NCBI RefSeq assembly: GCF_013249015.1
Contig: NZ_JABRPL010000001.1
Span: 1,102,318 to 1,166,317 of the forward strand
Origin: Rathayibacter agropyri
Lineage (GTDB): Bacteria > Actinomycetota > Actinomycetes > Actinomycetales > Microbacteriaceae
Direction: 5' to 3'
Length of the DNA stretch: 64,000 bases
The first letter of the stretch is position 1. Every line of letters starts with the position of its first letter. Positions 1 to 64,000 of the stretch are shown here, piece after piece. The position numbers were made by a program, and so were the translations under genes. Under the pieces are notes generated by a model that saw only the letters and a list, made by a program, of their open reading frames with translations, had not been told where the DNA came from and did no database searches.

Positions 1-1949
1 ACCTGCTGGTGGGCAACCTGCACATCCGCGACGCCGACCGGCACCTCGGGAATCGTCCCCGCGACGGCGTAGCGCTGCCACAGCGTCCGCTGCTGCTGCA
101 CACGACGCAGGGAGGCGTTGAGGTCGGTGACGTGCGCTCCGGGCCGCAGATACTCGCGCGCGAGCTTCTTGAGGCGACGGCGGTTCGTCGCCGACATCTC
201 GGAGGCCTCACGGCGCGGCGCGGTGGCAACGATGAGGTCTTGGATCGAGCGATCGAACACGGCCGGCTGGAACTTGTCGAGCGTCTCGCGCACGTCCTGC
301 AGCAGGCGCAGGTAAATACCGAGCTCGGCGACGGATTCGAACGGGCGCATCCGGGTCTGACCGATGACGTCCTGAGCCCGATCGAGCAGGCGCGGCAGGT
401 CACGCAGGTGCAGGCGCTTGGCCAGCTCGTGCGCGACCTCGGCGTCGGCCGTGGAGTCGAACTGCGCGCCATACCAGGGCGAATCCCCCGGTCCGTAGCG
501 GAACTCGCCGAGGCGCGCCGACTCGATCAGCATGCGCGTCGCCTCCGGGCGGCTCTGCGCGAGCGCGCTCACGGTGCGGCGGTCGAGCCGGGCGGCGGTC
601 GACGGAGGCGTGCGCAACTGCGACAAGCGCGCCAGCTCCTCGAGGGCCTGCAGGGCGGAGACGCCAAAGCTCTCGTCGCGGCGCGAGAGCGCGCCACGGT
701 AGTCGAGCAGTACCTTGCGCAGGCGTAGCAGGGCGTCGTCGATCTCGCTGACGGAGGGGCGCGAAGCCTTCTCGTTACGGGCGATCGACTGGATGAGGTC
801 GCGGCGGAGGGTCCGTGGGCCCACCGCAACCCCACCGAGACCGGCAGACAGCAGGCGCTGGTGGATGCTGTCGAGGCTCGAGCGACGGGCGCTCACCACG
901 AGCACGCGCTTGTGCTGGGCAGCGAGTGCCCCGATCGCGTTGACGACGGTCTGGGTGCCGCCGGTGCCCGGCAGGGTCTTGACGACGAGCGAGTTGCCTG
1001 CCGCGATGTTCGCGATGACCTGCTCCTGCTCAGCGTCGGCGTCGAGCAGAAGAGTGTCGGTCGCGGGCGGACGTTCGTCCTGCGGGATGATCGACGCGAC
1101 CTTCTGCGACTGCTGGAGCGCACGCTTAGCAGCCGGGTTGCCGGCCACAGCGTCGAGCACGGGGTGCTCGAGCATCCGAGCGTCACGGAGCATGTCGCCC
1201 GCGACATCGGCGAAGCTCGACACGACGAGGCGCGGGTGCACGGCGAACCACGGCAGGTGCGAGGTCATCCCGCGGAGCTGGTCGATGACCGGCTGCGGCT
1301 TAAAGACGCCATTCTGCACCGCGAGTTCGACGAACTGATCCGGATCAATGGTGATGCCGAACTGCTGCTTGAGGGCTCGAGCGAGCTGCGGGTTGAAGTA
1401 GGGCTGCCCCTTGAGCTTGAGTTCGAAATCGCGCCCATAACGGCGGATCGCGAGGGGACGCAGCAGGACGGGAGCGGTGAACTCGGTGTCTCCGGCACGC
1501 CACTGAGCGAGACCGATCGCGAGGTGGACGCCCTCAATGCCGCGGACGGAGCGCAACTCGATCCCCTTGTCGGTGATCGCACCGGCGGCGCTCTTGGCCG
1601 TGCGCAGAGCGAGTTCGTCGCGGATCAGGGAGGAGAGCAGGGTGGTCTTGCCCGAAATGAACGGCGGCAGTCCGCCGGGATGCGTCGTCGAGAGTTCGAT
1701 GCGGGTCAGCGGCGAGTCGACGAAGTGCAGCAACGGCGAGGGACCGCCCACGTGTGCGAGCTCATCGCGCCAGGATTGCCACACGGGGTCGGCCACGTTG
1801 CCACCCTGGTACCCGACCTCACCGCTGGTCACCTGCACCGGAGACGTGTGGGTCGGAGGGAGTCGATGGGCGGTCGCCTCCCCGGCGTCACCGGACTCGG
1901 GGGAGGTCGCCACCGGTCCGGCTCCAGGGAAATCATCGACTCGTTGCAC
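1..1949 (-). CDS. Superfamily I helicase-like ATPase (DNA2/NAM7, AAA_11/12 type), C-terminus outside window
   Basis: The frame opens with GTG at 1949, just after an in-frame TAG (1961-1959), and runs off the left edge after about 649 codons. Residues 321-334 read LVVKTLPGTGGTQT, the P-loop position of superfamily I DNA2/NAM7-type helicases. A strand KRVLVVSARR follows at the place of motif Ia. The lysine of the usual GxxxxGK[ST] loop is glycine here. Walker B and the later helicase motifs would lie beyond the edge and cannot be checked. The N-terminal 300 residues are soluble, with no membrane segment or signal peptide. Nucleic-acid unwinding is inferred from the fold only; the missing lysine weakens that inference. 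Confidence 0.7.
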   Translation of the reverse strand, partial: MQRVDDFPGAGPVATSPESGDAGEATAHRLPPTHTSPVQVTSGEVGYQGGNVADPVWQSWRDELAHVGGPSPLLHFVDSPLTRIELSTTHPGGLPPFISGKTTLLSSLIRDELALRTAKSAAGAITDKGIELRSVRGIEGVHLAIGLAQWRAGDTEFTAPVLLRPLAIRRYGRDFELKLKGQPYFNPQLARALKQQFGITIDPDQFVELAVQNGVFKPQPVIDQLRGMTSHLPWFAVHPRLVVSSFADVAGDMLRDARMLEHPVLDAVAGNPAAKRALQQSQKVASIIPQDERPPATDTLLLDADAEQEQVIANIAAGNSLVVKTLPGTGGTQTVVNAIGALAAQHKRVLVVSARRSSLDSIHQRLLSAGLGGVAVGPRTLRRDLIQSIARNEKASRPSVSEIDDALLRLRKVLLDYRGALSRRDESFGVSALQALEELARLSQLRTPPSTAARLDRRTVSALAQSRPEATRMLIESARLGEFRYGPGDSPWYGAQFDSTADAEVAHELAKRLHLRDLPRLLDRAQDVIGQTRMRPFESVAELGIYLRLLQDVRETLDKFQPAVFDRSIQDLIVATAPRREASEMSATNRRRLKKLAREYLRPGAHVTDLNASLRRVQQQRTLWQRYAVAGTIPEVPVGVADVQVAHQQ

Positions 1950-2013
1950 ACGGACACCCTAAACCGGGCACCTCCGAAAGACAGTAGCGACGCGGGTGGG
2001 CGTCGCGCCACCC

Positions 2014-2385
2014 TCATTCGGGCCAGACTGCGAGAGGCGGCACGGTCTCGAGGCGGCGTTCGTCGCCGACGACGTGGATCCGACTGCTCAGCCGGTCGTG
2101 CCCGGCGGCGGCAGCGACGGCGATCATGACGAGTTCGGCGTGATCGCGGGTGAGGTGGCCGAAGGCGAACCGCAGATCGACGGGACGACCGGTCGCGAGC
2201 GAGAGCGCGACGCGCGCGACCGCCTCCTCCGAGAGATCGAGGACGCCGGCGTGCTCGGCGAGGGCGAGGAAGTCGACCTCCGCAGCGCCACTCGTCACCC
2301 ACGGGTGCTCGGAGCGGAGGCACCCTGAGCGCGCGAGGAGTTGCTCGGCCGCATGCACGGCGGGTCCTGCCAGAGCGAGACTCAC
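2014..2385 (-). CDS. Conserved-looking hypothetical protein, 123 aa
   Basis: Not recognised. A soluble alpha/beta-type protein without signal peptide, membrane segment or cysteine pair. It starts at ATG 2385, whose last base overlaps the stop of the membrane-protein gene upstream (ATGA overlap), so the two are probably co-transcribed and translationally coupled. The sequence is rich in Ala, Leu and Val with evenly spread charges (for example DLSEEAVARVALSLATG), as in a folded protein rather than a shadow frame. It ends 65 bp before the helicase-like gene. No function is proposed. Confidence 0.6.
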   Translation of the reverse strand: MSLALAGPAVHAAEQLLARSGCLRSEHPWVTSGAAEVDFLALAEHAGVLDLSEEAVARVALSLATGRPVDLRFAFGHLTRDHAELVMIAVAAAAGHDRLSSRIHVVGDERRLETVPPLAVWPE

Positions 2386-2735
2386 GAGTGCGCCCGCTCG
2401 CCGCGCCGACCACGGACGCGGACGGCAACGGAAACCACCGCCGCCAGAAGACAGGTGACGCCCGCGACGAGCGGCGCGAGCCAGCCGAGAACGCTGACCT
2501 CATCGACGTCGGGGCCGAAGTACTGCCAGTGCGCGATAGCGAAGACGAACAGCGAGAAGAAGCACAGGGCGACGCCGGTGAGCGCCGAGACGAGGTCGGC
2601 AGGCCCGACCAGCGGGTCGCGGTCGAACGGGGCCACGGCACCGGGGGCGAGGGCGCCGGAGGGGGTCGGGGCGACGATGCTCGGCTCCTCACTGCGAGGC
2701 TTCTCGAGGATGCCGGTGGTGCTGTGCTGCGTCAT
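2382..2735 (-). CDS. Small membrane protein, two TM segments, 117 aa
   Basis: Not assigned to a family. Residues 1-45 form a Pro/Ala-rich cytoplasmic-type tail. Two hydrophobic segments follow, at about 47-69 (LVSALTGVALCFFSLFVFAI) and 82-108 (VLGWLAPLVAGVTCLLAAVV), and the protein ends in a basic tail rich in Arg. ATG at 2735 is the only good start in the frame. It overlaps the next gene by four bases, which suggests a two-gene operon. Probably a small inner-membrane protein; partner and role unknown. Confidence 0.65.
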   Translation of the reverse strand: MTQHSTTGILEKPRSEEPSIVAPTPSGALAPGAVAPFDRDPLVGPADLVSALTGVALCFFSLFVFAIAHWQYFGPDVDEVSVLGWLAPLVAGVTCLLAAVVSVAVRVRGRRGERAHS

Positions 2736-2789
2736 GCCTTCGATAGAAGCAGTCGCGAGCTGTCGCCGGCGTCATCCGGTGGCATGACG

Positions 2790-3239
2790 TCACGAGCCGA
2801 GGGGATGGTGGCGCGCCGAATGTCCGGCGGGCCGGCGGCCGAGCGAGGACTGGAAGCGGAGGAGGTATCCGTCGGGATCGGCGACGACGAGCTGGCGCAC
2901 CCCCACCTCCTCCGCGCCGACGCGGTACCAGCGGCTCTCGAGCGGTGAGAAGAGCGCGACTCCCGCCTCCGCCAGCGCCACCGCACGGTCATCGGCGTCC
3001 TCGACGTGCACCTGGAGGTTCATCCCGCGCCCGAACGGCTGTTCCAGCGCACCGGCGAGCCAGTTGCGGCCCAGCCCGGCTTCCTCGAGCATCACGTGCG
3101 CGGTGCCGAGGACGAGGTAGGCGAAGCCCTCCTCTGGCCGGGAGTAGTGGAGCCGAAAGCCGCAGGGGCCGCACCAGAAGGCGAGGCTGCGCTCCAGGTT
3201 CTCGACGAGGAGCTCGGGAACGAGATCAGGATCGGTCAT
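2790..3239 (-). CDS. VOC-superfamily protein (glyoxalase/bleomycin-resistance type)
   Basis: The 149 residues cover two beta-alpha-beta-beta-beta modules of the vicinal oxygen chelate fold. The first begins DPDLVPELLVENLERSLAFW and the second carries the hallmark ending VVADPDGYLLRFQ. The pattern GFRLHYSRPEEGFAYLVLG and MNLQVHVEDAD matches bleomycin-resistance/glyoxalase-like proteins. Such proteins either isomerise or cleave small molecules at a metal or sequester drugs; the substrate cannot be read from sequence. The gene is monocistronic with ATG at 3239. It is one of three VOC genes in the window. Confidence 0.8.
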   Translation of the reverse strand: MTDPDLVPELLVENLERSLAFWCGPCGFRLHYSRPEEGFAYLVLGTAHVMLEEAGLGRNWLAGALEQPFGRGMNLQVHVEDADDRAVALAEAGVALFSPLESRWYRVGAEEVGVRQLVVADPDGYLLRFQSSLGRRPAGHSARHHPLGS

Positions 3240-3371
3240 GGCGACGATGCTGACACGCGTCGGACGTCAGCGCCGGACTCCCCGTGAGGCCAGCGGTCAA
3301 GTTCGCCGGATGGACGACAATGACCTGGGCCGGGCGGCGCGCGGCCCAGTACCGCCCAGACCGTCTCGCTG

Positions 3372-3668
3372 GTGGCCGCGGTCGTCCTGTTGGGAATCTG
3401 GCTCGCCGAAGTGGCAAACCTTCCCGGCGGCGCGGGACGAGGGAACCTGCTCGTGCTCGGCGGCCCGGTCATCGTCGTAACCCTGATCTCTCTCACGGCG
3501 AACGCGCGCCTGATCTTTTCGACCCGGGCGGGGCGGGCAGAGGTGAGCACGGTGCTCGCCCGCGCGCCGGGCTACCGCCGAATCATGGCGATGTGGATCC
3601 TGGCGCCCCTGTCGTGGCTCGCCTACGCAACGCCCGGTCAGGTCTGGACGCGGGACGTCTGGTTCTGA
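3372..3668 (+). CDS. Small membrane protein, 98 aa
   Basis: Not recognised at family level. It has hydrophobic stretches at residues 1-15 (VVLLGIWLAEV), 26-43 (LLVLGGPVIVVTLISL) and 71-85 (MAMWILAPLSWLAY), joined by an Arg-rich loop. An in-frame TGA at 3321-3323 limits the start to GTG 3372 or the CTG just before it. The frame therefore begins almost inside the first membrane helix, which is odd. A small frameshift may have removed a short N-terminus lying in another frame just upstream. Product and role unknown. Confidence 0.5.
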   Translation: MAAVVLLGIWLAEVANLPGGAGRGNLLVLGGPVIVVTLISLTANARLIFSTRAGRAEVSTVLARAPGYRRIMAMWILAPLSWLAYATPGQVWTRDVWF

Positions 3669-3678
3669 GGACTCCGGG

Positions 3679-4242
3679 TTACGCCTCCGCGCCTTCGGGG
3701 CGCTTCGTGCGGCCGGGGAGCAGCAGCAGACCGGAGACGCCGACCACGATCAGGAGGATCGCGACGACGGTGACGAAGGAGGCGAGGGCGAGCACCGGCA
3801 TGATGATCGTCAATACTCCGGCAATCACCGAGGCGATCCCGCCCGCGATCGGCAGCCAGGCGGGGCCCGCGATGGTGCGGCCGCTGGCGATGCTCGAGAC
3901 GCCGTCAAGGATCCAGCCGAGGCCGATCACGAGGCCAAGGACGGTCAATGACCCGAACGGGTTCGAGAGGCAGAGGATTCCGGCGACCAGGATGAGCGCG
4001 CCGAGCAGACCCGCCAGCCAGCGCACCCGCGCGTTCAGTCGTGAGGCAGTGAAGGCGAGCAGCAGCCGGAACACGCCGGCGGCGATGAGATGGATGCCGA
4101 AGACGATCGCGACCGTGAGCAGGGTCGGTCCTGGGATCAGCACGGCGATCACGCCGAGGCCGATCGCAATCAGCGAGACGGCAATGATCCAGCCCCGCTC
4201 AACGGCAGTGCGGGACATCGTGGGCGCGGCGGTCTCGGACAT
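3679..4242 (-). CDS. HdeD-family (DUF308) membrane protein
   Basis: 187 aa from ATG 4242; the same frame extends upstream but that stretch is Arg-rich and not coding-like. After a short cytoplasmic N-terminus (MSETAAPTMSRTAVERG) there are six hydrophobic segments in three hairpins, as in HdeD/DUF308 proteins. Typical motifs are GLGVIAVLIPGPTL, HLIAAGVFRLLLAF and GLGWILDGVSSI. E. coli HdeD is linked to acid resistance, but in actinobacteria the family role is unknown. It lies downstream of a DedA-family gene on the same strand with a 92 bp gap, so the two may be co-transcribed. Confidence 0.85.
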   Translation of the reverse strand: MSETAAPTMSRTAVERGWIIAVSLIAIGLGVIAVLIPGPTLLTVAIVFGIHLIAAGVFRLLLAFTASRLNARVRWLAGLLGALILVAGILCLSNPFGSLTVLGLVIGLGWILDGVSSIASGRTIAGPAWLPIAGGIASVIAGVLTIIMPVLALASFVTVVAILLIVVGVSGLLLLPGRTKRPEGAEA

Positions 4243-4334
4243 GGCGTTCCTTCGCGTCGAGAAGTAGGGACGCTCCGACGGTAGGGCACCGGAGCTTTCC
4301 GGCGCGGGACCTTGCGCGCGGGGCGCGAAGCGGG

Positions 4335-5036
4335 TCAGCCCTGCGAGCCGGCGCGCGCGGCGGCGCGATGCCTCCGGATGCTGCGCACGACGAGCGCCAG
4401 CAGCAGCACGCCGATCGCGCTGTAGATGACGGCGTCGAGGACGCCTGCGTACTGGTCGACGAGTTCGTACTGCGTGCCGAGCGCCGCGCCGAGCCCGATC
4501 AGCAGGCCGTTCCACGCCCCGGAGCCGAGAATCGTCAACCCCGAAAACAGGAGCAGGTTCATCCGCTCGGCGCCCGCCGGGAGCGAGATCAGGCTGCGCA
4601 CCCCGGGAATCAGCCGGCCAAAGAGCACCGCCCACGTGCCGTGACGGCGGAACCAGCCGACTGCCTTCTCAAAGTCCTCGCGGTCAACCAACGGCAGCCT
4701 CGAGAGCAGCCGGATCGAGCGCTCGGTGCCGATACGGTGACCGAGCCCATAGAGAATGAGCCCGCCGAGGTATGCGCCGAGCGTCGCGGTGACGACGACC
4801 AGCACCAGATTCATCCGCCCCTGCTGCGCGAGAAAACCGGCCAGCGGGAGAACCAGCTCGCTCGGGATGGGCGGAAAGACCGTCTCGATCAGCGTCAACA
4901 GGCCGACGCCCGCCTCGCCGAGCGCGGCGATGATCCGGGCGGCGACGCCGACGAGTCCAGAGAGTTTGTCGATGCTGTCCGAGGAGGAGGCGGTCGCCAC
5001 GGAGGCGCGGGCGAGGGCGAGAGTCGCGATCGTCAT
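4335..5036 (-). CDS. DedA-family (SNARE-associated/VTT domain) membrane protein
   Basis: 233 aa. The DedA signature is clear: an amphipathic re-entrant part ETVFPPIPSELVLPLAG near residue 62, then the conserved block containing FGRLIPGVRSLISLPAGAE with its two essential-type arginines and Pro-Ala-Gly. C-terminal helices and a basic tail follow. DedA proteins keep the proton motive force and flip lipid carriers such as undecaprenyl phosphate; which lipid this one moves is unknown. ATG at 5036. It precedes the HdeD-like gene on the same strand and follows the anti-sigma gene after 51 bp. Confidence 0.9.
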   Translation of the reverse strand: MTIATLALARASVATASSSDSIDKLSGLVGVAARIIAALGEAGVGLLTLIETVFPPIPSELVLPLAGFLAQQGRMNLVLVVVTATLGAYLGGLILYGLGHRIGTERSIRLLSRLPLVDREDFEKAVGWFRRHGTWAVLFGRLIPGVRSLISLPAGAERMNLLLFSGLTILGSGAWNGLLIGLGAALGTQYELVDQYAGVLDAVIYSAIGVLLLALVVRSIRRHRAAARAGSQG

Positions 5037-5087
5037 GACTGAGAAACTACTCAGTCCATCGGGCGCTCACCTGGGAACCGCCCGCGC

Positions 5088-5816
5088 TCACGGATGCCCG
5101 GTGAGGACGACCATGTCCGAATCCTGCAGCCGAACCTCGACTGAGGCGATCTCGGACAGCGGCACACCGGTGGCGAGGCTCGGCTCCATCGTGGTGCCCG
5201 GTGCGCTGGTCCACGAGCCGACCGCTTCGGTGCTGCCCGACGTGTCGGTGACGTAGAGGACGTAACTCGTGGAGCCCGCGTACTGCTGAGCGGTCTCGCC
5301 CCAGCTGCAGTCCATGTCGATCCGGGTGCCCCACTGCTGGGGCACGAACTTCACCGAGGCCTCGACCGGAACGCCGGGCGCCGCAGCCAGAGACACTGTC
5401 GAGCCGACTGTCTCGACAGGAGTGAGCGACGGAGCGACCGCCAGCGGGAGGGCGACGGCGCTCGCCGCCGAGACTCCCGCAGCGGCGAGGACGAGGGCAG
5501 CGATCCGGATTCGCGTGCGTCGGCGCAGCGACTCGGCGGCGGCGGCGAGACGGGCGAGGAGCGCGGGCGGCGCAGACTCCTCGGGGCTCGCCTCCGGCTG
5601 TTCAAGGAGACGCAGGGCTTCGCCGTGGGGAAGATGCGCGAGGAGCCCAGGCAGGGGAACGAACTCGGCCAGGCCCTCGCGGCAGGCGGGGCAGCCCCGC
5701 AGGTGCAGCTCGAAGGCACGGCGGTCGGCCGCGGAGAGGGAGCCGAGCAGGTAGGCCGCGTCCCAGTCGCGGAAGGAGTCGTCGTGCGCCTCGTCAGAGA
5801 GCGAATCGTTCGTCAC
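5088..5816 (-). CDS. Zinc-binding anti-sigma factor (RskA type)
   Basis: 242 aa. Residues 34-46 contain the ZAS zinc motif H38-x3-C42-x2-C45 (FELHLRGCPACRE), which clamps an ECF sigma factor. One membrane span follows at about 103-126 (IRIAALVLAAAGVSAASAVA), then an extracytoplasmic domain of about 115 residues of the RskA/DUF2020-like kind. The start is GTG 5816, overlapping the sigma-factor stop (GTGA), so the pair is translationally coupled. Family knowledge: proteolysis or a redox/envelope signal releases the sigma factor. The signal here is unknown. Confidence 0.88.
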   Translation of the reverse strand: MTNDSLSDEAHDDSFRDWDAAYLLGSLSAADRRAFELHLRGCPACREGLAEFVPLPGLLAHLPHGEALRLLEQPEASPEESAPPALLARLAAAAESLRRRTRIRIAALVLAAAGVSAASAVALPLAVAPSLTPVETVGSTVSLAAAPGVPVEASVKFVPQQWGTRIDMDCSWGETAQQYAGSTSYVLYVTDTSGSTEAVGSWTSAPGTTMEPSLATGVPLSEIASVEVRLQDSDMVVLTGHP

Positions 5817-6322
5817 AGCTCGGTCACCCCCCGCTCCTGCAGCGCAAGCTTGAGCGCCCGCATTCCGTAGTGCATCCGCGACTTGACGGTGCCCGGGGCG
5901 ATCCCGAGCAGCTCGGCGATCTCGGTCACCGAGCGGCCACCGTAGTAGGCGTGCACGATCACGGCGCGATGATCGTGGCTGATGCCGCTCAGCGCGTCGG
6001 AGAGCAGCCAGGCGTCGAGCACCTGATCGGTGCGGTCGGCGGTGGGGCGCTCGGGGACCTCGTCCGTGCCGAGCTCGCGGGCGTACCGGGCACTGCGACG
6101 GTCGTCGATCACGATGTTGCGCGCGACCGTGTAGAGCCAGGAGCGGGCCGCGGCCTCACCCTGCGCGAGGATCTCGGGGTGCTTCCACGCGCGCAGGAGC
6201 GCCTCCTGCACGACGTCCTCGGCCATCTGCCTGTCGCCCGTCAAGCGAAGGACGAACCGCCAGAGCGCGCTCGCGTGCTCGTCGTGCAGAGCACGCAGCA
6301 TCTCGGCCTGATCCTCGGACAT
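5813..6322 (-). CDS. ECF sigma factor of the SigK/SigL kind
   Basis: 169 aa from ATG 6322, preceded by a GGAAGAGG ribosome site. A TTG 21 bases further upstream would give 176 aa but has no such site. Region 2 is seen as LWRFVLRLTGDRQMAEDVVQ with the acidic ALLRAW end. Region 4 is the helix-turn-helix VTEIAELLGIAPGTVKSRMH, close to the C-terminus. There is no extra C-terminal domain. It is co-transcribed with, and presumably held inactive by, the zinc anti-sigma factor that overlaps its stop codon. Target promoters were not identified; the pair is likely autoregulated, as is usual for this class. Confidence 0.92.
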   Translation of the reverse strand: MSEDQAEMLRALHDEHASALWRFVLRLTGDRQMAEDVVQEALLRAWKHPEILAQGEAAARSWLYTVARNIVIDDRRSARYARELGTDEVPERPTADRTDQVLDAWLLSDALSGISHDHRAVIVHAYYGGRSVTEIAELLGIAPGTVKSRMHYGMRALKLALQERGVTEL

Positions 6323-6423
6323 CCCCACCTCTTCCTGCTCCAACGTACTGGGGGGCCTGACGGTTCAGACAGGCCCACGGCCCCTCCTCGCGTCGCGGCT
6401 CGCAGTCTGGTAGTCCGGAGTTG

Positions 6424-7683
6424 ATGACCTTCCCCGATGCCGCCGATGCCGCCCGCGTGCGTGCCTTCCTCCGCGACTCCCGAGCCCGGATCGTCGACGA
6501 CATCCGCCGCCTCGTGATGATCGAGAGCCCCAGCGACTCGCTCGAGGCGCTCGGAACGCTGCATGCCTTCCTGGTGCACTGGGTCGGCGAGCGCCTCGGC
6601 CACGACGCCGAAGTGCAGCACCACCGCGCGCAGGACGCCCCGACGGCGACCAGTTGGACCGTTCCGGCGAACGACGGCCACCGCCCGCACCGGGGCACCC
6701 GCCCGTTCGTGGCGCTCCTCGGGCATTACGACACTGTCTGGCCGCTCGGCACCACCCGCTCCTGGTCTTTTGCGGTCGACGGCGACCGCCTGAGCGGACC
6801 AGGCAGTTATGACATGAAGGTCGGGCTCGTGCAGATGGTCTGGCTGATCGCCGCGCTCCGGCACACCCGCCTCCCTCATCCGGCGATCCGACTGGTCATG
6901 ACCGGGGACGAGGAAGTGGGCAGCGCGGCCTCCCGGGCGTTCCTGGAAAGCCAGAGCAGCGGGGCGGAGGCGGTCCTCGTCTTCGAGGGAGCGATCGGTG
7001 ACACGGTGAAGACAGCGCGCAAGGGGATCGGCCGCTTCGCAATCGACGTCGTGGGCATCGAGGCGCATGCCGGGGTCGAGCCTGAGAAGGGGGCGAGCGC
7101 GATCCACGAGCTGGGGTCGCTGATTCCGCGGGTGCTGAGCATTGCGCTCACGGAGGCCGGCACCTCGGTCAACATCGGAGTCGTCGCCGGAGGCTCGCGG
7201 GTGAACGTCACCACGGCGCGGGTGCGGCTGGAACTGGAGGCGCGGATCCACGACTCGGCGGAGGCTGCCCGGGTCGAGGCGGAGCTGAACGCGCTCGACG
7301 CTACCGACCCGCGCATCCGGCTGGAAGTCCGCGGCTCCTGGGAGCGGCCCGTCTTCGAGCGGACCGCGTCGGTCGCTGCGCTCTACCGGCGGGCCGAGCG
7401 GGTAGCGAAGCGGATCGGCGTGCCGCTGAGCGAGATCGCCGCGGGCGGAGCGAGCGACGGGAACCTGGTCGCGGCGCTCGGGCTAGGGGTGCTCGACGGA
7501 CTCGGCGCACCCGGCGAAGGAGCGCACGCACGGACCGAGGCGGTCAGCATCCACGGCATGCTGGAGCGCACGACCCTGGCGGCGATGCTCGTGTCAAGCT
7601 TCGGCGAGGCGTCGGAGCGGGATGACTCAGTCAGGGATGACGGAGCACGGACGGACGGAACACGGATGAGGGAGCACGGATGA
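6424..7683 (+). CDS. M20-family zinc peptidase (carboxypeptidase G2/ArgE/DapE type)
   Basis: About 419 aa from ATG 6424; a TTG one codon earlier is also in frame. Metal ligands and catalytic residues of the M20 family are visible: H101 and D103 in GHYDTVWPLG, bridging D130 in GSYDMKVG, E163-E164 in TGDEEVGS, and a late histidine in EGAHARTE. The central lid (GIEAHAGVEPEKGASAI) is the dimerisation domain with its usual HAG motif. It probably cleaves a C-terminal amino acid or an N-acyl amino acid; substrate unknown. The tail from residue ~398 (DDSVRDDGARTDGTRMREHG) is low-complexity and overlaps the next gene by ATGA. A cytoplasmic enzyme without signal peptide. Confidence 0.9.
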   Translation: MTFPDAADAARVRAFLRDSRARIVDDIRRLVMIESPSDSLEALGTLHAFLVHWVGERLGHDAEVQHHRAQDAPTATSWTVPANDGHRPHRGTRPFVALLGHYDTVWPLGTTRSWSFAVDGDRLSGPGSYDMKVGLVQMVWLIAALRHTRLPHPAIRLVMTGDEEVGSAASRAFLESQSSGAEAVLVFEGAIGDTVKTARKGIGRFAIDVVGIEAHAGVEPEKGASAIHELGSLIPRVLSIALTEAGTSVNIGVVAGGSRVNVTTARVRLELEARIHDSAEAARVEAELNALDATDPRIRLEVRGSWERPVFERTASVAALYRRAERVAKRIGVPLSEIAAGGASDGNLVAALGLGVLDGLGAPGEGAHARTEAVSIHGMLERTTLAAMLVSSFGEASERDDSVRDDGARTDGTRMREHG

Positions 7684-8090
7684 CACTGCAGGAATCACGC
7701 CCGGTGGGCGTCGTGATCGAGGCTCCGGCCGCAGAGGTCTACGCCTTCGTCTCCGACCCCGCCAACCTGCCGCGCTGGGCCGCGGGCCTCGCCTCCTCGG
7801 CGGTCGAGGAGGTGGACGGCCGCTGGTTCGCCGACTCGCCGATGGGCCGGGTCGAGGTGCGCTTCGCTCCGCAGAACCCGTTCGGGGTGGCGGATCACGA
7901 GGTGACACTGCCGGATGGGACGGCGGTGGACAATCCGCTTCGGGTGCTCGTGAACGGCGATGGGGCTGAGGTCGCATTCACCGTACGTCGGCGGCCCGGA
8001 GTGAGTCTGGAGGACTGGGACGACGACTGCGCCCGCGTCGCCGACGATCTCGAGACCCTCCGGCTGCTGTTCGAGCGCGGTGCGCTGTAG
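7680..8090 (+). CDS. SRPBCC (START/polyketide-cyclase-like) protein
   Basis: 136 aa. The helix-grip fold is indicated by the N-terminal strand GVVIEAPAAEVYAFVSDPAN followed by LPRWAAG, the usual SRPBCC opening, and by a long C-terminal helix (CARVADDLETLRLLFERG). Such proteins bind hydrophobic ligands or act as small cyclases/chaperones. No catalytic residue can be assigned. The start ATG overlaps the peptidase stop by four bases, so it is translated with it. The ligand may relate to the peptidase substrate, but that is inference only. Confidence 0.82.
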   Translation: MTLQESRPVGVVIEAPAAEVYAFVSDPANLPRWAAGLASSAVEEVDGRWFADSPMGRVEVRFAPQNPFGVADHEVTLPDGTAVDNPLRVLVNGDGAEVAFTVRRRPGVSLEDWDDDCARVADDLETLRLLFERGAL

Positions 8091-8140
8091 GTTCATTCCA
8101 GCTCCGGCGCAGGGCCGGCACCCGTGAGAACGAGGACGCG

Positions 8141-9589
8141 ATGACCTCCCCCGATCTTCCGAGCACCCGCCCCGCCGGCGGCATCGAGCTCAACGGCCTC
8201 GACACGATCCAGGAGTCGGAGCGGCACGGCCGGCCGCGCGACCTGTTCTGGCCGTGGTTCGCCGCGAACGTGTCGGTGCTCGGACTGAGCTACGGCTCGT
8301 TCCTGCTCGGCTTCGGCCTGTCCTTCTGGCAGGCCACGCTCGTCGGCGTGATCGGAATCGTGGTCTCATTCCTCTTCTGCGGCTTCGTCGCGGTCGCGGG
8401 CAAGCGCGGCTCGGCGCCGACGATGGTGCTCAGCCGCGCGGCATTCGGCGTCGACGGCAACCGGATCGTGTCGGTGATCTCGTGGCTGCTCACGGTCGGC
8501 TGGGAGACGGTGCTCGCCTCCCTCGCCGTGCTCGCGACGGCGACCGTATTCGAAGAGTTCGGCTGGGACGGCGGCGTGCTCACCAAGGTCGTCGCGCTGA
8601 TCGTGGTCGCGGCGCTCATCGTGATCGCGGGGATCGCCGGCTTCCGCCTGATCATGCGGCTCCAGCTCGCGATCACGGTGGCGACCGCCGTGCTGACCGT
8701 CGTGTACGTCGTGCTCGTGCTCGACCGGATCGACCTCGCGGCCGTCGGGAGCCTGCCCGCCGGCTCGACCGCCGCCGTCATCGGTGGCCTGGTGTTCATG
8801 ATGACCGGCTTCGGGCTGGGTTGGGTGAACGCCGCGGCCGACTACTCCCGCTACCTGCCCCGGACGGCACGCACGGGCCCAGTCGTGGCCTGGACCACGA
8901 TCGGCGGCGCCGTCGCCCCCGTTGTGCTCGTGATCGTCGGCCTGCTGCTGGCCGCCTCGTCGCAGGACCTCTCCGACGCGATCGCGGCAGACCCGATCGG
9001 GGCGCTCGCCGGCATCCTGCCGACCTGGTTCCTGCTCCCCTTCATCGTCGTCGCGCTGCTCGGACTGGTCGGCGGCGCAGTCATGGACATCTACTCCTCC
9101 GGCCTCGCGCTGCTCAGCACCGGCCTGAAGGTCTCGCGGCCGGTCGCGGCAGGGATCGACGGGGTGCTGATGGTGCTCGGGGCGATCTACGTCGTGTTCA
9201 TCGCGGGCGACTTCCTTGGCCCGTTCCAGGGCTTCCTGATCACGCTGGGCGTGCCGATCGCGGCCTGGCTGGGTGTGTTCCTGGCCGACCTCCTCCTCCG
9301 CCGCCGCGACTACGACCAGGAGGCGCTGTACGATTCTCGCGGCCGCTACGGCAGCGTGTCGGCGGTGCCTGTGGCGCTCGTGCTCGTCGGATCGGTGATC
9401 GGCTGGGGCCTCGTCGTCAACTACTCACCCGGCTTTGAGTGGGAGGGCTACCTGCTTGGCCCGATCGGCGGCCGCGAGGGCGACTGGGCCGGGGCCAACC
9501 TCGGCGTGCTCGTCGCGCTGGTGATCGGAGTCGTCGGCACTCTCGCGCTGTCGCGCTCGGCGGTGCGGCGCCAGGAGGCATCGGCGTGA
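8141..9589 (+). CDS. NCS1-family purine/pyrimidine/hydantoin permease
   Basis: 482 aa with twelve hydrophobic segments. NCS1 hallmarks: LFWPWFAANVSVLGLSYGSF near the N-terminus, the inter-helix motif RGSAPTMVLSRAAFG, and AADYSRYLP after helix 6. This family imports cytosine, purines, allantoin, hydantoins or thiamine-like pyrimidines with a cation. The specificity residues cannot be assigned safely. A GAGGA ribosome site lies just upstream of ATG 8141. Its stop overlaps the start of an isochorismatase-fold hydrolase, so uptake and hydrolysis of one N-heterocycle or amide compound is a reasonable inference. Confidence 0.9.
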   Translation: MTSPDLPSTRPAGGIELNGLDTIQESERHGRPRDLFWPWFAANVSVLGLSYGSFLLGFGLSFWQATLVGVIGIVVSFLFCGFVAVAGKRGSAPTMVLSRAAFGVDGNRIVSVISWLLTVGWETVLASLAVLATATVFEEFGWDGGVLTKVVALIVVAALIVIAGIAGFRLIMRLQLAITVATAVLTVVYVVLVLDRIDLAAVGSLPAGSTAAVIGGLVFMMTGFGLGWVNAAADYSRYLPRTARTGPVVAWTTIGGAVAPVVLVIVGLLLAASSQDLSDAIAADPIGALAGILPTWFLLPFIVVALLGLVGGAVMDIYSSGLALLSTGLKVSRPVAAGIDGVLMVLGAIYVVFIAGDFLGPFQGFLITLGVPIAAWLGVFLADLLLRRRDYDQEALYDSRGRYGSVSAVPVALVLVGSVIGWGLVVNYSPGFEWEGYLLGPIGGREGDWAGANLGVLVALVIGVVGTLALSRSAVRRQEASA

Positions 9590-10131
9590 GCCTGCTCGTC
9601 GCCATCGACTTGCAGCACGTCTTCGCCGATACTCGCTCGCCGTGGGTCTCCAGCGAGTTCGCCCGGGCGGCCGACGGCACGCGGCGTCTGCTCCCCGAAT
9701 TCGGCGATCGCGTCGTCACCACGCGCTTCGTGGCTCCGGAACAGCCGAGCGGCGCGTGGATTCCGTACTACCGCGAATGGCCGTTCGCGCTCGTGCCTGA
9801 GGGCGACCGGCTGTACGAGCTGGTTCCAGGCTTCGAGGGGCACCGCACCATCACCGCGACAACATTCGGCAAGTGGGGACCGGCCCTAGAGGCGGAGGTG
9901 GGCGACTCGCGCGACGTCGTGCTCACCGGCGTCTCGACCGACTGCTGCGTGCTCTCGACCGCGCTGGCGGCGGCAGATGCGGGCGTTCGGGTGCGCGTCG
10001 TCGCGGACGCGTGCGCGGGCGCCTCCGAGGACGACCACCGGCGAGCGCTCGACGCGATGGCGCTCTACGCCCCGCTGATCGAGGTGACCACGGTGGATGC
10101 GGTGCTGGCGAGCGTCCGTCACGGAGGCTGA
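9586..10131 (+). CDS. Isochorismatase-fold cysteine hydrolase
   Basis: 181 aa from GTG 9586, overlapping the permease stop (GTGA). A longer upstream extension in this frame only shadows the permease. The catalytic triad of the family is present: D8 (AIDLQHVF), K96 (TFGKWGP) and C121 in VSTDCCVLSTA, with the cis-peptide region just before it. Family members hydrolyse nicotinamide, ureidoacrylate, N-carbamoylsarcosine or isochorismate. Being coupled to an NCS1 permease, it more likely acts on an imported amide or ureido compound than on isochorismate. Cytoplasmic. Confidence 0.88.
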   Translation: MSLLVAIDLQHVFADTRSPWVSSEFARAADGTRRLLPEFGDRVVTTRFVAPEQPSGAWIPYYREWPFALVPEGDRLYELVPGFEGHRTITATTFGKWGPALEAEVGDSRDVVLTGVSTDCCVLSTALAAADAGVRVRVVADACAGASEDDHRRALDAMALYAPLIEVTTVDAVLASVRHGG

Positions 10132-10233
10132 GAGAGGCGGAAGTGGCGTGAAAGGCGCTCTGACGCCCGACTGACCTTAGTTACGAACACTCATGCGTCG
10201 CGAGGGGCACCCATCACCCGGCATGATGGCCGC

Positions 10234-11145
10234 ATGTCCCTCTCCGACAACCGCGACGTCGCGGCAGCCCGCATTCTGGTCATCGGCGAGGCGCTGATCG
10301 ACATCGTTGAGCGCGACGGGAGTGCCGTCGAGCACGTGGGCGGCTCCCCCGCCAATGTCGCTCTGACGCTCGCTCGTCTCGGCCGTCCCGCGACCCTCGT
10401 CACCGACATCGCGGACGACGAGCGCGGTCGCCGCATCGTCGAGCACCTCGAATCCTCGGGAGTGGAGGTGCGACACGGGGAGGCCGAGCGCACGTCGACC
10501 GCCCGCGCCGTACTCGCCGAGGACGGCTCGGCGCGCTACGTCTTCGACCTGTCCTGGAACCCACCCGCGGCCGATCCGTCCGGAGCGGCCCATGTGCACA
10601 CCGGCTCCATCGCGATCTTCCTTGAGCCGGGCGGCTCAGCGGTGCTTGAGCTGCTCGAGGCGCTGCCCGCCGGTATCACGGCGAGCGTCGATGCGAATAT
10701 CCGCCCCGCGCTCGTCGGGACGCATGCCGAGGCTCTGACCCGTTTCGAGCGCGTCGCGAGCGCCTGCGAGATCGTCAAGCTCAGCGACGAGGACGCGGAG
10801 TGGCTGTACCCAACGGTGCAGCTTGACGAGGTGCTGACGCGGCTGCTCGGCCTGGGCGCGCAGCTCGCCGTCGTGACGCGCGGCGGTGACGGGCTCCTGC
10901 TCGCCTCCGCCACCGCACGAGTGAGCGTTCCCGCGGCCCGGATCGTCGTGGCCGACACGATTGGCGCCGGCGATTCGGCAATGGGTGCTCTCCTTGACGA
11001 GGCCTTCCGGCAGGGCCTCGGTGCGCCGAATGGACCGCTTCTTGACGGTCCCGCCCTCCACGCCATCGGCCACCACGCCGCGCATGTCGCCGGCATCACG
11101 ACGTCGCGCTCGGGCGCGAACCCGCCCACCCGCGCCGACCTCTAA
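10234..11145 (+). CDS. PfkB-family carbohydrate kinase (fructokinase-like)
   Basis: 303 aa. It opens with the ribokinase strand RILVIGEALIDIVERDG and the substrate loop HVGGSPANVALTLARLG. It ends with the PfkB signature 2, DTIGAGDSAMGALLDE, in which D247 is the catalytic base and GAGD forms the anion hole. It transfers phosphate from ATP to a hexose or ribose; the best guess from overall pattern is fructose. It stands alone, with 102 bp in front and 123 bp behind. No transporter is adjacent. Confidence 0.88.
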   Translation: MSLSDNRDVAAARILVIGEALIDIVERDGSAVEHVGGSPANVALTLARLGRPATLVTDIADDERGRRIVEHLESSGVEVRHGEAERTSTARAVLAEDGSARYVFDLSWNPPAADPSGAAHVHTGSIAIFLEPGGSAVLELLEALPAGITASVDANIRPALVGTHAEALTRFERVASACEIVKLSDEDAEWLYPTVQLDEVLTRLLGLGAQLAVVTRGGDGLLLASATARVSVPAARIVVADTIGAGDSAMGALLDEAFRQGLGAPNGPLLDGPALHAIGHHAAHVAGITTSRSGANPPTRADL

Positions 11146-11268
11146 CTTCCCCGCTGCTCCCGAAATGGTCTCGTCCGTGCGCGGGCATCTCGGGATATCG
11201 CGAGTGAGTCTGGCGCTCGGGTGGCACCGAGAAGATACTGAGCGCATCACTCAACGGAAAGGCGTGCC

Positions 11269-11685
11269 ATGTCCACCTCGCTCAGCCCCTACATCGGATT
11301 CCGCGCAGACGCGCGGGAGGCCATGGAGTTCTACCGCACCGTCTTCGGCGGCGAACTCACGACCAGCACCTTCGGGGAGTTCTCGATGAGCGAAGACCCT
11401 GCCGATCAGGACCTCATCATGCACGCCCAACTCGTCACCCCGAGCGGACTGATCCTGATGGGCTCCGACACGCCGGCCTCGATGCCGGCAGACGAGGGAA
11501 GCCGCATCACCGTCGCGCTCTTTGGCGACGATGACGCCGAGCTCAGCGGCTACTGGGGCGGCCTGGCCGACGGTGGCGTGGTCACCATGCCGCTGGCCGC
11601 ATCGCCCTGGGGTGACCGATTCGGGATGCTCGTCGACCGCTACGGCGTCGGCTGGATGGTGAACATCACGACTCCCGCGACCTGA
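11269..11685 (+). CDS. VOC-superfamily protein, PhnB-like
   Basis: 138 aa. PhnB-type members begin like this one: SPYIGFRADAREAMEFYRTV followed by FGGELTTSTFGEF. They end with the conserved block GDRFGMLVDRYGVGWMVN. The family (PhnB/YdcE-like, sometimes annotated 3-demethylubiquinone methyltransferase-like) has no firm biochemical role in actinobacteria. ATG 11269 is preceded by an AACGGAAAGG ribosome site. It lies 135 bp upstream of the fgd operon on the same strand and could share its promoter region, but the gap leaves room for a separate promoter. Confidence 0.85.
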   Translation: MSTSLSPYIGFRADAREAMEFYRTVFGGELTTSTFGEFSMSEDPADQDLIMHAQLVTPSGLILMGSDTPASMPADEGSRITVALFGDDDAELSGYWGGLADGGVVTMPLAASPWGDRFGMLVDRYGVGWMVNITTPAT

Positions 11686-11820
11686 GGCTCCTCCACAGGG
11701 TGTCCTCGAGCGGATCCCTCCCCAGGGTGCCCTCTTCCCGTCCCGCTCGTCCTCCCCGCAGGCGCAGAATGGGGGAACGCCCCGATCCGGTGGCGGTCCC
11801 ACCACTCACGAAGGCTGCAG

Positions 11821-12837
11821 ATGACGATCACGCTCGGATACAAGGCATCGGCGGAGCAGTTCGGTGCGCGCGAACTTGTCGAACTCGCGGTGAGCGCCGA
11901 GCGGCACGGCTTTGAGAGCGCGGTCGTCTCCGACCACTTCCAGCCCTGGCGGCACACCGGCGGGCACGCTCCGTTCTCGCTGGCTTGGCTGGCGGCGGCA
12001 GGAGAGCGGACGTCGACCATCCGTCTCGGCACCTCTGTGATGACCCCGCACTACCGCTACAATCCGGCCGTTATCGCGCAGGCCTTCGGCACCCTCGGGG
12101 TGCTCTACCCCGAGCGGATCCTGCTCGGCGTCGGCACCGGCGAGGCGCTCAACGAGGTCGCGACCGGGTATCAGGGCGCCGGGGAGCAGACCTGGCCCGA
12201 GTTCAAGGAGCGCTTCGCTCGTCTTCGCGAGGCCGTCCGCCTCATGCGCGCCCTCTGGGCCGGCGACCGGGTTACCTTTGACGGCGAGTACTACTCCACC
12301 CACGAGGCGTCCATCTACGACAAGCCGGAGAGCGGCGTCCCTGTCTACATCGCCGCGGGCGGCCCCGTAGTCGCGAAGTACGCGGGTCGCGCGGGCGACG
12401 GCTTCATCTGCACCTCGGGCAAGGGGATGGACCTCTACACCGAGAAGCTCCTGCCCGCGGTAGAAGAGGGCGCTGCGGCGGCGGGCCGCGACTCCTCGAC
12501 GCTTGACCGGATGATCGAGATCAAGCTCTCCTACGATCCCGACCCGGCGCTCGCCCTCGAGAACACCCGCTTTTGGGCTCCGCTCTCGCTCACTCCCGAG
12601 CAGAAGCACTCGCTGACCGACCCCGTCGACATGGAGCGCGCGGCCGACGAGCTGCCGATCGAGCAGGTGGCCAAGCGCTGGATCGTGGGGTCCGATCCCG
12701 ACGAGACGGTCGCGCAGATCAGACCCTATGTCGACGCGGGCTTCACTCACCTCGTCTTCCACGCCCCCGGCGACGACCAGCAGCGCTTCTTCGACAGCTT
12801 CGAGCGCGATCTCGCACCGCGCCTACGCGCGCTCTGA
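11821..12837 (+). CDS. fgd: F420-dependent glucose-6-phosphate dehydrogenase
   Basis: 338 aa, the usual length. FGD oxidises glucose-6-phosphate to 6-phosphogluconolactone while reducing coenzyme F420 to F420H2. Residues D38-H39-F40 and W43 in [13 protein letters not shown], and E108 in [12 protein letters not shown], match the catalytic histidine, tryptophan and glutamate of mycobacterial FGD1 with an offset of one. The luciferase-like TIM barrel is complete through [17 protein letters not shown]. It is the first gene of an operon; the FO synthase-like gene starts 43 bp after its stop. The presence of fgd implies the cell has, or once had, F420. Alternative: another F420-dependent sugar-phosphate or alcohol dehydrogenase of the same subfamily. 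Confidence 0.9.
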
Positions 12838-12880
12838 CCCCCGTCCGCTTGCCGATCCCGTCCGAAAGGGCCGCTCCCGC

Positions 12881-15268
12881 ATGACCACGGCCACCCTCCT
12901 CGCCCAACTCGACCGCGGCGAGCCGATCACTCGTGCGAGCGCCGAGGCTCTGCTTGGCTCCCGGGGAGCCGACCTCGATCTGCTCCTCGAAGCCGCCGGA
13001 CGGCTCCGCGACGAGGGGTTGGTCCACCGCGGCCGGCCCGGAGTCGTCACGTACTCCCGCAAAGTGTTCGTCCCACTCACGAAGCTGTGCCGCGACCGCT
13101 GCCACTACTGCGTCTTCGTCGAGACGCCCGGCGGGCTCGCGGCCAGACGCGAATCGACCTTCATGGAGCCGGAGGAGATCCTCGAGGTTGCTCGAGCAGG
13201 TGCCGCGCTGGGCTGCAAGGAGGCGCTCTTCACTCTCGGCGACCGCCCGGAGGACCGCTGGCCGATCGCTCGCGCCTGGCTCGCCGAGCACGGTTATGCC
13301 TCGACTCTGGAGTACGTCGGGGCTATGGCGGTCCTGGTGATGAGCGAGACGGGCATGGTGACCCATCTGAACCCCGGCGTGATGTCCTGGGCCGAATTGC
13401 AGCGGCTGCGTCCCGTCGCCCCCTCGATGGGAATGATGCTGGAGACCACGGCCGAGCGGCTCTGGTCAGAGAAGGGCGGGGTGCACTACGGCTCCCCCGA
13501 CAAAGATCCGGCGCTGCGGCTGCGCGTGCTCGAGGACGCGGGCCGCAGCCGCATCCCCTTCACGACCGGAGTGCTGCTGGGCATCGGCGAGAACGCCGCC
13601 GAGCGGGCCGACGCGCTCTTCGCGATCCGCGAGTCCCACGAGCGTTGGGGTCACGTGCAGGAGTGCATCGTGCAGAATTTCCGGGCCAAGCCTCGGACCG
13701 CGATGCAGAACGAGGTCGATCTCGAGTTGCAGGAGTATGTGGCGAACGTCGCCGTCGCGCGGTTGGTCCTCGGCGCGGATGCGACGATTCAGGCGCCGCC
13801 GAACCTCACCGATGAGCAAGAGCTCGGCCTGCTCCTGCGCGCCGGGATCGACGACTGGGGCGGGGTCAGCCCGTTGACCGCCGACCACGTGAATCCAGAG
13901 CGCCCCTGGCCCAACATTGACGACCTCGCCCGACTCACGGCCACCGCGGGGTTTCGCCTCTGCGAGCGCCTCACCGCGCATCCGCACTACCTCCGGGATG
14001 CAGCCACCTGGATCGACCCCCGGGTTGAGCCATACGTCCTCGCCCTCGCTGACCGCTCGACGTGGCTGGCCGACGAGGCGGCACCGGTCCTCCCTCGGCC
14101 GTACCGCGAGACGCTTGACGCCCTGCCCCGGCCCTCCGCTCCCACGCTGGGCACGGTACTCGCCCGTGCCGGCGCCGATCCGGCCGGGCTCGCGGACGCC
14201 GATTACCTCGCTCTGCTCGCAGCCGACGGAGATGACCTCGACGCCCTCGCCGCGCTCGCCGACGACGTCCGCCGCGAGGCTGTCGGTGACGTGGTCTCTG
14301 TCGTCGTCAACCGCAACATCGACACCTCCCTCTGGGGCGCAGGTGGGCTGACCGTCGAGCGCCTGGAAGAGCTCGCCGACGAGGCGGTCGCCCTCGGCGC
14401 CACCGAGCTCTGCCTGCAGGGCGCAATCGGGCCAGAGCACCCGGGCGACGACCTCCTCCTGATCGTCCGCACGCTCCGGCAGCGGCAGCCGTCTGTGCAC
14501 CTGCACGCCTACCGCCCCGGCGAGATTCTCGAGATCGCCCGCCGAACAGGTCGGACCTTGCCCGCGATGTTGACCGCGCTTCGCGACGCGGGAGTCGACT
14601 CCGTGCCGGGCACGGCCGCGCGAATCCTGGATGACGACGTGCGCGCGATACTCAGCGAGGGCGCCGATCCGAGCGCAGCGGAATGGCGGGAGACCATTAC
14701 TGCCGCCCATCGCAGCGGCCTGCGTTCGACCTCGACCATGGTCTACGGCCACGTCGAGACACCCGAGCAGCAGCTCGCCCACCTACGCACGCTGGCGGCA
14801 ATTCAGGACGAGACGAGCGGCTTCACCGAGTTCATCGCGATGCCGTTCATCCCGGCCGAGGCTCCGCCGGCCGTCGTCCAGGCGTCTCGCGCAGGCCCAA
14901 GCCTTCGCGAGACCCGCGCCGTGCACGCTGTCGCCCGGCTGGTGCTGCACGGCCGGATCAACCACGTGCAGACGGCCTGGACCAAGCTCGGGCTGCAGAC
15001 CGCGCAGGTGCTCTTGCGCGGCGGCGCCGACGACCTCGGCGGTCTGCTACTCGACGGCGTGCTGCGGCCGGAGGCGGGAGCGGAGGCGTTCCGTGCCCTC
15101 GACATACCCACAGTCGCCAGGATCACCGCCGAGATCGGCCGCGGCTGGCGCCAGCGAACCACAACCTACGGCGACGTCCCTTCCGACCGCGCGCTGCAGG
15201 CCGAACTGCCGAGAGCAGCGGAGCCGCGGCGGCTGCGGCTCCCCGTGCGCGAGTCCCGTCTGTCATGA
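12881..15268 (+). CDS. FbiC/CofGH-like FO synthase with a degenerate CofH half
   Basis: 795 aa, near the length of two-domain FbiC. The CofG half (residues 1-~370) keeps its radical-SAM cluster motif C70-x3-C74-x2-C77 (LCRDRCHYCVF) and the blocks CKEALFTLGDRPEDRWP and QAPPNLTDEQ. The CofH half is recognisable by VVNRNI (475-480), LGATELCLQG, IPGT-like VPGTAARILDDDVR, LRSTSTMVYGHVETP and GFTEFIAMPFIP. The stretch that should carry CxxxCxxC after NRNI reads DTSLWGAGGLTVERLEELAD instead, shorter by about 17 residues and with no cysteine. FO synthesis needs both halves, so this protein should not make FO alone. No frameshift is seen. ATG 12881 was chosen because the upstream in-frame part shadows fgd. 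It overlaps the hydrolase gene by ATGA. Confidence 0.9.
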   Translation: MTTATLLAQLDRGEPITRASAEALLGSRGADLDLLLEAAGRLRDEGLVHRGRPGVVTYSRKVFVPLTKLCRDRCHYCVFVETPGGLAARRESTFMEPEEILEVARAGAALGCKEALFTLGDRPEDRWPIARAWLAEHGYASTLEYVGAMAVLVMSETGMVTHLNPGVMSWAELQRLRPVAPSMGMMLETTAERLWSEKGGVHYGSPDKDPALRLRVLEDAGRSRIPFTTGVLLGIGENAAERADALFAIRESHERWGHVQECIVQNFRAKPRTAMQNEVDLELQEYVANVAVARLVLGADATIQAPPNLTDEQELGLLLRAGIDDWGGVSPLTADHVNPERPWPNIDDLARLTATAGFRLCERLTAHPHYLRDAATWIDPRVEPYVLALADRSTWLADEAAPVLPRPYRETLDALPRPSAPTLGTVLARAGADPAGLADADYLALLAADGDDLDALAALADDVRREAVGDVVSVVVNRNIDTSLWGAGGLTVERLEELADEAVALGATELCLQGAIGPEHPGDDLLLIVRTLRQRQPSVHLHAYRPGEILEIARRTGRTLPAMLTALRDAGVDSVPGTAARILDDDVRAILSEGADPSAAEWRETITAAHRSGLRSTSTMVYGHVETPEQQLAHLRTLAAIQDETSGFTEFIAMPFIPAEAPPAVVQASRAGPSLRETRAVHAVARLVLHGRINHVQTAWTKLGLQTAQVLLRGGADDLGGLLLDGVLRPEAGAEAFRALDIPTVARITAEIGRGWRQRTTTYGDVPSDRALQAELPRAAEPRRLRLPVRESRLS

Positions 15269-16071
15269 GCGGCCCCTCGGACTATCTCGCGCGGCAGGCC
15301 GCTCTGGTCGGCGAGGAAACGGTACTCAGTGGCGGCGCGCGGGTGCGGATGCTCACCGCCGGCTCCGTGCAGCCGTCCGTCGTCCTTCTCGTCACCGGAG
15401 CCGGGCGGGGGGCTCGCGCCGACACATCGCTCCTGCTGCCTCTGCTCGCCCGACGCCACCGGGTCGCCGCACTCGAACTCGCCGACCTCGACGACCCCTG
15501 GGCAGACGGTCCGTATGCGGTCAGCGCTGCCCTCGATGCGCTCGGTGGCGCTGAGGCCGTCGTCGTCGGGCACGCGCTTGGCGCCTCCGTCGCCCTCGCC
15601 GCGGCCGACACCGAGCCCCGCGTGCGCGCCCTCGCCCTCGTGGCGGGCTGGCTGCATCCGACCGCGCGCCTGCTCGGCACGGCCCGGCTCTGGGCGCTGC
15701 TCGCCGACTCTCGGGAGGCACGCGACGAGGCGGCGCGACTGCTCGCTCTGCGCTCGCCCGGGTCCGGATCGCCCTGGGACCAGAACGCCGAACGGATGCT
15801 CACCGCCTCCGCTCGAGCCGATGCCAGCGCAGCTGCCGCTCGCCTGCGCATCCCCGCCCTCGTCGTCGGCTGCACCTCGGATGCGGTCGTCGGCAGTGAA
15901 GGCTCCGAAGCGTTGCTCGGCGCGATCGAGGACGCCCGCTACGCCGTGGTGGACTCGGGCCACGCCGTCCTGGCCGAGCGCCCGGCCGAGCTGCTCGCGG
16001 TGCTCGAGCACTTCCTCGCCGATCCTCGCCGCGATCCGGCGGGCAGCGTCTTACCGCGGATGACGATCTAA
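15265..16071 (+). CDS. Alpha/beta-hydrolase-fold protein lacking the nucleophile
   Basis: 268 aa. The fold shows as the oxyanion region VVLLVTGAGRGARADTSLLL, the nucleophile elbow VVGHALGASVALAAA (101-115), an acid D206 in VGCTSDAVVG, and H233 in VDSGHAVLAERP. At the elbow the consensus G-x-S-x-G is G-H-A104-L-G, so the serine is alanine. The acid and the histidine remain. It is therefore not expected to be a standard esterase; it could bind a ligand, act as a cofactor-free oxygenase-type or decarboxylating relative, or be decaying. ATG 15265 overlaps the FO-synthase-like stop, and its own TAA shares a base with the monooxygenase ATG (TAATG). Confidence 0.82.
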   Translation: MSGPSDYLARQAALVGEETVLSGGARVRMLTAGSVQPSVVLLVTGAGRGARADTSLLLPLLARRHRVAALELADLDDPWADGPYAVSAALDALGGAEAVVVGHALGASVALAAADTEPRVRALALVAGWLHPTARLLGTARLWALLADSREARDEAARLLALRSPGSGSPWDQNAERMLTASARADASAAAARLRIPALVVGCTSDAVVGSEGSEALLGAIEDARYAVVDSGHAVLAERPAELLAVLEHFLADPRRDPAGSVLPRMTI

Positions 16072-17804
16072 TGAGCGACGAGGGCGCCGTCGACGTTGAT
16101 GTCGTCGTGGTCGGCGCCGGATTCGCCGGACTCGGTGCCGCGACGCGCCTCGAGCGCCGCGGTCGCACCTCCTTCGTCGTCCTGGAACGCGCCGAGCGCG
16201 TCGGCGGCACCTGGCGCGACAACGTCTACCCCAACGTTTCCTGCGATATCCCCTCGCACCTCTACTCCTACTCGTTCGCCCCCGAAGCCGACTGGTCCGC
16301 GTTCTACGCGCCCGGCGCCGAGATTCAGGCCTACCTGGAGCGCGTGGTCGAGCGCGAGCAGCTCAGCCCGCGCCTACGCCTGGGCACCGAGGTCCTCGAG
16401 GCGGTCTTCGACGAGGAGGCATGCCGCTGGCTCGTCCGCACTACGCGCGGCAACTACTCCGCGGCCGTGCTCCTGCTCTGCGCCGGGCGCCTCTCGGAGC
16501 CGAGGCTCCCGGCCGTCCCCGGCCTCGATGCCTTCCCCGGCCCGGCCTTCCACTCGGCCCGCTGGCGCGACGACATCGACCTCGAGGGAGCCCGCGTCGG
16601 AATCGTCGGATCCGGCGCCTCCGCCGTGCAGATCGTGCCGCACCTAGCCGAACGGGCTGCCCAGGTCGTCCTCTTCCAACGCTCTGCGCCCTACGTCATC
16701 CCCCGACGCAACCGCGCGTACCAGCCGGAGGAGCGCCGGGCTCTCGCCCGCGCGCCGGGCGCCCTGACGCGACTTCGCGAAGAGCTGTTCTGGCAGGCCG
16801 AGCTCGGCTTTGCAGGCCGCGTCGGCGTACCGGAGGCGATCGATCGGCTGCGAGCGGAGGCGCTCGACCACCTCGCTGCGCACGTTTCCGATCCCGAGCT
16901 ACGCGCCGTCCTCACCCCCGATTACGAGATCGGCTGCAAGCGGGTCCTGCTCTCGGACGATTACTACCCCGCACTCGCACAGGCACACGTTCGCGTCGTC
17001 CCCGGGCCGCTGCGCACGATCGATGGGTCAGCCGCTGTCGGCGATGACGACGTGCCGCACGAGCTGGACGTGCTCGTCTTCGCCACCGGCTTTCACTCGA
17101 CACGCCCTCCGTTTGCTCGGCGCATCCGCGGCCGCGGCTCTGTGCTGCTCGCCGACCGCTGGGCCGACGGGATGGCAGCGTACGCCTCGACGACCGTGCA
17201 CGGCTTCCCCAACCTCTTCGTTGTCAACGGCCCCAACGCCAGCCTCGGCCACAACTCCGCCGTGCACATGATCGAGTCGCAGATCGAGTACGTCCTCGCT
17301 GCCCTTGATCACCTCGAGACCACGGGCTCGGACCTCCTTGAGGTCTCTGCCCATGCCGAGGCCGCCTCCGTCGCCCGCATCGACGCACTGAGCACCGACA
17401 CCGTCTGGACCAACGGCGGCTGCGAGAGCTGGTACCTCGACCCGAACCGGCGGCTCACACTGCTCTGGCCCGACTTCGCCTTTGCCTTTCGCGAAGAGCT
17501 GAGTCACTTCGATCCGGCGGCCTATTCATCGTCACCGCGCTCTCGCTATCGTGACCGCATGACCGATCGCGTGCTCGCTCCCGAACCGCCCGCCGACGGC
17601 GCGAAACCGAAGGGGCCCGCCTCCTACTTCCCGAGCATCGAGAAGACGTACGGCCGTCCGGTGCAGGAGTGGCTCGACCTCGCCGACGAGCGCCTGCGCC
17701 ATGATGCGCACCTGCAGGTCGTGACCTGGCTCAAGGTCGAGCACGGCCTCGGTCACGGTCACGCGAACGCGATCGTCGCCTACGTCCGCTCCGCCCGCAC
17801 CTGA
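16071..17804 (+). CDS. Flavin monooxygenase (Baeyer-Villiger type) fused to DUF4287
   Basis: 577 aa. FAD-binding GAGFAGLG at 15-22 and the ERVGGTWRDNVYPNVSCDIP block are typical of cyclohexanone monooxygenase-like enzymes. The fingerprint FPGPAFHSARWR near 155-166 follows the BVMO pattern FxGxxxHxxxW. The NADPH motif GIVGSGASAVQ sits near 185 and DVLVFATGFHSTRP near 340. Residues ~514-577 (PASYFPSIEKTYGRPVQEWL) form a DUF4287 domain, usually a separate small protein. An internal ATG at 17560 sits just before it, after a linker YSSSPRSRYRDRM that looks like former intergenic DNA. The enzyme should add oxygen to a ketone or other carbonyl. Last coupled gene of the fgd operon. Confidence 0.88.
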   Translation: MSDEGAVDVDVVVVGAGFAGLGAATRLERRGRTSFVVLERAERVGGTWRDNVYPNVSCDIPSHLYSYSFAPEADWSAFYAPGAEIQAYLERVVEREQLSPRLRLGTEVLEAVFDEEACRWLVRTTRGNYSAAVLLLCAGRLSEPRLPAVPGLDAFPGPAFHSARWRDDIDLEGARVGIVGSGASAVQIVPHLAERAAQVVLFQRSAPYVIPRRNRAYQPEERRALARAPGALTRLREELFWQAELGFAGRVGVPEAIDRLRAEALDHLAAHVSDPELRAVLTPDYEIGCKRVLLSDDYYPALAQAHVRVVPGPLRTIDGSAAVGDDDVPHELDVLVFATGFHSTRPPFARRIRGRGSVLLADRWADGMAAYASTTVHGFPNLFVVNGPNASLGHNSAVHMIESQIEYVLAALDHLETTGSDLLEVSAHAEAASVARIDALSTDTVWTNGGCESWYLDPNRRLTLLWPDFAFAFREELSHFDPAAYSSSPRSRYRDRMTDRVLAPEPPADGAKPKGPASYFPSIEKTYGRPVQEWLDLADERLRHDAHLQVVTWLKVEHGLGHGHANAIVAYVRSART

Positions 17805-17898
17805 GGGCCGAGCCGCGAAGACGCCTAGTCCCGCACAGGCTAGAGGCTGCCCGTGCCTCCGGGCCAGCCGTTCTCGCCGTTCGCGCCACCCGAGGATA

Positions 17899-18405
17899 AT
17901 GGGGGGAATGCGAGAAGACGACGATGTCGATCTGGTGATTGACGCTTGGGCCAGTGCGTTGCCCGATCTGGACCTCGCCCCCCTCGATGTCCTGTCGCGC
18001 CTACGTCGGCTGAGCCCGCGTGTGCAAGAGGTGCGCCGACAGTCCTTCGCAGCCAGCGACCTCACCCCGTGGGAGTTTGAGTTGCTCTCCCTCCTGCGCC
18101 AGCTCGGCCCGAACGGGATGACGCCGTCCGGCTTGGCGGCTCGCCTCGTCCTCTCGAGCGGCAACCTCGCCAGCCGCGTCGACCGTCTTGCCGCCCGCGG
18201 CCTCGTCGTCCGCGAACACAACGCGGCGGATTCGCGGAGCAAGATCATCTCGCTCACTCCGCGCGGCACTAAGCGGGTCGACGAGGCCATGCGGCATCTC
18301 GTTGCGGCCGAGGGCGACGTGCTCGCTGCTCTCGACTCCACTCAGGTGTCCGTGCTCATCGAGTGCCTCCGCAGAATCAGCGACACGCTCGACCATTTGC
18401 AGTAG
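17899..18405 (+). CDS. MarR-family transcriptional regulator
   Basis: 168 aa. The winged helix is complete: FELLSLLRQLGPNGMTPSGL (helices 2-3), the recognition part LAARLVLSSGNLASRVDRLA, and the wing RGLVVREHNAADSRSKIISL. N- and C-terminal helices for dimerisation are present. Two ATGs are possible (17899 and 17908, the latter giving MREDDD). It follows the monooxygenase gene by 94 bp on the same strand. MarR proteins often sense phenolic or other small aromatic ligands and control neighbouring detoxification genes, so regulation of the fgd-monooxygenase operon is a fair guess. No operator palindrome was identified. Confidence 0.9.
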   Translation: MGGMREDDDVDLVIDAWASALPDLDLAPLDVLSRLRRLSPRVQEVRRQSFAASDLTPWEFELLSLLRQLGPNGMTPSGLAARLVLSSGNLASRVDRLAARGLVVREHNAADSRSKIISLTPRGTKRVDEAMRHLVAAEGDVLAALDSTQVSVLIECLRRISDTLDHLQ

Positions 18406-18526
18406 TAAGCCCAAAAAACCTGGGAGGTCAAGCCCGTTCAGGAGAGTTCGTACCGGTCGTAGCGTGAGGCGTGCACGATCGAGGCGCCCGCCACTCGTGT
18501 CGATGAACGCGAAAGCGGAGAGCACC

Positions 18527-18748
18527 ATGACACAGATCCCCACTGTCCAACCCGCGCGATGGAGCCGGAACGGAGTCAGGATCGTCGTCGTGCCCGGCGC
18601 AGACCTTCCCCGGTTCCGACTCGAGATCGACCCTCTCCTAGCGTCTAGCGCCCTGCCCGTCCGATCGGGACTCTTCTCGAGCGTCGAGGAGGCAGAACGC
18701 GCCGCCGAGGCAGCTGCTGCTCAGCTCGGGCGCAAGATCCCGGCCTGA
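18527..18748 (+). CDS. Small hypothetical protein, 73 aa
   Basis: Not recognised. It starts at ATG 18527 behind a GGAGA site (18518-18522); an in-frame ATG at 18503 is less well placed. The chain (WSRNGVRIVVVPGADLPRFR, then a helix SSVEEAERAAEAAAAQL) looks like a compact beta-alpha protein without membrane parts. The Ala/Glu-rich C-terminal helix and third-position GC bias support real coding. It lies 121 bp downstream of the MarR gene on the same strand. Function unknown. Confidence 0.55.
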   Translation: MTQIPTVQPARWSRNGVRIVVVPGADLPRFRLEIDPLLASSALPVRSGLFSSVEEAERAAEAAAAQLGRKIPA

Positions 18749-19072
18749 GCCTTACACCTTCTGAGAGCGGCCCGGTCGGCACCGCGATCGAGCGCTCTGC
18801 ATCCGCCGAGCGCGCAACTCCGGAGGCACCAGAAGCGTCGCTGTGTGAGTGCGCGCCGGGGCGTTCAGCGCCACGGCGACCGCGCCCATCGGCCGCCGAA
18901 TCAGGGCGATCTGCGTCGGCGGCGCCACCAATCGTGGAGTAGCGCGCTGCAGCGCCCGGACTGCCGTTCATCCCGCCCTTTCTGGGGCATGTCAGGACAA
19001 GACGAAGTGGGCTCAACTCGTCTACGGTCGATGCCGACGGCCCCTTATACCCCCGTCAAGATCGGATTGACC
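18749..19072. other. Intergenic stretch, 324 bp
   Basis: No convincing gene. It holds the end of the small ORF to the left and the leader of the secreted SGNH hydrolase to the right. Arg/Ser/Pro-rich frames on both strands look like GC-driven noise. The sequence TTATAC near 19045 could be part of the hydrolase promoter, but no good -35 box is paired with it. Confidence 0.4.
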
Positions 19073-19981
19073 ATGCGCAACACCATCACGATGAACCCGT
19101 CTTCTACGAGAATCCGCCGCGTTCGCACCCTCGCTGTCGGCGCCGCGGTCGCCCTCGCCGCAGCAGTCGTCCCGGCTCAGGCCGCGACGGCCGCGACGCC
19201 CGGCACCCTCTCCGTCGTCAGTCTCGGCGATTCGCTCACTCAGGCGTTCGCCAGCTGCGACGCTCTCGAGAACTGTCCGCGCAATAGCTGGTCCACCGGG
19301 ACGAACCCCGAGGTGAACTCCTTCGCCTCGCGCCTTGGATCAACTCTGCCCGGAGTTACCGTCACGACCGCGAACTACTCCACCTCAGGAGACCTGATCT
19401 CCCAGGTTCCGTCAAGGATCGACACCGCCAAAGCGGCAGGCGTCCACGCCGATGTCGTTACCCTTCTGATCGGCGGCAACGACCTCTGCGCCCCGAACGT
19501 TCCCGTCGGCCCCGATGGCTACACGATGACCCCCGCCAGCACCTTCAAGACCCAGGCCGCGGCCGCGATCACGAAGATCCGCACCACCTGGCCCTCCGCC
19601 CACATCGTCCTCTCCTCCATGCCGGACATCGCCGGGGAGTGGTCGGCGATGCGGTCCGGACCCGCGCCACTCTATTGGGCGATCGCCAACGCCTGCCGCA
19701 CCACTCGCGGTGTCGACTCGTCAGGCACCGCTCTGAGCCCCCAGGCCGCAGAGGCCTCCGCTGCCGCTGCGCAGGCGCGGACTGCCGAGTACAACACCGC
19801 TCTGAAGGCCGCGTGCACTGCCGATGGGCCGCTCTGCGACTGGGATGGCGGTGCGCTGACCGCGGTTAAGCCGGAGGAGCGGATGATCAGCACCACCGAC
19901 TACTTCCACCCCAACGTGGAGGGCCAGGCGAAGCTCGCCTCCATCGAGTGGAATGCGTCCGACTTCGCGAAGAGGAGCTAA
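19073..19981 (+). CDS. Secreted SGNH/GDSL hydrolase
   Basis: 302 aa from ATG 19073. A signal peptide with a basic start (RIRRVRT) and hydrophobic core ends at AQA near residue 37, so the enzyme is exported. SGNH block I is VVSLGDSLTQ with nucleophile S54. Block III is IGGNDLC. Block V is DYFHPNVEGQ near the C-terminus, giving the Asp-x-x-His pair. The many cysteines (CDALENC, C in NDLCAP, NACR, KAACTADGPLC) suggest disulfides, as in secreted actinobacterial lipases of this type. It likely hydrolyses an ester of a lipid or sugar outside the cell. It stands alone. Confidence 0.9.
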   Translation: MRNTITMNPSSTRIRRVRTLAVGAAVALAAAVVPAQAATAATPGTLSVVSLGDSLTQAFASCDALENCPRNSWSTGTNPEVNSFASRLGSTLPGVTVTTANYSTSGDLISQVPSRIDTAKAAGVHADVVTLLIGGNDLCAPNVPVGPDGYTMTPASTFKTQAAAAITKIRTTWPSAHIVLSSMPDIAGEWSAMRSGPAPLYWAIANACRTTRGVDSSGTALSPQAAEASAAAAQARTAEYNTALKAACTADGPLCDWDGGALTAVKPEERMISTTDYFHPNVEGQAKLASIEWNASDFAKRS

Positions 19982-19997
19982 ACGCCGGGGCGGCCGT

Positions 19998-20375
19998 TCA
20001 CGCGTCGAGCGGCCGCTCCCCCTCTCGGCGGCGACGCTGCTCCTCGGCGAGCCGCGCATAGTGCGCCTCCTCTCGCTCCAGATCGGCGAGTTGCTCCTCC
20101 GTGCTCTTCGGCGCGGGCCGCAAGACGACCGTCGAGGGTGCCCGCGGGCGACGCCGCGGCGTGAGCCCACCCGGCACGAACGAGCCGCCGTCGCCGCGCT
20201 TCCACTCGTGCCCGAGGAGGAACCACAGCGAGACCCCGATGATCGGGATGAACACGATCAGCAGGACCCACACGATCTTCGGCAGATTCCGGACCACGCT
20301 GTCCGGCTGCCGCACGACATCCACCAGCGCCAGCACCATCAGCACGATGATCAGCAGCGAGAAGACAAACCCCAT
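19998..20375 (-). CDS. PLDc_N-domain membrane protein
   Basis: 125 aa from ATG 20375; a GTG two codons earlier is also possible. Two membrane segments, GFVFSLLIIVLMVLALVDVV and KIVWVLLIVFIPIIGVSLWF, carry the PLDc_N pattern (LPKIVWVLLIVFIPIIG). A charged cytoplasmic tail follows, predicted to form a Glu/Arg-rich coiled helix (EEQLADLEREEAHYARLAEE). PLDc_N occurs at the front of cardiolipin synthases and, as here, alone in many actinobacteria, with unknown function. It converges with the SGNH hydrolase gene, 16 bp away. Confidence 0.85.
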   Translation of the reverse strand: MGFVFSLLIIVLMVLALVDVVRQPDSVVRNLPKIVWVLLIVFIPIIGVSLWFLLGHEWKRGDGGSFVPGGLTPRRRPRAPSTVVLRPAPKSTEEQLADLEREEAHYARLAEEQRRRREGERPLDA

Positions 20376-20574
20376 GTCCACGAGCGTACGACGCCCCGGC
20401 GGGGCGGGGGTCGCTCATCTCGGCAGGCGATGGTCATGTCGGCGGAGCGTCCGCAACCGAGTTCAGTTCGCCCGGCCCGACCGCGAACGCGCCCGTTCAC
20501 GCCTGTCATCCTCGGTGACACACGACTCCGACGCCCTCAAACCGCCTACCACCCACCCGTGGCACGATCGGACG

Positions 20575-20982
20575 ATGACCGAGACGCAGCCCGACCCCCG
20601 CCCGATTCCGGCGAGACGAGCCCTCAGTACCCGCCGTCTCACCCTTCTCGTGGGCGTCATCCTCGTCGCCATCAGTCTCGTCGCCCTCGCCCTTGTGCCA
20701 CTGCAGTACTGGACCCTCAGCACTCAGGGCTTCGACGACGCCTGCCGGGGCAGCCTGGGCGGCGTACCGCCTGAGGCGGGCGACCTCGTTCGGGGGTTCT
20801 GGTCGTGGTGGCCCCTCGGCGGAGCGTGCGAATGGACACTTCTCGACGGAACGGACGTGGTCGACCGACCGGACTGGTCGACCACGGCGGTCGCAATCGT
20901 CGGCGCCGTCCTGCTCCTCGCGGGCGTCGGCCTGACGATCGCGTCCCGGTTCTTTCGCCGTCGCGTCGCAGAGAAGGCTTAG
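20575..20982 (+). CDS. Small membrane protein, two TM segments, 135 aa
   Basis: Not recognised. Start at ATG 20575. Hydrophobic segments at about 23-45 (LTLLVGVILVAISLVALALV) and 105-125 (AVAIVGAVLLLAGVGLTIAS) flank a loop with two cysteines (DDACRGSLG and GGACEWTLL) that would lie outside and could pair. The C-terminus is basic. It converges with the 260-aa gene on the other strand, and the two stops overlap by four bases. Function unknown. Confidence 0.6.
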   Translation: MTETQPDPRPIPARRALSTRRLTLLVGVILVAISLVALALVPLQYWTLSTQGFDDACRGSLGGVPPEAGDLVRGFWSWWPLGGACEWTLLDGTDVVDRPDWSTTAVAIVGAVLLLAGVGLTIASRFFRRRVAEKA

Positions 20983-21761
20983 CGGTCGAAGAAGTTTCCG
21001 AGGTCACCGAGCCCCGGAAGCGGGAAGTCCGAGCCGAACTCCGACACCTGCTCCCTCAGTCCCGACACCTGCTCTCCCGCCCCGGACACTACGTCCCCCG
21101 CGCCGCCGGTGATGTCGCCGACGTCTCCCGCAAGGTTGTCGACATCCGCTCCGAACTCCGACGCCTGCGCCAGTAGCGGGCCTGCCAGACTGCTCACCAC
21201 TGCGCCGCCCGCGACCGCCGTCAGTAATCCGCCAGCGGCTCCGATCCCGATCCCCGCCGCTCCGACCCCGGCTCCCGCAAGAGCGCCGCGCACCGTTGGC
21301 GTCGAGAACATCCTCCTCAAAAAACCCGGGCTGTTCGCCTCACCCCGCGTCGCTGCGCGCGCGAGATCCTCCGGTGCTGACGAGCTCGGCTGTTCGTGTG
21401 CGGGCAGTTCTTCGCGAAGCCGTTCTTCGACCTGCGTACGTTGCGCCGGCGTCAGCGTCGCGAACGACTCGCGATGCACCTGCTCCAGTTGCTCGGGGTC
21501 GGCGGTGCGGAGGAGGTAGTCGTACCGGGCGATCGCCAAGCGGTCCTCCTGGCTCGCTGCCGGCTGCCCGGGTCGAGCGTCCTGGGGCCGAGCGGCGGCG
21601 CGCGGCTGCGCAGTCGTCGTCCGCGAGTCTCCCGTTACCGTGTCCACGGCCGTGCGGACCAGTTCGCGCCAGTCGGTCGTACCGCCTGAGGACGGGCTCC
21701 CACCGACCTTCGAATCGAGAGCTTTCGACGCCATGCCGAGAACGCGCTTGAACATGCTCAC
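20979..21761 (-). CDS. Hypothetical actinobacterial protein with Gly-rich hydrophobic segment, 260 aa
   Basis: No function is known. GTG 21761 is chosen because GGAAGG lies six bases upstream; ATG 21755 is the alternative. An N-terminal helix (MFKRVLGMASKALDSKVG) is followed by a low-complexity linker, then a soluble part YDYLLRTADPEQLEQVHRES / TLTPAQRTQVEERLREEL. After it comes a Gly/Ala-rich hydrophobic hairpin (GALAGAGVGAAGIGIGAAGG) and an amphipathic tail. The block around YDYLLRTADPEQLEQVHRE recurs in actinobacterial proteins sometimes mislabelled cation-transport ATPase. It is probably membrane-associated. Confidence 0.65.
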   Translation of the reverse strand: MSMFKRVLGMASKALDSKVGGSPSSGGTTDWRELVRTAVDTVTGDSRTTTAQPRAAARPQDARPGQPAASQEDRLAIARYDYLLRTADPEQLEQVHRESFATLTPAQRTQVEERLREELPAHEQPSSSAPEDLARAATRGEANSPGFLRRMFSTPTVRGALAGAGVGAAGIGIGAAGGLLTAVAGGAVVSSLAGPLLAQASEFGADVDNLAGDVGDITGGAGDVVSGAGEQVSGLREQVSEFGSDFPLPGLGDLGNFFDR

Positions 21762-22165
21762 AGAGAACCTTCCGTCGGATACCAGCCTCGATCATGTCTG
21801 AGCAGCCTGAGCGAAGACCGTCCGGACGCTCATCAGGCTCCGCAAGAGGTCCCGCCGCCGCCTGAACCGCGAAACCTACCGGATCCCTTTCCCCTGCCGC
21901 GTCTCTCGCAAAATCCCTATCATTCCAGGTCCGAAGTAAAGAGTCCACCATGCCTTATGGATACCTGGGAAAGCGCAGGTCAGGACCTGCGCACAGTACT
22001 AGAGGATCAAGGGTGTGATCGGGGATTTCCTTGCCCGTTGTTTTTACTGTGCTTTTCTGAGAATCCTCGAGGTTCGAGCGAACATGCCACAATCGAAACG
22101 AGTCGAAACTCACGACTCTTAACATTCAGTATAAGAAATGAACACGAGTTATCGGGGGGTAACAA
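21762..22165. other. Intergenic stretch with lower GC, 404 bp
   Basis: No supported gene. From about 22,000 the GC content falls visibly compared with the genes to the left. A short hairpin (GAGTCG/CGACTC, 22103-22121) precedes AT-rich bases TTAACATTCAGTATAAG, where the promoter of the Gly-rich protein gene may lie. A 70-codon frame at 21957-22169 has no family likeness and runs into the next ribosome site. Confidence 0.4.
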
Positions 22166-23626
22166 ATGATCAACAAGAAGCAAACTGCAACAGTCTCTAT
22201 GCTCGCCGCAGCGGCCTTGGCTATCACGGCGGCAACGCCTGCGCAGGCAGAGACGACGACGCAGTGGTTCAGCGGAAGTGTTACTGCGGGAACGAAGTAC
22301 GCACAAAGCACCGGGCATGAGGGCCAGGAGGCGATCGAGCCAGGACTCACTAGGACCTCGGCCTTCGGCTCCATCACTGTCCCGGTGTGGAACGGCCCGG
22401 ACAGTGCTGACGCGTCGGACGCCGTGGCCGCAATCAACAGCACCCCTGGCCCGCGGGAAAGCGAATTCAGGTGGACCGCTCCCGGCGCGATCAGGGCAAC
22501 CCCGGCAAACGCCTGGGCTTTCGGCGGCGACGCCCACATTGGAGCGGCGTCCGCGGACACTCCGAAGAGTACTGCTGACGGTGCTCCGGCTCCTTCTGCA
22601 TCGCTGGTCTCACTCGCAGCGGCCTTCGGTGTGTCTCTCGACGATCTGACGTTCGCGGGAGAGTACGAGGAGGTGACGCTCTGGACGGCGGCGAATGCCA
22701 CGCACACCTTCCTCTTCACCGCCAGCGTCACCGGCTACGCCCTGTCTGCTCGAGTATCGAACGAACGCTTCCATCAGGGCCCCTTCTCGGTTCGCAGCAC
22801 CATTCCCGGGACCGATGGGGTCGACCGTACCTACCAGTTCATCTTCGCCGACGACGCTCACGCAGCAGAAGTCGCGACGGTAACCGGTCTGGTCAGAGTC
22901 GGAGGCAATGTCTTCGTCGACACTTCCTTTGGTGTCGCGGAGGATGACCGAACCACCTCGTTCACCACGGCTGGGGCGATTCAGGTCGGCGGTGGCGCTG
23001 GCGGCGGAATTGGCGGCGGCGCTGGCGGACGAATCGGCGGCGGCATTGGCGGCGGAGTCGGCGGCGGCATTGGCGGCGGAGTCGGCGGCGGAGCAGGCGG
23101 AGGAGTCGGCGGCGGAGCAGGCGGCGGAGTCGGCGGTGAAATCGGCGGAGGCATCGGCGGTGAAATCGGCGGAGGCATCGGCGGCGGAGTCGGTGGCGGA
23201 GCTGGCGGCGGAGCAGGCGGCGGTGCAGGCGGCGGTGCAGGTGGCGGAGTCGGTGGCGGAGCTGGCGGCGAGGTCGGTGGCGGAGCAGGCGGCGGAGCAG
23301 GTGGCGAGGTCGGTGGCGGAGTCGGTGGCGGAGCAGGCGGCGAGGTCGGTGGCGGAGCAGGTGGCGGAGTCGGCGGCGGAGCAGGCGGCGAGGTCGGTGG
23401 CGGAGCAGGTGGCGGAGTCGGCGGCGGAGCAGGCGGCGGCGGCGAAATCGTCATCGTGGTAGGTGGCGGAGCAGGCGGCGGAGCCGGAGCAGGAGCAGGC
23501 GGCGGGTTCGGAGGTGGATTCGGAGGTGGATTCGGCTTCGGCGGCGGGTTCGGCTTCGGCGGCGGCTTCGGCGGCGGGGCAGGCGGCGGGATCGGTTACG
23601 GTCCCGCGCTCTCCGGCGAAGCGTGA
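22166..23626 (+). CDS. Secreted protein with a long (GGGX)n glycine-rich domain
   Basis: 486 aa from ATG 22166, preceded by GGGGGT. A signal peptide ends at TPAQA (cleavage after A28). Residues 29-~272 form a normal-composition domain with no recognised family and no cysteine. From about 274 the chain is a near-perfect tetrapeptide repeat Gly-Gly-Gly-X (X = Ala, Val or Ile, sometimes GGEV), broken once by EIVIVV near 427. It ends in a Phe-containing GGGFGGGF part and the tail GYGPALSGEA. There is no LPXTG motif, C-terminal membrane span or lipobox, so it is probably released or bound non-covalently. Such repeats form flexible, silk-like or self-associating chains. The role is unknown; an adhesin, matrix or toxin-delivery protein are all possible. 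Confidence 0.75.
   Translation: MINKKQTATVSMLAAAALAITAATPAQAETTTQWFSGSVTAGTKYAQSTGHEGQEAIEPGLTRTSAFGSITVPVWNGPDSADASDAVAAINSTPGPRESEFRWTAPGAIRATPANAWAFGGDAHIGAASADTPKSTADGAPAPSASLVSLAAAFGVSLDDLTFAGEYEEVTLWTAANATHTFLFTASVTGYALSARVSNERFHQGPFSVRSTIPGTDGVDRTYQFIFADDAHAAEVATVTGLVRVGGNVFVDTSFGVAEDDRTTSFTTAGAIQVGGGAGGGIGGGAGGRIGGGIGGGVGGGIGGGVGGGAGGGVGGGAGGGVGGEIGGGIGGEIGGGIGGGVGGGAGGGAGGGAGGGAGGGVGGGAGGEVGGGAGGGAGGEVGGGVGGGAGGEVGGGAGGGVGGGAGGEVGGGAGGGVGGGAGGGGEIVIVVGGGAGGGAGAGAGGGFGGGFGGGFGFGGGFGFGGGFGGGAGGGIGYGPALSGEA
22987..23600 (+). repeat. 12-bp tandem repeat array encoding Gly-Gly-Gly-X
   Basis: About fifty degenerate copies of a 12-base unit such as GGCGGCGGAGCA, GGCGGCGGAGTC or GGTGGCGGAGCA. 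Longer higher-order units (for example GGAGCAGGCGGCGAGGTCGG) recur several times around 23,270-23,420, which points to recent unequal exchange or slippage. Long open frames on the other strand here (poly-Pro) are only the mirror of the array. Confidence 0.85.
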
Positions 23627-23693
23627 TGAGTCCGAAGTCCGCGCCGCGAGCAACCGGCGCGACGGCAAGCCAGCACAACTGACACTGCCGTGA

Positions 23694-23742
23694 CGTGGGG
23701 AGTGGGGCGCAGCACATCCGGTGCTTCGCCCCACTCCCCACG
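23694..23742 (+). terminator. Strong hairpin after the Gly-rich gene
   Basis: A perfect 16-bp stem (23694-23709 with 23727-23742; CGTGGGGAGTGGGGCG) whose loop holds a further 5-bp stem (AGCAC/GTGCT). It lies 68 bp behind the stop codon. There is no U-run on either side, so it may end transcription by structure alone or protect the mRNA end. Confidence 0.6.
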
Positions 23743-24054
23743 AGTTGAACTCTCGCTCACCACCGGTTACGCCCGCAAGCCACCTCCGGTGAGTGGGCGA
23801 TCACGCCGTGACTCCCAAGAACCTTCACCGACAGCCGACAGCGATGCGCGGACGCTCGTCAAAGTGGGGGGTCACGCCGACAGACGTCGGTGTCAATACC
23901 GCGCGAGCGAGCATGCCGGAGCGGAGCGTAGCTATGGCGTGCGCCGTCCGTCACCTGTCTCGTTCCGCCCTATCCGCCCCGGAGTTTCGCCGCTCGGCAA
24001 CACAGCTTCGACCTCTCATGACTCGATCAACGACAACGACTGAGCATTGCGAAC

Positions 24055-24153
24055 GTGTCGCGCCTTGCACGCGTCATGGATGAAGGCGGAACGGAATGCG
24101 TCGTCGCGACGACTATTGAGAACGTCTCGTACCTCACCGGCATCGAAAGCATG
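24055..24153 (+). pseudogene. Fragment of an M24 (creatinase/Xaa-Pro peptidase) N-terminal domain
   Basis: About 33 codons read RLARVMDEGGTECVVATTIE then NVSYLTGIESM. This closely follows the opening of Creatinase_N domains (leucine-rich helix, then a strand, then ENVxYLTG). The frame then drifts into unrelated sequence and no catalytic M24 domain follows, so only a remnant is left. It supports this stretch being decayed DNA between the Gly-rich gene and the bacteriocin operon. Confidence 0.55.
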
Positions 24154-24185
24154 CGACAGAGTGCGTCGGACGTTCACATGACCCA

Positions 24186-24612
24186 TCCTGATCGTGCTCG
24201 GCCACCTCCTCGCCTCAGCCCCGATCCGTCTCGCTCACGAGCACACGCCCTACCTAGACACCAGCACAATCGTCAGCCTGCTGGGCTTGTTCGACGAAGC
24301 CGGCCTCCTGTTCGACATCGTCATCGACCACTCGTTCGCATTTTCCACAACCGTCGCCACGCTCATCACGGTTGTGGCGAGCGGTCCCCGCTCGTCCCCA
24401 GCTTCGTGGTGACCGTCACATCCGCGGTCTTTGTCTTCTGGTTCTTCTTTACCTTTTGGCTGATCATCATCAACACTCGGGTCGGCCACCAGATGTCACC
24501 TCGAGTCGGGCGGGAAGCCTCACCGTCGTCGGGATCCCGCTTGAGATTGTGACCGCCGCGGGAGTTAGCGGCCTGCTGCTCATTGGAGCGGCACAAGTCG
24601 GCTCCTCGAGCC
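24186..24612 (+). pseudogene. Frameshifted remnant of a multi-span membrane protein
   Basis: Hydrophobic segments lie in all three forward frames, in order: LIVLGHLLASAP and FSTTVATLITVVA (24190-24385), FVVTVTSAVFVFWFFFTFWL (about 24402-24465), then GSLTVVGIPLEIVTAAGVSG (24515-24590). No single frame joins them, which fits a membrane-protein gene broken by at least two frameshifts. The family is not recognised. It ends next to the convergent permease gene. Confidence 0.4.
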
Positions 24613-24619
24613 GAGGCTT

Positions 24620-25684
24620 TCACCGCTCCTTGAAGTACCGAAACATGTGCTTCTCTCTGGTGAGAGCCACACCGAGAGACGAGCCCAGGAGCACCGATGC
24701 CGCCGCGAGCGCAAGGATGCGCAGAGTGCCGAGCACTAGCGCAGTGCGATCGGATGCGGCTTCCGGCACGACGAACACGAGCGTCGCGGCCATCACCAGA
24801 GCGCTGGCCGCCGACAGCCACGCGACATTCTCAACGAGAATCTGCACGAAGAGAGCACTCCTCCCGACACCTATGTGTAGCGCGGAGGCCAACTCCAAGC
24901 GACGCAATCGCACGAGGACAAAGCCAAGCGCGAGACCAACGAGAACTGCACTCGGAATCGTCAGCAAGGAGTCCCGCTCCCCGATAAGTGCTCCAAAGTC
25001 GTAGTTGCTGCCCAGGCGAGCGTTGAGCTGGCCCACCGTGGGCTTCTCGGCGGTGCCGGGCGCAACGGCGGTGAGAATGTAAGACGGAGCCAGCGATTGC
25101 GCATATGGTACGTCCAACCAGCATGAATCGAACATGCGGTCGGCCGGAACGACGTCGAGGACCGACCAGCCCAAGCCGGGAACGCGCCCGTCGTCCGGAT
25201 AATCGAAGATGCCTGCGACAGAGACAGGGCCCCTTGTGGTCTCGACTCGTTCACCGATGCCGAGACTCAACGCGAGCGCAACCTCCTGGGAAAAAAACAT
25301 TCCGGCGATTGAGGGATCCGACTCATGCGCGAGAAGCTCGACGAAGCGCGGAGTCACCTCCTTTGTCGGCACGATAGAAGACGGTAACGCTTCGAAGACA
25401 ATTCCCTCGCCCTCCGAGAGAGCTCCTGCTGCTCGGGCTCCAGAGACACCAGCAAGATTTTCGCAGGCAGTACCGATGACACTCTTGGCGGAACTGACAG
25501 TGGAAACAGTCGCACCGGCGGAGAGGAACTCCCGGAACCTCGCCGTGATCGCCGTCACTGTCGTCACATCATAGACACACAAGGAGCCGACGATGATGAC
25601 GAAGAACATCAGCGCAAGGAGCGGCTTACTCGTACGAGTGGAGACATTCCGCATCGCCTCCGAGAGGATGGACGAGAACCGCAT
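24620..25684 (-). CDS. FtsX/MacB-like ABC permease of the bacteriocin cluster
   Basis: 354 aa from ATG 25684; the ATPase stop ends one base before it (TGAGATG). One membrane span sits near residues 23-45 (LLALMFFVIIVGSLCVYDV), then an extracellular domain of about 200 residues, then three spans at the C-terminus (SAVLVGLALGFVLV, WLSAASALVMAATLVFV, LALAAASVLLGSSLGV). This is the four-span MacB/FtsX plan. With the ATPase and the peptidoglycan-binding adaptor it should form a mechanotransmission-type exporter or immunity pump. It is shorter than the DUF1430 permeases of classical lactococcin 972 loci. Confidence 0.8.
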   Translation of the reverse strand: MRFSSILSEAMRNVSTRTSKPLLALMFFVIIVGSLCVYDVTTVTAITARFREFLSAGATVSTVSSAKSVIGTACENLAGVSGARAAGALSEGEGIVFEALPSSIVPTKEVTPRFVELLAHESDPSIAGMFFSQEVALALSLGIGERVETTRGPVSVAGIFDYPDDGRVPGLGWSVLDVVPADRMFDSCWLDVPYAQSLAPSYILTAVAPGTAEKPTVGQLNARLGSNYDFGALIGERDSLLTIPSAVLVGLALGFVLVRLRRLELASALHIGVGRSALFVQILVENVAWLSAASALVMAATLVFVVPEAASDRTALVLGTLRILALAAASVLLGSSLGVALTREKHMFRYFKER

Positions 25685-25685
25685 C

Positions 25686-26333
25686 TCAGGTGACCAATTC
25701 GATAACGGTGTGGCAGGCCTCCGCCGCACGGCAATCGTGCGTCGCTACGACAACGATGCTTCCACCGCTTGATACCTTCGCGAGTGCCTCGATCACGACC
25801 TCGGCCGTCCCGGTGTCCAGCTGAGCAGTCGGCTCATCCACGAGAAGCAGATCGGGCGAGAAAGCCATAGCTCGAGCGAGCATCAGACGTTGAGCCTCGC
25901 CGCCCGAGAGCTGGGCGAACGGAGCGTCTCTCTTTTCTCGAAGACCGAAGGTCTCGAGGAGGTCCATTGCACGCTCTTCGGCCAATTCCCGGCTCTCTCC
26001 TTTCGCGAGGAAGGGCAGGACAACGTGATCGATCGCTGAGCGCCTCGCCGAGCCATGCGGGTTCTGGAAGACCCAACCGGTACTCGTGATCCGGTTCTTC
26101 CGTAGTGATCCGGACGTCGGAGTGACGGAGCCCGCGATGATCGCCAGCAAGGTCGACTTTCCGGAGCCGGACGGACCCATCAGCGCGTAGCTTCGAGAGG
26201 GCAGGAGTACGCGAGATATCCCTTCAAAGAGCGGCCTTCGACCATCGAAAGAGTGCTGAACATCGAGAAGCTCGACGAACTTGTCTGCGGCAGAGCACTC
26301 ATCGAGCGGAGCAGCTGATCGGCTGTCTAACAT
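25686..26333 (-). CDS. ABC transporter ATPase (MacB/LolD-like)
   Basis: 215 aa, a lone nucleotide-binding domain. Walker A GPSGSGKST, Q-loop FQNPHGSA, signature LSGGEAQRLMLARA, Walker B LLLVDEPTAQLD and the H-loop VATHD are all intact. Closest in style to the LolD/MacB branch that works with FtsX-like permeases. It starts at ATG 26333, overlapping the adaptor gene's last seven bases, and is followed directly by the permease. It presumably powers export of, or self-protection from, the lactococcin-972-like peptide encoded at the head of the operon. Confidence 0.9.
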   Translation of the reverse strand: MLDSRSAAPLDECSAADKFVELLDVQHSFDGRRPLFEGISRVLLPSRSYALMGPSGSGKSTLLAIIAGSVTPTSGSLRKNRITSTGWVFQNPHGSARRSAIDHVVLPFLAKGESRELAEERAMDLLETFGLREKRDAPFAQLSGGEAQRLMLARAMAFSPDLLLVDEPTAQLDTGTAEVVIEALAKVSSGGSIVVVATHDCRAAEACHTVIELVT

Positions 26334-27415
26334 GCGCCAGAGCCGTCTGGCACAGCGTCGACACTGTCTGGCACTTCCGAGTCAGGGAAGACCACGAAAG
26401 ACTTTCCAAGCTCAGAGCCAACAACCTCGACAGCAAATTTGGACCCTTCTGAGCTGGTGCAGCCACGATTATCCTTCAGTGCGAATATCGCGCCCGGAGG
26501 GACAGCCCATGTCTCGAGTGGCGAAGCGAGTTCAAGGCTGGCATCAAGGGTCACGGAGCCACCCGAGTCGGCGTTGGTCCGCGCCCCACTTCCGGCAGCT
26601 CCGGAGGAGTCAGAGGCCTGCAACGCCTGCTTGAAGGCCGTTGTCCGCCTGAGAGCGCTGATGTCCTCGGCAGTCGTGACCGCTCCGGATTCGTCGACGG
26701 GTAGACGAAGCTCGCCAACCACCACTACTCGCTGTCCTGGTACGAGATCGTGCGGAATGTTGCTGACGTCAGCGCCGGTCGCTTGTGGATCAAGGGCTGC
26801 GACTGCGGCGCCGGATTCGACCTGCCCTCCGAGAGTGACGGCGCAGGAGGCAGCCGTCCCTTCGGGAACCGGCAGCCAGACGATGGAATCCCTGGCGATG
26901 GTGCCAAAGGGAGAAGCAGGTCCGCCCAGCTCACGAAGCCGTGTGTTCACCATCTCGATGGATGTCAAACCCAGAACCCCGTCGGCGCGGACCGACTTAC
27001 CGAGGCGTCTGAGTTCTTCCTGCAGAGCACGGACGTCGTCTCCGCTGTCCCCAGCGTGCAGGTCACGGTACAGCGGAGTTGTCGTTGCCACGCTCAGGAG
27101 ATTCACTCCGTCGACGGCAATGAAGCTCTGCCACGAGGAGAGTGCAGACCCGGGTGCACACCCGAGAGCCGTCACCGTCCCGGTCCGGGGTACCTGCACC
27201 GGGGACTTTCCGCCCTGCTGAACGGACAGCTTGACTGTGCGAGCATCGACCAGTTTTTGCGACGTGAGTTCGAATGTCGATGGCGTCGATGTCGTCATCG
27301 TCACAGACCCTGGCACCGCAGGCGGTACGGCAAGCGCAAGGCCCACTACGAATGCCGAGCTAGCGACACCGATGCCCGCAAGCATCATCAGGCCGTAGCC
27401 TTTGCCCTTACCCAT
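26327..27415 (-). CDS. Membrane-fusion-type adaptor with peptidoglycan-binding domain
   Basis: 362 aa. One N-terminal membrane span (LMMLAGIGVASSAFVVGLAL, ~9-30) anchors an extracytoplasmic chain. A PG_binding_1-like domain is visible at about 119-163: HAGDSGDDVRALQEELRRLG then ADGVLGLTSIEMVNTRL. Beta-rich HlyD/MacA-like parts flank it (PRTGTVTALGCAPGSAL; VPGQRVVVVGELRLPVD). Such adaptors link an FtsX/MacB permease to the cell wall in Gram-positive bacteria. The overlap with the ATPase gene and the shared operon make it the MacA-like subunit of this exporter. Confidence 0.82.
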   Translation of the reverse strand: MGKGKGYGLMMLAGIGVASSAFVVGLALAVPPAVPGSVTMTTSTPSTFELTSQKLVDARTVKLSVQQGGKSPVQVPRTGTVTALGCAPGSALSSWQSFIAVDGVNLLSVATTTPLYRDLHAGDSGDDVRALQEELRRLGKSVRADGVLGLTSIEMVNTRLRELGGPASPFGTIARDSIVWLPVPEGTAASCAVTLGGQVESGAAVAALDPQATGADVSNIPHDLVPGQRVVVVGELRLPVDESGAVTTAEDISALRRTTAFKQALQASDSSGAAGSGARTNADSGGSVTLDASLELASPLETWAVPPGAIFALKDNRGCTSSEGSKFAVEVVGSELGKSFVVFPDSEVPDSVDAVPDGSGAC

Positions 27416-27457
27416 GACGTTTGAGCCACAAATGTTGCGACGTGCGAGACTCGCGTC

Positions 27458-28066
27458 TCACGACTGCTCCCCGAGAGGGTCGATCCGGCAACGCTCGAGG
27501 ACTTCGCCACCCGACTCCTCGTCTGCAAAGGGAAATTCATTGCGAGACGAGTCGTTAGCGTAGTCGCTCGTCGAGTAAGTCGATGGTACGACCGCCTTCG
27601 CCACCAGACATTCTACGATCAACGAGTCTTCGTTGGACCTGTCAGGGTTACGATGTGTCCAGCTGTAGAGCGACCCGATCTCGGCTTCGCCGGACTGGCG
27701 CGAACACGCGTCAACGTTTTTGTTGGCGACATCAGCAGAGGTCTCTGGCGGAAACGTGAGGGTGAACGAGCCGTCCAACTTGTATTCACCGATGTCGTAC
27801 CCGAATCCCGAGACGCAACCTCTGAAGCGATCTATCATCTCCGAGTACTCCTGCTCGGAGATCGAGCCGTCTCCGATCGCCTTCCGAGAGAAGTCGTCGG
27901 AAGCCCGTGCATAGCTGGCGGAAAACTCCGCAGCCCACGGCCCAGTAAATTCGACGCCGGGAAGACTCGCATCCCCCTCAGCCGCAGGAGGAGTCCGGCC
28001 CGTACAGGCGGTTAGACCGACGACCAACAGCGCGCATCCACAGATTGACCACATTCTCGCCCACAC
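27458..28066 (-). CDS. Lipoprotein of the bacteriocin operon
   Basis: 202 aa from GTG 28066; ATG 28054 would also work. The N-terminus ends in a lipobox, VVGLTAC, with lipidated C21, so it is exported and anchored. The mature part (about 180 aa) has no recognised domain. It carries four cysteines (RFRGCVSGFG, DACSRQ, IVECLVAK, ERCRID), probably as disulfides. It sits between the bacteriocin gene and the adaptor gene, in line with both. A role as surface immunity protein or substrate-binding partner of the exporter is plausible, but only by position. Confidence 0.75.
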   Translation of the reverse strand: MWARMWSICGCALLVVGLTACTGRTPPAAEGDASLPGVEFTGPWAAEFSASYARASDDFSRKAIGDGSISEQEYSEMIDRFRGCVSGFGYDIGEYKLDGSFTLTFPPETSADVANKNVDACSRQSGEAEIGSLYSWTHRNPDRSNEDSLIVECLVAKAVVPSTYSTSDYANDSSRNEFPFADEESGGEVLERCRIDPLGEQS

Positions 28067-28135
28067 GTTAAACCGCCAATTACTCGAGGGCTACGGCCCG
28101 TGACGGGCATTAGCCAAGAAAGTTAGTACACGGTA

Positions 28136-28172
28136 CTGCGTGCCGGCGAACAGACTGTACGCCGGCACGCAG
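28136..28172 (-). terminator. Hairpin directly after the bacteriocin gene
   Basis: A perfect 13-bp stem (28136-28148 with 28160-28172; CTGCGTGCCGGCG) with an 11-base loop starts four bases after the bacteriocin stop. No T-run follows on the minus strand. It could lower transcription into the lipoprotein/exporter genes, so that the peptide is made in excess over the immunity module. Confidence 0.65.
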
Positions 28173-28175
28173 CAT

Positions 28176-28505
28176 CTAGGACAGGACGTCGTAATACGCC
28201 GTATTACCCGACGCCTTCATCGGCGACCAGTGAGCTATAGCGAGCGTCGAGGAAGGCTTCCAGCCACTGTAGGCACATCCCCGGTACCCGCATGCAGTCG
28301 ACCTGTGCGTCTTGCCCCCGTGCTGGTATTCGGAATAAACCTGGCCGCCACTTCCGTACTGACCACCGGAGCGTACACCGTGATTCCAGACCCCACCGTC
28401 GGACGGATACACCGTCGTCGCTGATGCGCCGATCGCTCCCCCCATAACGAGACCACTGGCAGCCAGCGCACCGGCAACAACCTTCGCAACTCTGCATCGA
28501 ATCAT
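28176..28505 (-). CDS. Lactococcin-972-family bacteriocin precursor
   Basis: 109 aa. ATG 28505 is preceded by GGGGA at good spacing. A signal peptide (basic MIRCR, hydrophobic core, cleavage near GASA at 26-29) shows Sec export. The mature part of about 80 aa follows the Lcn972 pattern: GGVWNHG at 37-43, then VYSEYQHGGKTHRSTA near 56-71, matching the family's GTWxxG and YxHxxKxHxxT features. A CGYRGC pair (72-77), probably a disulfide, is added relative to what I recall of the lactococcal peptide. Lactococcin 972 binds lipid II and blocks septum formation in relatives. Lipoprotein and exporter genes follow in the same direction. Confidence 0.88.
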   Translation of the reverse strand: MIRCRVAKVVAGALAASGLVMGGAIGASATTVYPSDGGVWNHGVRSGGQYGSGGQVYSEYQHGGKTHRSTACGYRGCAYSGWKPSSTLAIAHWSPMKASGNTAYYDVLS

Positions 28506-29943
28506 GTTTCCCCATTTCACGTAGCACCTTTCGGCGCCCCCATTAGTGCTTTCGCTGACGCAGGCTAACACAACGATGAGTATGTGCTCAGGTCAGACGT
28601 GTGACCTTTGTATGGATGGGCCGATTAAGACGTCAGCGTCTCGCACCCGCGATACTACGAGGTGTACCGATTCAAGCCCTGACCAGGCAGTTCTTGTGCC
28701 GCACCCGGTCTCAAGTCATCACCGACCAACGCCCGGCGTCCCCCTGAGAGGGGTATCGACGAGCGGAAGCAATTCGTCGAAGCGCGATCGGAAAGAATCA
28801 GAAGGATCAACGGAATGTGCGGGTATCGGGCGGGTCGTCCTTAGCCGCTCCCGCAACCCCGTCGAAAAGCGGGTTACCGGTCAGCACCCCGGAACGTGCG
28901 AGTTGTGTCATGCGCTCGGGCCGACGCATCGCGATCGTCCTCCTCCTCTGCGGCCTCCGTCCGCGTCGACATGTCCAGGTCCTCTTCCTCGACGCGGGTG
29001 TCAAAGGATGCAGACGGGAACTCTTCTTCGTCAGCCGGAGGGACAGAGAGGTCGACACGGGCCTTCTCGCCAAACTCCCACGTTGGTCGGATGCACGACA
29101 TTCATCAAGACCGTCCCGCGGTCTCGCTCACCGCGTGCTCCGCTACCGTGACCGCTTGCGACATCACCGTAGATTGTGCCTCCGTCAGCGCGACCGTTCC
29201 GCGAGTCGGATTCGCCCTCTTCTCATCTCGCAAGAATGGGCATGGACGTCAACGCAGTGAACCAGGTGCCCGGCTTTATCGAACACGCACGACACACCTA
29301 CACGGGAGCGTCCTTCGAGTTGGCGACATTGACGTCCGGCCACAAGTGGCGTACCCCGATTCTTCCCCAATTTACCCGACATGACAACCTGTGATGGAGG
29401 TCTGTAAGGTTTAACCGTACAAGACGGAATGAAAACCGGGCCAAAGCCGTAGCCACGAATGCCGCCTACTACTTTACGGCGCTGCGCTTGCGCTAGGCAC
29501 ACTCGCAGTCGCAGTGGTCCTGTCGCGAGATGTTCTTTAGGCGGACCGGCCGAGAGATCGTGCTCGCGGGCTTAGACACGCCCGCGCCGCCCTCCCTCCA
29601 TTGCATGGTGACAACAAAAAGGCGACGACCATCATCCGTCGACACGCCGCGCCTGAGGTGAGGGCCAGGGCGCCGAGCACATACCGGGTCAGCGTTCCTC
29701 CACAGGGAGCCGTCCGCCACCGCTCCCCCATTCGACCGCGTGGAGGGCAACCCTGGCACTGATTTGACCGCGTCTCGTCAGGGGATGAGCGACGAAGAAG
29801 CAGCCGAGAGCGACTCCCCCTGCGTCGCCTGCAGCGACGGATCGGCGCCATGATGGATGTCCACCGTCTCAGGACCACCGAGCAGCTCCCCGCTGGTGGC
29901 GCGCGGTGAGCGTTTCGGAGCGCGTTCTGATTACTCTGTTCCG
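28506..29943. other. Gene-poor, decayed stretch upstream of the bacteriocin gene
   Basis: No intact gene is supported in these 1.4 kb. GC content is uneven and frames are short. It must contain the bacteriocin promoter (within about 28,506-28,620, an AT-richer part). Coding-like relics appear on both strands: a minus-strand frameshifted gene (28,810-29,235), a short forward frame beginning MGMDVNAVNQVPGFIEHARH at 29,237 that resembles the start of WXG100-type secretion proteins, and a hydrophobic peptide LLLYGAALALGTLAVAVVL near 29,475-29,530 without a start codon. Confidence 0.5.
28810..29235 (-). pseudogene. Frameshifted remnant of an unidentified gene
   Basis: Reading down the minus strand, coding-like sequence moves between frames: ALTEAQSTVMSQAVTVAEHA (about 29,190-29,130), then an acidic stretch PPADEEEFPSASFDTRVEEE (about 29,040-28,980), then ERMTQLARSGVLTGNPLFDG (about 28,925-28,865). 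Each ends at a frame change rather than a natural C-terminus. The family was not recognised. It may be part of a lost mobile-element or conjugation gene, but that is a guess. Confidence 0.3.
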
Positions 29944-30117
29944 GTGGAAAGGTCTCAATACACCGGGCTCGTGTACGCGGGATGCGCGCTCGCGCTGACC
30001 GGGTGGACGATCGCTGTCGGCATGTGGTCGTTCTCGAGCTGGTGGGCCACGGCGACGTCCGTGATCCTAGCGGCCGTGATTTTGGCGCTCGTTGGCGCCG
30101 CGATCCGATCCTTCTGA
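29944..30117 (+). CDS. Very small membrane protein, 57 aa
   Basis: From GTG 29944 the frame reads two membrane helices, YTGLVYAGCALALTGWTIAV and TATSVILAAVILALVGAAI, separated by a short Trp-rich turn (MWSFSSWW). An upstream extension to 29857 is Ser/Pro-rich and unlikely. The hydrophobic pattern and Gly/Ala spacing are typical of small actinobacterial membrane proteins, but no family is recognised. It stands alone, 86 bp before the VOC gene. Confidence 0.5.
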   Translation: MERSQYTGLVYAGCALALTGWTIAVGMWSFSSWWATATSVILAAVILALVGAAIRSF

Positions 30118-30203
30118 GGGACCCGTCCACCCACGAGAAGCTGAGGCGCTCTCCGCGCCCCTCTTCCTGGAAAATATCAACTATTGAGCGAAAGGATCTC
30201 TTC

Positions 30204-30560
30204 ATGAAGATATTGGTAGTGCAATTCACGAAAAACAATGATTTGAGCGATCGCTTCTATCGGGCCATGGGACTCATTCCCGGGTATTCGACCGAGTCGC
30301 GGGAGTGGATTGAGCTGGAGGCCGAAGGCGGCAAGGTCGCAATACATTCCGCCAAAAGCCCCGACCACGACGTTGCCCCCGGTGCAATCGAGTTGTCGTT
30401 CGAAAGCGAGGAGGCGCTAGAGATCATCCAGGCGCGGATGCGCAGTGCCGGATTCGATCCTGGACACATTGAACCAGAACCTTTCGGTCGCTCCCTTCGT
30501 CTTGTCGATCCTAACGGGACGGCCGTACAGATCAATGAGGGCATACCAGCGACCAAGTAA
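30204..30560 (+). CDS. VOC-superfamily protein, 118 aa
   Basis: ATG 30204 with an AAAGGA site upstream. The N-terminal module begins MKILVVQFTKNNDLSDRFYR, and the C-terminal module ends FGRSLRLVDPNGTAVQINEG, the usual VOC closing strand with the Asp-Pro-Asn/Asp-Gly turn. The putative metal ligand in the last module (IEPEPFG) is partly kept. GC content is lower than in the flanking core genome, in keeping with an accessory gene. Antibiotic-binding or small-molecule roles are both possible. Confidence 0.8.
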   Translation: MKILVVQFTKNNDLSDRFYRAMGLIPGYSTESREWIELEAEGGKVAIHSAKSPDHDVAPGAIELSFESEEALEIIQARMRSAGFDPGHIEPEPFGRSLRLVDPNGTAVQINEGIPATK

Positions 30561-30642
30561 TCCTCGGTTTTGAGGCTAAGACAAGTTGGTCATCGTCTCC
30601 GCGCTGCGCTCGTCCCGACCACGCCGGTTGATCGACACGTTC

Positions 30643-31206
30643 CTAGGCGCGTCCCGCGGAATTCACGGTCTGAGCCGCGACTCTGGCGGCATATTCATCG
30701 AAAAGCAGTCCGAGCTGCACTTGACTGTGGAACCTGCTCTGATGGAATGCTGCTGCGCGTCGGCGTCCCTCCTCAACAAATCCGAGCGACTTGTAAAGGC
30801 GCACTGCGCGGTCGTTATAATCCCATGCCTGCACCTCGACTTTGTGCGCTCCCATCTCCTGGAACGCAAAGCGCAACGCGACGCCCATAGCGTCGCGCCC
30901 ATAGCCTCGATTTTGGAAATCCGGACCAATTATGATTGCGAGTGTCGCAATCCTGGTCGGAACAGTGATGCCCCAGATTGTGACATGCCCAATCAGGTGT
31001 TCGTCGCCATCAACGACCGCAAAGCCGGCACCCGCCGGCGAGTCGTTGGAACTCCAAGCATCGAACGTTGCACCGATGCGCTCGGCGGGCAAGAGCGCAA
31101 TCCGTTCCTGCTGAAGGATCGCCTCGCCGGCATCGCTCCACCACAGGGCCAGGATTGGCCGGTCCTCCGGGTTGATCGCACGAAACCTGACTTTATCGCC
31201 GCTCAT
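30643..31206 (-). CDS. GNAT-family N-acetyltransferase (RimJ/RimL type)
   Basis: 187 aa from ATG 31206, which overlaps the methyltransferase stop by 14 bases; an ATG at 31248 would give a longer form. GNAT motif A is seen as LAIIIGPDFQNRGYGRDAMG, with the acetyl-CoA loop Q-x-x-G-x-G/A, followed by FQEMGAHKVEVQAWDYNDRA and YKSLGFVEEGRRRAAAF. The latter is typical of RimJ/RimL-like enzymes that acetylate protein N-termini or antibiotics. Substrate unknown. It forms a two-gene unit with the methyltransferase and lies in the accessory region. Confidence 0.88.
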   Translation of the reverse strand: MSGDKVRFRAINPEDRPILALWWSDAGEAILQQERIALLPAERIGATFDAWSSNDSPAGAGFAVVDGDEHLIGHVTIWGITVPTRIATLAIIIGPDFQNRGYGRDAMGVALRFAFQEMGAHKVEVQAWDYNDRAVRLYKSLGFVEEGRRRAAAFHQSRFHSQVQLGLLFDEYAARVAAQTVNSAGRA

Positions 31207-32143
31207 GATTGCGCGCCCCCACGCGCGCATCTCTTCGAACCCGCTCATCACTCTTCCTCAGTCTTTTCTGAACTCGTCCAACAACGATCATGTGGGGGCT
31301 TGCCGCGATTGCGGCCGGATCACGGCTCGTACTAGTCGCGACGTCAAAGATCGTGCGCGCCCGTGCAGGATCCGTTCTGTGCGTCTCGGGTTCAGTGGAG
31401 AGCCATGACGGACCTTCAAGCGCAAATTGGTCAATAACCGACAGACCCACATGCTCGAACTCACCTGCAAGCTCGCCCGGCCCGTGGTAGTACGAAGCCG
31501 TGAGCCACTCCGATACGTCCACTGGCCCCCGCGAAGCACCGTTCGCGTAGAGGCTCTTCCGACATTCGAGCTCGGCACCGTCAGTTTGTTTCTGCGTCAG
31601 TGCGCCGAGCATGACAGAGAGCCGGCTCAACCCCTCCGCCCAAATAGATCCACCCGGTCTGCAGATTCTTCTCGCCTCTACTAGAACCTGGCGCCGCTCC
31701 TCGGCGACAAAAAGATGGTACATCGGCCCTAGGAGCAGTACCACGTCGAATGAGCCATCGGGCCATGGGAGATTTCGTCCATCAGCGATCACGTAGTCAT
31801 CGAGAGGCCGAGGGCGGGTTCGTTCGCGGGCCGAGCGCACTTGCTCGGCCGACAAGTCGGAAAGGCTGACTCGGTATCCCCGTTCGGCTAGCCACCCGGC
31901 ATGGACGCCGGAGCCACCTCCAACGTCTGCGATGCGGCCAGGCGATGCCGGAAGGCCCGAGACCAGCTCCGCCCGAAGCCTCGCCAACCCAAGCCATCCC
32001 CGCACGCCGCTCATCGAATCCACGGATTGCGGCTGGTCGTAGTAGCGGGCTATGGCTTCGACGTCTGTTGCCCCCTGCAAGAAGCGACTGCTCAACCTGT
32101 TCGTCTCCTCCCCCTCGACGCTGTCGAGTCCTGCCTCGGACAT
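31193..32143 (-). CDS. Class I SAM-dependent methyltransferase
   Basis: About 316 aa from ATG 32143; GTG/TTG codons 9-12 bases further out are also in frame. Motif I is GRIADVGGGSGVHAGWLAERG. Motif II ends VSLSDLS, and the motif containing LPWPDGSFDVVLLLGPMYHL is typical of small-molecule methyltransferases of the Methyltransf_11/25 kind. The C-terminal extension (from ~230) is poorly conserved and Arg-rich at the end. It overlaps the acetyltransferase gene, so the two probably modify the same or linked substrates. The substrate cannot be predicted. Confidence 0.85.
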   Translation of the reverse strand: MSEAGLDSVEGEETNRLSSRFLQGATDVEAIARYYDQPQSVDSMSGVRGWLGLARLRAELVSGLPASPGRIADVGGGSGVHAGWLAERGYRVSLSDLSAEQVRSARERTRPRPLDDYVIADGRNLPWPDGSFDVVLLLGPMYHLFVAEERRQVLVEARRICRPGGSIWAEGLSRLSVMLGALTQKQTDGAELECRKSLYANGASRGPVDVSEWLTASYYHGPGELAGEFEHVGLSVIDQFALEGPSWLSTEPETHRTDPARARTIFDVATSTSRDPAAIAASPHMIVVGRVQKRLRKSDERVRRDARVGARNHERR

Positions 32144-32271
32144 TATCTCCACCAATCGTCCTAGATCTCGCGCGCCAAGTTCTCATTTTGCGCCAAGTCG
32201 GTGTTGACAGTGACGTCGTCATGTGTGCAGGATAGCCGCGCCTGAGCGTGCCTCAGGTAGCCACCGGTGGA

Positions 32272-32570
32272 GGATTGTTCAAGAAGGAGCAGGATCGCAT
32301 CCGCTCCGAGCGCACGACCGCCGAACGCGACGAAGCACGTCTTACCCAGGACGTCGCCGACGTCGAGCACGCCGTCCGGGTCGCCCTCGACGTGAACATG
32401 GAGAGTGCGCCCGCCTGTACGAAAGTGCGCCCGATCACGTCAAGCGGCTCTTCAACCAGGTTTTCTTCGAGCGCGCCCTCGTCCACACTGACGAGACCAT
32501 CACCGCCGAACTGAACGAGCCGTTCGCGACGATCAGGTCGCGGGCGGTCCAGGCGAGCGCGCATGAAAAA
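32272..32570 (+). pseudogene. Serine-recombinase (phage-integrase type) C-terminal remnant, frameshifted
   Basis: Two adjoining frames together give the end of a large serine recombinase. The first, FKKEQDRIRSERTTAERDEA then LTQDVADVEHAVRVALDVNM, is the coiled-coil part. After a shift near 32,405-32,420 comes RLYESAPDHVKRLFNQVFFE with RALVHTDETITAELNEPFAT, the conserved closing of actinophage-like integrases. The catalytic N-terminus is gone. It lies immediately beyond the 3' end of tRNA-Arg and marks one edge of a former integrated element. Confidence 0.75.
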
Positions 32571-32594
32571 AGCACCACTCGTGGAAGTGGTGCT
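32565..32594 (-). terminator. Intrinsic terminator of the tRNA-Arg gene
   Basis: On the minus strand a 9-bp stem AGCACCACT/AGTGGTGCT (32571-32579 with 32586-32594) and 6-base loop are followed by TTTTT (32570-32566). It lies about 83 bases behind the tRNA 3' end. This is one of the few textbook rho-independent terminators in the window. Confidence 0.85.
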
Positions 32595-32676
32595 CGGACC
32601 CTCACCAGCCTCTCGGAGGCCAGCGACGGCGCGAACGTGCCGATTTTCTGTGGCAACGGTTTTAGCAACAACCCTG

Positions 32677-32751
32677 TGGTGCCCCTGGAGGGACTCGAAC
32701 CCCCAACCTGCTCCTTAGGACGGAGTCGCTCTTCCATTGAGCTACAGAGGC
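32677..32751 (-). tRNA. tRNA-Arg (anticodon CCU), CCA encoded
   Basis: The minus strand folds into a cloverleaf: acceptor GCCTCTG/CAGGGGC, D arm GCTC...GAGC, anticodon loop GTCCTAA with anticodon CCT, T arm GGGGG-TTCGAGT-CCCTC, discriminator A and an encoded CCA. One mismatch is seen at the top of the anticodon stem. tRNA-Arg(CCU) reads AGG. Its 3' side borders a recombinase remnant, as expected of an integration site. Confidence 0.9.
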
Positions 32752-32803
32752 TGGCTGAGCCAGTGTACCTGCCGCCCGGAGCGCCCCGCGAAGCCACGCG
32801 TCC

Positions 32804-32852
32804 TTGACAACAGTGACCCACCCTGGTTGGTTAGTTGCCATACCAACGAACC
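32804..32852 (+). promoter_or_regulatory. Promoter with operator-like inverted repeat before the GntR gene
   Basis: A TTGACA box (32804-32809) is followed by an imperfect inverted repeat GGTTGGTTAGT / ACCAACGAACC (32825-32835 with 32842-32852, 9 of 11 positions matching, 6-base centre). The -10 region would fall inside the repeat. This arrangement suggests autorepression by the GntR protein encoded 45 bp further on. Confidence 0.5.
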
Positions 32853-32896
32853 GTCCGACCAGGACACCCGACGACCCCAAGAGGAGGCACCCGCCC

Positions 32897-33253
32897 GTGG
32901 ACGACTCCCGCCCGCTTTTTCTCCAGATCGCCGAGCAGATTGAAAACGACATCATCGCCGGCGCGCTCGCGGAGGAGACCCAGGTCCCCTCGACCAACGA
33001 GTTCGCGGCGTTCCATCGGATCAACCCGGCCACCGCGGGCAAGGGCGTCAACCTCCTCGTTGACGACGGCGTGCTCTACAAGAAGAGGGGAATTGGCATG
33101 TTCGTTGCCGAGGGGGCACCAGCCCGGCTCATCGAGAAGCGCCGTACGCAGTTTCGCGACCAGTACGTCGCACCACTGCTCGCCGAGGCAGCCAAGCTCG
33201 GCCTCAGCACCGAGCAGCTCGCAGACATGATCAGAGAAGGGGGATCGCCGTGA
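32897..33253 (+). CDS. GntR-family regulator (YtrA type)
   Basis: 118 aa from GTG 32897, with GAGGAGG at 32881-32887. The winged helix reads PLFLQIAEQIENDIIAGALA, QVPSTNEFAAFHRINPATAG and LVDDGVLYKKRGIGMFV. Only a short C-terminal helical tail follows, as in the YtrA subfamily, which regulates ABC-transporter operons. The next frame, overlapping its stop by GTGA, is indeed an ABC ATPase, but a broken one. The regulator itself looks intact. It may now control only its own promoter or genes elsewhere. Confidence 0.88.
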   Translation: MDDSRPLFLQIAEQIENDIIAGALAEETQVPSTNEFAAFHRINPATAGKGVNLLVDDGVLYKKRGIGMFVAEGAPARLIEKRRTQFRDQYVAPLLAEAAKLGLSTEQLADMIREGGSP

Positions 33254-33860
33254 GCGCGGTCATCGAGGTCCACGACCTCAGCAAGAACTACGGCCGGATG
33301 CAGGCCATCGACAGCATCAGCTTCACGCTAGAGGAGGACCGCATTCACGGCCTCCTCGGCCGCAACCGCGCGGGTTAAGACCGCGCTGATGTCGCTGCTC
33401 ACCGGCCAGGAGTTCGCCAGCGCAGGTGAGATCCGCATCTTCAGCCAGAATCCCGTCGAGAACGCCGCCGTTCTCTCCCAGACCTGCTTCATCAAGGAGA
33501 GCCAGAAGTACCCCGACGACTTTGAGGTGAAGCACGTCCTGCGCAGCGCCCCCTGGTTCTTCGACGGCTGGGGCATCGGCGGCAACTTCTTCCGCGCGAT
33601 CTACTTCGGCGACGGACCCCTACTCGAGCGCGTCTTCGCCGCGCTCGGGATCCTCGTGCTGGGCGCGATCGCGCTCCTCACCCTCACCCAGGGCTGGGAG
33701 GCATTCGGCGAGTTCTTCGCCAACATCCGCTTCATCAGCGGCTACGCACTCTCGCTAATCCCGACCGCTCTCGCCGCCGCCGCAGGCTGGGCGATCCTCC
33801 ACCGCGCCACCCCGCGCAGCAGCTCAACCGCCAACCGGGACCAAGCACCCCGGCTCGCCC
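33250..33860 (+). pseudogene. Wrecked ABC-transporter operon: frameshifted ATPase start fused to a permease end
   Basis: From GTG 33250 the chain VIEVHDLSKNYGRMQAIDSI continues to GLLGRNRAG and then stops (TAA 33377). One extra T inside the Walker A codons breaks the frame; without it the sequence would continue AGKTALMSLLTGQEF. In the next frame (33389 on) ATPase-like sequence runs to APWFFDGWG, then jumps without warning to the last part of a membrane protein ([40 protein letters not shown]). So most of the ATPase and most of the permease have been deleted. The frame then runs on into phosphoketolase DNA. Confidence 0.82.
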
Positions 33861-33918
33861 GCGGACCAAGCGCCGCAAGGCCCTTCCACCCCGGGCACAC
33901 AGGTGCCAGCGTGAGCGC

Positions 33919-36393
33919 ATGGCCGACTCCCCTGCCCCCTCCCTCCTGCCCGTCCCCGAGCGCAGCTGGATGTTCCGGCCCGCCGACGTTGAGCTGACCC
34001 AGGACACCCTCGACACCATCGACGCCTGGTGGCGCGCCGCCAACTACCTCGCCGTCGGGCAGATCTACCTTCTCGCGAACCCGCTTCTGAAGACCCCGCT
34101 CCGCCGCGAGGACATCAAGCCGCGCCTGCTCGGCCACTGGGGCACGACGCCCGGGCTGAACCTGATCTACGCACACCTCAATCGCGCGATCCAGGAGCGG
34201 CGCCAACCGACGCTGTACATCACCGGCCCTGGCCACGGCGGGCCCGGCATGGTCGCCAACGCCTATCTCGACGGCACCTACAGCGAGATCTACTCCCACA
34301 TCGACGAGTCGGAGGAGGGAGTGCGCAGGCTCTTCCGCCAGTTCAGCTTCCCGGGCGGGATCCCCAGCCACGCCGCCCCCGAGACGCCAGGCAGCATCCA
34401 CGAGGGCGGCGAACTCGGCTACGCGCTGAGCCACGCTTACGGAGCGGCCTTCGACAACCCGGATCTGCTCGTCGCCGCGGTCGTCGGCGATGGCGAGGCC
34501 GAGACCGGACCGCTGGCGACCAGCTGGCACTCGAATAAGTTCGTCAATCCACTCACCGACGGTGTGGTCCTGCCGATCCTGCATCTCAACGGCTGGAAGA
34601 TCGCCAACCCGACGATTCTCGCCCGCATCCCGCAGGAGGAGCTCGAAAGCCTCCTCCGGGGCTACGGCCACGAGCCGTTCCTCGTCGAGGGCGGCTTCGA
34701 CGGCGAGGACCCGATGCGCGTACACGAACGCTTCGCTGACGTCCTCGACACGGTGCTCGACCGCATCGCCGCGATCAAGCAGCGTGCGGCCGAGGGCGAC
34801 CTCAGCCGCCCCGCCTGGCCGATGATCGTCCTCAAGACTCCGAAGGGCTGGACGTGCCCGACCGAGATCGATGGCGTTCAGGTCGAGGGCACCTACCGCG
34901 CCCACCAGGTACCGCTGCCCAATGCGCGCGACACCGAGGCGCACACCCGCCTCCTCGAGGATTGGCTGCGCTCCTATCGTCCCGACGAGCTGTTCACCGA
35001 GAACGGCGGCATCACCGAGCGTGTCCGCTCACTTGCTCCCGACGGGGACCTTCGGATGAGCGCCACCCCCCACGCGAACGGCGGGCTGCTGCGGCAGACC
35101 CTCGACCTGCCCGACTTCCGGCATTACGAGGTGGTCGTCGAGCAGCCCGGCGGCACGGTCGCCGAGGCGACGAAGGTGTTGGGCGAGTGGCTGGCTGACG
35201 TCATTCGTGCCAACCCGACCAACTTCCGCCTCTTCGGACCGGACGAGGTCGCCAGCAATCGACTGCAATCCGTCTACGCCGCCACAGACAAGCAGTGGGG
35301 TGCTGAACTCAGCCCGCTCGATGACCACCTCGCCCGCGCCGGCCGGGTGATGGAGGTGCTCTCGGAGCACCAGTGCCAGGGCTGGCTGGAGGGGTACCTC
35401 CTCACCGGTCGGCACGGGCTCTTCACCTGCTACGAGGCGTTTATCCACATCATCGACTCGATGTTCAACCAGCACGCGAAGTGGCTCGACGGCACTCGCC
35501 ACATCGAGTGGCGTCGCCCGATCGCGAGCCTGAACTACCTGCTGTCCAGTCACGTGTGGCGCCAGGATCACAACGGCTTCAGCCACCAGGACCCCGGCTT
35601 CATCGACCACGTCGTCAACAAGAAGCCCGAGGTCGTCCGCGTCTACCTGCCCTTCGACGCGAACACGTTGCTCTCGACCTACGACCACTGCTTGCGCAGC
35701 GTCGACTACGTCAACGTCGTGGTCGCTGGCAAGCAGCCCTCACCCCAGTGGCTCACCATGGCGGAGGCGATCACGCACTGCGCACGCGGCCTCGGCATCC
35801 TGGAGTGGGCGAGCAGCGAGCGGCAGGGAGAGTCGCCGGACGTCGTGCTCGCCTGCGCGGGCGACGTGCCGACCCTCGAAACCCTCGCAGCCGTGAGCAT
35901 CCTGCGCGAGAAGCTGCCCGACCTCGCCGTCCGCACCGTGAACGTCGTCGATCTGATGCGTCTGATGTCGGAGTCGGAGCACCCACACGGTCTCTCCGAC
36001 CGGGAGTTCGACGCGATCTTTACCCCCGATTGCCCCGTCGTCTTCGCTTACCACGGGTACCCGTGGCTCATCCACCGCCTGACCTATAAGCGCACCGGCC
36101 ACAACAACCTGCACGTCCACGGCTACAGGGAGAACGGGACGACAACCACTCCGTTCGACATGGTGATGCTGAACAACCTCGATCGCTATTCGCTGGTGAT
36201 CGATGTGATCGACCGCACTCCCGGCCTCGGCGCCCGAGCGGCGAGCCTGCGCCAGGACATGCAGGATGCCCGTATCCGCGCCCGCGCCTACACCCGCGAA
36301 CACGGCGAGGACCTCCCCGAGGTCGCGAACTGGACGTGGGCCGCCGACCGCCCCGGAAACGCCAGCACAAACCCGGGCACTGACAACGAATAA
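33919..36393 (+). CDS. xfp: Xylulose-5-phosphate/fructose-6-phosphate phosphoketolase
   Basis: 824 aa, standard length. The enzyme splits xylulose-5-phosphate or fructose-6-phosphate with inorganic phosphate into acetyl phosphate and a shorter sugar phosphate, using thiamine diphosphate. Signatures seen: [20 protein letters not shown] and [20 protein letters not shown] near the N-terminus, [17 protein letters not shown] (TPP/Mg region, near residue 190), and [19 protein letters not shown]. Histidines of the active site ([26 protein letters not shown]) are present. ATG 33919 begins [11 protein letters not shown]; the upstream frame belongs to the broken permease. No ackA/pta is adjacent. Confidence 0.96.
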
Positions 36394-36409
36394 CCCCCTA
36401 CCCCGACGA

Positions 36410-36501
36410 CCTGACGGGCCGCGGTCGCGCCGCTGGTAAGGCGGAGGAGGAAGCGATACCAGCGGACAACGCCGCCAGCGGTGCGACCGCGGCCCGTCAG
36501 G
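36410..36501. repeat. Long palindromic element, copy A, at convergent gene ends
   Basis: Arms of 19 bp (36410-36428 with 36483-36501) extend by 8 further pairs with one G-T wobble, giving 27 pairs around a 38-base centre. The centre holds AAGGCGGAGGAGG, GCGATACC and GACAACGCCG. The same three blocks occur in the same order inside the palindrome at 58246-58347, although the outer arms differ. It lies between the phosphoketolase stop and the HNH gene, whose stop codon is inside the right arm. It probably serves as a two-way terminator. Confidence 0.8.
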
Positions 36502-36994
36502 CGGCGGGAGCCAAGTAGTCGTCCCAGTCGGGCTGTGTGCGTTCCGCGCCGCGGACCAGCCAGGAGCCCGCGCGCGGCATCCGAGGGGCGGTGCGCAGGC
36601 GCCAGCCCATCTCGTGCGGCGTGCGGTCGCTCTTGAGGTTGTTGCAGCGCTGGCAGCACGCGACAAGGTTTTCCCAGGTGTCCCGCCCGCCGCGCGACTT
36701 TGGCTGGATGTGGTCGATCGTTGCCGCGTGCTGTCCGCAGTAACCGCAGCGGTGGTTATCTCGGCGCAGCACACCGCGGCGCGAGACCGGCACCTTGCGG
36801 CCGTTCGGGATGCGCACGTAGCGCGTCAGCACGATCACCGAGGGCCGGACGTAGTCGCCGGTCGCACCGTGCACGGGATTGTCCTCATCGGCGGCGATGA
36901 CGGTCGCCTTCTCGGTCATCAACAGGACCAAAGCCCGTTTGAACGACACGACCGCGAGCGGTTCATAGCCGGCGTTGAGAACCAGAGTGCGCAT
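36497..36994 (-). CDS. HNH endonuclease-domain protein
   Basis: 165 aa. N-terminal part MRTLVLNAGYEPLAVVSFKR with KALVLL-like helix is the usual opening of this widespread actinobacterial HNH group. The HNH core includes CGYCGQHAATIDHIQPKSRG, then ENLVACCQRCNNLKSD, with two zinc CxxC pairs and D-H of the catalytic loop. GGAGGT precedes ATG 36994. The substrate is unknown; these chromosomal single-domain HNH proteins are conserved, and a repair or RNA-processing role is possible. The stop lies inside the palindromic element. Confidence 0.9.
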   Translation of the reverse strand: MRTLVLNAGYEPLAVVSFKRALVLLMTEKATVIAADEDNPVHGATGDYVRPSVIVLTRYVRIPNGRKVPVSRRGVLRRDNHRCGYCGQHAATIDHIQPKSRGGRDTWENLVACCQRCNNLKSDRTPHEMGWRLRTAPRMPRAGSWLVRGAERTQPDWDDYLAPAA

Positions 36995-37377
36995 CAGTGA
37001 CCTCCGTGCTGTCGCACGCCGAGCCGCGGGGACGTCGCGACCACGAGCAAGGGCACCGTCGCGATGACGGCGCCCTTCGAGGCCACGGCGCAGTGCCGCG
37101 TGATGGCGTGGAGTCGTATCCGCGTGTCAGAGGAGTGCACCGCCGCGGCGAGGACCCCGGCGCGTATCGAATCGGTCCGCCGCACGCCACAGCGCAGCCC
37201 CACACTGCGGCGCTCGCTCCGTTCGGCCATCCCGGCACTCCGTCCCTCGACGAATCGATCCGCTCGCCACGCGAGCAGACTGGGAATCAGATTAACCCTT
37301 TGGGGGCGGAATCGTGATGGATCCCGGTGGATTCGTCACGCGCAGAGCGGGAGCGGGCTCTCAAGCTCGACGCAACA
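36995..37377. other. Gap between HNH and NlpC/P60 genes, 383 bp
   Basis: No firmly supported gene. A minus-strand frame of 78 codons (37230-36994, starting MAERSERRSVGLRCGVRRTD) ends exactly at the HNH start codon. It contains a hydrophobic stretch AVIATVPLLVVATSP and could be a small coupled gene. However, its first half is Arg-rich and unlike a folded protein. The HNH ribosome site GGAGGT lies within it. Confidence 0.4.
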
Positions 37378-38319
37378 TCAGCCGGTGATGCGCACAATCC
37401 GGTAGTCGGATGTCCAGAGCGGCTGAACGCGGACGCTCGCACCCTCATACGGCGCGTGCAAGATGTTGCCGTTACCCGCGTAGAAGCCGTCGTGGCCGTC
37501 CATGATCACGAGGTCGCCGGGCTGAGCGTCGGCAAGCGACACCGGAGTGCCCATCGCACCCTGGCCCGCGGCCGAGTGCGGCATCGAAATGCCGTACTGC
37601 GCGAAGACGTACATCAGGTAGCCGGAGCAGTCGAAGCCACTCGGGTCGGCGCCGCCGAACACGTAGGGGACCCCCTGGTACTGCAGGGCCGTGGCGAACA
37701 CGGACGACAGGCTGTACCCGGTGGTCGGCGCTGCTGCGGCGATCTCCGGAGCGGAGGCGCCGGAGTAGGAGTTGAACGCCTCGGCGGTCTCGGCGCGCGC
37801 CTCGGCGACGGTGTTCGTCTCGACGACCGGCTCAGCGACCGCGACGGGCTCGGGCGGCGGCGGCGCGGCGTCGGCCGAGAATCCGTCGCGGGCGATCGCG
37901 GCCTGCACCACTCCTCCCGGGACATCGACCGTTTGCGCATCGCCCTGGCGGAGCAGATCGGCGCGCGACGCGGCAAAGAGGCCGTCGTCCTGCGTTCCCG
38001 GAGTGAAGGCGTACGCGGGAAGGGCCATCGTGGCGACCAGCGCGCCGGCAAAGCCAACCATTGCAACCTTGCCGACGACCCGGCCGCGGCGCTTGCGCGG
38101 GGTCCCTGCGGGCGAGGGCACGAAGTCGGTGATGTCGACGCGGCGCTCAGGCCCGGTAGGCACGGCGCGGCGAGCGACGGGTGCCTCCGCGTGGAGACGG
38201 GCCCGGATCACCGGGGGCTGGTTCTCGAAGGAGGCGTTACTGGAGTGGTTCGGGTGAGTGGAGCGATACCGGTCGGGGGAACCGGCGGCGTCCTGTGAGG
38301 AAGTGGGGTTCTGAGGCAA
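37378..38319 (-). CDS. NlpC/P60 peptidoglycan endopeptidase
   Basis: 313 aa from TTG 38319, which has GGAGG nine bases upstream; an ATG at 38373 would place the start inside the structured leader. A cytoplasmic basic N-terminus (to ~84) leads into one membrane span (KVAMVGFAGALVATMALPAY), then a Pro/Glu/Ala-rich linker, then the catalytic domain from ~203. Catalytic C231 lies in DPSGFDCSGYLMYVF, H276 in IMDGHDGFYAGNGN, and H288 in ILHAPYEG. It should cut D-Glu/mDAP-type bonds in the cell wall outside the membrane, as an anchored enzyme. Confidence 0.9.
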   Translation of the reverse strand: MPQNPTSSQDAAGSPDRYRSTHPNHSSNASFENQPPVIRARLHAEAPVARRAVPTGPERRVDITDFVPSPAGTPRKRRGRVVGKVAMVGFAGALVATMALPAYAFTPGTQDDGLFAASRADLLRQGDAQTVDVPGGVVQAAIARDGFSADAAPPPPEPVAVAEPVVETNTVAEARAETAEAFNSYSGASAPEIAAAAPTTGYSLSSVFATALQYQGVPYVFGGADPSGFDCSGYLMYVFAQYGISMPHSAAGQGAMGTPVSLADAQPGDLVIMDGHDGFYAGNGNILHAPYEGASVRVQPLWTSDYRIVRITG

Positions 38320-38510
38320 AGCGGAGATCCTCCGACGTCCCGTCAGCCCAGGCAGCTGTCCCGTCTCATGCACGAAGCATCGAGGTGAACGGCATCCGAG
38401 ACGGGCGAGGGGGCGTCGGATCCCGCAACTCTGCGACCGGGGGTCGGCGGCAGGGCTTCACAGAGCGTAAGCGACCGTTACCGATTTGTCACCTCCACCA
38501 CACGAACAGG
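38320..38510 (-). promoter_or_regulatory. Long structured 5' leader of the NlpC/P60 gene, possible c-di-AMP riboswitch
   Basis: The ~190 nt before the TTG start contain no gene and can fold strongly: CCCGTCTC/GAGACGGG (38360-38367 with 38398-38405) encloses an ATGC/GCAT hairpin. Further out lie GGTAACGG, CGCAGAGTTGCGGGATCCG and GGGACAGCTGCC. Leaders of cell-wall hydrolase genes in actinobacteria often carry the ydaO-yuaA c-di-AMP riboswitch, and GACAGCT recalls its 3' part. The match is incomplete by eye, so the class is uncertain. Confidence 0.35.
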
Positions 38511-38581
38511 CCACCCTCCCGTTCCACAGAGGTCACGCGCTGCGCTCGGGCTCCGGGAGTCGGCCCAGGACGCAAGCCTGC

Positions 38582-39274
38582 TCAGCCGACGAGGAAGATG
38601 TGCGCTGCCACCTCGTTGGGAAGCTCGATGCCGGCCGACACGCCGTCCATCCTCGCAAGCACATAGCCGTTGAGCGCCGAGAACTCGCCCTCCGCACCGG
38701 GAACGACCCCCGCCTGCTTGAGCTGGAGGAGGAGCTCTGGATCGACCTGTGCGGGCTCGCCGAGCCGGCGCACGACTCCGCGCAGCGGCTCCGCTGAGCC
38801 GGCGACGAAGCGAGGCAAGCTGATGACGCCGTCGGCAAAGCGCGAGGCCGGGATGTCGCCGAGTTCGTCAAGGCCAGGAATCGGGTTTCCATAGGGCGAT
38901 TCCGTCGGGTGATCGAGCATCTCGAGGAGTCGGCGCTCGACCTGCTCGCTCATGACGTGTTCCCAGCGGCACGCTTCCTCGTGCACGAACTCCCAGTCGA
39001 GCTTGATCACGTCGTGCAGGAGACGCTCGGCAAGGCGGTGCTTGCGCATGACATGGATCGCCTTGCGGCGGCCGTCCGAGGTGAGCTCCAGGTGGCGGTC
39101 GCCCGAGACGACGACAAGGCCGTCGCGCTCCATGCGGCCCACTGTCTGCGACACGGTCGGGCCGGAGTGGCTGAGGCGCTCCGAGATGCGCGCGCGCAAA
39201 GGGATGATGTTCTCCTCCTCGAGTTCGAGGATGGTGCGCAGGTACATCTCGGTCGTGTCGATCAGATCCGTCAT
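38582..39274 (-). CDS. dtxR: DtxR/IdeR-family metal-dependent repressor
   Basis: 230 aa, the length of three-domain DtxR/IdeR. N-terminal winged helix LIDTTEMYLRTILELEEENI and SHSGPTVSQTVGRMERDGLV is the DtxR pattern. The metal and dimer part is RLLHDVIKLDWEFVHEEACR with WEHVMSEQVERRLLEML (metal ligands C102 and H106 region by family likeness). The SH3-like C-terminal domain is present (RRLGEPAQVDPELLLQLKQA). In actinobacteria it represses iron-uptake genes when Fe(II) is plentiful; a manganese regulator is the alternative. Confidence 0.92.
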   Translation of the reverse strand: MTDLIDTTEMYLRTILELEEENIIPLRARISERLSHSGPTVSQTVGRMERDGLVVVSGDRHLELTSDGRRKAIHVMRKHRLAERLLHDVIKLDWEFVHEEACRWEHVMSEQVERRLLEMLDHPTESPYGNPIPGLDELGDIPASRFADGVISLPRFVAGSAEPLRGVVRRLGEPAQVDPELLLQLKQAGVVPGAEGEFSALNGYVLARMDGVSAGIELPNEVAAHIFLVG

Positions 39275-39397
39275 CTCAGCCTTCCCGTCTCGGCGCGCTC
39301 AACCCTACTGGTCGGCGCACCGCAGCATCCGCGCTGCGGCACGACACAGGCTTCCGTCGCTCGGAGGAAGGGGTCTGGCCGGGAACCCTAGTATTAA

Positions 39398-40519
<1,122 letters not shown>

Positions 40520-40527
40520 GGCCCGCG

Positions 40528-40755
40528 ATGCGGTTCTGGCTGCGGGAGGACGAGCGGCGGCCGAGCCCGCCGGCGTTCGCGAGCAACGACGCCGCGGCTC
40601 TCTTGGTCGGCTGCGTCGCCTGGGCACTCGCCCTCGTCGCCGTGCTGATCGCGACAATGAGTGGAGTGGTCGTCGAGCCGGTACTCGTCTCGACCGTCGT
40701 GATCGGACTCGTACTCGGCACGATCGGCCTCTTCTACAGCCGAAACCGCCCCTAG
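40528..40755 (+). CDS. DUF2530-type small membrane protein, 75 aa
   Basis: ATG 40528, eight bases after serC, so probably in its operon. A polar N-terminus (REDERRPSPPAFASNDAAA) precedes two membrane helices, LLVGCVAWALALVAVLIATM and VSTVVIGLVLGTIGLFYSRN, ending RNRP. This layout matches DUF2530 proteins, common in actinobacteria and of unknown role. The family call is by pattern only. Confidence 0.7.
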   Translation: MRFWLREDERRPSPPAFASNDAAALLVGCVAWALALVAVLIATMSGVVVEPVLVSTVVIGLVLGTIGLFYSRNRP

Positions 40756-40855
40756 GCGGCGCCGGTCTCCTTTCGGAGAGTCGCTCCCGAGCCCACAATC
40801 GGATTGGCAGTTCCGCTCACGCTGATGTGCGAAGGCTGCCGCCCCAGTCGTGTGC

Positions 40856-41530
40856 TCAGCGGCGGCGCCGACGACGGCGCACTGCCTGGGCAGGAGTGGG
40901 ATCCTCGCCGAAGTCGTTCGAGCCGGATTCCTCGGCGTCGAGCGGATCATCGTCCTCGGAGTCGACGTCGTCATCCAAGTCGTCATCGTCATCGTCATCC
41001 GAGTCGACGTCCAGCTCCTCACTGTCGGAGTCGTCGTCGAGATCCACGTCCACATCGTCAAGGTCATCCGACTCATCGTCGGCCTCGAGGTCGTCACCCG
41101 CGGCGTCCTGCGCGGACTGGTAGTCCGCCATGCGCACAGTCCAGGGAACCCAGTCCGGCGCCAGCACAGCGCCCTCACCCGGCAGCAGCTCGACCTCTAA
41201 CACGGAGACAGCCTCGGTCTCATCGATCCGAGAGAGCGTCGCCGTCCACAACCACCCGGGATATCCGCTCATGAGGTTCGCGAACTGCAGCGACACCACA
41301 TGCTCGCCCTGGGCAACTGTGGCGACGAGTTCGCCAATTGTCTCGTCGGGAGTGATCTCGGCGAGAGCAGCGCGTGCCGTGTCTATCGAGGCGGCGAGGA
41401 CCGGATCGAGTGCGAATACCACCTCAGGAGCGTCGAGCTCACCGACGTCGAGGGCATCCATCTCGGGAGCCTCCTGGACGAAGGCGACCTCGAGGGATTC
41501 GTCGCGCGTCGTCTCGTCGGCGTCAGGCAT
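40856..41530 (-). CDS. DUF3027-family protein with very acidic tail
   Basis: 224 aa from ATG 41530. The DUF3027 core is HVVSLQFANLMSGYPGWLWT and ATLSRIDETEAVSVLEVELL, then DWVPWTVRMADYQSAQD. Residues ~155-205 are almost only Asp, Glu and Ser (for example DDDSDSEELDVDSDDDDDDD), and the chain ends in a run of arginines (VRRRRRRR). The family is actinobacterial and often sits with a cold-shock gene, as here: the start codon lies inside the last codons of that gene. Function unknown; the acidic tail followed by a basic end could mimic nucleic acid or bind a basic partner. Confidence 0.85.
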   Translation of the reverse strand: MPDADETTRDESLEVAFVQEAPEMDALDVGELDAPEVVFALDPVLAASIDTARAALAEITPDETIGELVATVAQGEHVVSLQFANLMSGYPGWLWTATLSRIDETEAVSVLEVELLPGEGAVLAPDWVPWTVRMADYQSAQDAAGDDLEADDESDDLDDVDVDLDDDSDSEELDVDSDDDDDDDLDDDVDSEDDDPLDAEESGSNDFGEDPTPAQAVRRRRRRR

Positions 41531-41903
41531 CCAACTCGTCCGCAACTCGGCGCAGGAGCGCCGCGATCGTCGCGCCGTGTGCCTTGTCCGGGTAGCGACC
41601 GCGCTTGAGTCCGGCGCCAATCCCGTCGAGGAGCTTGACCGTGTCCTCGACGATCACGGACATATCGTCCGCGGACTTGCGGTTGAGCTTCGCCATGCTC
41701 GGCGGGGCGTCGAGGACTCGCGCAGACAGCGCCTGGGCCCCGCGCTTGCCGTCGGCGATGCCGAACTCGAGGCGGGTACCGGCTTTGACCGCGGTCCCGG
41801 AGGGCAGCGCGGAGGCGTGCAGGAAGACTTCCTGGCCGTCATCAGTGCTGATGAAGCCGAAGCCTTTGTCCTCGTCGTAAAACTTGACCTTGCCGGTAGG
41901 CAT
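41523..41903 (-). CDS. Cold-shock-domain protein with C-terminal extension
   Basis: 126 aa from ATG 41903 with AGGAGG just upstream. The cold-shock domain fills residues 1-~68: GKVKFYDEDKGFGFISTDDG holds RNP1 (KGFGFI), and QEVFLHASAL holds RNP2. The remaining ~58 residues form a helical extension (DMSVIVEDTVKLLDGIGAGL). This longer type is common in actinobacteria, distinct from the short CspA at 47.0 kb. It binds single-stranded RNA/DNA. Its last codons overlap the DUF3027 gene, with which it is translated. Confidence 0.92.
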   Translation of the reverse strand: MPTGKVKFYDEDKGFGFISTDDGQEVFLHASALPSGTAVKAGTRLEFGIADGKRGAQALSARVLDAPPSMAKLNRKSADDMSVIVEDTVKLLDGIGAGLKRGRYPDKAHGATIAALLRRVADELDA

Positions 41904-41969
41904 GCAGACCCCTCCTGGAAATGAAGCAGCCATCAGTTTAGACGACCAGGCCCGCCCTATCCTTGACGC

Positions 41970-42218
41970 GTGAAGCCACAGGAGCCGGCGGGCATCGGAC
42001 GCGCGGAACGCGCCCTCGCCTACATGTTCATCGCGATCATCGTCGTGACGGTCCTCGCGTTCCTCGCGATCCTGATCGCCCCGGCCCTCGGCGTCCGCGA
42101 GTACACGGGGACACTGTGGCAGTTCGTGTTCGCGCTCCCCCTCGTAGGCCTGCCGATCGCTTTCCTCATCATGATCGGGATGCTGATCGTAGGAGTCCGC
42201 CGCCGCGCAAAGTCCTGA
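41970..42218 (+). CDS. Small membrane protein, 82 aa
   Basis: GTG 41970. Two long hydrophobic segments, ALAYMFIAIIVVTVLAFLAI and LVGLPIAFLIMIGMLIVGVR, with a basic C-terminus (RRRAKS). The pattern is that of short actinobacterial multi-pass proteins found next to cold-shock genes, but no named family is claimed. It is divergent from the cold-shock gene (66 bp) and precedes the two-component regulator on the same strand by 89 bp. Confidence 0.65.
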   Translation: MKPQEPAGIGRAERALAYMFIAIIVVTVLAFLAILIAPALGVREYTGTLWQFVFALPLVGLPIAFLIMIGMLIVGVRRRAKS

Positions 42219-42307
42219 CGCGCCGTTCCGCGACGGCGGGCGTGCATCGAGCGACTCATCACTGGGCTCCCAGTGTTCGCGCAGCCGACGGCCAGATACT
42301 GGCGTGC

Positions 42308-42997
42308 ATGGACGGACCGCGCATTCTCATCGTCGATGACGAACCCAACATCAGGGACCTACTCACCACGAGTCTCCGCTTTGCCGGCTTCGCCGTGCGC
42401 GCGGTCGGCAACGGTGCCCAGGCGATCTCGGCGGTTCTCGAGGAGGAGCCGGACCTCATCATTCTCGACGTCATGCTTCCCGACATGAATGGCTTCGGCG
42501 TGACCAAGCGACTCCGCTCAGCGGGGTACACCTCGCCGATCCTCTTCCTCACGGCAAAGGACGACACCGAGGACAAGATCACGGGGCTCACTGTGGGCGG
42601 CGACGACTACGTCACGAAGCCGTTCAGCCTCGACGAGATCGTCGCCCGCATCAAGGCGATCCTCCGCCGCACCATGCATGCCGAAGAGGACGCGGTCATT
42701 CGGGCCGGCGAGTTGACGATGGACCAGGACACACACGAGGTCCTCGTGGGCGACGAGCCGGTCGAACTCAGTCCGACCGAGTTCAAGCTGCTCCGTTACC
42801 TGATGCTCAATCCGAACCGGGTGCTGAGTAAGGCACAGATCCTCGACCACGTCTGGGAGTACGACTTCAACGGCGATGCGGGAATCGTGGAGTCTTATAT
42901 CTCGTACCTGCGCCGTAAGCTCGACACACACTCGGAGGAATCGCTCATTCAAACCAAGCGAGGATTCGGGTACATGCTGAAGGTGGCGAAGGCATGA
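42308..42997 (+). CDS. OmpR-family response regulator (TcrA/TrcR-like)
   Basis: 229 aa from ATG 42308. The receiver domain has the acidic pair VDDEPN, the phospho-acceptor D54 in LIILDVMLPDMNGF, and K near 104 in GGDDYVTKPFSLDE. The C-terminal winged helix (VELSPTEFKLLRYLMLNPNR, ESYISYLRRKLD) is the OmpR/PhoB type. It is followed 72 bp later by its sensor kinase on the same strand. It resembles mycobacterial TrcR/MprA-type regulators; which pathway it controls is not visible. Confidence 0.93.
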   Translation: MDGPRILIVDDEPNIRDLLTTSLRFAGFAVRAVGNGAQAISAVLEEEPDLIILDVMLPDMNGFGVTKRLRSAGYTSPILFLTAKDDTEDKITGLTVGGDDYVTKPFSLDEIVARIKAILRRTMHAEEDAVIRAGELTMDQDTHEVLVGDEPVELSPTEFKLLRYLMLNPNRVLSKAQILDHVWEYDFNGDAGIVESYISYLRRKLDTHSEESLIQTKRGFGYMLKVAKA

Positions 42998-43069
42998 GCC
43001 TTCGCCGTTTCGACGTCCGTCTCTGACTCACTGGCGTCGACGCCGCCGACACAAGGGAGTTCCACCGCC

Positions 43070-44725
43070 ATGCACCAGGGTCTGGCCGAGCGGTGGAACT
43101 CCATCTCGTTGCGTACGAAGATCACGGCTGTCACGGTGCTGCTGCTGACACTCGGCCTCCTCGTCTCGGGCATCGGCACCATGACGATGCTCAAACCGCA
43201 ACTCGTCGCCCAGCTCGATCGGCAACTGGCCGACCAGGTGCAGAAGACGGCGAGCGAACTTTCCGTCCGCGATTTGGCCGCCATCGACGACTCCAAGGCC
43301 GACTTCGGCGCGGTCTACGACCAGTACGGCGGATTGGACAACACGAATGCCTCGGGCGCCGCCGATCCGGCGTTTCCAAAGACCTTTACGCTCGAGCAGG
43401 CCCTCCAGGGCGGCGACAAGCCGATGGAGATTTGGAGTTCGAACGGCAAGGTCGAGTACCACGTCATGTCGACGGTGTTCACGAGAGGAGCGGAGTACCA
43501 GACTCTCCTGCTCGCCGTGTCGACCCGCGATGTCGACAACATCATGACGATCTACCTCACGATCTTCCTCGGCTTCGGGGTGGCGATCGTCGTCATCGGC
43601 GCCCTTCTGACACGCCTGCTCGTCACGACCACGTTCGCGCCGCTGCGCGAGGTCGAGCAGACAGCAGCCGCCATCGCGGACGGGGACTTTAGCCAGCGCC
43701 TCGACGGGACGACCCCCAATACCGAGGTCGGCCGACTCAACCGCTCGCTCAACGCGATGCTGGGACGCATTGACTCCGCCTTCCGAGACCGCGCGCGCAC
43801 GATCGATCAGATGCGCCGCTTCGTCGGGGATGCGAGCCATGAACTGCGCACTCCCCTCGTCTCCGTTCGCGGCTACGCCGAGCTGTACCGAATGGGCGCT
43901 CTCCAGACGCCCGAGGCCGTCGCCCAGGCAATGGAGCGGATCGAGAAGGAAGCGATCCGGATGGGCGGCCTCGTCGAGGACCTCCTTGAGCTCGCCCGCC
44001 TCGACGAGACCAAACCGCTCGCCCTCGCCCCCGTCGACCTCATCCCGCTCGCCCGCGACGCCGCGATGGACGCGATGGCCTCCTGGCCCGATCGCGACTT
44101 CGGAGTCGAGACTCGCGATGACACGCCGGTCGAAACTCCTGCGCTCGAGCACGAGGAGGACGTTCCCGGCACGCAGCAGACGATGGAGTTCGCCAACGCA
44201 GGACTCACCGGTCCGATCGCTGCCGCCGGAGCGCGCCTCGCACGCTTCCGTCGCCGTCCCCGCAGAGTCAAAGCCGAGGAGATCGCGGCCGGTGCGAGCG
44301 TTGCCGTTCTCGAAGAGGCGGGCGCACCCGCGATGGTGATGGCGGAGGAGAACAAAATCCGCCAGGTCCTCACCAATTTGATCGGCAACGCCGTTCGCTA
44401 TACCCCCGAGAACACTCCGATCGAGGTCGGCGTCGCCGTCGACCGCTCACGGCGACTGGCGCTGCTGGAGGTCATCGACCACGGTGAAGGGATTCCTCCC
44501 CAGATCCGCGAGAAGATCTTCCAGCGCTTCTGGAGGGCCGACACGTCACGCACGCGCGAAACGGGCGGCAGCGGCCTTGGCCTAGCGATCGTGTCCTCGA
44601 TCGTCGCCGCGCACAAAGGCCGCGTTGATGTCGTGGAGACGCCGGGAGGCGGCGCTACCTTCCGCGTCGCCCTGCCGTTGCTCGCTGTCGAGCAGAACGG
44701 CGAGACGTCCCCAGCCTCCGTCTGA
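43070..44725 (+). CDS. Sensor histidine kinase with unusual inter-domain insert
   Basis: 551 aa. Two membrane spans (ITAVTVLLLTLGLLVSGIG, ~17-38; MTIYLTIFLGFGVAIVVIGA, ~161-183) bracket an extracellular sensor domain. A HAMP linker follows, then HisKA with phospho-accepting H257 in FVGDASHELRTPLVSVRG. The HATPase domain is complete: N-box NLIGNAVRYTPENTP, G1 DHGEGIPPQ, and GGSGLGLAIV. Between HisKA and the ATPase, about residues 350-430, is a charged insert (EHEEDVPGTQQTMEFANAGL, RLARFRRRPRRVKAEE) absent from standard kinases. It signals to the response regulator just upstream. Confidence 0.92.
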   Translation: MHQGLAERWNSISLRTKITAVTVLLLTLGLLVSGIGTMTMLKPQLVAQLDRQLADQVQKTASELSVRDLAAIDDSKADFGAVYDQYGGLDNTNASGAADPAFPKTFTLEQALQGGDKPMEIWSSNGKVEYHVMSTVFTRGAEYQTLLLAVSTRDVDNIMTIYLTIFLGFGVAIVVIGALLTRLLVTTTFAPLREVEQTAAAIADGDFSQRLDGTTPNTEVGRLNRSLNAMLGRIDSAFRDRARTIDQMRRFVGDASHELRTPLVSVRGYAELYRMGALQTPEAVAQAMERIEKEAIRMGGLVEDLLELARLDETKPLALAPVDLIPLARDAAMDAMASWPDRDFGVETRDDTPVETPALEHEEDVPGTQQTMEFANAGLTGPIAAAGARLARFRRRPRRVKAEEIAAGASVAVLEEAGAPAMVMAEENKIRQVLTNLIGNAVRYTPENTPIEVGVAVDRSRRLALLEVIDHGEGIPPQIREKIFQRFWRADTSRTRETGGSGLGLAIVSSIVAAHKGRVDVVETPGGGATFRVALPLLAVEQNGETSPASV

Positions 44726-44958
44726 TCCACCTCGGACCTGCCGTTGAGCGCTGCGCGCGCGGACACTGTCTGATCCTCCGCGCTGCGCGCTCCCGCGGTA
44801 AGGAGCACGGGTCGCCGGTGCAACGTCGGGTTACCCGACTCGCAGCGAGGTCGCCGGAGTCCCGTGATCCTGCGAGCCGTACCGGACTCCGCCAGCTGGA
44901 CCTACCTCGGGGAGGCGCCGAGCACCCTGCGAGGGAGTCACTGCTGCACCTTCAGAAA

Positions 44959-44998
44959 CGCAGAAGGCGGCTCCCCCGGAGGGGAACCGCCTTCTGCG
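44959..44998 (-). terminator. Terminator behind groL
   Basis: A 12-bp stem (CGCAGAAGGCGG, 44959-44970 with 44987-44998) continues as TCCCC/GGGGA around a 4-base loop. On the minus strand it is followed by TTTCTG, so it fits a groL terminator. It could also stop transcripts from the convergent kinase gene. The remaining gap (44726-44958) shows no gene. Confidence 0.75.
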
Positions 44999-45012
44999 TG
45001 ATGAGGCCCGAC

Positions 45013-47018
<2,006 letters not shown>

Positions 47019-47188
47019 CTCTGTACTCCCCAGTGCTGTGCTGCCCGCGGCGCGAGCCATGCGCTCGTGCCTGGTTGGGAATACTAATCGGAGGATCTGT
47101 CCTCGCACGGGCCAGGAACGGCCCCGCGACGAAGAGTTGCCCGGGATTCAACACGGAGGAAATGTACCCGTAACAGAAGGGGCCGGGA

Positions 47189-47725
47189 TCAACCCTGCTT
47201 GGCGGCGAAGTCGGTACCGAGCACCACCACGACAGTGCCCGTCTCAACGAAGTCCTGCGAAAGCTTCGGCGTCCCCACACCGAGCGAGTCGGCGAGGCCG
47301 AGCGCAGCACCCTCGAGCGCCGGGTCGGTGTAGTAGATGGTCGTGACCGCCACGTCCTCGGTGTTGGCATTGGCCACGGTCGGGACGCTCCAGCCTGCGG
47401 CGGTAAGGGCGCTGCTCGCTCTGGCAGCGAGCCCGGCGGTGGCTGTACCGTTCAGCGCCGAGACTCCCAGGTTCGGATCGACGGTGGCGACGGCGGTCGG
47501 CGTCGCTCCGGCGCTCGGCGGCGTGAACACATCCGTAAACTCCACGCGGTCGTCGATCACCAGCAGCCCGATGAAGCCCAAAAGGACGATCACTCCGGTG
47601 GCCAGCGCCGCCCAGGCGAACGCGATCGCCCGTGCGTGCGGGGCGGGCGGCCTGCGATGGGCGCCGACGCGACCCTCCGTCGCCGGAACCTCGTCGAAGC
47701 GGTCTGTCGGATGCATGTTCGACAT
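47189..47725 (-). CDS. LytR_C-domain membrane protein
   Basis: 178 aa from ATG 47725 (MSNMHPTDRFD). A cytoplasmic Arg-rich N-terminus is followed by one membrane span (AFAWAALATGVIVLLGFIGL, ~34-58). The exported C-terminal domain is of the LytR_C type: VSALNGTATAGLAARASSAL, AGWSVPTVANANTEDVAVTT and VETGTVVVVLGTDFA. LytR_C domains occur after LCP ligases or alone, as here, and are thought to bind wall polymers. It lies between the DUF3263 gene (44 bp upstream) and cspA. Confidence 0.88.
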   Translation of the reverse strand: MSNMHPTDRFDEVPATEGRVGAHRRPPAPHARAIAFAWAALATGVIVLLGFIGLLVIDDRVEFTDVFTPPSAGATPTAVATVDPNLGVSALNGTATAGLAARASSALTAAGWSVPTVANANTEDVAVTTIYYTDPALEGAALGLADSLGVGTPKLSQDFVETGTVVVVLGTDFAAKQG

Positions 47726-47769
47726 CGGGGGTGCGGCCGGCCTTCCGTTGGTGGACTCGAATAGCTCGT

Positions 47770-48051
47770 CTACTCGAGGCGCCCGAGGCGACGCGCGGCG
47801 CGGGCGCGGGCGCGCTGGTCGCGGATGCGCTGCAGCCGCTTCACGAGCATCGGATCGTGCGCAAGGGCAGCCGGTGAGGCGAGCACTGCGCTCAGCACCT
47901 GATAGTAGCGGGCAGCCGAAAGTCCGAACTGGGAACGGATTGCGTCGTCCTTGTCGCCCGACCGTGCAGTCCACTCGCGCTCGAAGGCGAGCACCCGCAG
48001 GTCGCGCTCGGACAGGCCGGTGTCCCAGCTCGGGTCCGTCATCCTGCTCAT
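47770..48051 (-). CDS. DUF3263-family protein
   Basis: About 93 aa from ATG 48051 (MSRMTDPSW); ATG 48042 is equally possible and better spaced from GGGGGA. The DUF3263 core is clear: LSERDLRVLAFEREWTARSG, then KDDAIRSQFGLSAARYYQVL, a helix-turn-helix-like part, with LAHDPMLVKRLQRIRDQRAR at the end. The family is actinobacterial and precedes LytR_C-type genes, as here. A DNA-binding role is suspected, not shown. Confidence 0.88.
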   Translation of the reverse strand: MSRMTDPSWDTGLSERDLRVLAFEREWTARSGDKDDAIRSQFGLSAARYYQVLSAVLASPAALAHDPMLVKRLQRIRDQRARARAARRLGRLE

Positions 48052-48338
48052 TCCCCCAGGGTAGGGAAGAAGGTCGGGACGGGTGCGGAGGCTCACCGAA
48101 GCATGCTGATGTGCAGGATTCCCGCGTCGTCGCCTCCCGTTCGCGCCCGTCGAGCTCCTCATCGTCGGCTCCCTGCTCGCGGAGGAAGACGTCGGCGCGC
48201 GAGGTGATAGACGTCATCGGTCGAGAGTTCGCTCGACGCCTTGACGATCACGGAATGCGCCTCCGTGGGGCACAGTTGAGGAGAGAGGGAGGGGAGCGAT
48301 CTCTCCCCGTACACTGGCGAAAATTCCGAGGGAGACCC

Positions 48339-48746
48339 ATGTCGTCGTATTCCGTGAACAAGACCGACGCCGAGTGGCGGGAGGAGCTTGACCGCGACCA
48401 GTACTCGGTCCTGCGAGAGGCCGCCACCGAACGCCCGTGGACCGGTGAGCTGCTCGACGAGCATCGCTCCGGTCTGTACACCTGCGCTGCCTGCAACGCC
48501 GAGCTCTTCACGAGCGGCACCAAGTTCGACTCTGGCTGCGGCTGGCCCAGCTTCTACGAGTCGGTGAACCCCGACGCGGTCCAGCTGATCGAGGACAGCA
48601 CACTCGGCATGGTCCGGACCGAGGTTCGGTGCGCGAACTGCGGCTCGCACCTGGGTCATGTGTTCCCCGACGGTTTCGGCACACCCACCGGCGACCGCTA
48701 CTGCATGAACTCCATCGCGATGACTTTCCAGGCCGAGGGCGAGTAA
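48339..48746 (+). CDS. msrB: Peptide-methionine (R)-S-oxide reductase
   Basis: 135 aa from ATG 48339 with GAGGGAG upstream. MsrB reduces methionine-R-sulfoxide in proteins. Structural zinc is held by two pairs, CAACNAEL and CANCGSHLGHVF. The catalytic cysteine lies in GDRYCMNSIAM, and FDSGCGWPSFYESV is the usual substrate region. The upstream gap of 287 bp (48052-48338) holds its promoter and no other gene. A nitroreductase-like gene follows after two bases and is co-transcribed. Confidence 0.95.
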   Translation: MSSYSVNKTDAEWREELDRDQYSVLREAATERPWTGELLDEHRSGLYTCAACNAELFTSGTKFDSGCGWPSFYESVNPDAVQLIEDSTLGMVRTEVRCANCGSHLGHVFPDGFGTPTGDRYCMNSIAMTFQAEGE

Positions 48747-48748
48747 TC

Positions 48749-49300
48749 GTGCTCCCCTCCCCCGTGCTCGAAGCCGTGCTCGCGCGCCGGTCGCGCTCGA
48801 AGGTCACGGCTGAGGCCCCGGGGCACGACGAGATCGCGGCGTTCGTTTCGGCGGCGTCGCGACTCGCCGACCACAGTTCGCTGAGACCGTGGCGGGTCAT
48901 CGAGATCCGTGGCGCCGCGCGCGACCGGATCGGCCGCAGCTTCGCCGCAGCCTCGGGTGAGAAGAAGGATCCGCGGAAGTACATCGAGAAGACGCACCGC
49001 GCCTCCCTCCTGCTCGCCGTCGTGGTGAGCGTGAAGAAGTCGAAGGTGCCGGCCTGGGAGCAAGAGGCCGTCGCCTCGGGCGTTGCTCACCTCCTGAGCC
49101 TGCTGCTCGACGAGGCCGGGTGGGGCGTCTTCTGGCGCACCGGCTCGTACACGCGCGCCAAAGCGGTTCGGAAGGCGCACCGCCTCGAGAAAGGCGAGGA
49201 GTTGCTCGGCTGGCTCTACGTGGGCCGGCCGGACGGCAAGATCGGCGGGCCGAAGCGGCCCTCGCCAGCCGAACGGCACCTCAGCGTTCTCGAGCCTTGA
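48749..49300 (+). CDS. Nitroreductase-family flavoprotein
   Basis: 183 aa from GTG 48749, two bases behind msrB. It begins VLEAVLARRSRSKVTAEAPG, the standard nitroreductase opening with the RRS FMN-phosphate contact, continues SLRPWRVIEIRG, and has GVAHLLSLLLDEAGWGVFWR before the last FMN-binding part. Members reduce nitro groups, quinones or flavins with NAD(P)H. The pairing with msrB suggests oxidative-stress defence, but that is inference from position. Confidence 0.88.
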   Translation: MLPSPVLEAVLARRSRSKVTAEAPGHDEIAAFVSAASRLADHSSLRPWRVIEIRGAARDRIGRSFAAASGEKKDPRKYIEKTHRASLLLAVVVSVKKSKVPAWEQEAVASGVAHLLSLLLDEAGWGVFWRTGSYTRAKAVRKAHRLEKGEELLGWLYVGRPDGKIGGPKRPSPAERHLSVLEP

Positions 49301-49372
49301 GCGCCGGCCGCGCGCCCCGGACGAAACCGCGCCGAGGCCCGCGATAAGCTGGCGGGGCGCGTGAGCGCACCT

Positions 49373-49445
49373 GCCGACGTGGCGCAATTGGTAGCGCACC
49401 CGACTTGTAATCGGGCGGTTACGAGTTCAAGTCTCGTCGTCGGCT
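49373..49445 (+). tRNA. tRNA-Thr (anticodon UGU)
   Basis: Cloverleaf: acceptor GCCGACG/CGTCGGC, D arm GCGC...GCGC, anticodon stem CCCGA/TCGGG with loop CTTGTAA (anticodon TGT), T arm with TTCAAGT, discriminator T. CCA is not encoded. It reads ACA/ACG-type threonine codons. Confidence 0.95.
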
Positions 49446-49453
49446 CCCCATCA

Positions 49454-49490
49454 CGAAGGCCCCGCCCGCACTGCGCGGACGGGGCCTTCG
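49454..49490. terminator. Terminator between tRNA-Thr and the convergent thioredoxin-like gene
   Basis: An 11-bp stem CGAAGGCCCCG/CGGGGCCTTCG (49454-49464 with 49480-49490) with a 15-base loop. It lies nine bases behind the tRNA and just past the stop of the opposite gene, so it can serve both. Confidence 0.75.
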
Positions 49491-49499
49491 TTCATCCGT

Positions 49500-50471
49500 C
49501 TATCCGGCGGCCGGCGCAGGCTCGGTCGAGGCGGGGGCCTCGGACGCGGGAGCGTCGGTCGAGGCCGGAGCCTGCGAGGACGTCGGCGTGGGCGTACCCG
49601 ATGAATAGGAGTCGGCGGCAGCCGAGAGGACGAACGAGCTGAACGCGTCGCGATCCGTCAACGAGCCGGAGTACGACGCGCCGTTGACGAGCACAATCGG
49701 GGTTCCCGTTGCGGCCGGGACATCCGTTCCGGGCAGGGGACCTGAGGTGGCGCGCTCCGTCGCGGCACGTACCCAGCTGACGAACCGGGAGTCATCGATG
49801 CAGCTGTTCACCGCGGCGGTGTTCTCGACTCCCGCCTGCGCGGCATACTTCTTGAGCTGATCGTCGGAGAGGCCGTCCGTCCCCTCCGCGGGCTGGTTCA
49901 GGAAGAGCAGTGAGTTGTAGTCGAAGAACGCGTTCGGCTGAGCGTCGGCGACACAGGCGGCGGCGTTAGCCGCACGCTCCGAGTACTTTGTCCCGTTCGA
50001 ACGAGTGGTCAGGATGGCGATGGGGTGGATCTCGACGGTCGCAGCTCCGCTCGTCACCCACTCCTTGATCTGGTCACCGTTGGTCTTCTCGAAGTCACCG
50101 CAGTAGGGGCAGAGGTAGTCGAGATAGACCCTGATGTCGACTTTCCCCGACGAGGTATCGCGGACGCTCGGCGTCGGCGTCCCCTCAACGGGGAGGGAGG
50201 GACTGGTCTGAGCGACCATGTTCTCGCCGATGACCACGCCATCGCTGGCCATGTTGGCAGGGCCAGGCCCAGCCGGGCGGATGCTCGAACTGACGGCGAA
50301 GACCACGATCGCGACGATCGCGATCACGACCACCGCGAGACCACCCTGCAGGGCGATCCGGCTTGCGCGGTCTCGGCGCTTCTGCTGCTCGCGGAGTCGG
50401 CGCGCCTTCTCTCGGGCAGCCTCTCGTCGCTGGTTCTTCGAGAGACGGTCGTGGGCTCCGCCGTTGGTCAT
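49500..50471 (-). CDS. DsbA-like membrane-anchored thiol-disulfide protein
   Basis: 323 aa. A basic, helical cytoplasmic N-terminus (RREAAREKARRLREQQKRRD) leads to one membrane span (GGLAVVVIAIVAIVVFAVSS, ~43-63). The exported thioredoxin/DsbA-type domain has the active site C-P-Y-C in VYLDYLCPYCGDFEK and the cis-Pro part GTPIVLVNGASY. A second pair of cysteines (AACVAD, VNSCIDD) may form a structural disulfide. The C-terminus is a Pro/Thr/Ala/Ser-rich tail. It probably forms or isomerises disulfides outside the membrane. Confidence 0.9.
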   Translation of the reverse strand: MTNGGAHDRLSKNQRREAAREKARRLREQQKRRDRASRIALQGGLAVVVIAIVAIVVFAVSSSIRPAGPGPANMASDGVVIGENMVAQTSPSLPVEGTPTPSVRDTSSGKVDIRVYLDYLCPYCGDFEKTNGDQIKEWVTSGAATVEIHPIAILTTRSNGTKYSERAANAAACVADAQPNAFFDYNSLLFLNQPAEGTDGLSDDQLKKYAAQAGVENTAAVNSCIDDSRFVSWVRAATERATSGPLPGTDVPAATGTPIVLVNGASYSGSLTDRDAFSSFVLSAAADSYSSGTPTPTSSQAPASTDAPASEAPASTEPAPAAG

Positions 50472-50715
50472 GACAAGGACGCTCCGAATGAGAGTGGGGA
50501 AAAAGGGGAAGGGGCTGCCGCCGGGGCGCGACTCGCCGGAATCTTACGCGCGAGCCCTGGGAAACCTCCAAACGGTGCTGACCCTGCGATCGCCGGTCCC
50601 TCCGAGACCCGTGGCATACTGAGAGAACTGGCCGCTGTCGCCCAGGCGATGATGACCATCACTTCCATTCACTCGGATCGTCCGGCACGTACCTGCCGGT
50701 GAAGGAGCAAGAACA

Positions 50716-51792
50716 ATGGCGTCCGTAACTTTCGACCACGCGTCCCGCGTCTACCCCGGGGCCACGCGTGCCTCCGTCGACAAGCTCAACCTCGAAGTCG
50801 GCGACGGGGAATTCCTCGTGCTCGTCGGCCCTTCCGGCTGCGGCAAGTCAACCTCCCTCCGCATGCTCGCCGGCCTCGAAGAGGTCAACGAGGGCCGCAT
50901 CCTGATCGGCGACCGTAACGTCACGGACGTACCGCCGAAGGATCGCGATATTGCGATGGTGTTCCAGAACTACGCCCTGTACCCGCACATGTCGGTCGCC
51001 GAGAACATGGGCTTCGCGCTCAAGATCGCCGGTGTCAATAAGGATGAGCGCGCGGCGCGTGTCCTTGAGGCGGCGAAGATGCTCGACCTTGAGCCCTACC
51101 TCAACCGCAAACCCAAGGCCCTCTCGGGGGGTCAGCGCCAGCGCGTCGCGATGGGCCGGGCGATCGTCCGCAAGCCGCAGGTGTTCCTCATGGATGAGCC
51201 GCTGTCGAACCTCGACGCCAAGCTCCGCGTCTCGACGCGCACCCAGATCGGCACCCTCCAGCGCCGCCTAGGCATTACCACGGTCTACGTCACCCACGAT
51301 CAGACCGAGGCACTGACGATGGGCGACCGCATCGCGGTACTGAAGGACGGCCTCCTCCAGCAGGTGGGGACGCCCCGTGACCTTTACGAAAACCCGAACA
51401 ACGTTTTCGTCGCCGGATTCATCGGGTCGCCGGCGATGAACCTGTTCCACGCGGACGTCACAGACGGCGGCGTCCACTTCGGCGATACCGTCCTCCCGAT
51501 CGCCCGCGAGGCACTCGCGAAGACGAGCCAAAAGGTCGTCACGCTCGGCGTGCGTCCCGAGGATGTCACCGTCTCGACCCAGCCCGGCGGCCTGCCGATC
51601 GAGGTCGACCTCATCGAGGAGCTCGGCTCGGACGGCTACCTCTACGGCCACACAGAGGTCGAAGGTCGCCGGACCGACATCGTCGCGCGCGTCGATGGTC
51701 GCGTCCACCCCACGGCGGGCGATCGCGTCTACGTGACTGCGAACCACCGCGTGCACATCTTCGATGCGGAGTCGGGCGAGCGCCTCTCCTGA
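50716..51792 (+). CDS. msmK: MsmK/UgpC-type sugar ABC transporter ATPase
   Basis: 358 aa. Walker A GPSGCGKST, Q-loop VFQNYALYPHMSVAENM, signature LSGGQRQRVAMGRAI, Walker B VFLMDEPLSNLDA and H-loop YVTHDQTEA are intact. The C-terminal OB-like regulatory domain (VTLGVRPEDVTVS) is of the MalK/UgpC class. Lone genes like this energise several carbohydrate permeases (multitask ATPase) and are subject to inducer exclusion in other species. No permease or binding protein is adjacent, which supports the multitask role. A GAAGGAGC-like site lies before ATG 50716. Confidence 0.93.
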   Translation: MASVTFDHASRVYPGATRASVDKLNLEVGDGEFLVLVGPSGCGKSTSLRMLAGLEEVNEGRILIGDRNVTDVPPKDRDIAMVFQNYALYPHMSVAENMGFALKIAGVNKDERAARVLEAAKMLDLEPYLNRKPKALSGGQRQRVAMGRAIVRKPQVFLMDEPLSNLDAKLRVSTRTQIGTLQRRLGITTVYVTHDQTEALTMGDRIAVLKDGLLQQVGTPRDLYENPNNVFVAGFIGSPAMNLFHADVTDGGVHFGDTVLPIAREALAKTSQKVVTLGVRPEDVTVSTQPGGLPIEVDLIEELGSDGYLYGHTEVEGRRTDIVARVDGRVHPTAGDRVYVTANHRVHIFDAESGERLS

Positions 51793-51814
51793 GCTTCCGT
51801 TCCTCCCACACACA

Positions 51815-51847
51815 CGCTGCCGCCGTCCTCTCAGGGCGGCGGCAGCG
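51815..51847 (+). terminator. Terminator-like hairpin behind the sugar ATPase gene
   Basis: A 10-bp stem CGCTGCCGCC/GGCGGCAGCG (51815-51824 with 51838-51847) 22 bp behind the stop. The sequence after it is pyrimidine-rich but has no clean U-run. Confidence 0.65.
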
Positions 51848-51904
51848 TCCGTTCGGCCTTCTCCTTCGTCCGCCTTCCCTTTCTTCCGACACGAACGGCG
51901 CACC

Positions 51905-53221
51905 ATGTCCGGCTCCCTGAACATCACCTCGGCCACCGTCGACCCGGCCCTGCTCGACCTGCCCTGGAACCTCCGTCTCGACGACTGGCCAGACGAGTAC
52001 ATTGCCGCGCTGCCCAAGGGCATCTCTCGGCACACCGTCCGATTCGCGCACCTCTCGGGACACGTGGTCGCCGTTAAGGAGACCACCGCTGAAATGTCGC
52101 GACGGGAGTACGAGATGCTCAAGACCCTGCAGCGCCTCGATGTGCCCTGTGTCGAGCCCGGCGCGGTGATTACCAACCGGACGGACGACGAGGGAGATGC
52201 GCTCCCGGCGGTGTTGGTCACTCGCCACCTCAAGTTCTCGCTGCCCTATCGCGCGCTCTTCTCGCAGACTCTCCGCCCTGACACCGCAACCCGTCTGGTC
52301 GATGCGCTGGCGCTCCTCCTGGTGCGCCTGCACGTGATCGGCTTTTTCTGGGGCGACGTCTCGCTCTCGAACACGCTCTTTCGCCGCGATGCGGGCGCCT
52401 TCGCGGCGTACCTCGTCGATGCCGAGACCGGGCAGCTCTATTCGGGCGGCCTGTCGAACGGGCAGCGCGAGAACGACCTTGAGATCGCGCGCGTGAACAT
52501 TGCCGGCGAATTGCTCGATCTGGAGGCCGGCGGCCGCATCGACGACGACCTCGACCCGATCACGGTCTCGGACGGGATCGTCGCCGCCTACCGGAGCCTG
52601 TGGAAGGAGCTGACCGGCGCCGAATCGTTCTCGACGTCAGAGCGCTGGCGCATCAATGATCGAGTGAATCGCCTGAACGACCTCGGGTTCGACATCGAGG
52701 AGTTGGCAATCAAGACGGATGAGGCCGGGTCGACCGTGCGAATCCAGCCGAAGGTTGTCGACGCGGGCCACCACCAGCGCCGCCTTCTCCGCCTGACGGG
52801 GCTCGACGCACAAGAGAACCAGGCGCGACGTCTCCTGAACGACCTCGACTCGTACACGGCCACCTACGACAAGCAGGACCTGGACGAGGAAATGGTGGCT
52901 CACGAGTGGCTGGCGCAGGTGTTCGAGCCGGTCATCCGCTCAATCCCGCGCGAACTCAAGGGGCGGCTGGAACCCGCGGAGATGTTCCACCAGCTACTCG
53001 AGCACCGCTGGTTCATGTCGCAGCAGCAGGCGCGCGATGTCCCTTTGGCGGAGGCTGTCACCGCTTACGTCAATGACATCCTGCGTCATCGCCGCGACGA
53101 GGCGACGGTCATCGCTCCTTCGACGGAGGCTCTGACGCTGCCGAATCTTGTCATTGACGAGTCCGGCGACGCCGAGCTAACAGACGAGGACGCCGATGTC
53201 GACTGGACAAAGAACATCTGA
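51905..53221 (+). CDS. DUF4032 protein with kinase-like N-terminal fold
   Basis: 438 aa from ATG 51905 with CGAACGGC before it. The N-terminal half has kinase/phosphotransferase-like landmarks: VVAVKETTAEMSRREYEML (lysine strand and helix C), LLLVRLHVIGFFWGDVSLSN (catalytic-loop position, H-x-x-G-x-x-x-G-D, N seven residues on) and YLVDAETGQL (DxE at the metal-loop position). The C-terminal DUF4032 half follows (SEFSTSERWRINDRVN-like, RRLLRLTGLDAQENQARRLL). The family is actinobacterial and uncharacterised; a lipid or sugar kinase is possible. It stands between two terminators as its own unit. Confidence 0.85.
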   Translation: MSGSLNITSATVDPALLDLPWNLRLDDWPDEYIAALPKGISRHTVRFAHLSGHVVAVKETTAEMSRREYEMLKTLQRLDVPCVEPGAVITNRTDDEGDALPAVLVTRHLKFSLPYRALFSQTLRPDTATRLVDALALLLVRLHVIGFFWGDVSLSNTLFRRDAGAFAAYLVDAETGQLYSGGLSNGQRENDLEIARVNIAGELLDLEAGGRIDDDLDPITVSDGIVAAYRSLWKELTGAESFSTSERWRINDRVNRLNDLGFDIEELAIKTDEAGSTVRIQPKVVDAGHHQRRLLRLTGLDAQENQARRLLNDLDSYTATYDKQDLDEEMVAHEWLAQVFEPVIRSIPRELKGRLEPAEMFHQLLEHRWFMSQQQARDVPLAEAVTAYVNDILRHRRDEATVIAPSTEALTLPNLVIDESGDAELTDEDADVDWTKNI

Positions 53222-53234
53222 CCCACACGATCGA

Positions 53235-53261
53235 GGGCCCGTGCAGCGACGACACGGGCCC
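53235..53261. terminator. Hairpin between DUF4032 and rlmB
   Basis: A 9-bp GC-rich stem GGGCCCGTG/CACGGGCCC (53235-53243 with 53253-53261) with a 9-base loop between two convergent genes. On the plus strand it is followed by CCTTCG; no U-run. Confidence 0.65.
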
Positions 53262-53278
53262 CCTTCGCGTCAGGGTGA

Positions 53279-54298
53279 CTACTCCGTCGCAGCCCGGAGC
53301 TTCGAGATCTCGTAGAGCGCGACCGAAGCCGCGATACCGGCGTTGAGCGACTCCGTCGCAGAGCCGATGGGGATCGAGACGACCGCGTCGCACTGCTCGG
53401 TGACGAGGCGCGAGAGACCCTTGCCCTCGCTCCCGACGACCACGAGGAGCGGACGGTCGGCGAGCTCGAGCCCCGGCAGCGCAACGTCACCGTCGCCGTC
53501 GAGCCCGATCACGAAGACACCCTCGCGCTTGAAGTCTTTGATCATTGCGGTGAGGTTCGATGCCATCGCGACGGGGATCCGCGCAGCCGCGCCGGCCGAG
53601 GTCTTCCAGGCCGCTGAATTGAGACCCACCGAGCGGCGCTGCGGAACGATGACGCCCTGCCCGCCGAACGCGGCGACGGAGCGGATAATCGCTCCGAGGT
53701 TGCGTGGGTCGGTGATGCCGTCGAGCGCGACGAGGAGGGGGACGGCACCGCGCGAGACGCTGCGCTCGAGCAGGTCGCTCGGGTGGGCGTACTCGTAGGG
53801 CGGCACCTTGAGCACGAGGCCCTGGTGCACGGAGTCGGGACCGGCGAGACGGTCGAGTTCGGGGCGCATGACCTCAAGCACGGGAAGGCCGCGCGCGGTG
53901 GCGATCTTGAGCGCCTCCTTGACCCGGTCGTCCATCTCGATACGGGTCGCCAGATAGAGGGTGGTCGCTGGGATGCTGGCGCGCAGCGCCTCGAGGACGG
54001 AGTTGCGGCCCGTCACCATCTCGAACTCGTCGCCACTCTTGGGCTTGCGCGAGGAGGCCGGGCGCCCTTGTCCACGGGCCGCCGCCGAGAGGGCTCCTCC
54101 GGGACGGCCCTTTCCTCCCGCAGCGACGAAGCGCTCGCGCGCCAGCTTCGCTTTGCCTGCGGGGTGGTAGGGCCGGTCCTCGGCTTTTGGGGTGGGCTTT
54201 TTGCCCTCGAGGGCCTGACGACCCTGACCGCCGGAACCGACGGCCTTGCCCTTGCTCTTCTTTCGGACCGCTCCTGGGCGGCCGGGCTTATTCGCCAT
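53279..54298 (-). CDS. rlmB: 23S rRNA (guanosine-2'-O-)-methyltransferase RlmB (SpoU/TrmH family)
   Basis: 339 aa from ATG 54298. A long basic Gly/Lys/Arg-rich N-terminal extension ([20 protein letters not shown]) is usual in actinobacterial members. The substrate-binding domain begins [20 protein letters not shown]. The SPOUT knot motifs are [36 protein letters not shown] and [20 protein letters not shown]. It methylates a conserved guanosine of the peptidyl-transferase region of 23S rRNA. Its start overlaps the end of cysS by 11 bases, the usual actinobacterial arrangement. Confidence 0.94.
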
Positions 54299-55736
54299 CG
54301 AGACTCCAATGCGCACCCGTCTGGGTGTCTTCGATCGTGATTCCCGCCGCGGCGAGATCGGTTCGGATGCGGTCGGCGCTCGCCCAGTCGCGCTGCTCCC
54401 GCGCGGTCTGACGCTCGGCTACCAGGCGATCGACCAGCACGCTGAGCGCGCGGTACGAGGGCTCGTCGCCGGAGCGCGCCCACTCGGGCGCCTCCGGATC
54501 GATGCCGAGCACGCCCGCCATCGCGAGCACCTGGGTGCGCAGGGCCGAAACGGTGCTGAGATCCTCGGCGTCGAGGGCGGCGTTGCCGGCCCGCACGGTC
54601 TCGTGGAGGACCCCGATGGCCTGTGGGACAGAGAGGTCGTCATCCATCGCATCGGCGAACTCCTGGGGCACGACCGGCTCGCCGAGAGCGGCGAAGCGCG
54701 TGCCCTCGAGGCGGCGGCGGGAGCGGTCGAGAAAGCCCTCGATCCGCTCAAGCGCTGCGTCGGCCTCCTCGAGGGCACCGTCGTGGAATTCGAGGGTAGA
54801 ACGGTAGTGAGCCGAGCCGAGGTAGTAGCGAACGACGAATGGCCGCGCTGAGCCGAGCAGTTCCGAGGCGAAGACGGAGTTGCCGAGGGACTTGCTCATC
54901 TTCTGGCCGGTCACCGAGACGAGTCCGTTGTGCAGCCAGTAGCTCGCAAAGGCGTGGCCGGCCGCACTCGACTGCGCAAGTTCGTTCTCGTGGTGCGGGA
55001 AGCGCAGATCGAGTCCGCCGCCGTGGATGTCGAATTGCGTGCCGAGGTACTTCGTCGACATCGCGGAGCACTCGATGTGCCAGCCAGGGCGACCGGGACC
55101 CCAGGGCGACGGCCACGAGGCGGACTCCGGCTCATCGGGCTTGGCGCCCTTCCAGAGCGCGAAGTCGTGCGGGTCGCGCTTGCCGCGCGGGTCGGCGTCG
55201 GTCGCCGCCTCCATGCTTTCAAGCCGCTGGTGTGTGAGGGCGCCGTAGTCGGGCCAGGATCGCGTGTCGAAGTACACGTCTCCGGACTCGTCGGGCGCGG
55301 GGTAGGCGTGGCCACGCTCGATCAGTGTCTGGACGAGCGCGATCATCTCGGCGATGCTCGCGGTGGCGCGTGGCTCGTAGGTCGGCGGGAGGATCCCCAG
55401 TGCTGTGTAGGCAGCGGTGAACTCGAGTTCGACCCGGTAAGCCAGCGCCCACCACTGCTCCGACGGGGCGCCCTCGGGAGCACGACGCCGCGACTCCTCG
55501 GCGAGCGCCAAGATCTTGTCGTCGATGTCGGTGACATTGCGCACCAGAGTGACCTGATAGCCGCGGTAGTGCAGCCAGCGGCGCAGCTGGTCGTAGACGA
55601 GCGCCGAGCGGAGGTGGCCGATGTGCGGCGAGGACTGCACGGTGGGTCCACAGACGTACATCCCGACCTCGTTCTCGCGGAGGGGGACGAAATCGACGAG
55701 GGCCTGGGCCTTCGAGTCATGCAGTCGCAGAGTCAC
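54288..55736 (-). CDS. cysS: Cysteinyl-tRNA synthetase
   Basis: 482 aa, normal length. HIGH motif as [15 protein letters not shown] as [12 protein letters not shown]. Zinc is bound by C29 (MYVCGPTVQ), C of GWHIECSAM, and the His/Glu of [13 protein letters not shown]. The C-terminal DALR-like helical part ([18 protein letters not shown]) and [17 protein letters not shown] are present. MshC, the mycothiol ligase, is excluded because it is shorter and lacks the full C-terminus. Start at GTG 55736, with ispDF ending 58 bp upstream. Confidence 0.96.
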
Positions 55737-55793
55737 GCGGGCGAGTTTACCGGGCGCACCGCTCCGGCCCTGGCCTGGGCCACGGGCTGTGGA

Positions 55794-56960
55794 CTACCTG
55801 GCGCTCGCGGGGCGGGGGAGGACGAGAGCAGTCGCGGTCGCGACCACTCCTTCTCCGCGACCGGTGAAGCCCAGCGCATCGGAGGTCGTGGCGGCGAGGC
55901 TGACCGGTGCGCCGAGCAGCCTCGACAGCAGGCGCTGCGCCTCCTCCCGCCGCGGCGAAAACTTTGGGCGATTACCGATGAGCTGCACCGCCACGTTGCC
56001 GATCGTGAAGCCGACGGCCTCCACCAGCTCTCGTGTGGCGCGGAGGAAGACCTCGCCATGGGCGTTCTCGAAGCGCGGGTCGGCGGTGCCGAAACGCGAC
56101 CCGATATCGCCCAGCCCGGCGGCGGCCAGCAGTGCGTCGCAGATTGCATGGGCGACCGGATCGCCGTCGCTGTGCCCCGAGAGCCCACGCTCCCCCGGCC
56201 AGTGCAGGCCGGCGAGCCAGAGCGGCGAGTGGTCGTCGAAGGCATGCACGTCGGTACCGATACCCACCCGTGGGACGATGACCACAGGCGCGGAATCAAG
56301 GATCTGCTCCGCTCGCGCGAGATCCCAGGGCGTCGTGATCTTGAAGGCGAGCGGATCCCCGTCGACGACGACGCAGGCGCCGCCCCGCGAGGCGAGCAGG
56401 GCAGCGTCGTCGGTGAACTCCTGCTCGGTGTCGGCGTAGGCCTGATCGAGCAGGTCCCGCGGGAAGCCCTGCGGCGTCTGCACCGCCGCCAGCTGCGAGC
56501 GGTCGACCGTCTCAAGGATTGTGCTGTCGGCGTCGATCCGCTTGATGGTGTCTGTGACGGGAAGGCCGGGGATCACTCCGCCTCCGCTCGCGCGCACCGC
56601 CGCGATGACGCGCTCGAACTGGCCGGGCGGAGTGAGAGCGCGCGCAGCATCGTGGACCAGGACCACCTCGATGCCCGGAGCGAGCGTCGCGAGACCGCGG
56701 GCGACCGACTCCTGCCGCGTGGCGCCTCCGGCCACGACGCTCACCGTGCCGTCAGCCGCACCGGCGACCCGGGCCAGCGCGATCGTCTCGTCGACGAGAG
56801 CGGTCGGCGCCACGACGACGATCTGCACGGGCTCGGGAAGCACGAGCACCGTGCGGAGGCTGCGCTCGAGAATCGTCATCCCCGCGCACTCGACGTAGGC
56901 CTTGGGACGCTCGCGCCCGAGCCGGGTGCCGCTGCCCGCTGCAACCACGACGACTGCCAC
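55794..56960 (-). CDS. ispDF: Bifunctional IspD-IspF (MEP isoprenoid pathway)
   Basis: 388 aa carrying two enzymes in one chain. IspD (1-~225) makes CDP-methylerythritol: [33 protein letters not shown] and [12 protein letters not shown] are its signatures. IspF (~228-388) makes the cyclodiphosphate: [33 protein letters not shown] and GDIGSRFG, with D and H metal ligands. The two halves are joined by a short linker ([10 protein letters not shown]). Separate genes are more common; fusion is known in some proteobacteria and in Microbacteriaceae-type actinobacteria. It starts 14 bp after carD. Confidence 0.95.
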
Positions 56961-56974
56961 GGTGGGCGGTGTGC

Positions 56975-57457
56975 TTAGGATGCGAGGACCTCGTCGAGGA
57001 GCACCGACGCGGCGTCCTCGTCTGTCTTTTCGGCGAGAGCGAGTTCGGAGACCAGGATCTGCCGCGCCTTCGCGAGCATGCTCTTCTCACCCGCCGAAAG
57101 CCCGCGATCGCGGTCGCGGCGGGTGAGGTCGCGAACGACCTCGGAGACCTTCACGACGTCGCCGGAGCCGAGCTTCTCGAGGTTGGCCTTGTACCGGCGG
57201 GACCAGTTTGTGGGCTCCTCGACGACCTCGGAGCGCAGGACCTCGAACACGCGATTCACGCCCTCACGCCCGATGACGTCGCGAACGCCCACCAGGTCGA
57301 CGTTGTCGGCGGGCACCTCGATGACGAGGTCGCCCTGGGCGACGCGGAGTTTGAGGTAGGTCTTCTCCTGGCCCTTGATCGTGCGGGTCTTCACCTCGGC
57401 GATCGTGGCGGCTCCGTGATGGGGATAGACAACCGTCTCTCCGACCTCGAACTGCAT
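56975..57457 (-). CDS. carD: CarD-family RNA-polymerase-binding regulator
   Basis: 160 aa from ATG 57457 with AAAGGA upstream. The N-terminal RID domain ([20 protein letters not shown]) binds the polymerase beta subunit. The C-terminal helical domain ([40 protein letters not shown]) contacts the upstream edge of the -10 bubble with its conserved tryptophan. CarD stabilises open complexes at rRNA and many other promoters and is essential in mycobacteria. It is first in the carD-ispDF-cysS-rlmB gene string. Confidence 0.95.
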
Positions 57458-57617
57458 GCGACGTCCTTTCAGCGGCGGATAGATTACCATGCGCGCCGAG
57501 CAGGAGGAGAGGCGGGCGGGCGGGGCCGCAACTCTCACTACGCTAGCCTGGTGTCGGCTCGTGCACAGTGAATCCGCCCTGGCCGGGGCGAGCAGGGCCG
57601 ACGATCTGGAGGATCCT

Positions 57618-58184
57618 GTGAAGGCGCGTATCGCTGCATCCGTCGTTCTCGCGGTCGGCGTCGCCCTCGCTACCGCCGGCTGCAACCTGGTCGCTCCGCA
57701 GGCGACCCGCAAGATCTATGACGCCAGCGACGGTGTCGGCGCGACCATCGGCGATCTCGCCATCCGTAATGCGATGATCATCTCGGACGACGGTGAGCAG
57801 GGCACCCTCGTCGTCACGCTCGTGAACTCCACCGACGAGTCGCTGAGCGTCGAGGTTCAGTATGAGGGCAGCGCGGGCCGCACCAGCGATATCGTCGACG
57901 CCGTTCCCGGCCGCACAGAGGTCCGCCCCGACAGCACCGAGGCTGTCGAGATGGAGGGCATCGACTCGATCCCGGGCAGCCTCCTCCCCGTCTATTTCCA
58001 GTACGGCTCCGAGGAGGGCAAGGAACTCCTGGTCCCCGTCCTGACGAACGCCCTCGAGGCCTACTCGACGCTGACCCCCGCACCCTCCGCGACTCCCACC
58101 CTCACCCCCAAGACCAACCCCGCACAGACCGCGCTCCCCTCCCCCACAACCGACCCCGGCGTCGACGCCCCCACCGCGCAGTAG
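57618..58184 (+). CDS. Lipoprotein, actinobacterial conserved type
   Basis: 188 aa from GTG 57618 with GGAGGATCCT in front. The signal peptide ends in the lipobox VALATAGC with lipidated C22. The mature chain is beta-rich ([34 protein letters not shown]) and ends in a Pro/Thr-rich tail ([20 protein letters not shown]). Proteins of this kind are conserved next to regX3/senX3-carD in this group, but no function is established. Divergent from carD, convergent with regX3. Confidence 0.82.
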
Positions 58185-58245
58185 CCCCCTTCGAGCCCCC
58201 CCCGGCTCGTCGCACAGCGACGGCCACCCCCTCAACCAGAGGAAC

Positions 58246-58347
58246 TCGCGGGCCCTGGTGGGGTGAGCTGCAAGGCGGAGGAGGGCGCGATACCGGAGGT
58301 ATCGCAACCGACGACAACGCCGCAGATCACCCCACCAGGGCCCGCGA
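58246..58347. repeat. Long palindromic element, copy B, at convergent gene ends
   Basis: Perfect 21-bp arms (58246-58266 with 58327-58347). The centre contains AAGGCGGAGGAGG, GCGATACC, an inner hairpin GCGATAC/GTATCGC, and GACAACGCCGC. The same ordered blocks occur in copy A (36410-36501); copy B has extra bases after GCGATACC. The right arm ends one base before the regX3 stop codon. Probably a two-way terminator that belongs to a repeated family. Confidence 0.8.
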
Positions 58348-59025
58348 TCAGGCGTCGAAGCGGTAGCCGAGGCCGCGGACAGTAACCAAGAGCACCGGTT
58401 CCTTCGGCGTCTTTTCGATCTTGGAGCGGATCCGCTTCACGTGGACGTCGAGGGTCTTGGTGTCGCCGAAGTAGTCGCTGCCCCAGACGCGGTCGATGAG
58501 CTGGCCGCGGGTGAGGACGCGGCCGGCGTTGCGCAGCAGCATCTCGAGGAGTTCGAATTCCTTGAGGGGCATGGCAGTCTCAACGCCGTCGACTTCGACG
58601 GTGTGGCGTTCGATGTCCATGCGGACGGGTCCGGCGACGACGATGCGCTCCTCCCCCGGGTCCTCGGTGCGGCGGCGCAGGACGGCGCGGATGCGGGCGA
58701 GCAGCTCGCGGGTCGAGTAGGGCTTGGTGACGTAGTCGTCGGCGCCGAGTTCGAGGCCGACGACGATGTCGACCTCGGAGTCCTTCGCGGTGACCATGAT
58801 GATCGGCACGGAGGAGCGGGTGCGGATCTCGCGGCAGACCTCGGTGCCGGGCATGCCCGGCAGCATGAGGTCGAGCAGGATCAGGTCGTACTCGCCGTCG
58901 TCGAACGCGGTGACGGCGCGGTTGCCGTCCTCGGCGACGGTGACGTCGTAGCCCTCGCGTTCAAGTAGGTAGCTGAGGGGCTCGCTGAGGGCGCTCTCGT
59001 CCTCAACGAGCAGGATGCTGGTCAC
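58348..59025 (-). CDS. regX3: Response regulator RegX3 (phosphate starvation)
   Basis: 225 aa. The receiver has the VEDE acidic pair, phospho-acceptor D52 in LILLDLMLPGMPGTEV and K in LGADDYVTKPYSTRE. The OmpR-type winged helix is PLKEFELLEMLLRNAGRVLT with LDVHVKRIRSKIEK. In actinobacteria RegX3 switches on the phosphate regulon. Its start overlaps senX3 by four bases (ATGA), and the neighbouring divergent phoU gives the typical locus. The stop abuts the palindromic element. Confidence 0.95.
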   Translation of the reverse strand: MTSILLVEDESALSEPLSYLLEREGYDVTVAEDGNRAVTAFDDGEYDLILLDLMLPGMPGTEVCREIRTRSSVPIIMVTAKDSEVDIVVGLELGADDYVTKPYSTRELLARIRAVLRRRTEDPGEERIVVAGPVRMDIERHTVEVDGVETAMPLKEFELLEMLLRNAGRVLTRGQLIDRVWGSDYFGDTKTLDVHVKRIRSKIEKTPKEPVLLVTVRGLGYRFDA

Positions 59026-60191
59026 GCGTGTTCTCCTATCGGGGCCGTCGCCGCGAAGGGCGTCCTGACCGGGTCTGCTTCGGGGAGCCGAATGGTGAAG
59101 GTGGAGCCGCGGCCGGGCTTGGACCAGACGCGGACGTCGCCGCCGTGGTTCTGCACGGCGTGCTTGACAATGCTCAGGCCGAGGCCGGTGCCGCCGGTAT
59201 GACGGGAGCGTGCCTGGTCGACGCGGTAAAAACGCTCGAACACCCGATCGAGGTCCTCCTCCGGGATCCCAATGCCCTGGTCGGTGACCGCGATCTCGAC
59301 GATGCCGCCGGTGGATCGGACGCCGATCCCGACCCGGGAGCCGGCTGGCGAGTACTGGATCGCGTTCGCGAGGAGGTTGTGCAACGCAGAGACGAGCATC
59401 TTCTCTTGACCGACGACGTACGCCTTCTTCATCCCGCCTTTGACCAGGCTCACGTCGTGTGACTCCGCCATCACATGCGTGGTCTCGAGGGCGGAGGTGA
59501 CGATGTCATCGACACGGACGATGTCCGAGGACCGGGCGACATCCGTCGCCTGAAGGCGGGAGAGCTCGATGATCTCGCGGGTGATCTTGGCGAGGCGGTG
59601 CGACTCCTGAGTCAGGCGGTGAGCGAACCGGCGCACCTGCTGCGGGTCGTCGGCGGCGGAGTCGAGCGCCTCGGCGAGCAGGCCGACCGCTCCGATCGGC
59701 GTCTTCAGCTCGTGCGAAATGTTCGCGACGAAATCCCGGCGCACTGCTTCCAGCCGGCGGCCCTCGGTGTGGTCCTCAGCGATGACCAGGACGAAGCGCG
59801 AGCCGAGGCGGGTGGCGTGCACGACGAGGGTGACTGCAGCGTCCGAGAGAGGGCTCGTGGCGAGTTCGAGGTCCTGCTCGATGTCGTCGCCGAAGCGCCG
59901 CACCCGGTCGACGATGGCAACGAGATCCGGGTGCAGGATCGTGTCGTGCGTGACCAGGCCGAGCGCGACGGCACGGGTCGACGCCTTGAGCACATTGTGC
60001 GACGGATCCGTCACGAACGCCGGTGCGCCGACCGCGTCGATGATCGCGTCGATCCCCTCGGGGAGGCTCACCGACACGACCTCTGCGGCGATGCGGCCCT
60101 GACGCGCCGCGAGAGTCACGACGGTGGTCAGGAGGATCCCGATCGCCACACCAAGCACGAGCGACAGCACCACGATCAAGCCCGAATCCAC
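59022..60191 (-). CDS. senX3: Sensor histidine kinase SenX3
   Basis: 389 aa. One or two N-terminal membrane segments (GLIVVLSLVLGVAIGILLTT) precede a PAS-like domain (~50-140). HisKA follows with H in RRDFVANISHELKTPIGAVG. The ATPase domain has NLLANAIQYSPAGS, DQGIGIPEEDLDRVFERFYR and GGTGLGLSIVKHAVQ. It senses phosphate status together with the Pst transporter and PhoU, and phosphorylates RegX3. Its GTG/ATG start region faces phoU across a 219-bp divergent gap. Confidence 0.95.
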   Translation of the reverse strand: MDSGLIVVLSLVLGVAIGILLTTVVTLAARQGRIAAEVVSVSLPEGIDAIIDAVGAPAFVTDPSHNVLKASTRAVALGLVTHDTILHPDLVAIVDRVRRFGDDIEQDLELATSPLSDAAVTLVVHATRLGSRFVLVIAEDHTEGRRLEAVRRDFVANISHELKTPIGAVGLLAEALDSAADDPQQVRRFAHRLTQESHRLAKITREIIELSRLQATDVARSSDIVRVDDIVTSALETTHVMAESHDVSLVKGGMKKAYVVGQEKMLVSALHNLLANAIQYSPAGSRVGIGVRSTGGIVEIAVTDQGIGIPEEDLDRVFERFYRVDQARSRHTGGTGLGLSIVKHAVQNHGGDVRVWSKPGRGSTFTIRLPEADPVRTPFAATAPIGEHA

Positions 60192-60267
60192 GGACCAAGG
60201 CTAACCACCTGCCGAGCGTCCCCCTACCGGACGCCTGCCGAGCCACCGCGGGCCGAGTACTGTTCAC

Positions 60268-60300
60268 ACCTCCGGCACCGTGCGTTAACCTGCCGTGGTC
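60268..60300. promoter_or_regulatory. Possible RegX3/PhoP box between senX3 and phoU
   Basis: The divergent gap contains GTTCACACC and, about 20 bases on, GTTAACCTG. These loosely recall the GTTCACC-type direct repeats of actinobacterial Pho boxes. Spacing is not ideal, so this is only a suggestion. Confidence 0.25.
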
Positions 60301-60410
60301 ATCATGACTGCGCCTGCGTACATGGAGTGCAGTCGAAGCGGGCGTGCGATGTGCGCGCCGCACATCCGGCGCCGTGGTCCGCGAGCACCGTAGAGAGGGT
60401 CAATCACAAG

Positions 60411-61052
60411 ATGCGTGAAGTTTTCCAGCAGGAGCTAGCCGAGGTCCAGGAACGACTCGTCGAGATCTCCGGACTCGTCGAGATCGCCATCGAGAAGGCG
60501 ACTCAGGCGTTCAACCACTCTGACGTGACCCTCGCTGAAGAGGTCATCGCGAGCGACGCCCACATCGACGAGTTGGCTATCAGCCTCGATGAGCTCGCCA
60601 TCGACATCCTCGCCCGCCAGAATCCGGTCGCCCGCGACCTGCGCATCGTGGTCTCCGCCCTGCGCATCAGCGCTTCCCTCGAGCGGATGGGCGACATCGC
60701 CGAGCACATTGCGCAGCTCTCGCGCTACCGCTTCCCCGACAAGGTCGTCCCCAAGAGCCTCCGTCCGACCTTCGTTGAAATGGGCCGCCTCGACGTGGTC
60801 GTCGCGCACAAGCTGACCGAGCTGCTCCGCTCGCAGGACTCCCGCATCGCCGAGGAGATCCGCGACGAGGACGACAAGATCGACGAGCTGCACGTCAGCG
60901 TCTTCGACAAGGTCCTCAGCGAGGCGTGGAAAGGGCAGGCCGCCGACACCGTCGACGCGACTCTCGCGAGCCGCTACCACGAGCGCTTCGCTGACCACGC
61001 GGTGTCCATTGCAAAGAAGGTCCAGTACCTGATCTCGGGCGACTGGGGGTGA
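60411..61052 (+). CDS. phoU: Phosphate-signalling protein PhoU
   Basis: 213 aa from ATG 60411. Two three-helix PhoU repeats are seen: the first with NHSDVTLAEEVIASDAHIDE, RDLRIVVSALRISASLERMG and DIAEHIAQLSR, the second with RIAEEIRDEDDKIDELH, ASRYHERFADHAVSIAKKVQ and ending YLISGD. E/DxxxD metal-cluster motifs are kept in both. PhoU links the Pst transporter to SenX3 and damps the phosphate response. The long in-frame stretch upstream of 60411 is the mirror of senX3 and is not coding. Confidence 0.95.
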   Translation: MREVFQQELAEVQERLVEISGLVEIAIEKATQAFNHSDVTLAEEVIASDAHIDELAISLDELAIDILARQNPVARDLRIVVSALRISASLERMGDIAEHIAQLSRYRFPDKVVPKSLRPTFVEMGRLDVVVAHKLTELLRSQDSRIAEEIRDEDDKIDELHVSVFDKVLSEAWKGQAADTVDATLASRYHERFADHAVSIAKKVQYLISGDWG

Positions 61053-61325
61053 GTTTTCTTGTTGGAGTCGCGCTCGCGCGACTCCAACCGCGGTCGGCTT
61101 TCGGACGTGGTGCGTCCCTTAGAGCGGAGAACGATCGGCCAGCGTGAATCGCAGACACGCGATTCCCGCAATCGCCTTCGGGACGGCCGGCTGGTTCGTG
61201 CGCGAGGTGATCGGTGATGTCGGGAGTGCAGGCATGCTGCGGCTCCCGGGAACGCGTTCGGCTCGCGGGAATCGTGGATTCCGGCGAGCCGAACGGGGTT
61301 CTACGAGCCCACAGTGGGCGGCCTG
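61053..61325. other. phoU-gpmA convergent gap with three hairpins
   Basis: No gene is seen. Hairpins: 61061-61072/61077-61088 (12 bp, loop CTCG); 61145-61151/61158-61164 (GAATCGC/GCGATTC); and 61255-61266/61284-61295 (CGTTCGGCTCGC, continued inside by GGAATC/GATTCC). The first and last can end transcription from phoU and gpmA. None has a proper U-run. Confidence 0.55.
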
Positions 61326-62078
61326 TTACTTCTTGGCGCCCTGGGCGGCGACGGCCGCGGCGCCGGCGGCAGCGGCCTCCGGGTCGAGGTAGCGCGCCTC
61401 GCCGATCGGCTCGAAGTTCTCGTCGAGGGTATAGACGAGAGGGATGCCGGTCGGGATGTTCAACTCGGCGATGTCAGAGTCCGAGATGCTGTCAAGGGTC
61501 TTCACCAGGGCGCGCAGCGAATTGCCGTGCGCGGTGACCATCACGGTCTTGCCCGAAGCGAGGTCCGGCTTGATATCAGACTCCCAGTACGGCAGCATCC
61601 GCTCGATGACGAGCTTCAGCGACTCGGTGCGAGGCAGCGCGTCGCCGAGGTCGGCATAGCGCTCGTCATGGGCCTGCGAGTACTGGTCGTCATCTGCCAG
61701 TGGGGGCGGCGGGACGTCGAACGAGCGGCGCCAGGTCTGGAACTGCTCCGGACCGTACTCGGCGAGGGTCTGCGCCTTGTCCTTGCCCTGCAGCGCCCCA
61801 TAGTGGCGCTCGTTCAGGCGCCACGAGCGCTTCACGTCGATCCACAGCCGATCGGCGACCTCAAGCGCAATGTTCGCGGTCTGAATCGCGCGTGTCTGCC
61901 GCGAGGTGTACACGATGTCTGGGTGCAGCCCCGCCTCGGTCAGTAGCTCGCCGGCGCGGGTCGCCTCGGCAACGCCCTGCTCGGTGAGCCGCACATCGAC
62001 CCATCCGGTGAAGAGGTTCTTCTGGTTCCACTCGCTGTTGCCGTGGCGCACGAGGATGAGGGTGTAGGTCTCGGACAT
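61326..62078 (-). CDS. gpmA: 2,3-bisphosphoglycerate-dependent phosphoglycerate mutase
   Basis: 250 aa. It interconverts 3- and 2-phosphoglycerate through a phospho-histidine. H11 lies in [19 protein letters not shown], the second histidine in [15 protein letters not shown], and the E/R set in [15 protein letters not shown] and [16 protein letters not shown]. The tail ([17 protein letters not shown]) is Ala-rich, as in other actinobacterial members. Start at ATG 62078. Divergent from the methyltransferase gene with a 48-bp gap. Confidence 0.96.
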
Positions 62079-62126
62079 GCGTCCAGCTTAGAGGCGGCCA
62101 TCGCGCTCGCGGATACGCTGGAGAGT

Positions 62127-62936
62127 ATGCCCATCGGTGCCGTCACCCGCGGAACGACGGGCACGAACCGCCTCCGCCGAGTGGACCGCCGACTCGCTGA
62201 GTTGCCCGTGCTTCGCAGCACGCCCTCCCCCCTCGTCGTCGATCTCGGCTTTGGAGCGAGCGCGGTCACCACGCTCGAGCTGCACCGGCGCCTCCTCCGG
62301 TCCACCCCGGATATCGAGGTTCTCGGCCTCGAGATCGAGCCTGCTCGCGTCGCCACCGCGCGGCGCCAGCTGGAGCGGGTCCGGGAGGGAGGCACTCCTT
62401 TTCCCGTGGATGCGCGCGTGCGCTTCGAGCGGGGCGGCTTCGAGATCCCCTTGCCCGCGCAACGACGCGCGGAGGTCATCCGGGCCTTCAACGTCCTCCG
62501 CCAGTACGACGAAGGCGCCGTTGCCAGCGCCTGGAATACGATGACCGACCGTCTCCAGCCCGACGGAGTGCTTGTCGAGGGCACCTGCGATGAGATCGGC
62601 CGCATCTGCACGTGGATCGAGGTTGGCCGGGAGGGACCGCGCTCGCTCACCCTGTCGCTGCGTCTCGCGAGTATCCCTTCGCCGATGACCGCGGCCGAGC
62701 GCCTCCCGAAGGCGCTGATCCACCGCAATGTCCCCGGAGAACGGGTGCACGCCTTTCTGGCCGCACTCGAGCGGGCCTGGACGCTGAACGCTCCGCTCGC
62801 CGTCTATGGGCCGGGTCAGCGTTGGCTCGCGACCGTGGGAGATCTCCGCGTGGAGTGGCCAATCCTCGGCGGTCCGCGGCGCTGGCGTCTGGGCGAGATC
62901 ACTGTGGCCTGGGACGCTGTAGCGCCAGCCGTCTGA
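62127..62936 (+). CDS. Class I SAM-dependent methyltransferase-like protein
   Basis: 269 aa from ATG 62127; upstream in-frame codons mirror gpmA. Motif I is LVVDLGFGASAVTTLELHRR, with the acidic end of strand 2 in EVLGLEIEPARVATARR. The following part (AEVIRAFNVLRQYDEGAVAS) and LQPDGVLVEGTCDEIG match a conserved actinobacterial group often annotated only as class I methyltransferase. The glycine-rich loop reads DLGFGAS instead of the common DxGxGxG. Substrate unknown. The stop is three bases before that of the convergent FUSC-type gene. Confidence 0.85.
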   Translation: MPIGAVTRGTTGTNRLRRVDRRLAELPVLRSTPSPLVVDLGFGASAVTTLELHRRLLRSTPDIEVLGLEIEPARVATARRQLERVREGGTPFPVDARVRFERGGFEIPLPAQRRAEVIRAFNVLRQYDEGAVASAWNTMTDRLQPDGVLVEGTCDEIGRICTWIEVGREGPRSLTLSLRLASIPSPMTAAERLPKALIHRNVPGERVHAFLAALERAWTLNAPLAVYGPGQRWLATVGDLRVEWPILGGPRRWRLGEITVAWDAVAPAV

Positions 62937-62939
62937 CGG

Positions 62940-64000
62940 TTACGACAGCGGAGGCAGGGCCGCCCGGGCTTGCGCCGGGCCGGCGCCCGTCGCTGTCAGC
63001 AGGTCGACAACCAGGGGGCGAAGCAGCACGAGGAGCGTCTTCTCGGCCAGTCGCGCCTCGGGTATCAGCCGCTGCGGGTCGAGGGCCGTTGCGAGCAGGA
63101 CAAGATCCTGCCGCGCGAGCGCGAGCACCGACGGGTCGGTGACGGCCCGTCCCAGCAGCGCTATTCCCGGACCGAAAGCCGCAACCACTCCCGCGAGCTC
63201 GGGGCGCGCAGCAGCGTCACCGACGAGGAAGTCGGTGCGCCGGGCGATGATGCGGAGGTTTCGGGTCGCGAGGTCCAGAGCGGCAAGCATTGCGCTCTGC
63301 CGGATCAGCTCGACGCGGTGTCGGCGGACAAAAGGCGAAATGCGGGCGACGCCCGTCGCCGAGTCGAGGGCTGCCGTCCAGCCGTCGATTATCGGCTGCG
63401 TGGCCCGGATTCGCTCGAGAGCCGACGACGAGGCGGAGGAGTCGCCGCGCTGCAACGCCTCGGCCAGCTCCTCGACGGTGCGGCCGAGCGCCGAGACGAG
63501 CCGGTGCGCCTCCGCCCGGGCCGTGCGGAGTGGAGGACGCGGCACCACCGCCGTGCAGAGCAGAGCCGCGAGACCGCCGATCACGCCGTCGAGGCTCCTC
63601 GTCAAGACGCCACCGTCGGGCGTCGGCAGGATCATCACCAGCATCGCCTGAGTGCCGGCGGCGACCGCGAAGCCGGGCGACGGCGAGAGCGCCCGGCCGA
63701 GCGTGAAGACGATCGCCAGCACGACGGCCAGCTGCCAGACTCCGCTCCCCCACAGCAGGAGCAGAATCTCGCTCGCCGTGATGCCGATCAGCATCCCCAT
63801 CGCCGTCTCGGCGACCTGCTTCGGACGGGTGTCGCGAGCGATCCCCAGACTTGTGATGGTCACGGTGAGCGCGAGGACGGGCGCGGGATGCCCGACCACG
63901 AAGCGCGCCACGGAGTAGGCGAGCACGGCGGCGAGCACGATCTGCAGTACGGCCGGCAGCGATGCCGTCGCGCGGCCGATCGCCTTCCGGGGATGCAGCT
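62940..64000 (-). CDS. FUSC/aromatic-acid-exporter-like membrane protein, 5' end outside window
   Basis: At least 353 codons are visible and the frame stays open to the right edge (LHPRKAIGRATASLPAVLQI), so the start is missing. Several membrane helices are seen, such as VLQIVLAAVLAYSVARFVVG, ALTVTITSLGIA, ETAMGMLIGITASEILLLL and GGLAALLCTAVVPRP. They are followed by a long cytoplasmic helical part (VSALGRTVEELAEALQRGDS). This is the FUSC/ArAE plan. Members export aromatic acids or related metabolites with the proton gradient; the cargo here is unknown. Confidence 0.82.
   Translation of the reverse strand, partial: LHPRKAIGRATASLPAVLQIVLAAVLAYSVARFVVGHPAPVLALTVTITSLGIARDTRPKQVAETAMGMLIGITASEILLLLWGSGVWQLAVVLAIVFTLGRALSPSPGFAVAAGTQAMLVMILPTPDGGVLTRSLDGVIGGLAALLCTAVVPRPPLRTARAEAHRLVSALGRTVEELAEALQRGDSSASSSALERIRATQPIIDGWTAALDSATGVARISPFVRRHRVELIRQSAMLAALDLATRNLRIIARRTDFLVGDAAARPELAGVVAAFGPGIALLGRAVTDPSVLALARQDLVLLATALDPQRLIPEARLAEKTLLVLLRPLVVDLLTATGAGPAQARAALPPLS

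Follow-up and report, generated by a model that had tools for sequence, protein, structure and literature searches.

An FbiC-like protein with a cluster-less CofH half and a linked flavin monooxygenase: a probable alternative to the CofH step of FO synthesis

Introduction

How can a bacterium make the deazaflavin FO when the CofH half of its FbiC-like protein has lost the cysteines of its iron-sulphur cluster? This question is raised by a locus in a window of 64,000 nucleotides (the whole stretch of Rathayibacter agropyri DNA that was analysed). According to a 2021 review on F420, FO is formed in all studied producers via a universal mechanism involving two radical-SAM domains (PMC8498797). 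Within the portions of open-licence PubMed Central papers that our search covered, no literature on a cluster-less CofH or on a flavin monooxygenase in F420 synthesis was found. The original prediction for this locus offered three options: a separate CofH, a new job for the protein or a decaying pathway.

Results

The CofH half of the window protein lacks its cluster motif

The fbiC-like gene lies downstream of fgd (Table 1). The ATG at 12881 was chosen as its start, the frame being open from 12728, and the frame stays open through to its natural end. The CofG half carries CRDRCHYC at residues 70-77. In the CofH half, VVNRNI (residues 475-480) is present and NRNI is followed by DTSLWGAGGLTVERLEELAD..., with 17 residues fewer than in the intact FbiC of L010. 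In this alignment two of the three cysteines fall inside the gap and the first one is substituted, and QGA/IGP stands where the intact type has QGG/IHP. No second CxxxCxxC was found in the CofH half of the window protein, either in the sequence or in the alignment. The original prediction had described the intact C70/C74/C77, the missing CxxxCxxC with about 17 residues, the changed QGG/IHP and the open frame in the same way, and all of this was borne out.

When compared with the NCBIfam models, the window protein scored above the cut-off for CofG (TIGR03550; 473.5 bits, cut-off 213.35), but below it for CofH (TIGR03551; 335 bits, cut-off 374.1) and for the full CofGH protein (NF006687; 1003.7 bits, cut-off 1018). 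Since the last score reaches 98.6% of the cut-off, the change can go unnoticed under an 'FbiC' annotation. We agree with the earlier view that, by the known mechanism, FO should not be made by this protein alone, as its CofH half is devoid of radical-SAM ligands.

Table 1. Features of the fbiC-like locus, in window coordinates
Feature	Position	Strand	Basis
fgd, F420-dependent glucose-6-phosphate dehydrogenase	11821..12837	+	TIGR03554
fbiC-like gene, CofH half cluster-less, 795 aa	12881..15268	+	ORF list, NCBIfam models, alignment
CofG half, residues 57-386, radical-SAM domain including motif	13049..14038	+	TIGR03550, invariant positions
CofG cluster motif CRDRCHYC (C70, C74, C77)	13088..13111	+	sequence
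CofH' half, residues 439-766, predicted radical-SAM barrel lacking the cluster motif	14195..15178	+	
Lost CxxxCxxC loop site, DTSLWGAGG, residues 481-489	14321..14347	+	alignment
Arg545, new invariant CofH' residue (Ser in intact CofH)	14513..14515	+	alignment
Arg581, replaces Glu common to CofH, MqnC and MqnE	14621..14623	+	alignment
Alpha/beta hydrolase between fbiC and monooxygenase, overlapping both	15265..16071	+	Abhydrolase_6
FMO, type I Baeyer-Villiger-like flavin monooxygenase	16071..17804	+	homology to solved enzymes
FMO fingerprint FxGxxxHxxxW, residues 155-165	16533..16565	+	alignment
DUF4287 tail, fused to window FMO	17613..17789	+	PF14117
MarR-family regulator, downstream; candidate member of the unit	17899..18405	+	MarR_2

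Cluster-less CofH halves form a conserved family

The original prediction had pointed to relatives as the place to look for the same loss, and a search of genome contigs indeed found it in 11 of the 80 kept relatives, at the same place by alignment. A CofH match was obtained in 94 Microbacteriaceae genomes: 67 have this cluster-less type (CofH'), 27 the normal type and none both; we take the sampled group to be Microbacteriaceae because its centre (G001, which is L001) belongs to the genus Rathayibacter. Because the form is shared by 11/80 relatives and 67/94 genomes, chance and sequencing error are excluded. In other actinobacteria CofH' can be a separate gene, apart from CofG. The frames are open in nearly all cases, the exceptions being L187, L191 and L202, which are not in one frame. 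All CofH' sequences fall into one clade (91/91, support 0.999, stem 0.32), and by this tree CofH' has one origin. Judged from the sequences, cluster-less CofH' is a conserved family and not a product of decay.

Two sequences, L244 (motif CTFKCRFC) and L196, were classed as intact-type after reading, and MqnC/MqnE matches below the cut-off were set outside the CofH' family, their clusters being intact. Three class genomes (G847, G1006 and G1054) gave matches of this below-cut-off range, with 152-193 bits against the CofH' profile, and were likewise left out. A scan of viral contigs found no relatives. Among plasmids, 74 records matched by sequence, each below 60% identity. Truncated, split or broken frames (L187, L191, L192, L196 and L202) were left out of the residue-conservation alignments and of the fused-CofG tree; L007 was left out of one list, and L201, L207, L208, L209, L210 and L229 of one alignment.

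The CofH' half is remodelled and the CofG half is conserved

Position 545 is Arg in 69/69 fused and 17/17 split CofH' sequences and Ser in 87/87 intact ones. At position 581, Glu is found in 87/87 intact and 17/17 Mqn sequences, whereas CofH' has Arg or Lys in about 93% of the 69 fused and in 17/17 split sequences, and Gln in the class-level L322. The 17 Mqn sequences comprise 6 confirmed MqnC or MqnE over cut-off, the rest being labelled by motif and score; L304, L307 and L311 are absent from this comparison (no sequence). In the CofH half, the cluster-less family keeps 46 of 130 invariant positions. Intact CofH has 57 conserved columns that are not conserved in Mqn; 12 of these are kept in CofH' and 29 are lost, and the alignments are equivocal as to whether the uracil site is retained. 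The site of the lost loop varies in length and sequence among relatives, and a structure model predicts a complete radical-SAM barrel for the CofH' half.

In the CofG half of the cluster-less family, 113 of 142 invariant positions are retained, and in the family alignment no position of this half is newly fixed for a residue other than that of the intact majority. In a tree of fused proteins only, the CofG halves of 76 CofH' proteins group together, and L244 joins them as the single intact outlier (support 0.988). When split and class-level CofGs are included, the CofH'-associated CofGs do not group; the best split places 95 of them with 37 others (support 0.13).

The median dN/dS of 23 CofH' pairs was 0.206 (0.078-0.306) for the CofH half and 0.077 for the CofG half, compared to 0.087 and 0.088, respectively, in 30 intact pairs. 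A script chose the pairs within set limits (CofG-half identity 0.88-0.985, dS 0.05-1.2). By these ratios CofH' is under purifying selection; as it evolves faster than the corresponding half of intact FbiC, it is partly relaxed.

A flavin monooxygenase accompanies CofH'

Beyond the original prediction, we observed a monooxygenase partner in the window and the retention of cofC, cofD and cofE in relatives. The monooxygenase (FMO) lies downstream of CofH' on the same strand, sometimes with one gene between, in 100 of 100 readable cases (78/78 fused, 17/17 split and 5/5 class-level). The pairing thus holds where CofH' and CofG are separate genes. L186 was left out as unreadable, its sequence stopping 61 nt past the fused gene. 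No such FMO was found at any of 98 normal-type loci; for 92 of these the downstream sequence extends over 2.5 kb or more.

In an alignment of 100 FMOs, F155, G157 and H161 are conserved in 99 each and W165 in 98, the Rossmann glycines G15, G17, G20, G180 and G182 in 99/100, D59 in 99/100 and R291 in 100/100. The best solved relatives are steroid, phenylacetone and cyclohexanone monooxygenases (4ap3, E 2.6e-71; 1w4x, E 2.9e-67), and the score against the nearest curated model, PtlE, was below the cut-off (215.5 bits, cut-off 1100). Unlinked FMO paralogues with 41-45% identity occur in some intact-type genomes (45/398 family genomes searched). In L173 and L175 the DUF4287 part has a reading frame of its own.

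The alpha/beta hydrolase is present in 6 of the 11 first loss loci and in 0 of 69 intact loci; it is not essential, since many CofH' loci are without it. Neighbourhood clustering of 96 loci revealed no recurrent gene for an aromatic donor: besides FbiC, FMO, fgd and cofD, no family occurs in more than 10 loci. The window Fgd scored 629.8 bits against TIGR03554 (cut-off 420), by which it is a canonical F420 enzyme; L001 and L004 have counterparts of 96% identity at the corresponding place. Near CofH', fgd is found in 29 of 79 loci.

The other F420 genes are kept in CofH' genomes

Statements at the genome level rest on the genomes of relatives. CofG, CofD and CofE are over the cut-off in 11/11 CofH' genomes searched and CofC in 10/11 (104 bits in G004, cut-off 105). 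A separate CofH, one of the options originally offered, was found in none of these 11 genomes (TIGR03551, E<=1e-10), and their own CofH' proteins match this model at 268-332 bits, below its cut-off of 374.1. In Microbacteriaceae, CofD is present in 65/67 CofH' genomes, 27/27 intact-type genomes and 82/304 genomes without a CofH match; because of the last group, CofC, CofD and CofE are no proof of in-house FO. The read flanks of CofH' contain cofD or cofE in 19 of 79 loci, where cofE is perhaps undercounted, as one of the four cofE queries (from L119) was a wrong-strand reading.

Of the 82 genomes with cofD and without CofH, 20 were read. In 18 of them a FecCD-type importer was found at most 8 kb from cofD, and most of the 20 also have cofE in the stretch read. 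No such importer was found within 8 kb of cofD in 16 CofH' or 4 intact genomes. It was also absent from FbiC windows that include cofD, which are shorter around cofD (0/19 CofH' and 0/27 intact, the latter containing the same 4 intact genomes).

Discussion

We consider it probable, from sequence comparison, that CofH' and the FMO replace the CofH step of FO synthesis, and our data suggest that CofH' bacteria make F420 by a route not yet described. Two genes together would substitute for the CofH reaction in FO (and thereby F420) synthesis, and the fbiC-like protein would be the product of one of them. Its CofH half would have become a pseudo-radical-SAM barrel that, having no cluster ligands, would bind no [4Fe-4S] cluster and so would not fragment tyrosine by radical chemistry; the FMO encoded downstream would provide the chemistry instead. 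The absence of newly fixed positions in the CofG half, together with an Fgd that is canonical for F420, leads us to infer that the pair delivers the usual CofG substrate, the hydroxybenzyl-ribityl-uracil intermediate. Of the options originally offered, a new job comes closest: something has changed, but the changed part is the CofH half and not the CofG half. Several observations count against our reading, namely the non-uniform position 581 (R, K, and Q in L322), the FMO paralogues in intact-type genomes, the ungrouped CofG tree (0.13), the PtlE score below the cut-off, the equivocal retention of the uracil site, the faster evolution of the CofH half and the presence of CofD in genomes that have no CofH match.

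Phenylacetone monooxygenase converts phenylacetone to benzyl acetate. In the chemistry that we find likeliest, which is polar, the FMO would insert oxygen into a tyrosine-derived 4-hydroxyphenyl-CH2-C(=O)-R, with 4-hydroxyphenylpyruvate or 4-hydroxyphenylacetaldehyde as candidate substrates. The 4-hydroxybenzyl ester would lose its carboxylate, held by the new Arg545 and by Arg/Lys581, to give a p-quinone methide, which would be captured by C5 of the ribityl-uracil in CofH', and CofG would then close the ring to FO. The general outline, in which an O2-using FMO makes a 4-hydroxybenzyl donor, the cluster-less barrel couples it with the ribityl-uracil in a polar reaction and CofG closes the deazaflavin ring, is a tentative proposal that we hold to be possible. 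The particular sequence of oxygen insertion, ester, p-quinone methide and capture is doubtful. With 2-oxo acids, decarboxylation by flavin monooxygenases is commoner and would give no ester, which counts against this chemistry.

Other explanations were weighed against this replacement of the CofH step. The CofH'-FMO-CofG set might make another product, a modified deazaflavin or an unrelated metabolite, with CofG acting on another substrate. The loss of 29 of the 57 CofH-specific columns means that the ligand of CofH' may differ, and some other ketone or amine could be the substrate of the FMO. We nevertheless find this unlikely, since the 11 genomes contain no further CofG or CofH over the cut-offs and yet keep CofC, CofD and CofE, fgd is nearby in 29/79 loci with a canonical Fgd in the window, and CofG keeps 113/142 invariant positions with none newly fixed. 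The latter point also bears on the idea that the CofG half does both radical steps, with CofH' as a scaffold or substrate carrier and the FMO as an accessory, for example modifying FO or an intermediate. CofG is well conserved and the sole CofG/CofH radical-SAM domain left, and CofH' retains the full barrel in the predicted model. However, a second reaction would probably need newly fixed CofG positions, and the pairing of the FMO with separate-gene CofH' would stay unexplained, so that we rate this idea as quite unlikely. Import of FO, with a remodelled gene pair unrelated to FO supply, has a slim chance. Many genomes of the family have CofD without a CofH match (82/304), which may reflect FO salvage, but the FecCD-type importer that lies near cofD in 18/20 CofH-less genomes is found in 0/16 CofH' windows, and CofH' and the FMO are physically linked to F420 genes in part of the loci.

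That an unrelated enzyme elsewhere performs the CofH reaction, with CofH' and the FMO as chaperone or regulator, is very improbable: a non-homologous enzyme would escape our search, which covered CofH-family homologues, but the FMO is already an enzyme and accompanies CofH' wherever the locus could be read. Decay, frameshift or assembly error has virtually no chance of being correct. The variable cluster loop and the faster CofH half (dN/dS 0.206 vs 0.087) would fit decay, yet it is ruled out by the recurrence in 67 Microbacteriaceae genomes and others, frames open in nearly all of them, dN/dS far below 1, the new invariant Arg545 and the constant FMO pairing. The doubt about plain decay voiced in the original prediction was therefore justified, and its option of a decaying pathway falls.

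A large actinobacterial group has thus kept the other F420 genes and lost the first radical centre, and what remains is paired with an FMO (100/100 readable). Should the pair supply the substrate of CofG, this would be a non-radical, O2-dependent deazaflavin route in which a radical-SAM barrel is reused for other chemistry, and it could aid F420 production in aerobic hosts.

The window protein resembles FbiC/CofGH (NF006687) in its two-domain layout, its CofG half and, in part of the loci, the F420 genes nearby. It differs in that CofH' is without CxxxCxxC, the second glycine of QGG and Glu581, in scoring below the family cut-offs and, wherever the locus could be read, in the FMO that accompanies its type. 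Compared to CofH (TIGR03551) and MqnC/MqnE, CofH' has no cluster ligands, the shared Glu is Arg or Lys in most sequences and Ser545 has become Arg. FbiC-less genomes of the same family with F420 genes, for which FO salvage is proposed, have cofD in common with the CofH' genomes; they carry a FecCD-type importer near cofD (18/20) and no CofH match, whereas CofH' cofD windows are without this importer. Like type I Baeyer-Villiger monooxygenases, the FMO has both Rossmann glycine motifs with FxGxxxHxxxW between them, and its Asp and Arg align with those of the steroid monooxygenase 4ap3. In the window FMO the motif W is followed by R, where P/D is usual in these enzymes. The FMOs differ from type I Baeyer-Villiger monooxygenases in forming a conserved set of their own that is linked to CofH', with oxygen insertion as their putative reaction by analogy.

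The window protein and its gene neighbourhood

In the FbiC-like protein encoded in the window, the CofG half retains its cysteines C70, C74 and C77, and after VVNRNI (residues 475-480) the CofH half reads DTSLWGAGGLTVERLEELAD. When compared with the intact FbiC of locus L010, the CofH half is 17 residues shorter at the cluster site. In the alignment the first cluster cysteine is substituted, the other two fall inside the gap, and the QGG/IHP positions of intact CofH have become QGA/IGP. Sequence and alignment thus bear out the original prediction of a CofH half without the iron-sulfur cluster motif next to a CofG half with its three cysteines. The CofG model scored the protein above its cut-off (473.5 versus 213.35 bits), the CofH model (335 versus 374.1 bits) and the whole CofGH model (1003.7 versus 1018 bits) below theirs. 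Its closest named relatives, among the best 80 of 574, belong to Rathayibacter sp. VKM Ac-2857 and Ac-2856 (83-84% identity).

Features of the FbiC-like locus, with positions counted within the window
Feature	Position	Strand	Remarks
fgd, canonical			upstream of the fbiC-like gene; 629.8 bits versus cut-off 420
FbiC-like protein, 795 aa	12881-15268	+	window reading frame
alpha/beta hydrolase	15265-16071		downstream of the fbiC-like gene, few-base overlap
flavin monooxygenase (FMO)	16071-17804		after the alpha/beta hydrolase, few-base overlap
DUF4287 domain	17613-17789		C-terminal on the FMO
MarR-type regulator			next gene after the FMO

Spread of the cluster-less form

When one genome was scanned for each species, 574 encoded a relative, and among the best 80 of these the second CxxxCxxC was present in 69 and absent in 11 (loci L001-L009, L017 and L022). 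The latter carry the labels Rathayibacter, Humibacter, Arthrobacter, Frigoribacterium, Herbiconiux, Promicromonospora, Subtercola and Cryobacterium, together with two broader-labelled MAGs. L008, a CofH'-FMO locus (CofH' being the cluster-less form) on an Acidobacteriaceae-labelled contig, resembles by eye Promicromonospora L009, and its label is probably a binning error.

We also sampled 398 genomes of the Microbacteriaceae, which we take to be the family of Rathayibacter. At a threshold of E<=1e-30, 94 of them had a CofH match, one each, with 25 scoring 508-527 bits and 69 scoring 147-338 bits. Two of the low scorers (G307 and G205) were re-classed as intact-type fragments after their neighbourhoods had been read, and the final tally was 67 cluster-less versus 27 intact-type. 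Among 396 genomes sampled order-wide, 31 CofH matches lay below the cut-off: 13 fused cluster-less proteins, 6 of which overlap the family sample, 17 separate-gene cluster-less CofH and 1 truncated intact protein. A class-wide sample of 394 genomes added five more with a cluster-less CofH. In the CofH' loci L187, L191 and L202 the CofG and CofH' parts are split over frames as read, which are either real splits or assembly errors. L244 encodes a divergent intact-type FbiC (motif CTFKCRFC) that groups with the cluster-less set in the CofG-half tree.

A flavin monooxygenase accompanies CofH'

The FMO was counted as a partner when encoded downstream on the same strand with its start within 2.5 kb. 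A homologue of the window FMO lies behind CofH' in all 78 readable fused loci, window counted; L186 was left out because its contig stops 61 nt past the gene. No such partner was found in the 98 intact-type loci, 6 of which have less than 2.5 kb of downstream sequence. The FMO also lies behind separate CofH' genes (17/17) and behind CofH' in the class-level cases (5/5), so that the pairing holds in 100 of 100 readable cases. Of the 17 loci with unfused CofH', 15 also carry a separate CofG within the same stretch. Because the pairing holds in the unfused cases, the linked unit is CofH' plus FMO rather than the whole FbiC. Decay of the CofH half, which the original prediction had already found less easy to accept, is rejected, since we find a conserved variant with a constant FMO partner.

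By homology, the FMO groups with steroid, phenylacetone and cyclohexanone monooxygenases, whose sequence motifs are kept in 98-100 of the 100 copies; D59 and R291 are assigned their roles by analogy with phenylacetone monooxygenase. Some intact-type genomes have unlinked paralogues with 41-45% identity. Such unlinked paralogues, with examples at G006:C1:886701-888131 and in G269, G053, G179 and G212, are candidate ancestors of the CofH' partner. DUF4287 lies in frame past one stop codon in L173, a close relative, and in an overlapping separate frame in L175. As both have the domain unfused, its fusion to the FMO is recent or lineage-specific.

The rest of the F420 pathway and FO salvage

Searches of 11 CofH' genomes at E<=1e-10 returned no CofH besides CofH', which speaks against the earlier suggestion that a separate CofH exists. 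CofG, CofD and CofE scored above cut-off in all 11 and CofC in 10, the eleventh being one bit under. Four class-level genomes have CofG, CofH', FMO, cofD and cofE all within 15 kb, and for 29 of the 79 fused loci the retrieved flanks include fgd, several times directly behind the FMO. Judged by gene content, the pathway is otherwise complete in the relatives.

In the Microbacteriaceae, CofD was found in 65 of 67 CofH' genomes, 27 of 27 intact-type genomes and 82 of the 304 that lack a CofH match; because of these 82, cofD alone is no proof of FO synthesis. For 20 of them we read 8 kb on each side of cofD (L327-L346) and found no CofG, CofH or FMO homologue within that distance. In 18 of the 20, the same 8-kb flanks contain an ABC importer made up of a FecCD permease (PF01032), a binding protein (PF01497) and an ATPase. 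This importer was absent from all 16 windows read around cofD in CofH' genomes and from all 4 in intact genomes, and also from the FbiC windows including cofD (0/19 CofH', 0/27 intact), which have shorter flanks around cofD and include the same 4 intact genomes. The comparison covers the neighbourhoods of cofD and FbiC. We read this as import of FO by genomes without FbiC and synthesis by genomes with either FbiC form, the FecCD-type system being a candidate FO importer; no paper on such an importer was found in the portion of the literature searched. Near the orphan cofD, we also observed nitrilase-type CN_hydrolase (13/20), a hydantoinase-like family named by eye (15/20) and luciferase-like genes (14/20), possibly an F420-linked pyrimidine breakdown unit.

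A proposed route to FO

CofG seems unchanged and therefore its substrate is probably unchanged, so that the first FO step must go another way. The FMO is the enzyme that accompanies CofH' in all readable cases, and it may make an electrophilic 4-hydroxybenzyl donor. Acting on 4-hydroxyphenylpyruvate or 4-hydroxyphenylacetaldehyde, it would give a 4-hydroxybenzyl ester, a potential source of p-quinone methide that C5 of the ribityl-uracil could capture inside CofH'. Of 57 CofH-specific columns, CofH' keeps 12 and loses 29, and this loss counts against ribityl-uracil capture in CofH', whose uracil site is putative. The alpha/beta hydrolase, which lies between the fbiC-like gene and the FMO in some loci and is not universal, would fit an ester-handling role. 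Precedent for the FMO step comes from phenylacetone monooxygenase, which converts phenylacetone to benzyl acetate.

In the searched part of the open-licence literature we found no description of a CofH lacking its cluster, nor of an FMO taking part in FO synthesis. An F420 review presents FO synthesis as universal, with two independently acting radical-SAM domains (PMC8498797). The present analysis confirms the original observation and enlarges it: the FO synthase variant is conserved, and a flavin monooxygenase is its constant partner.
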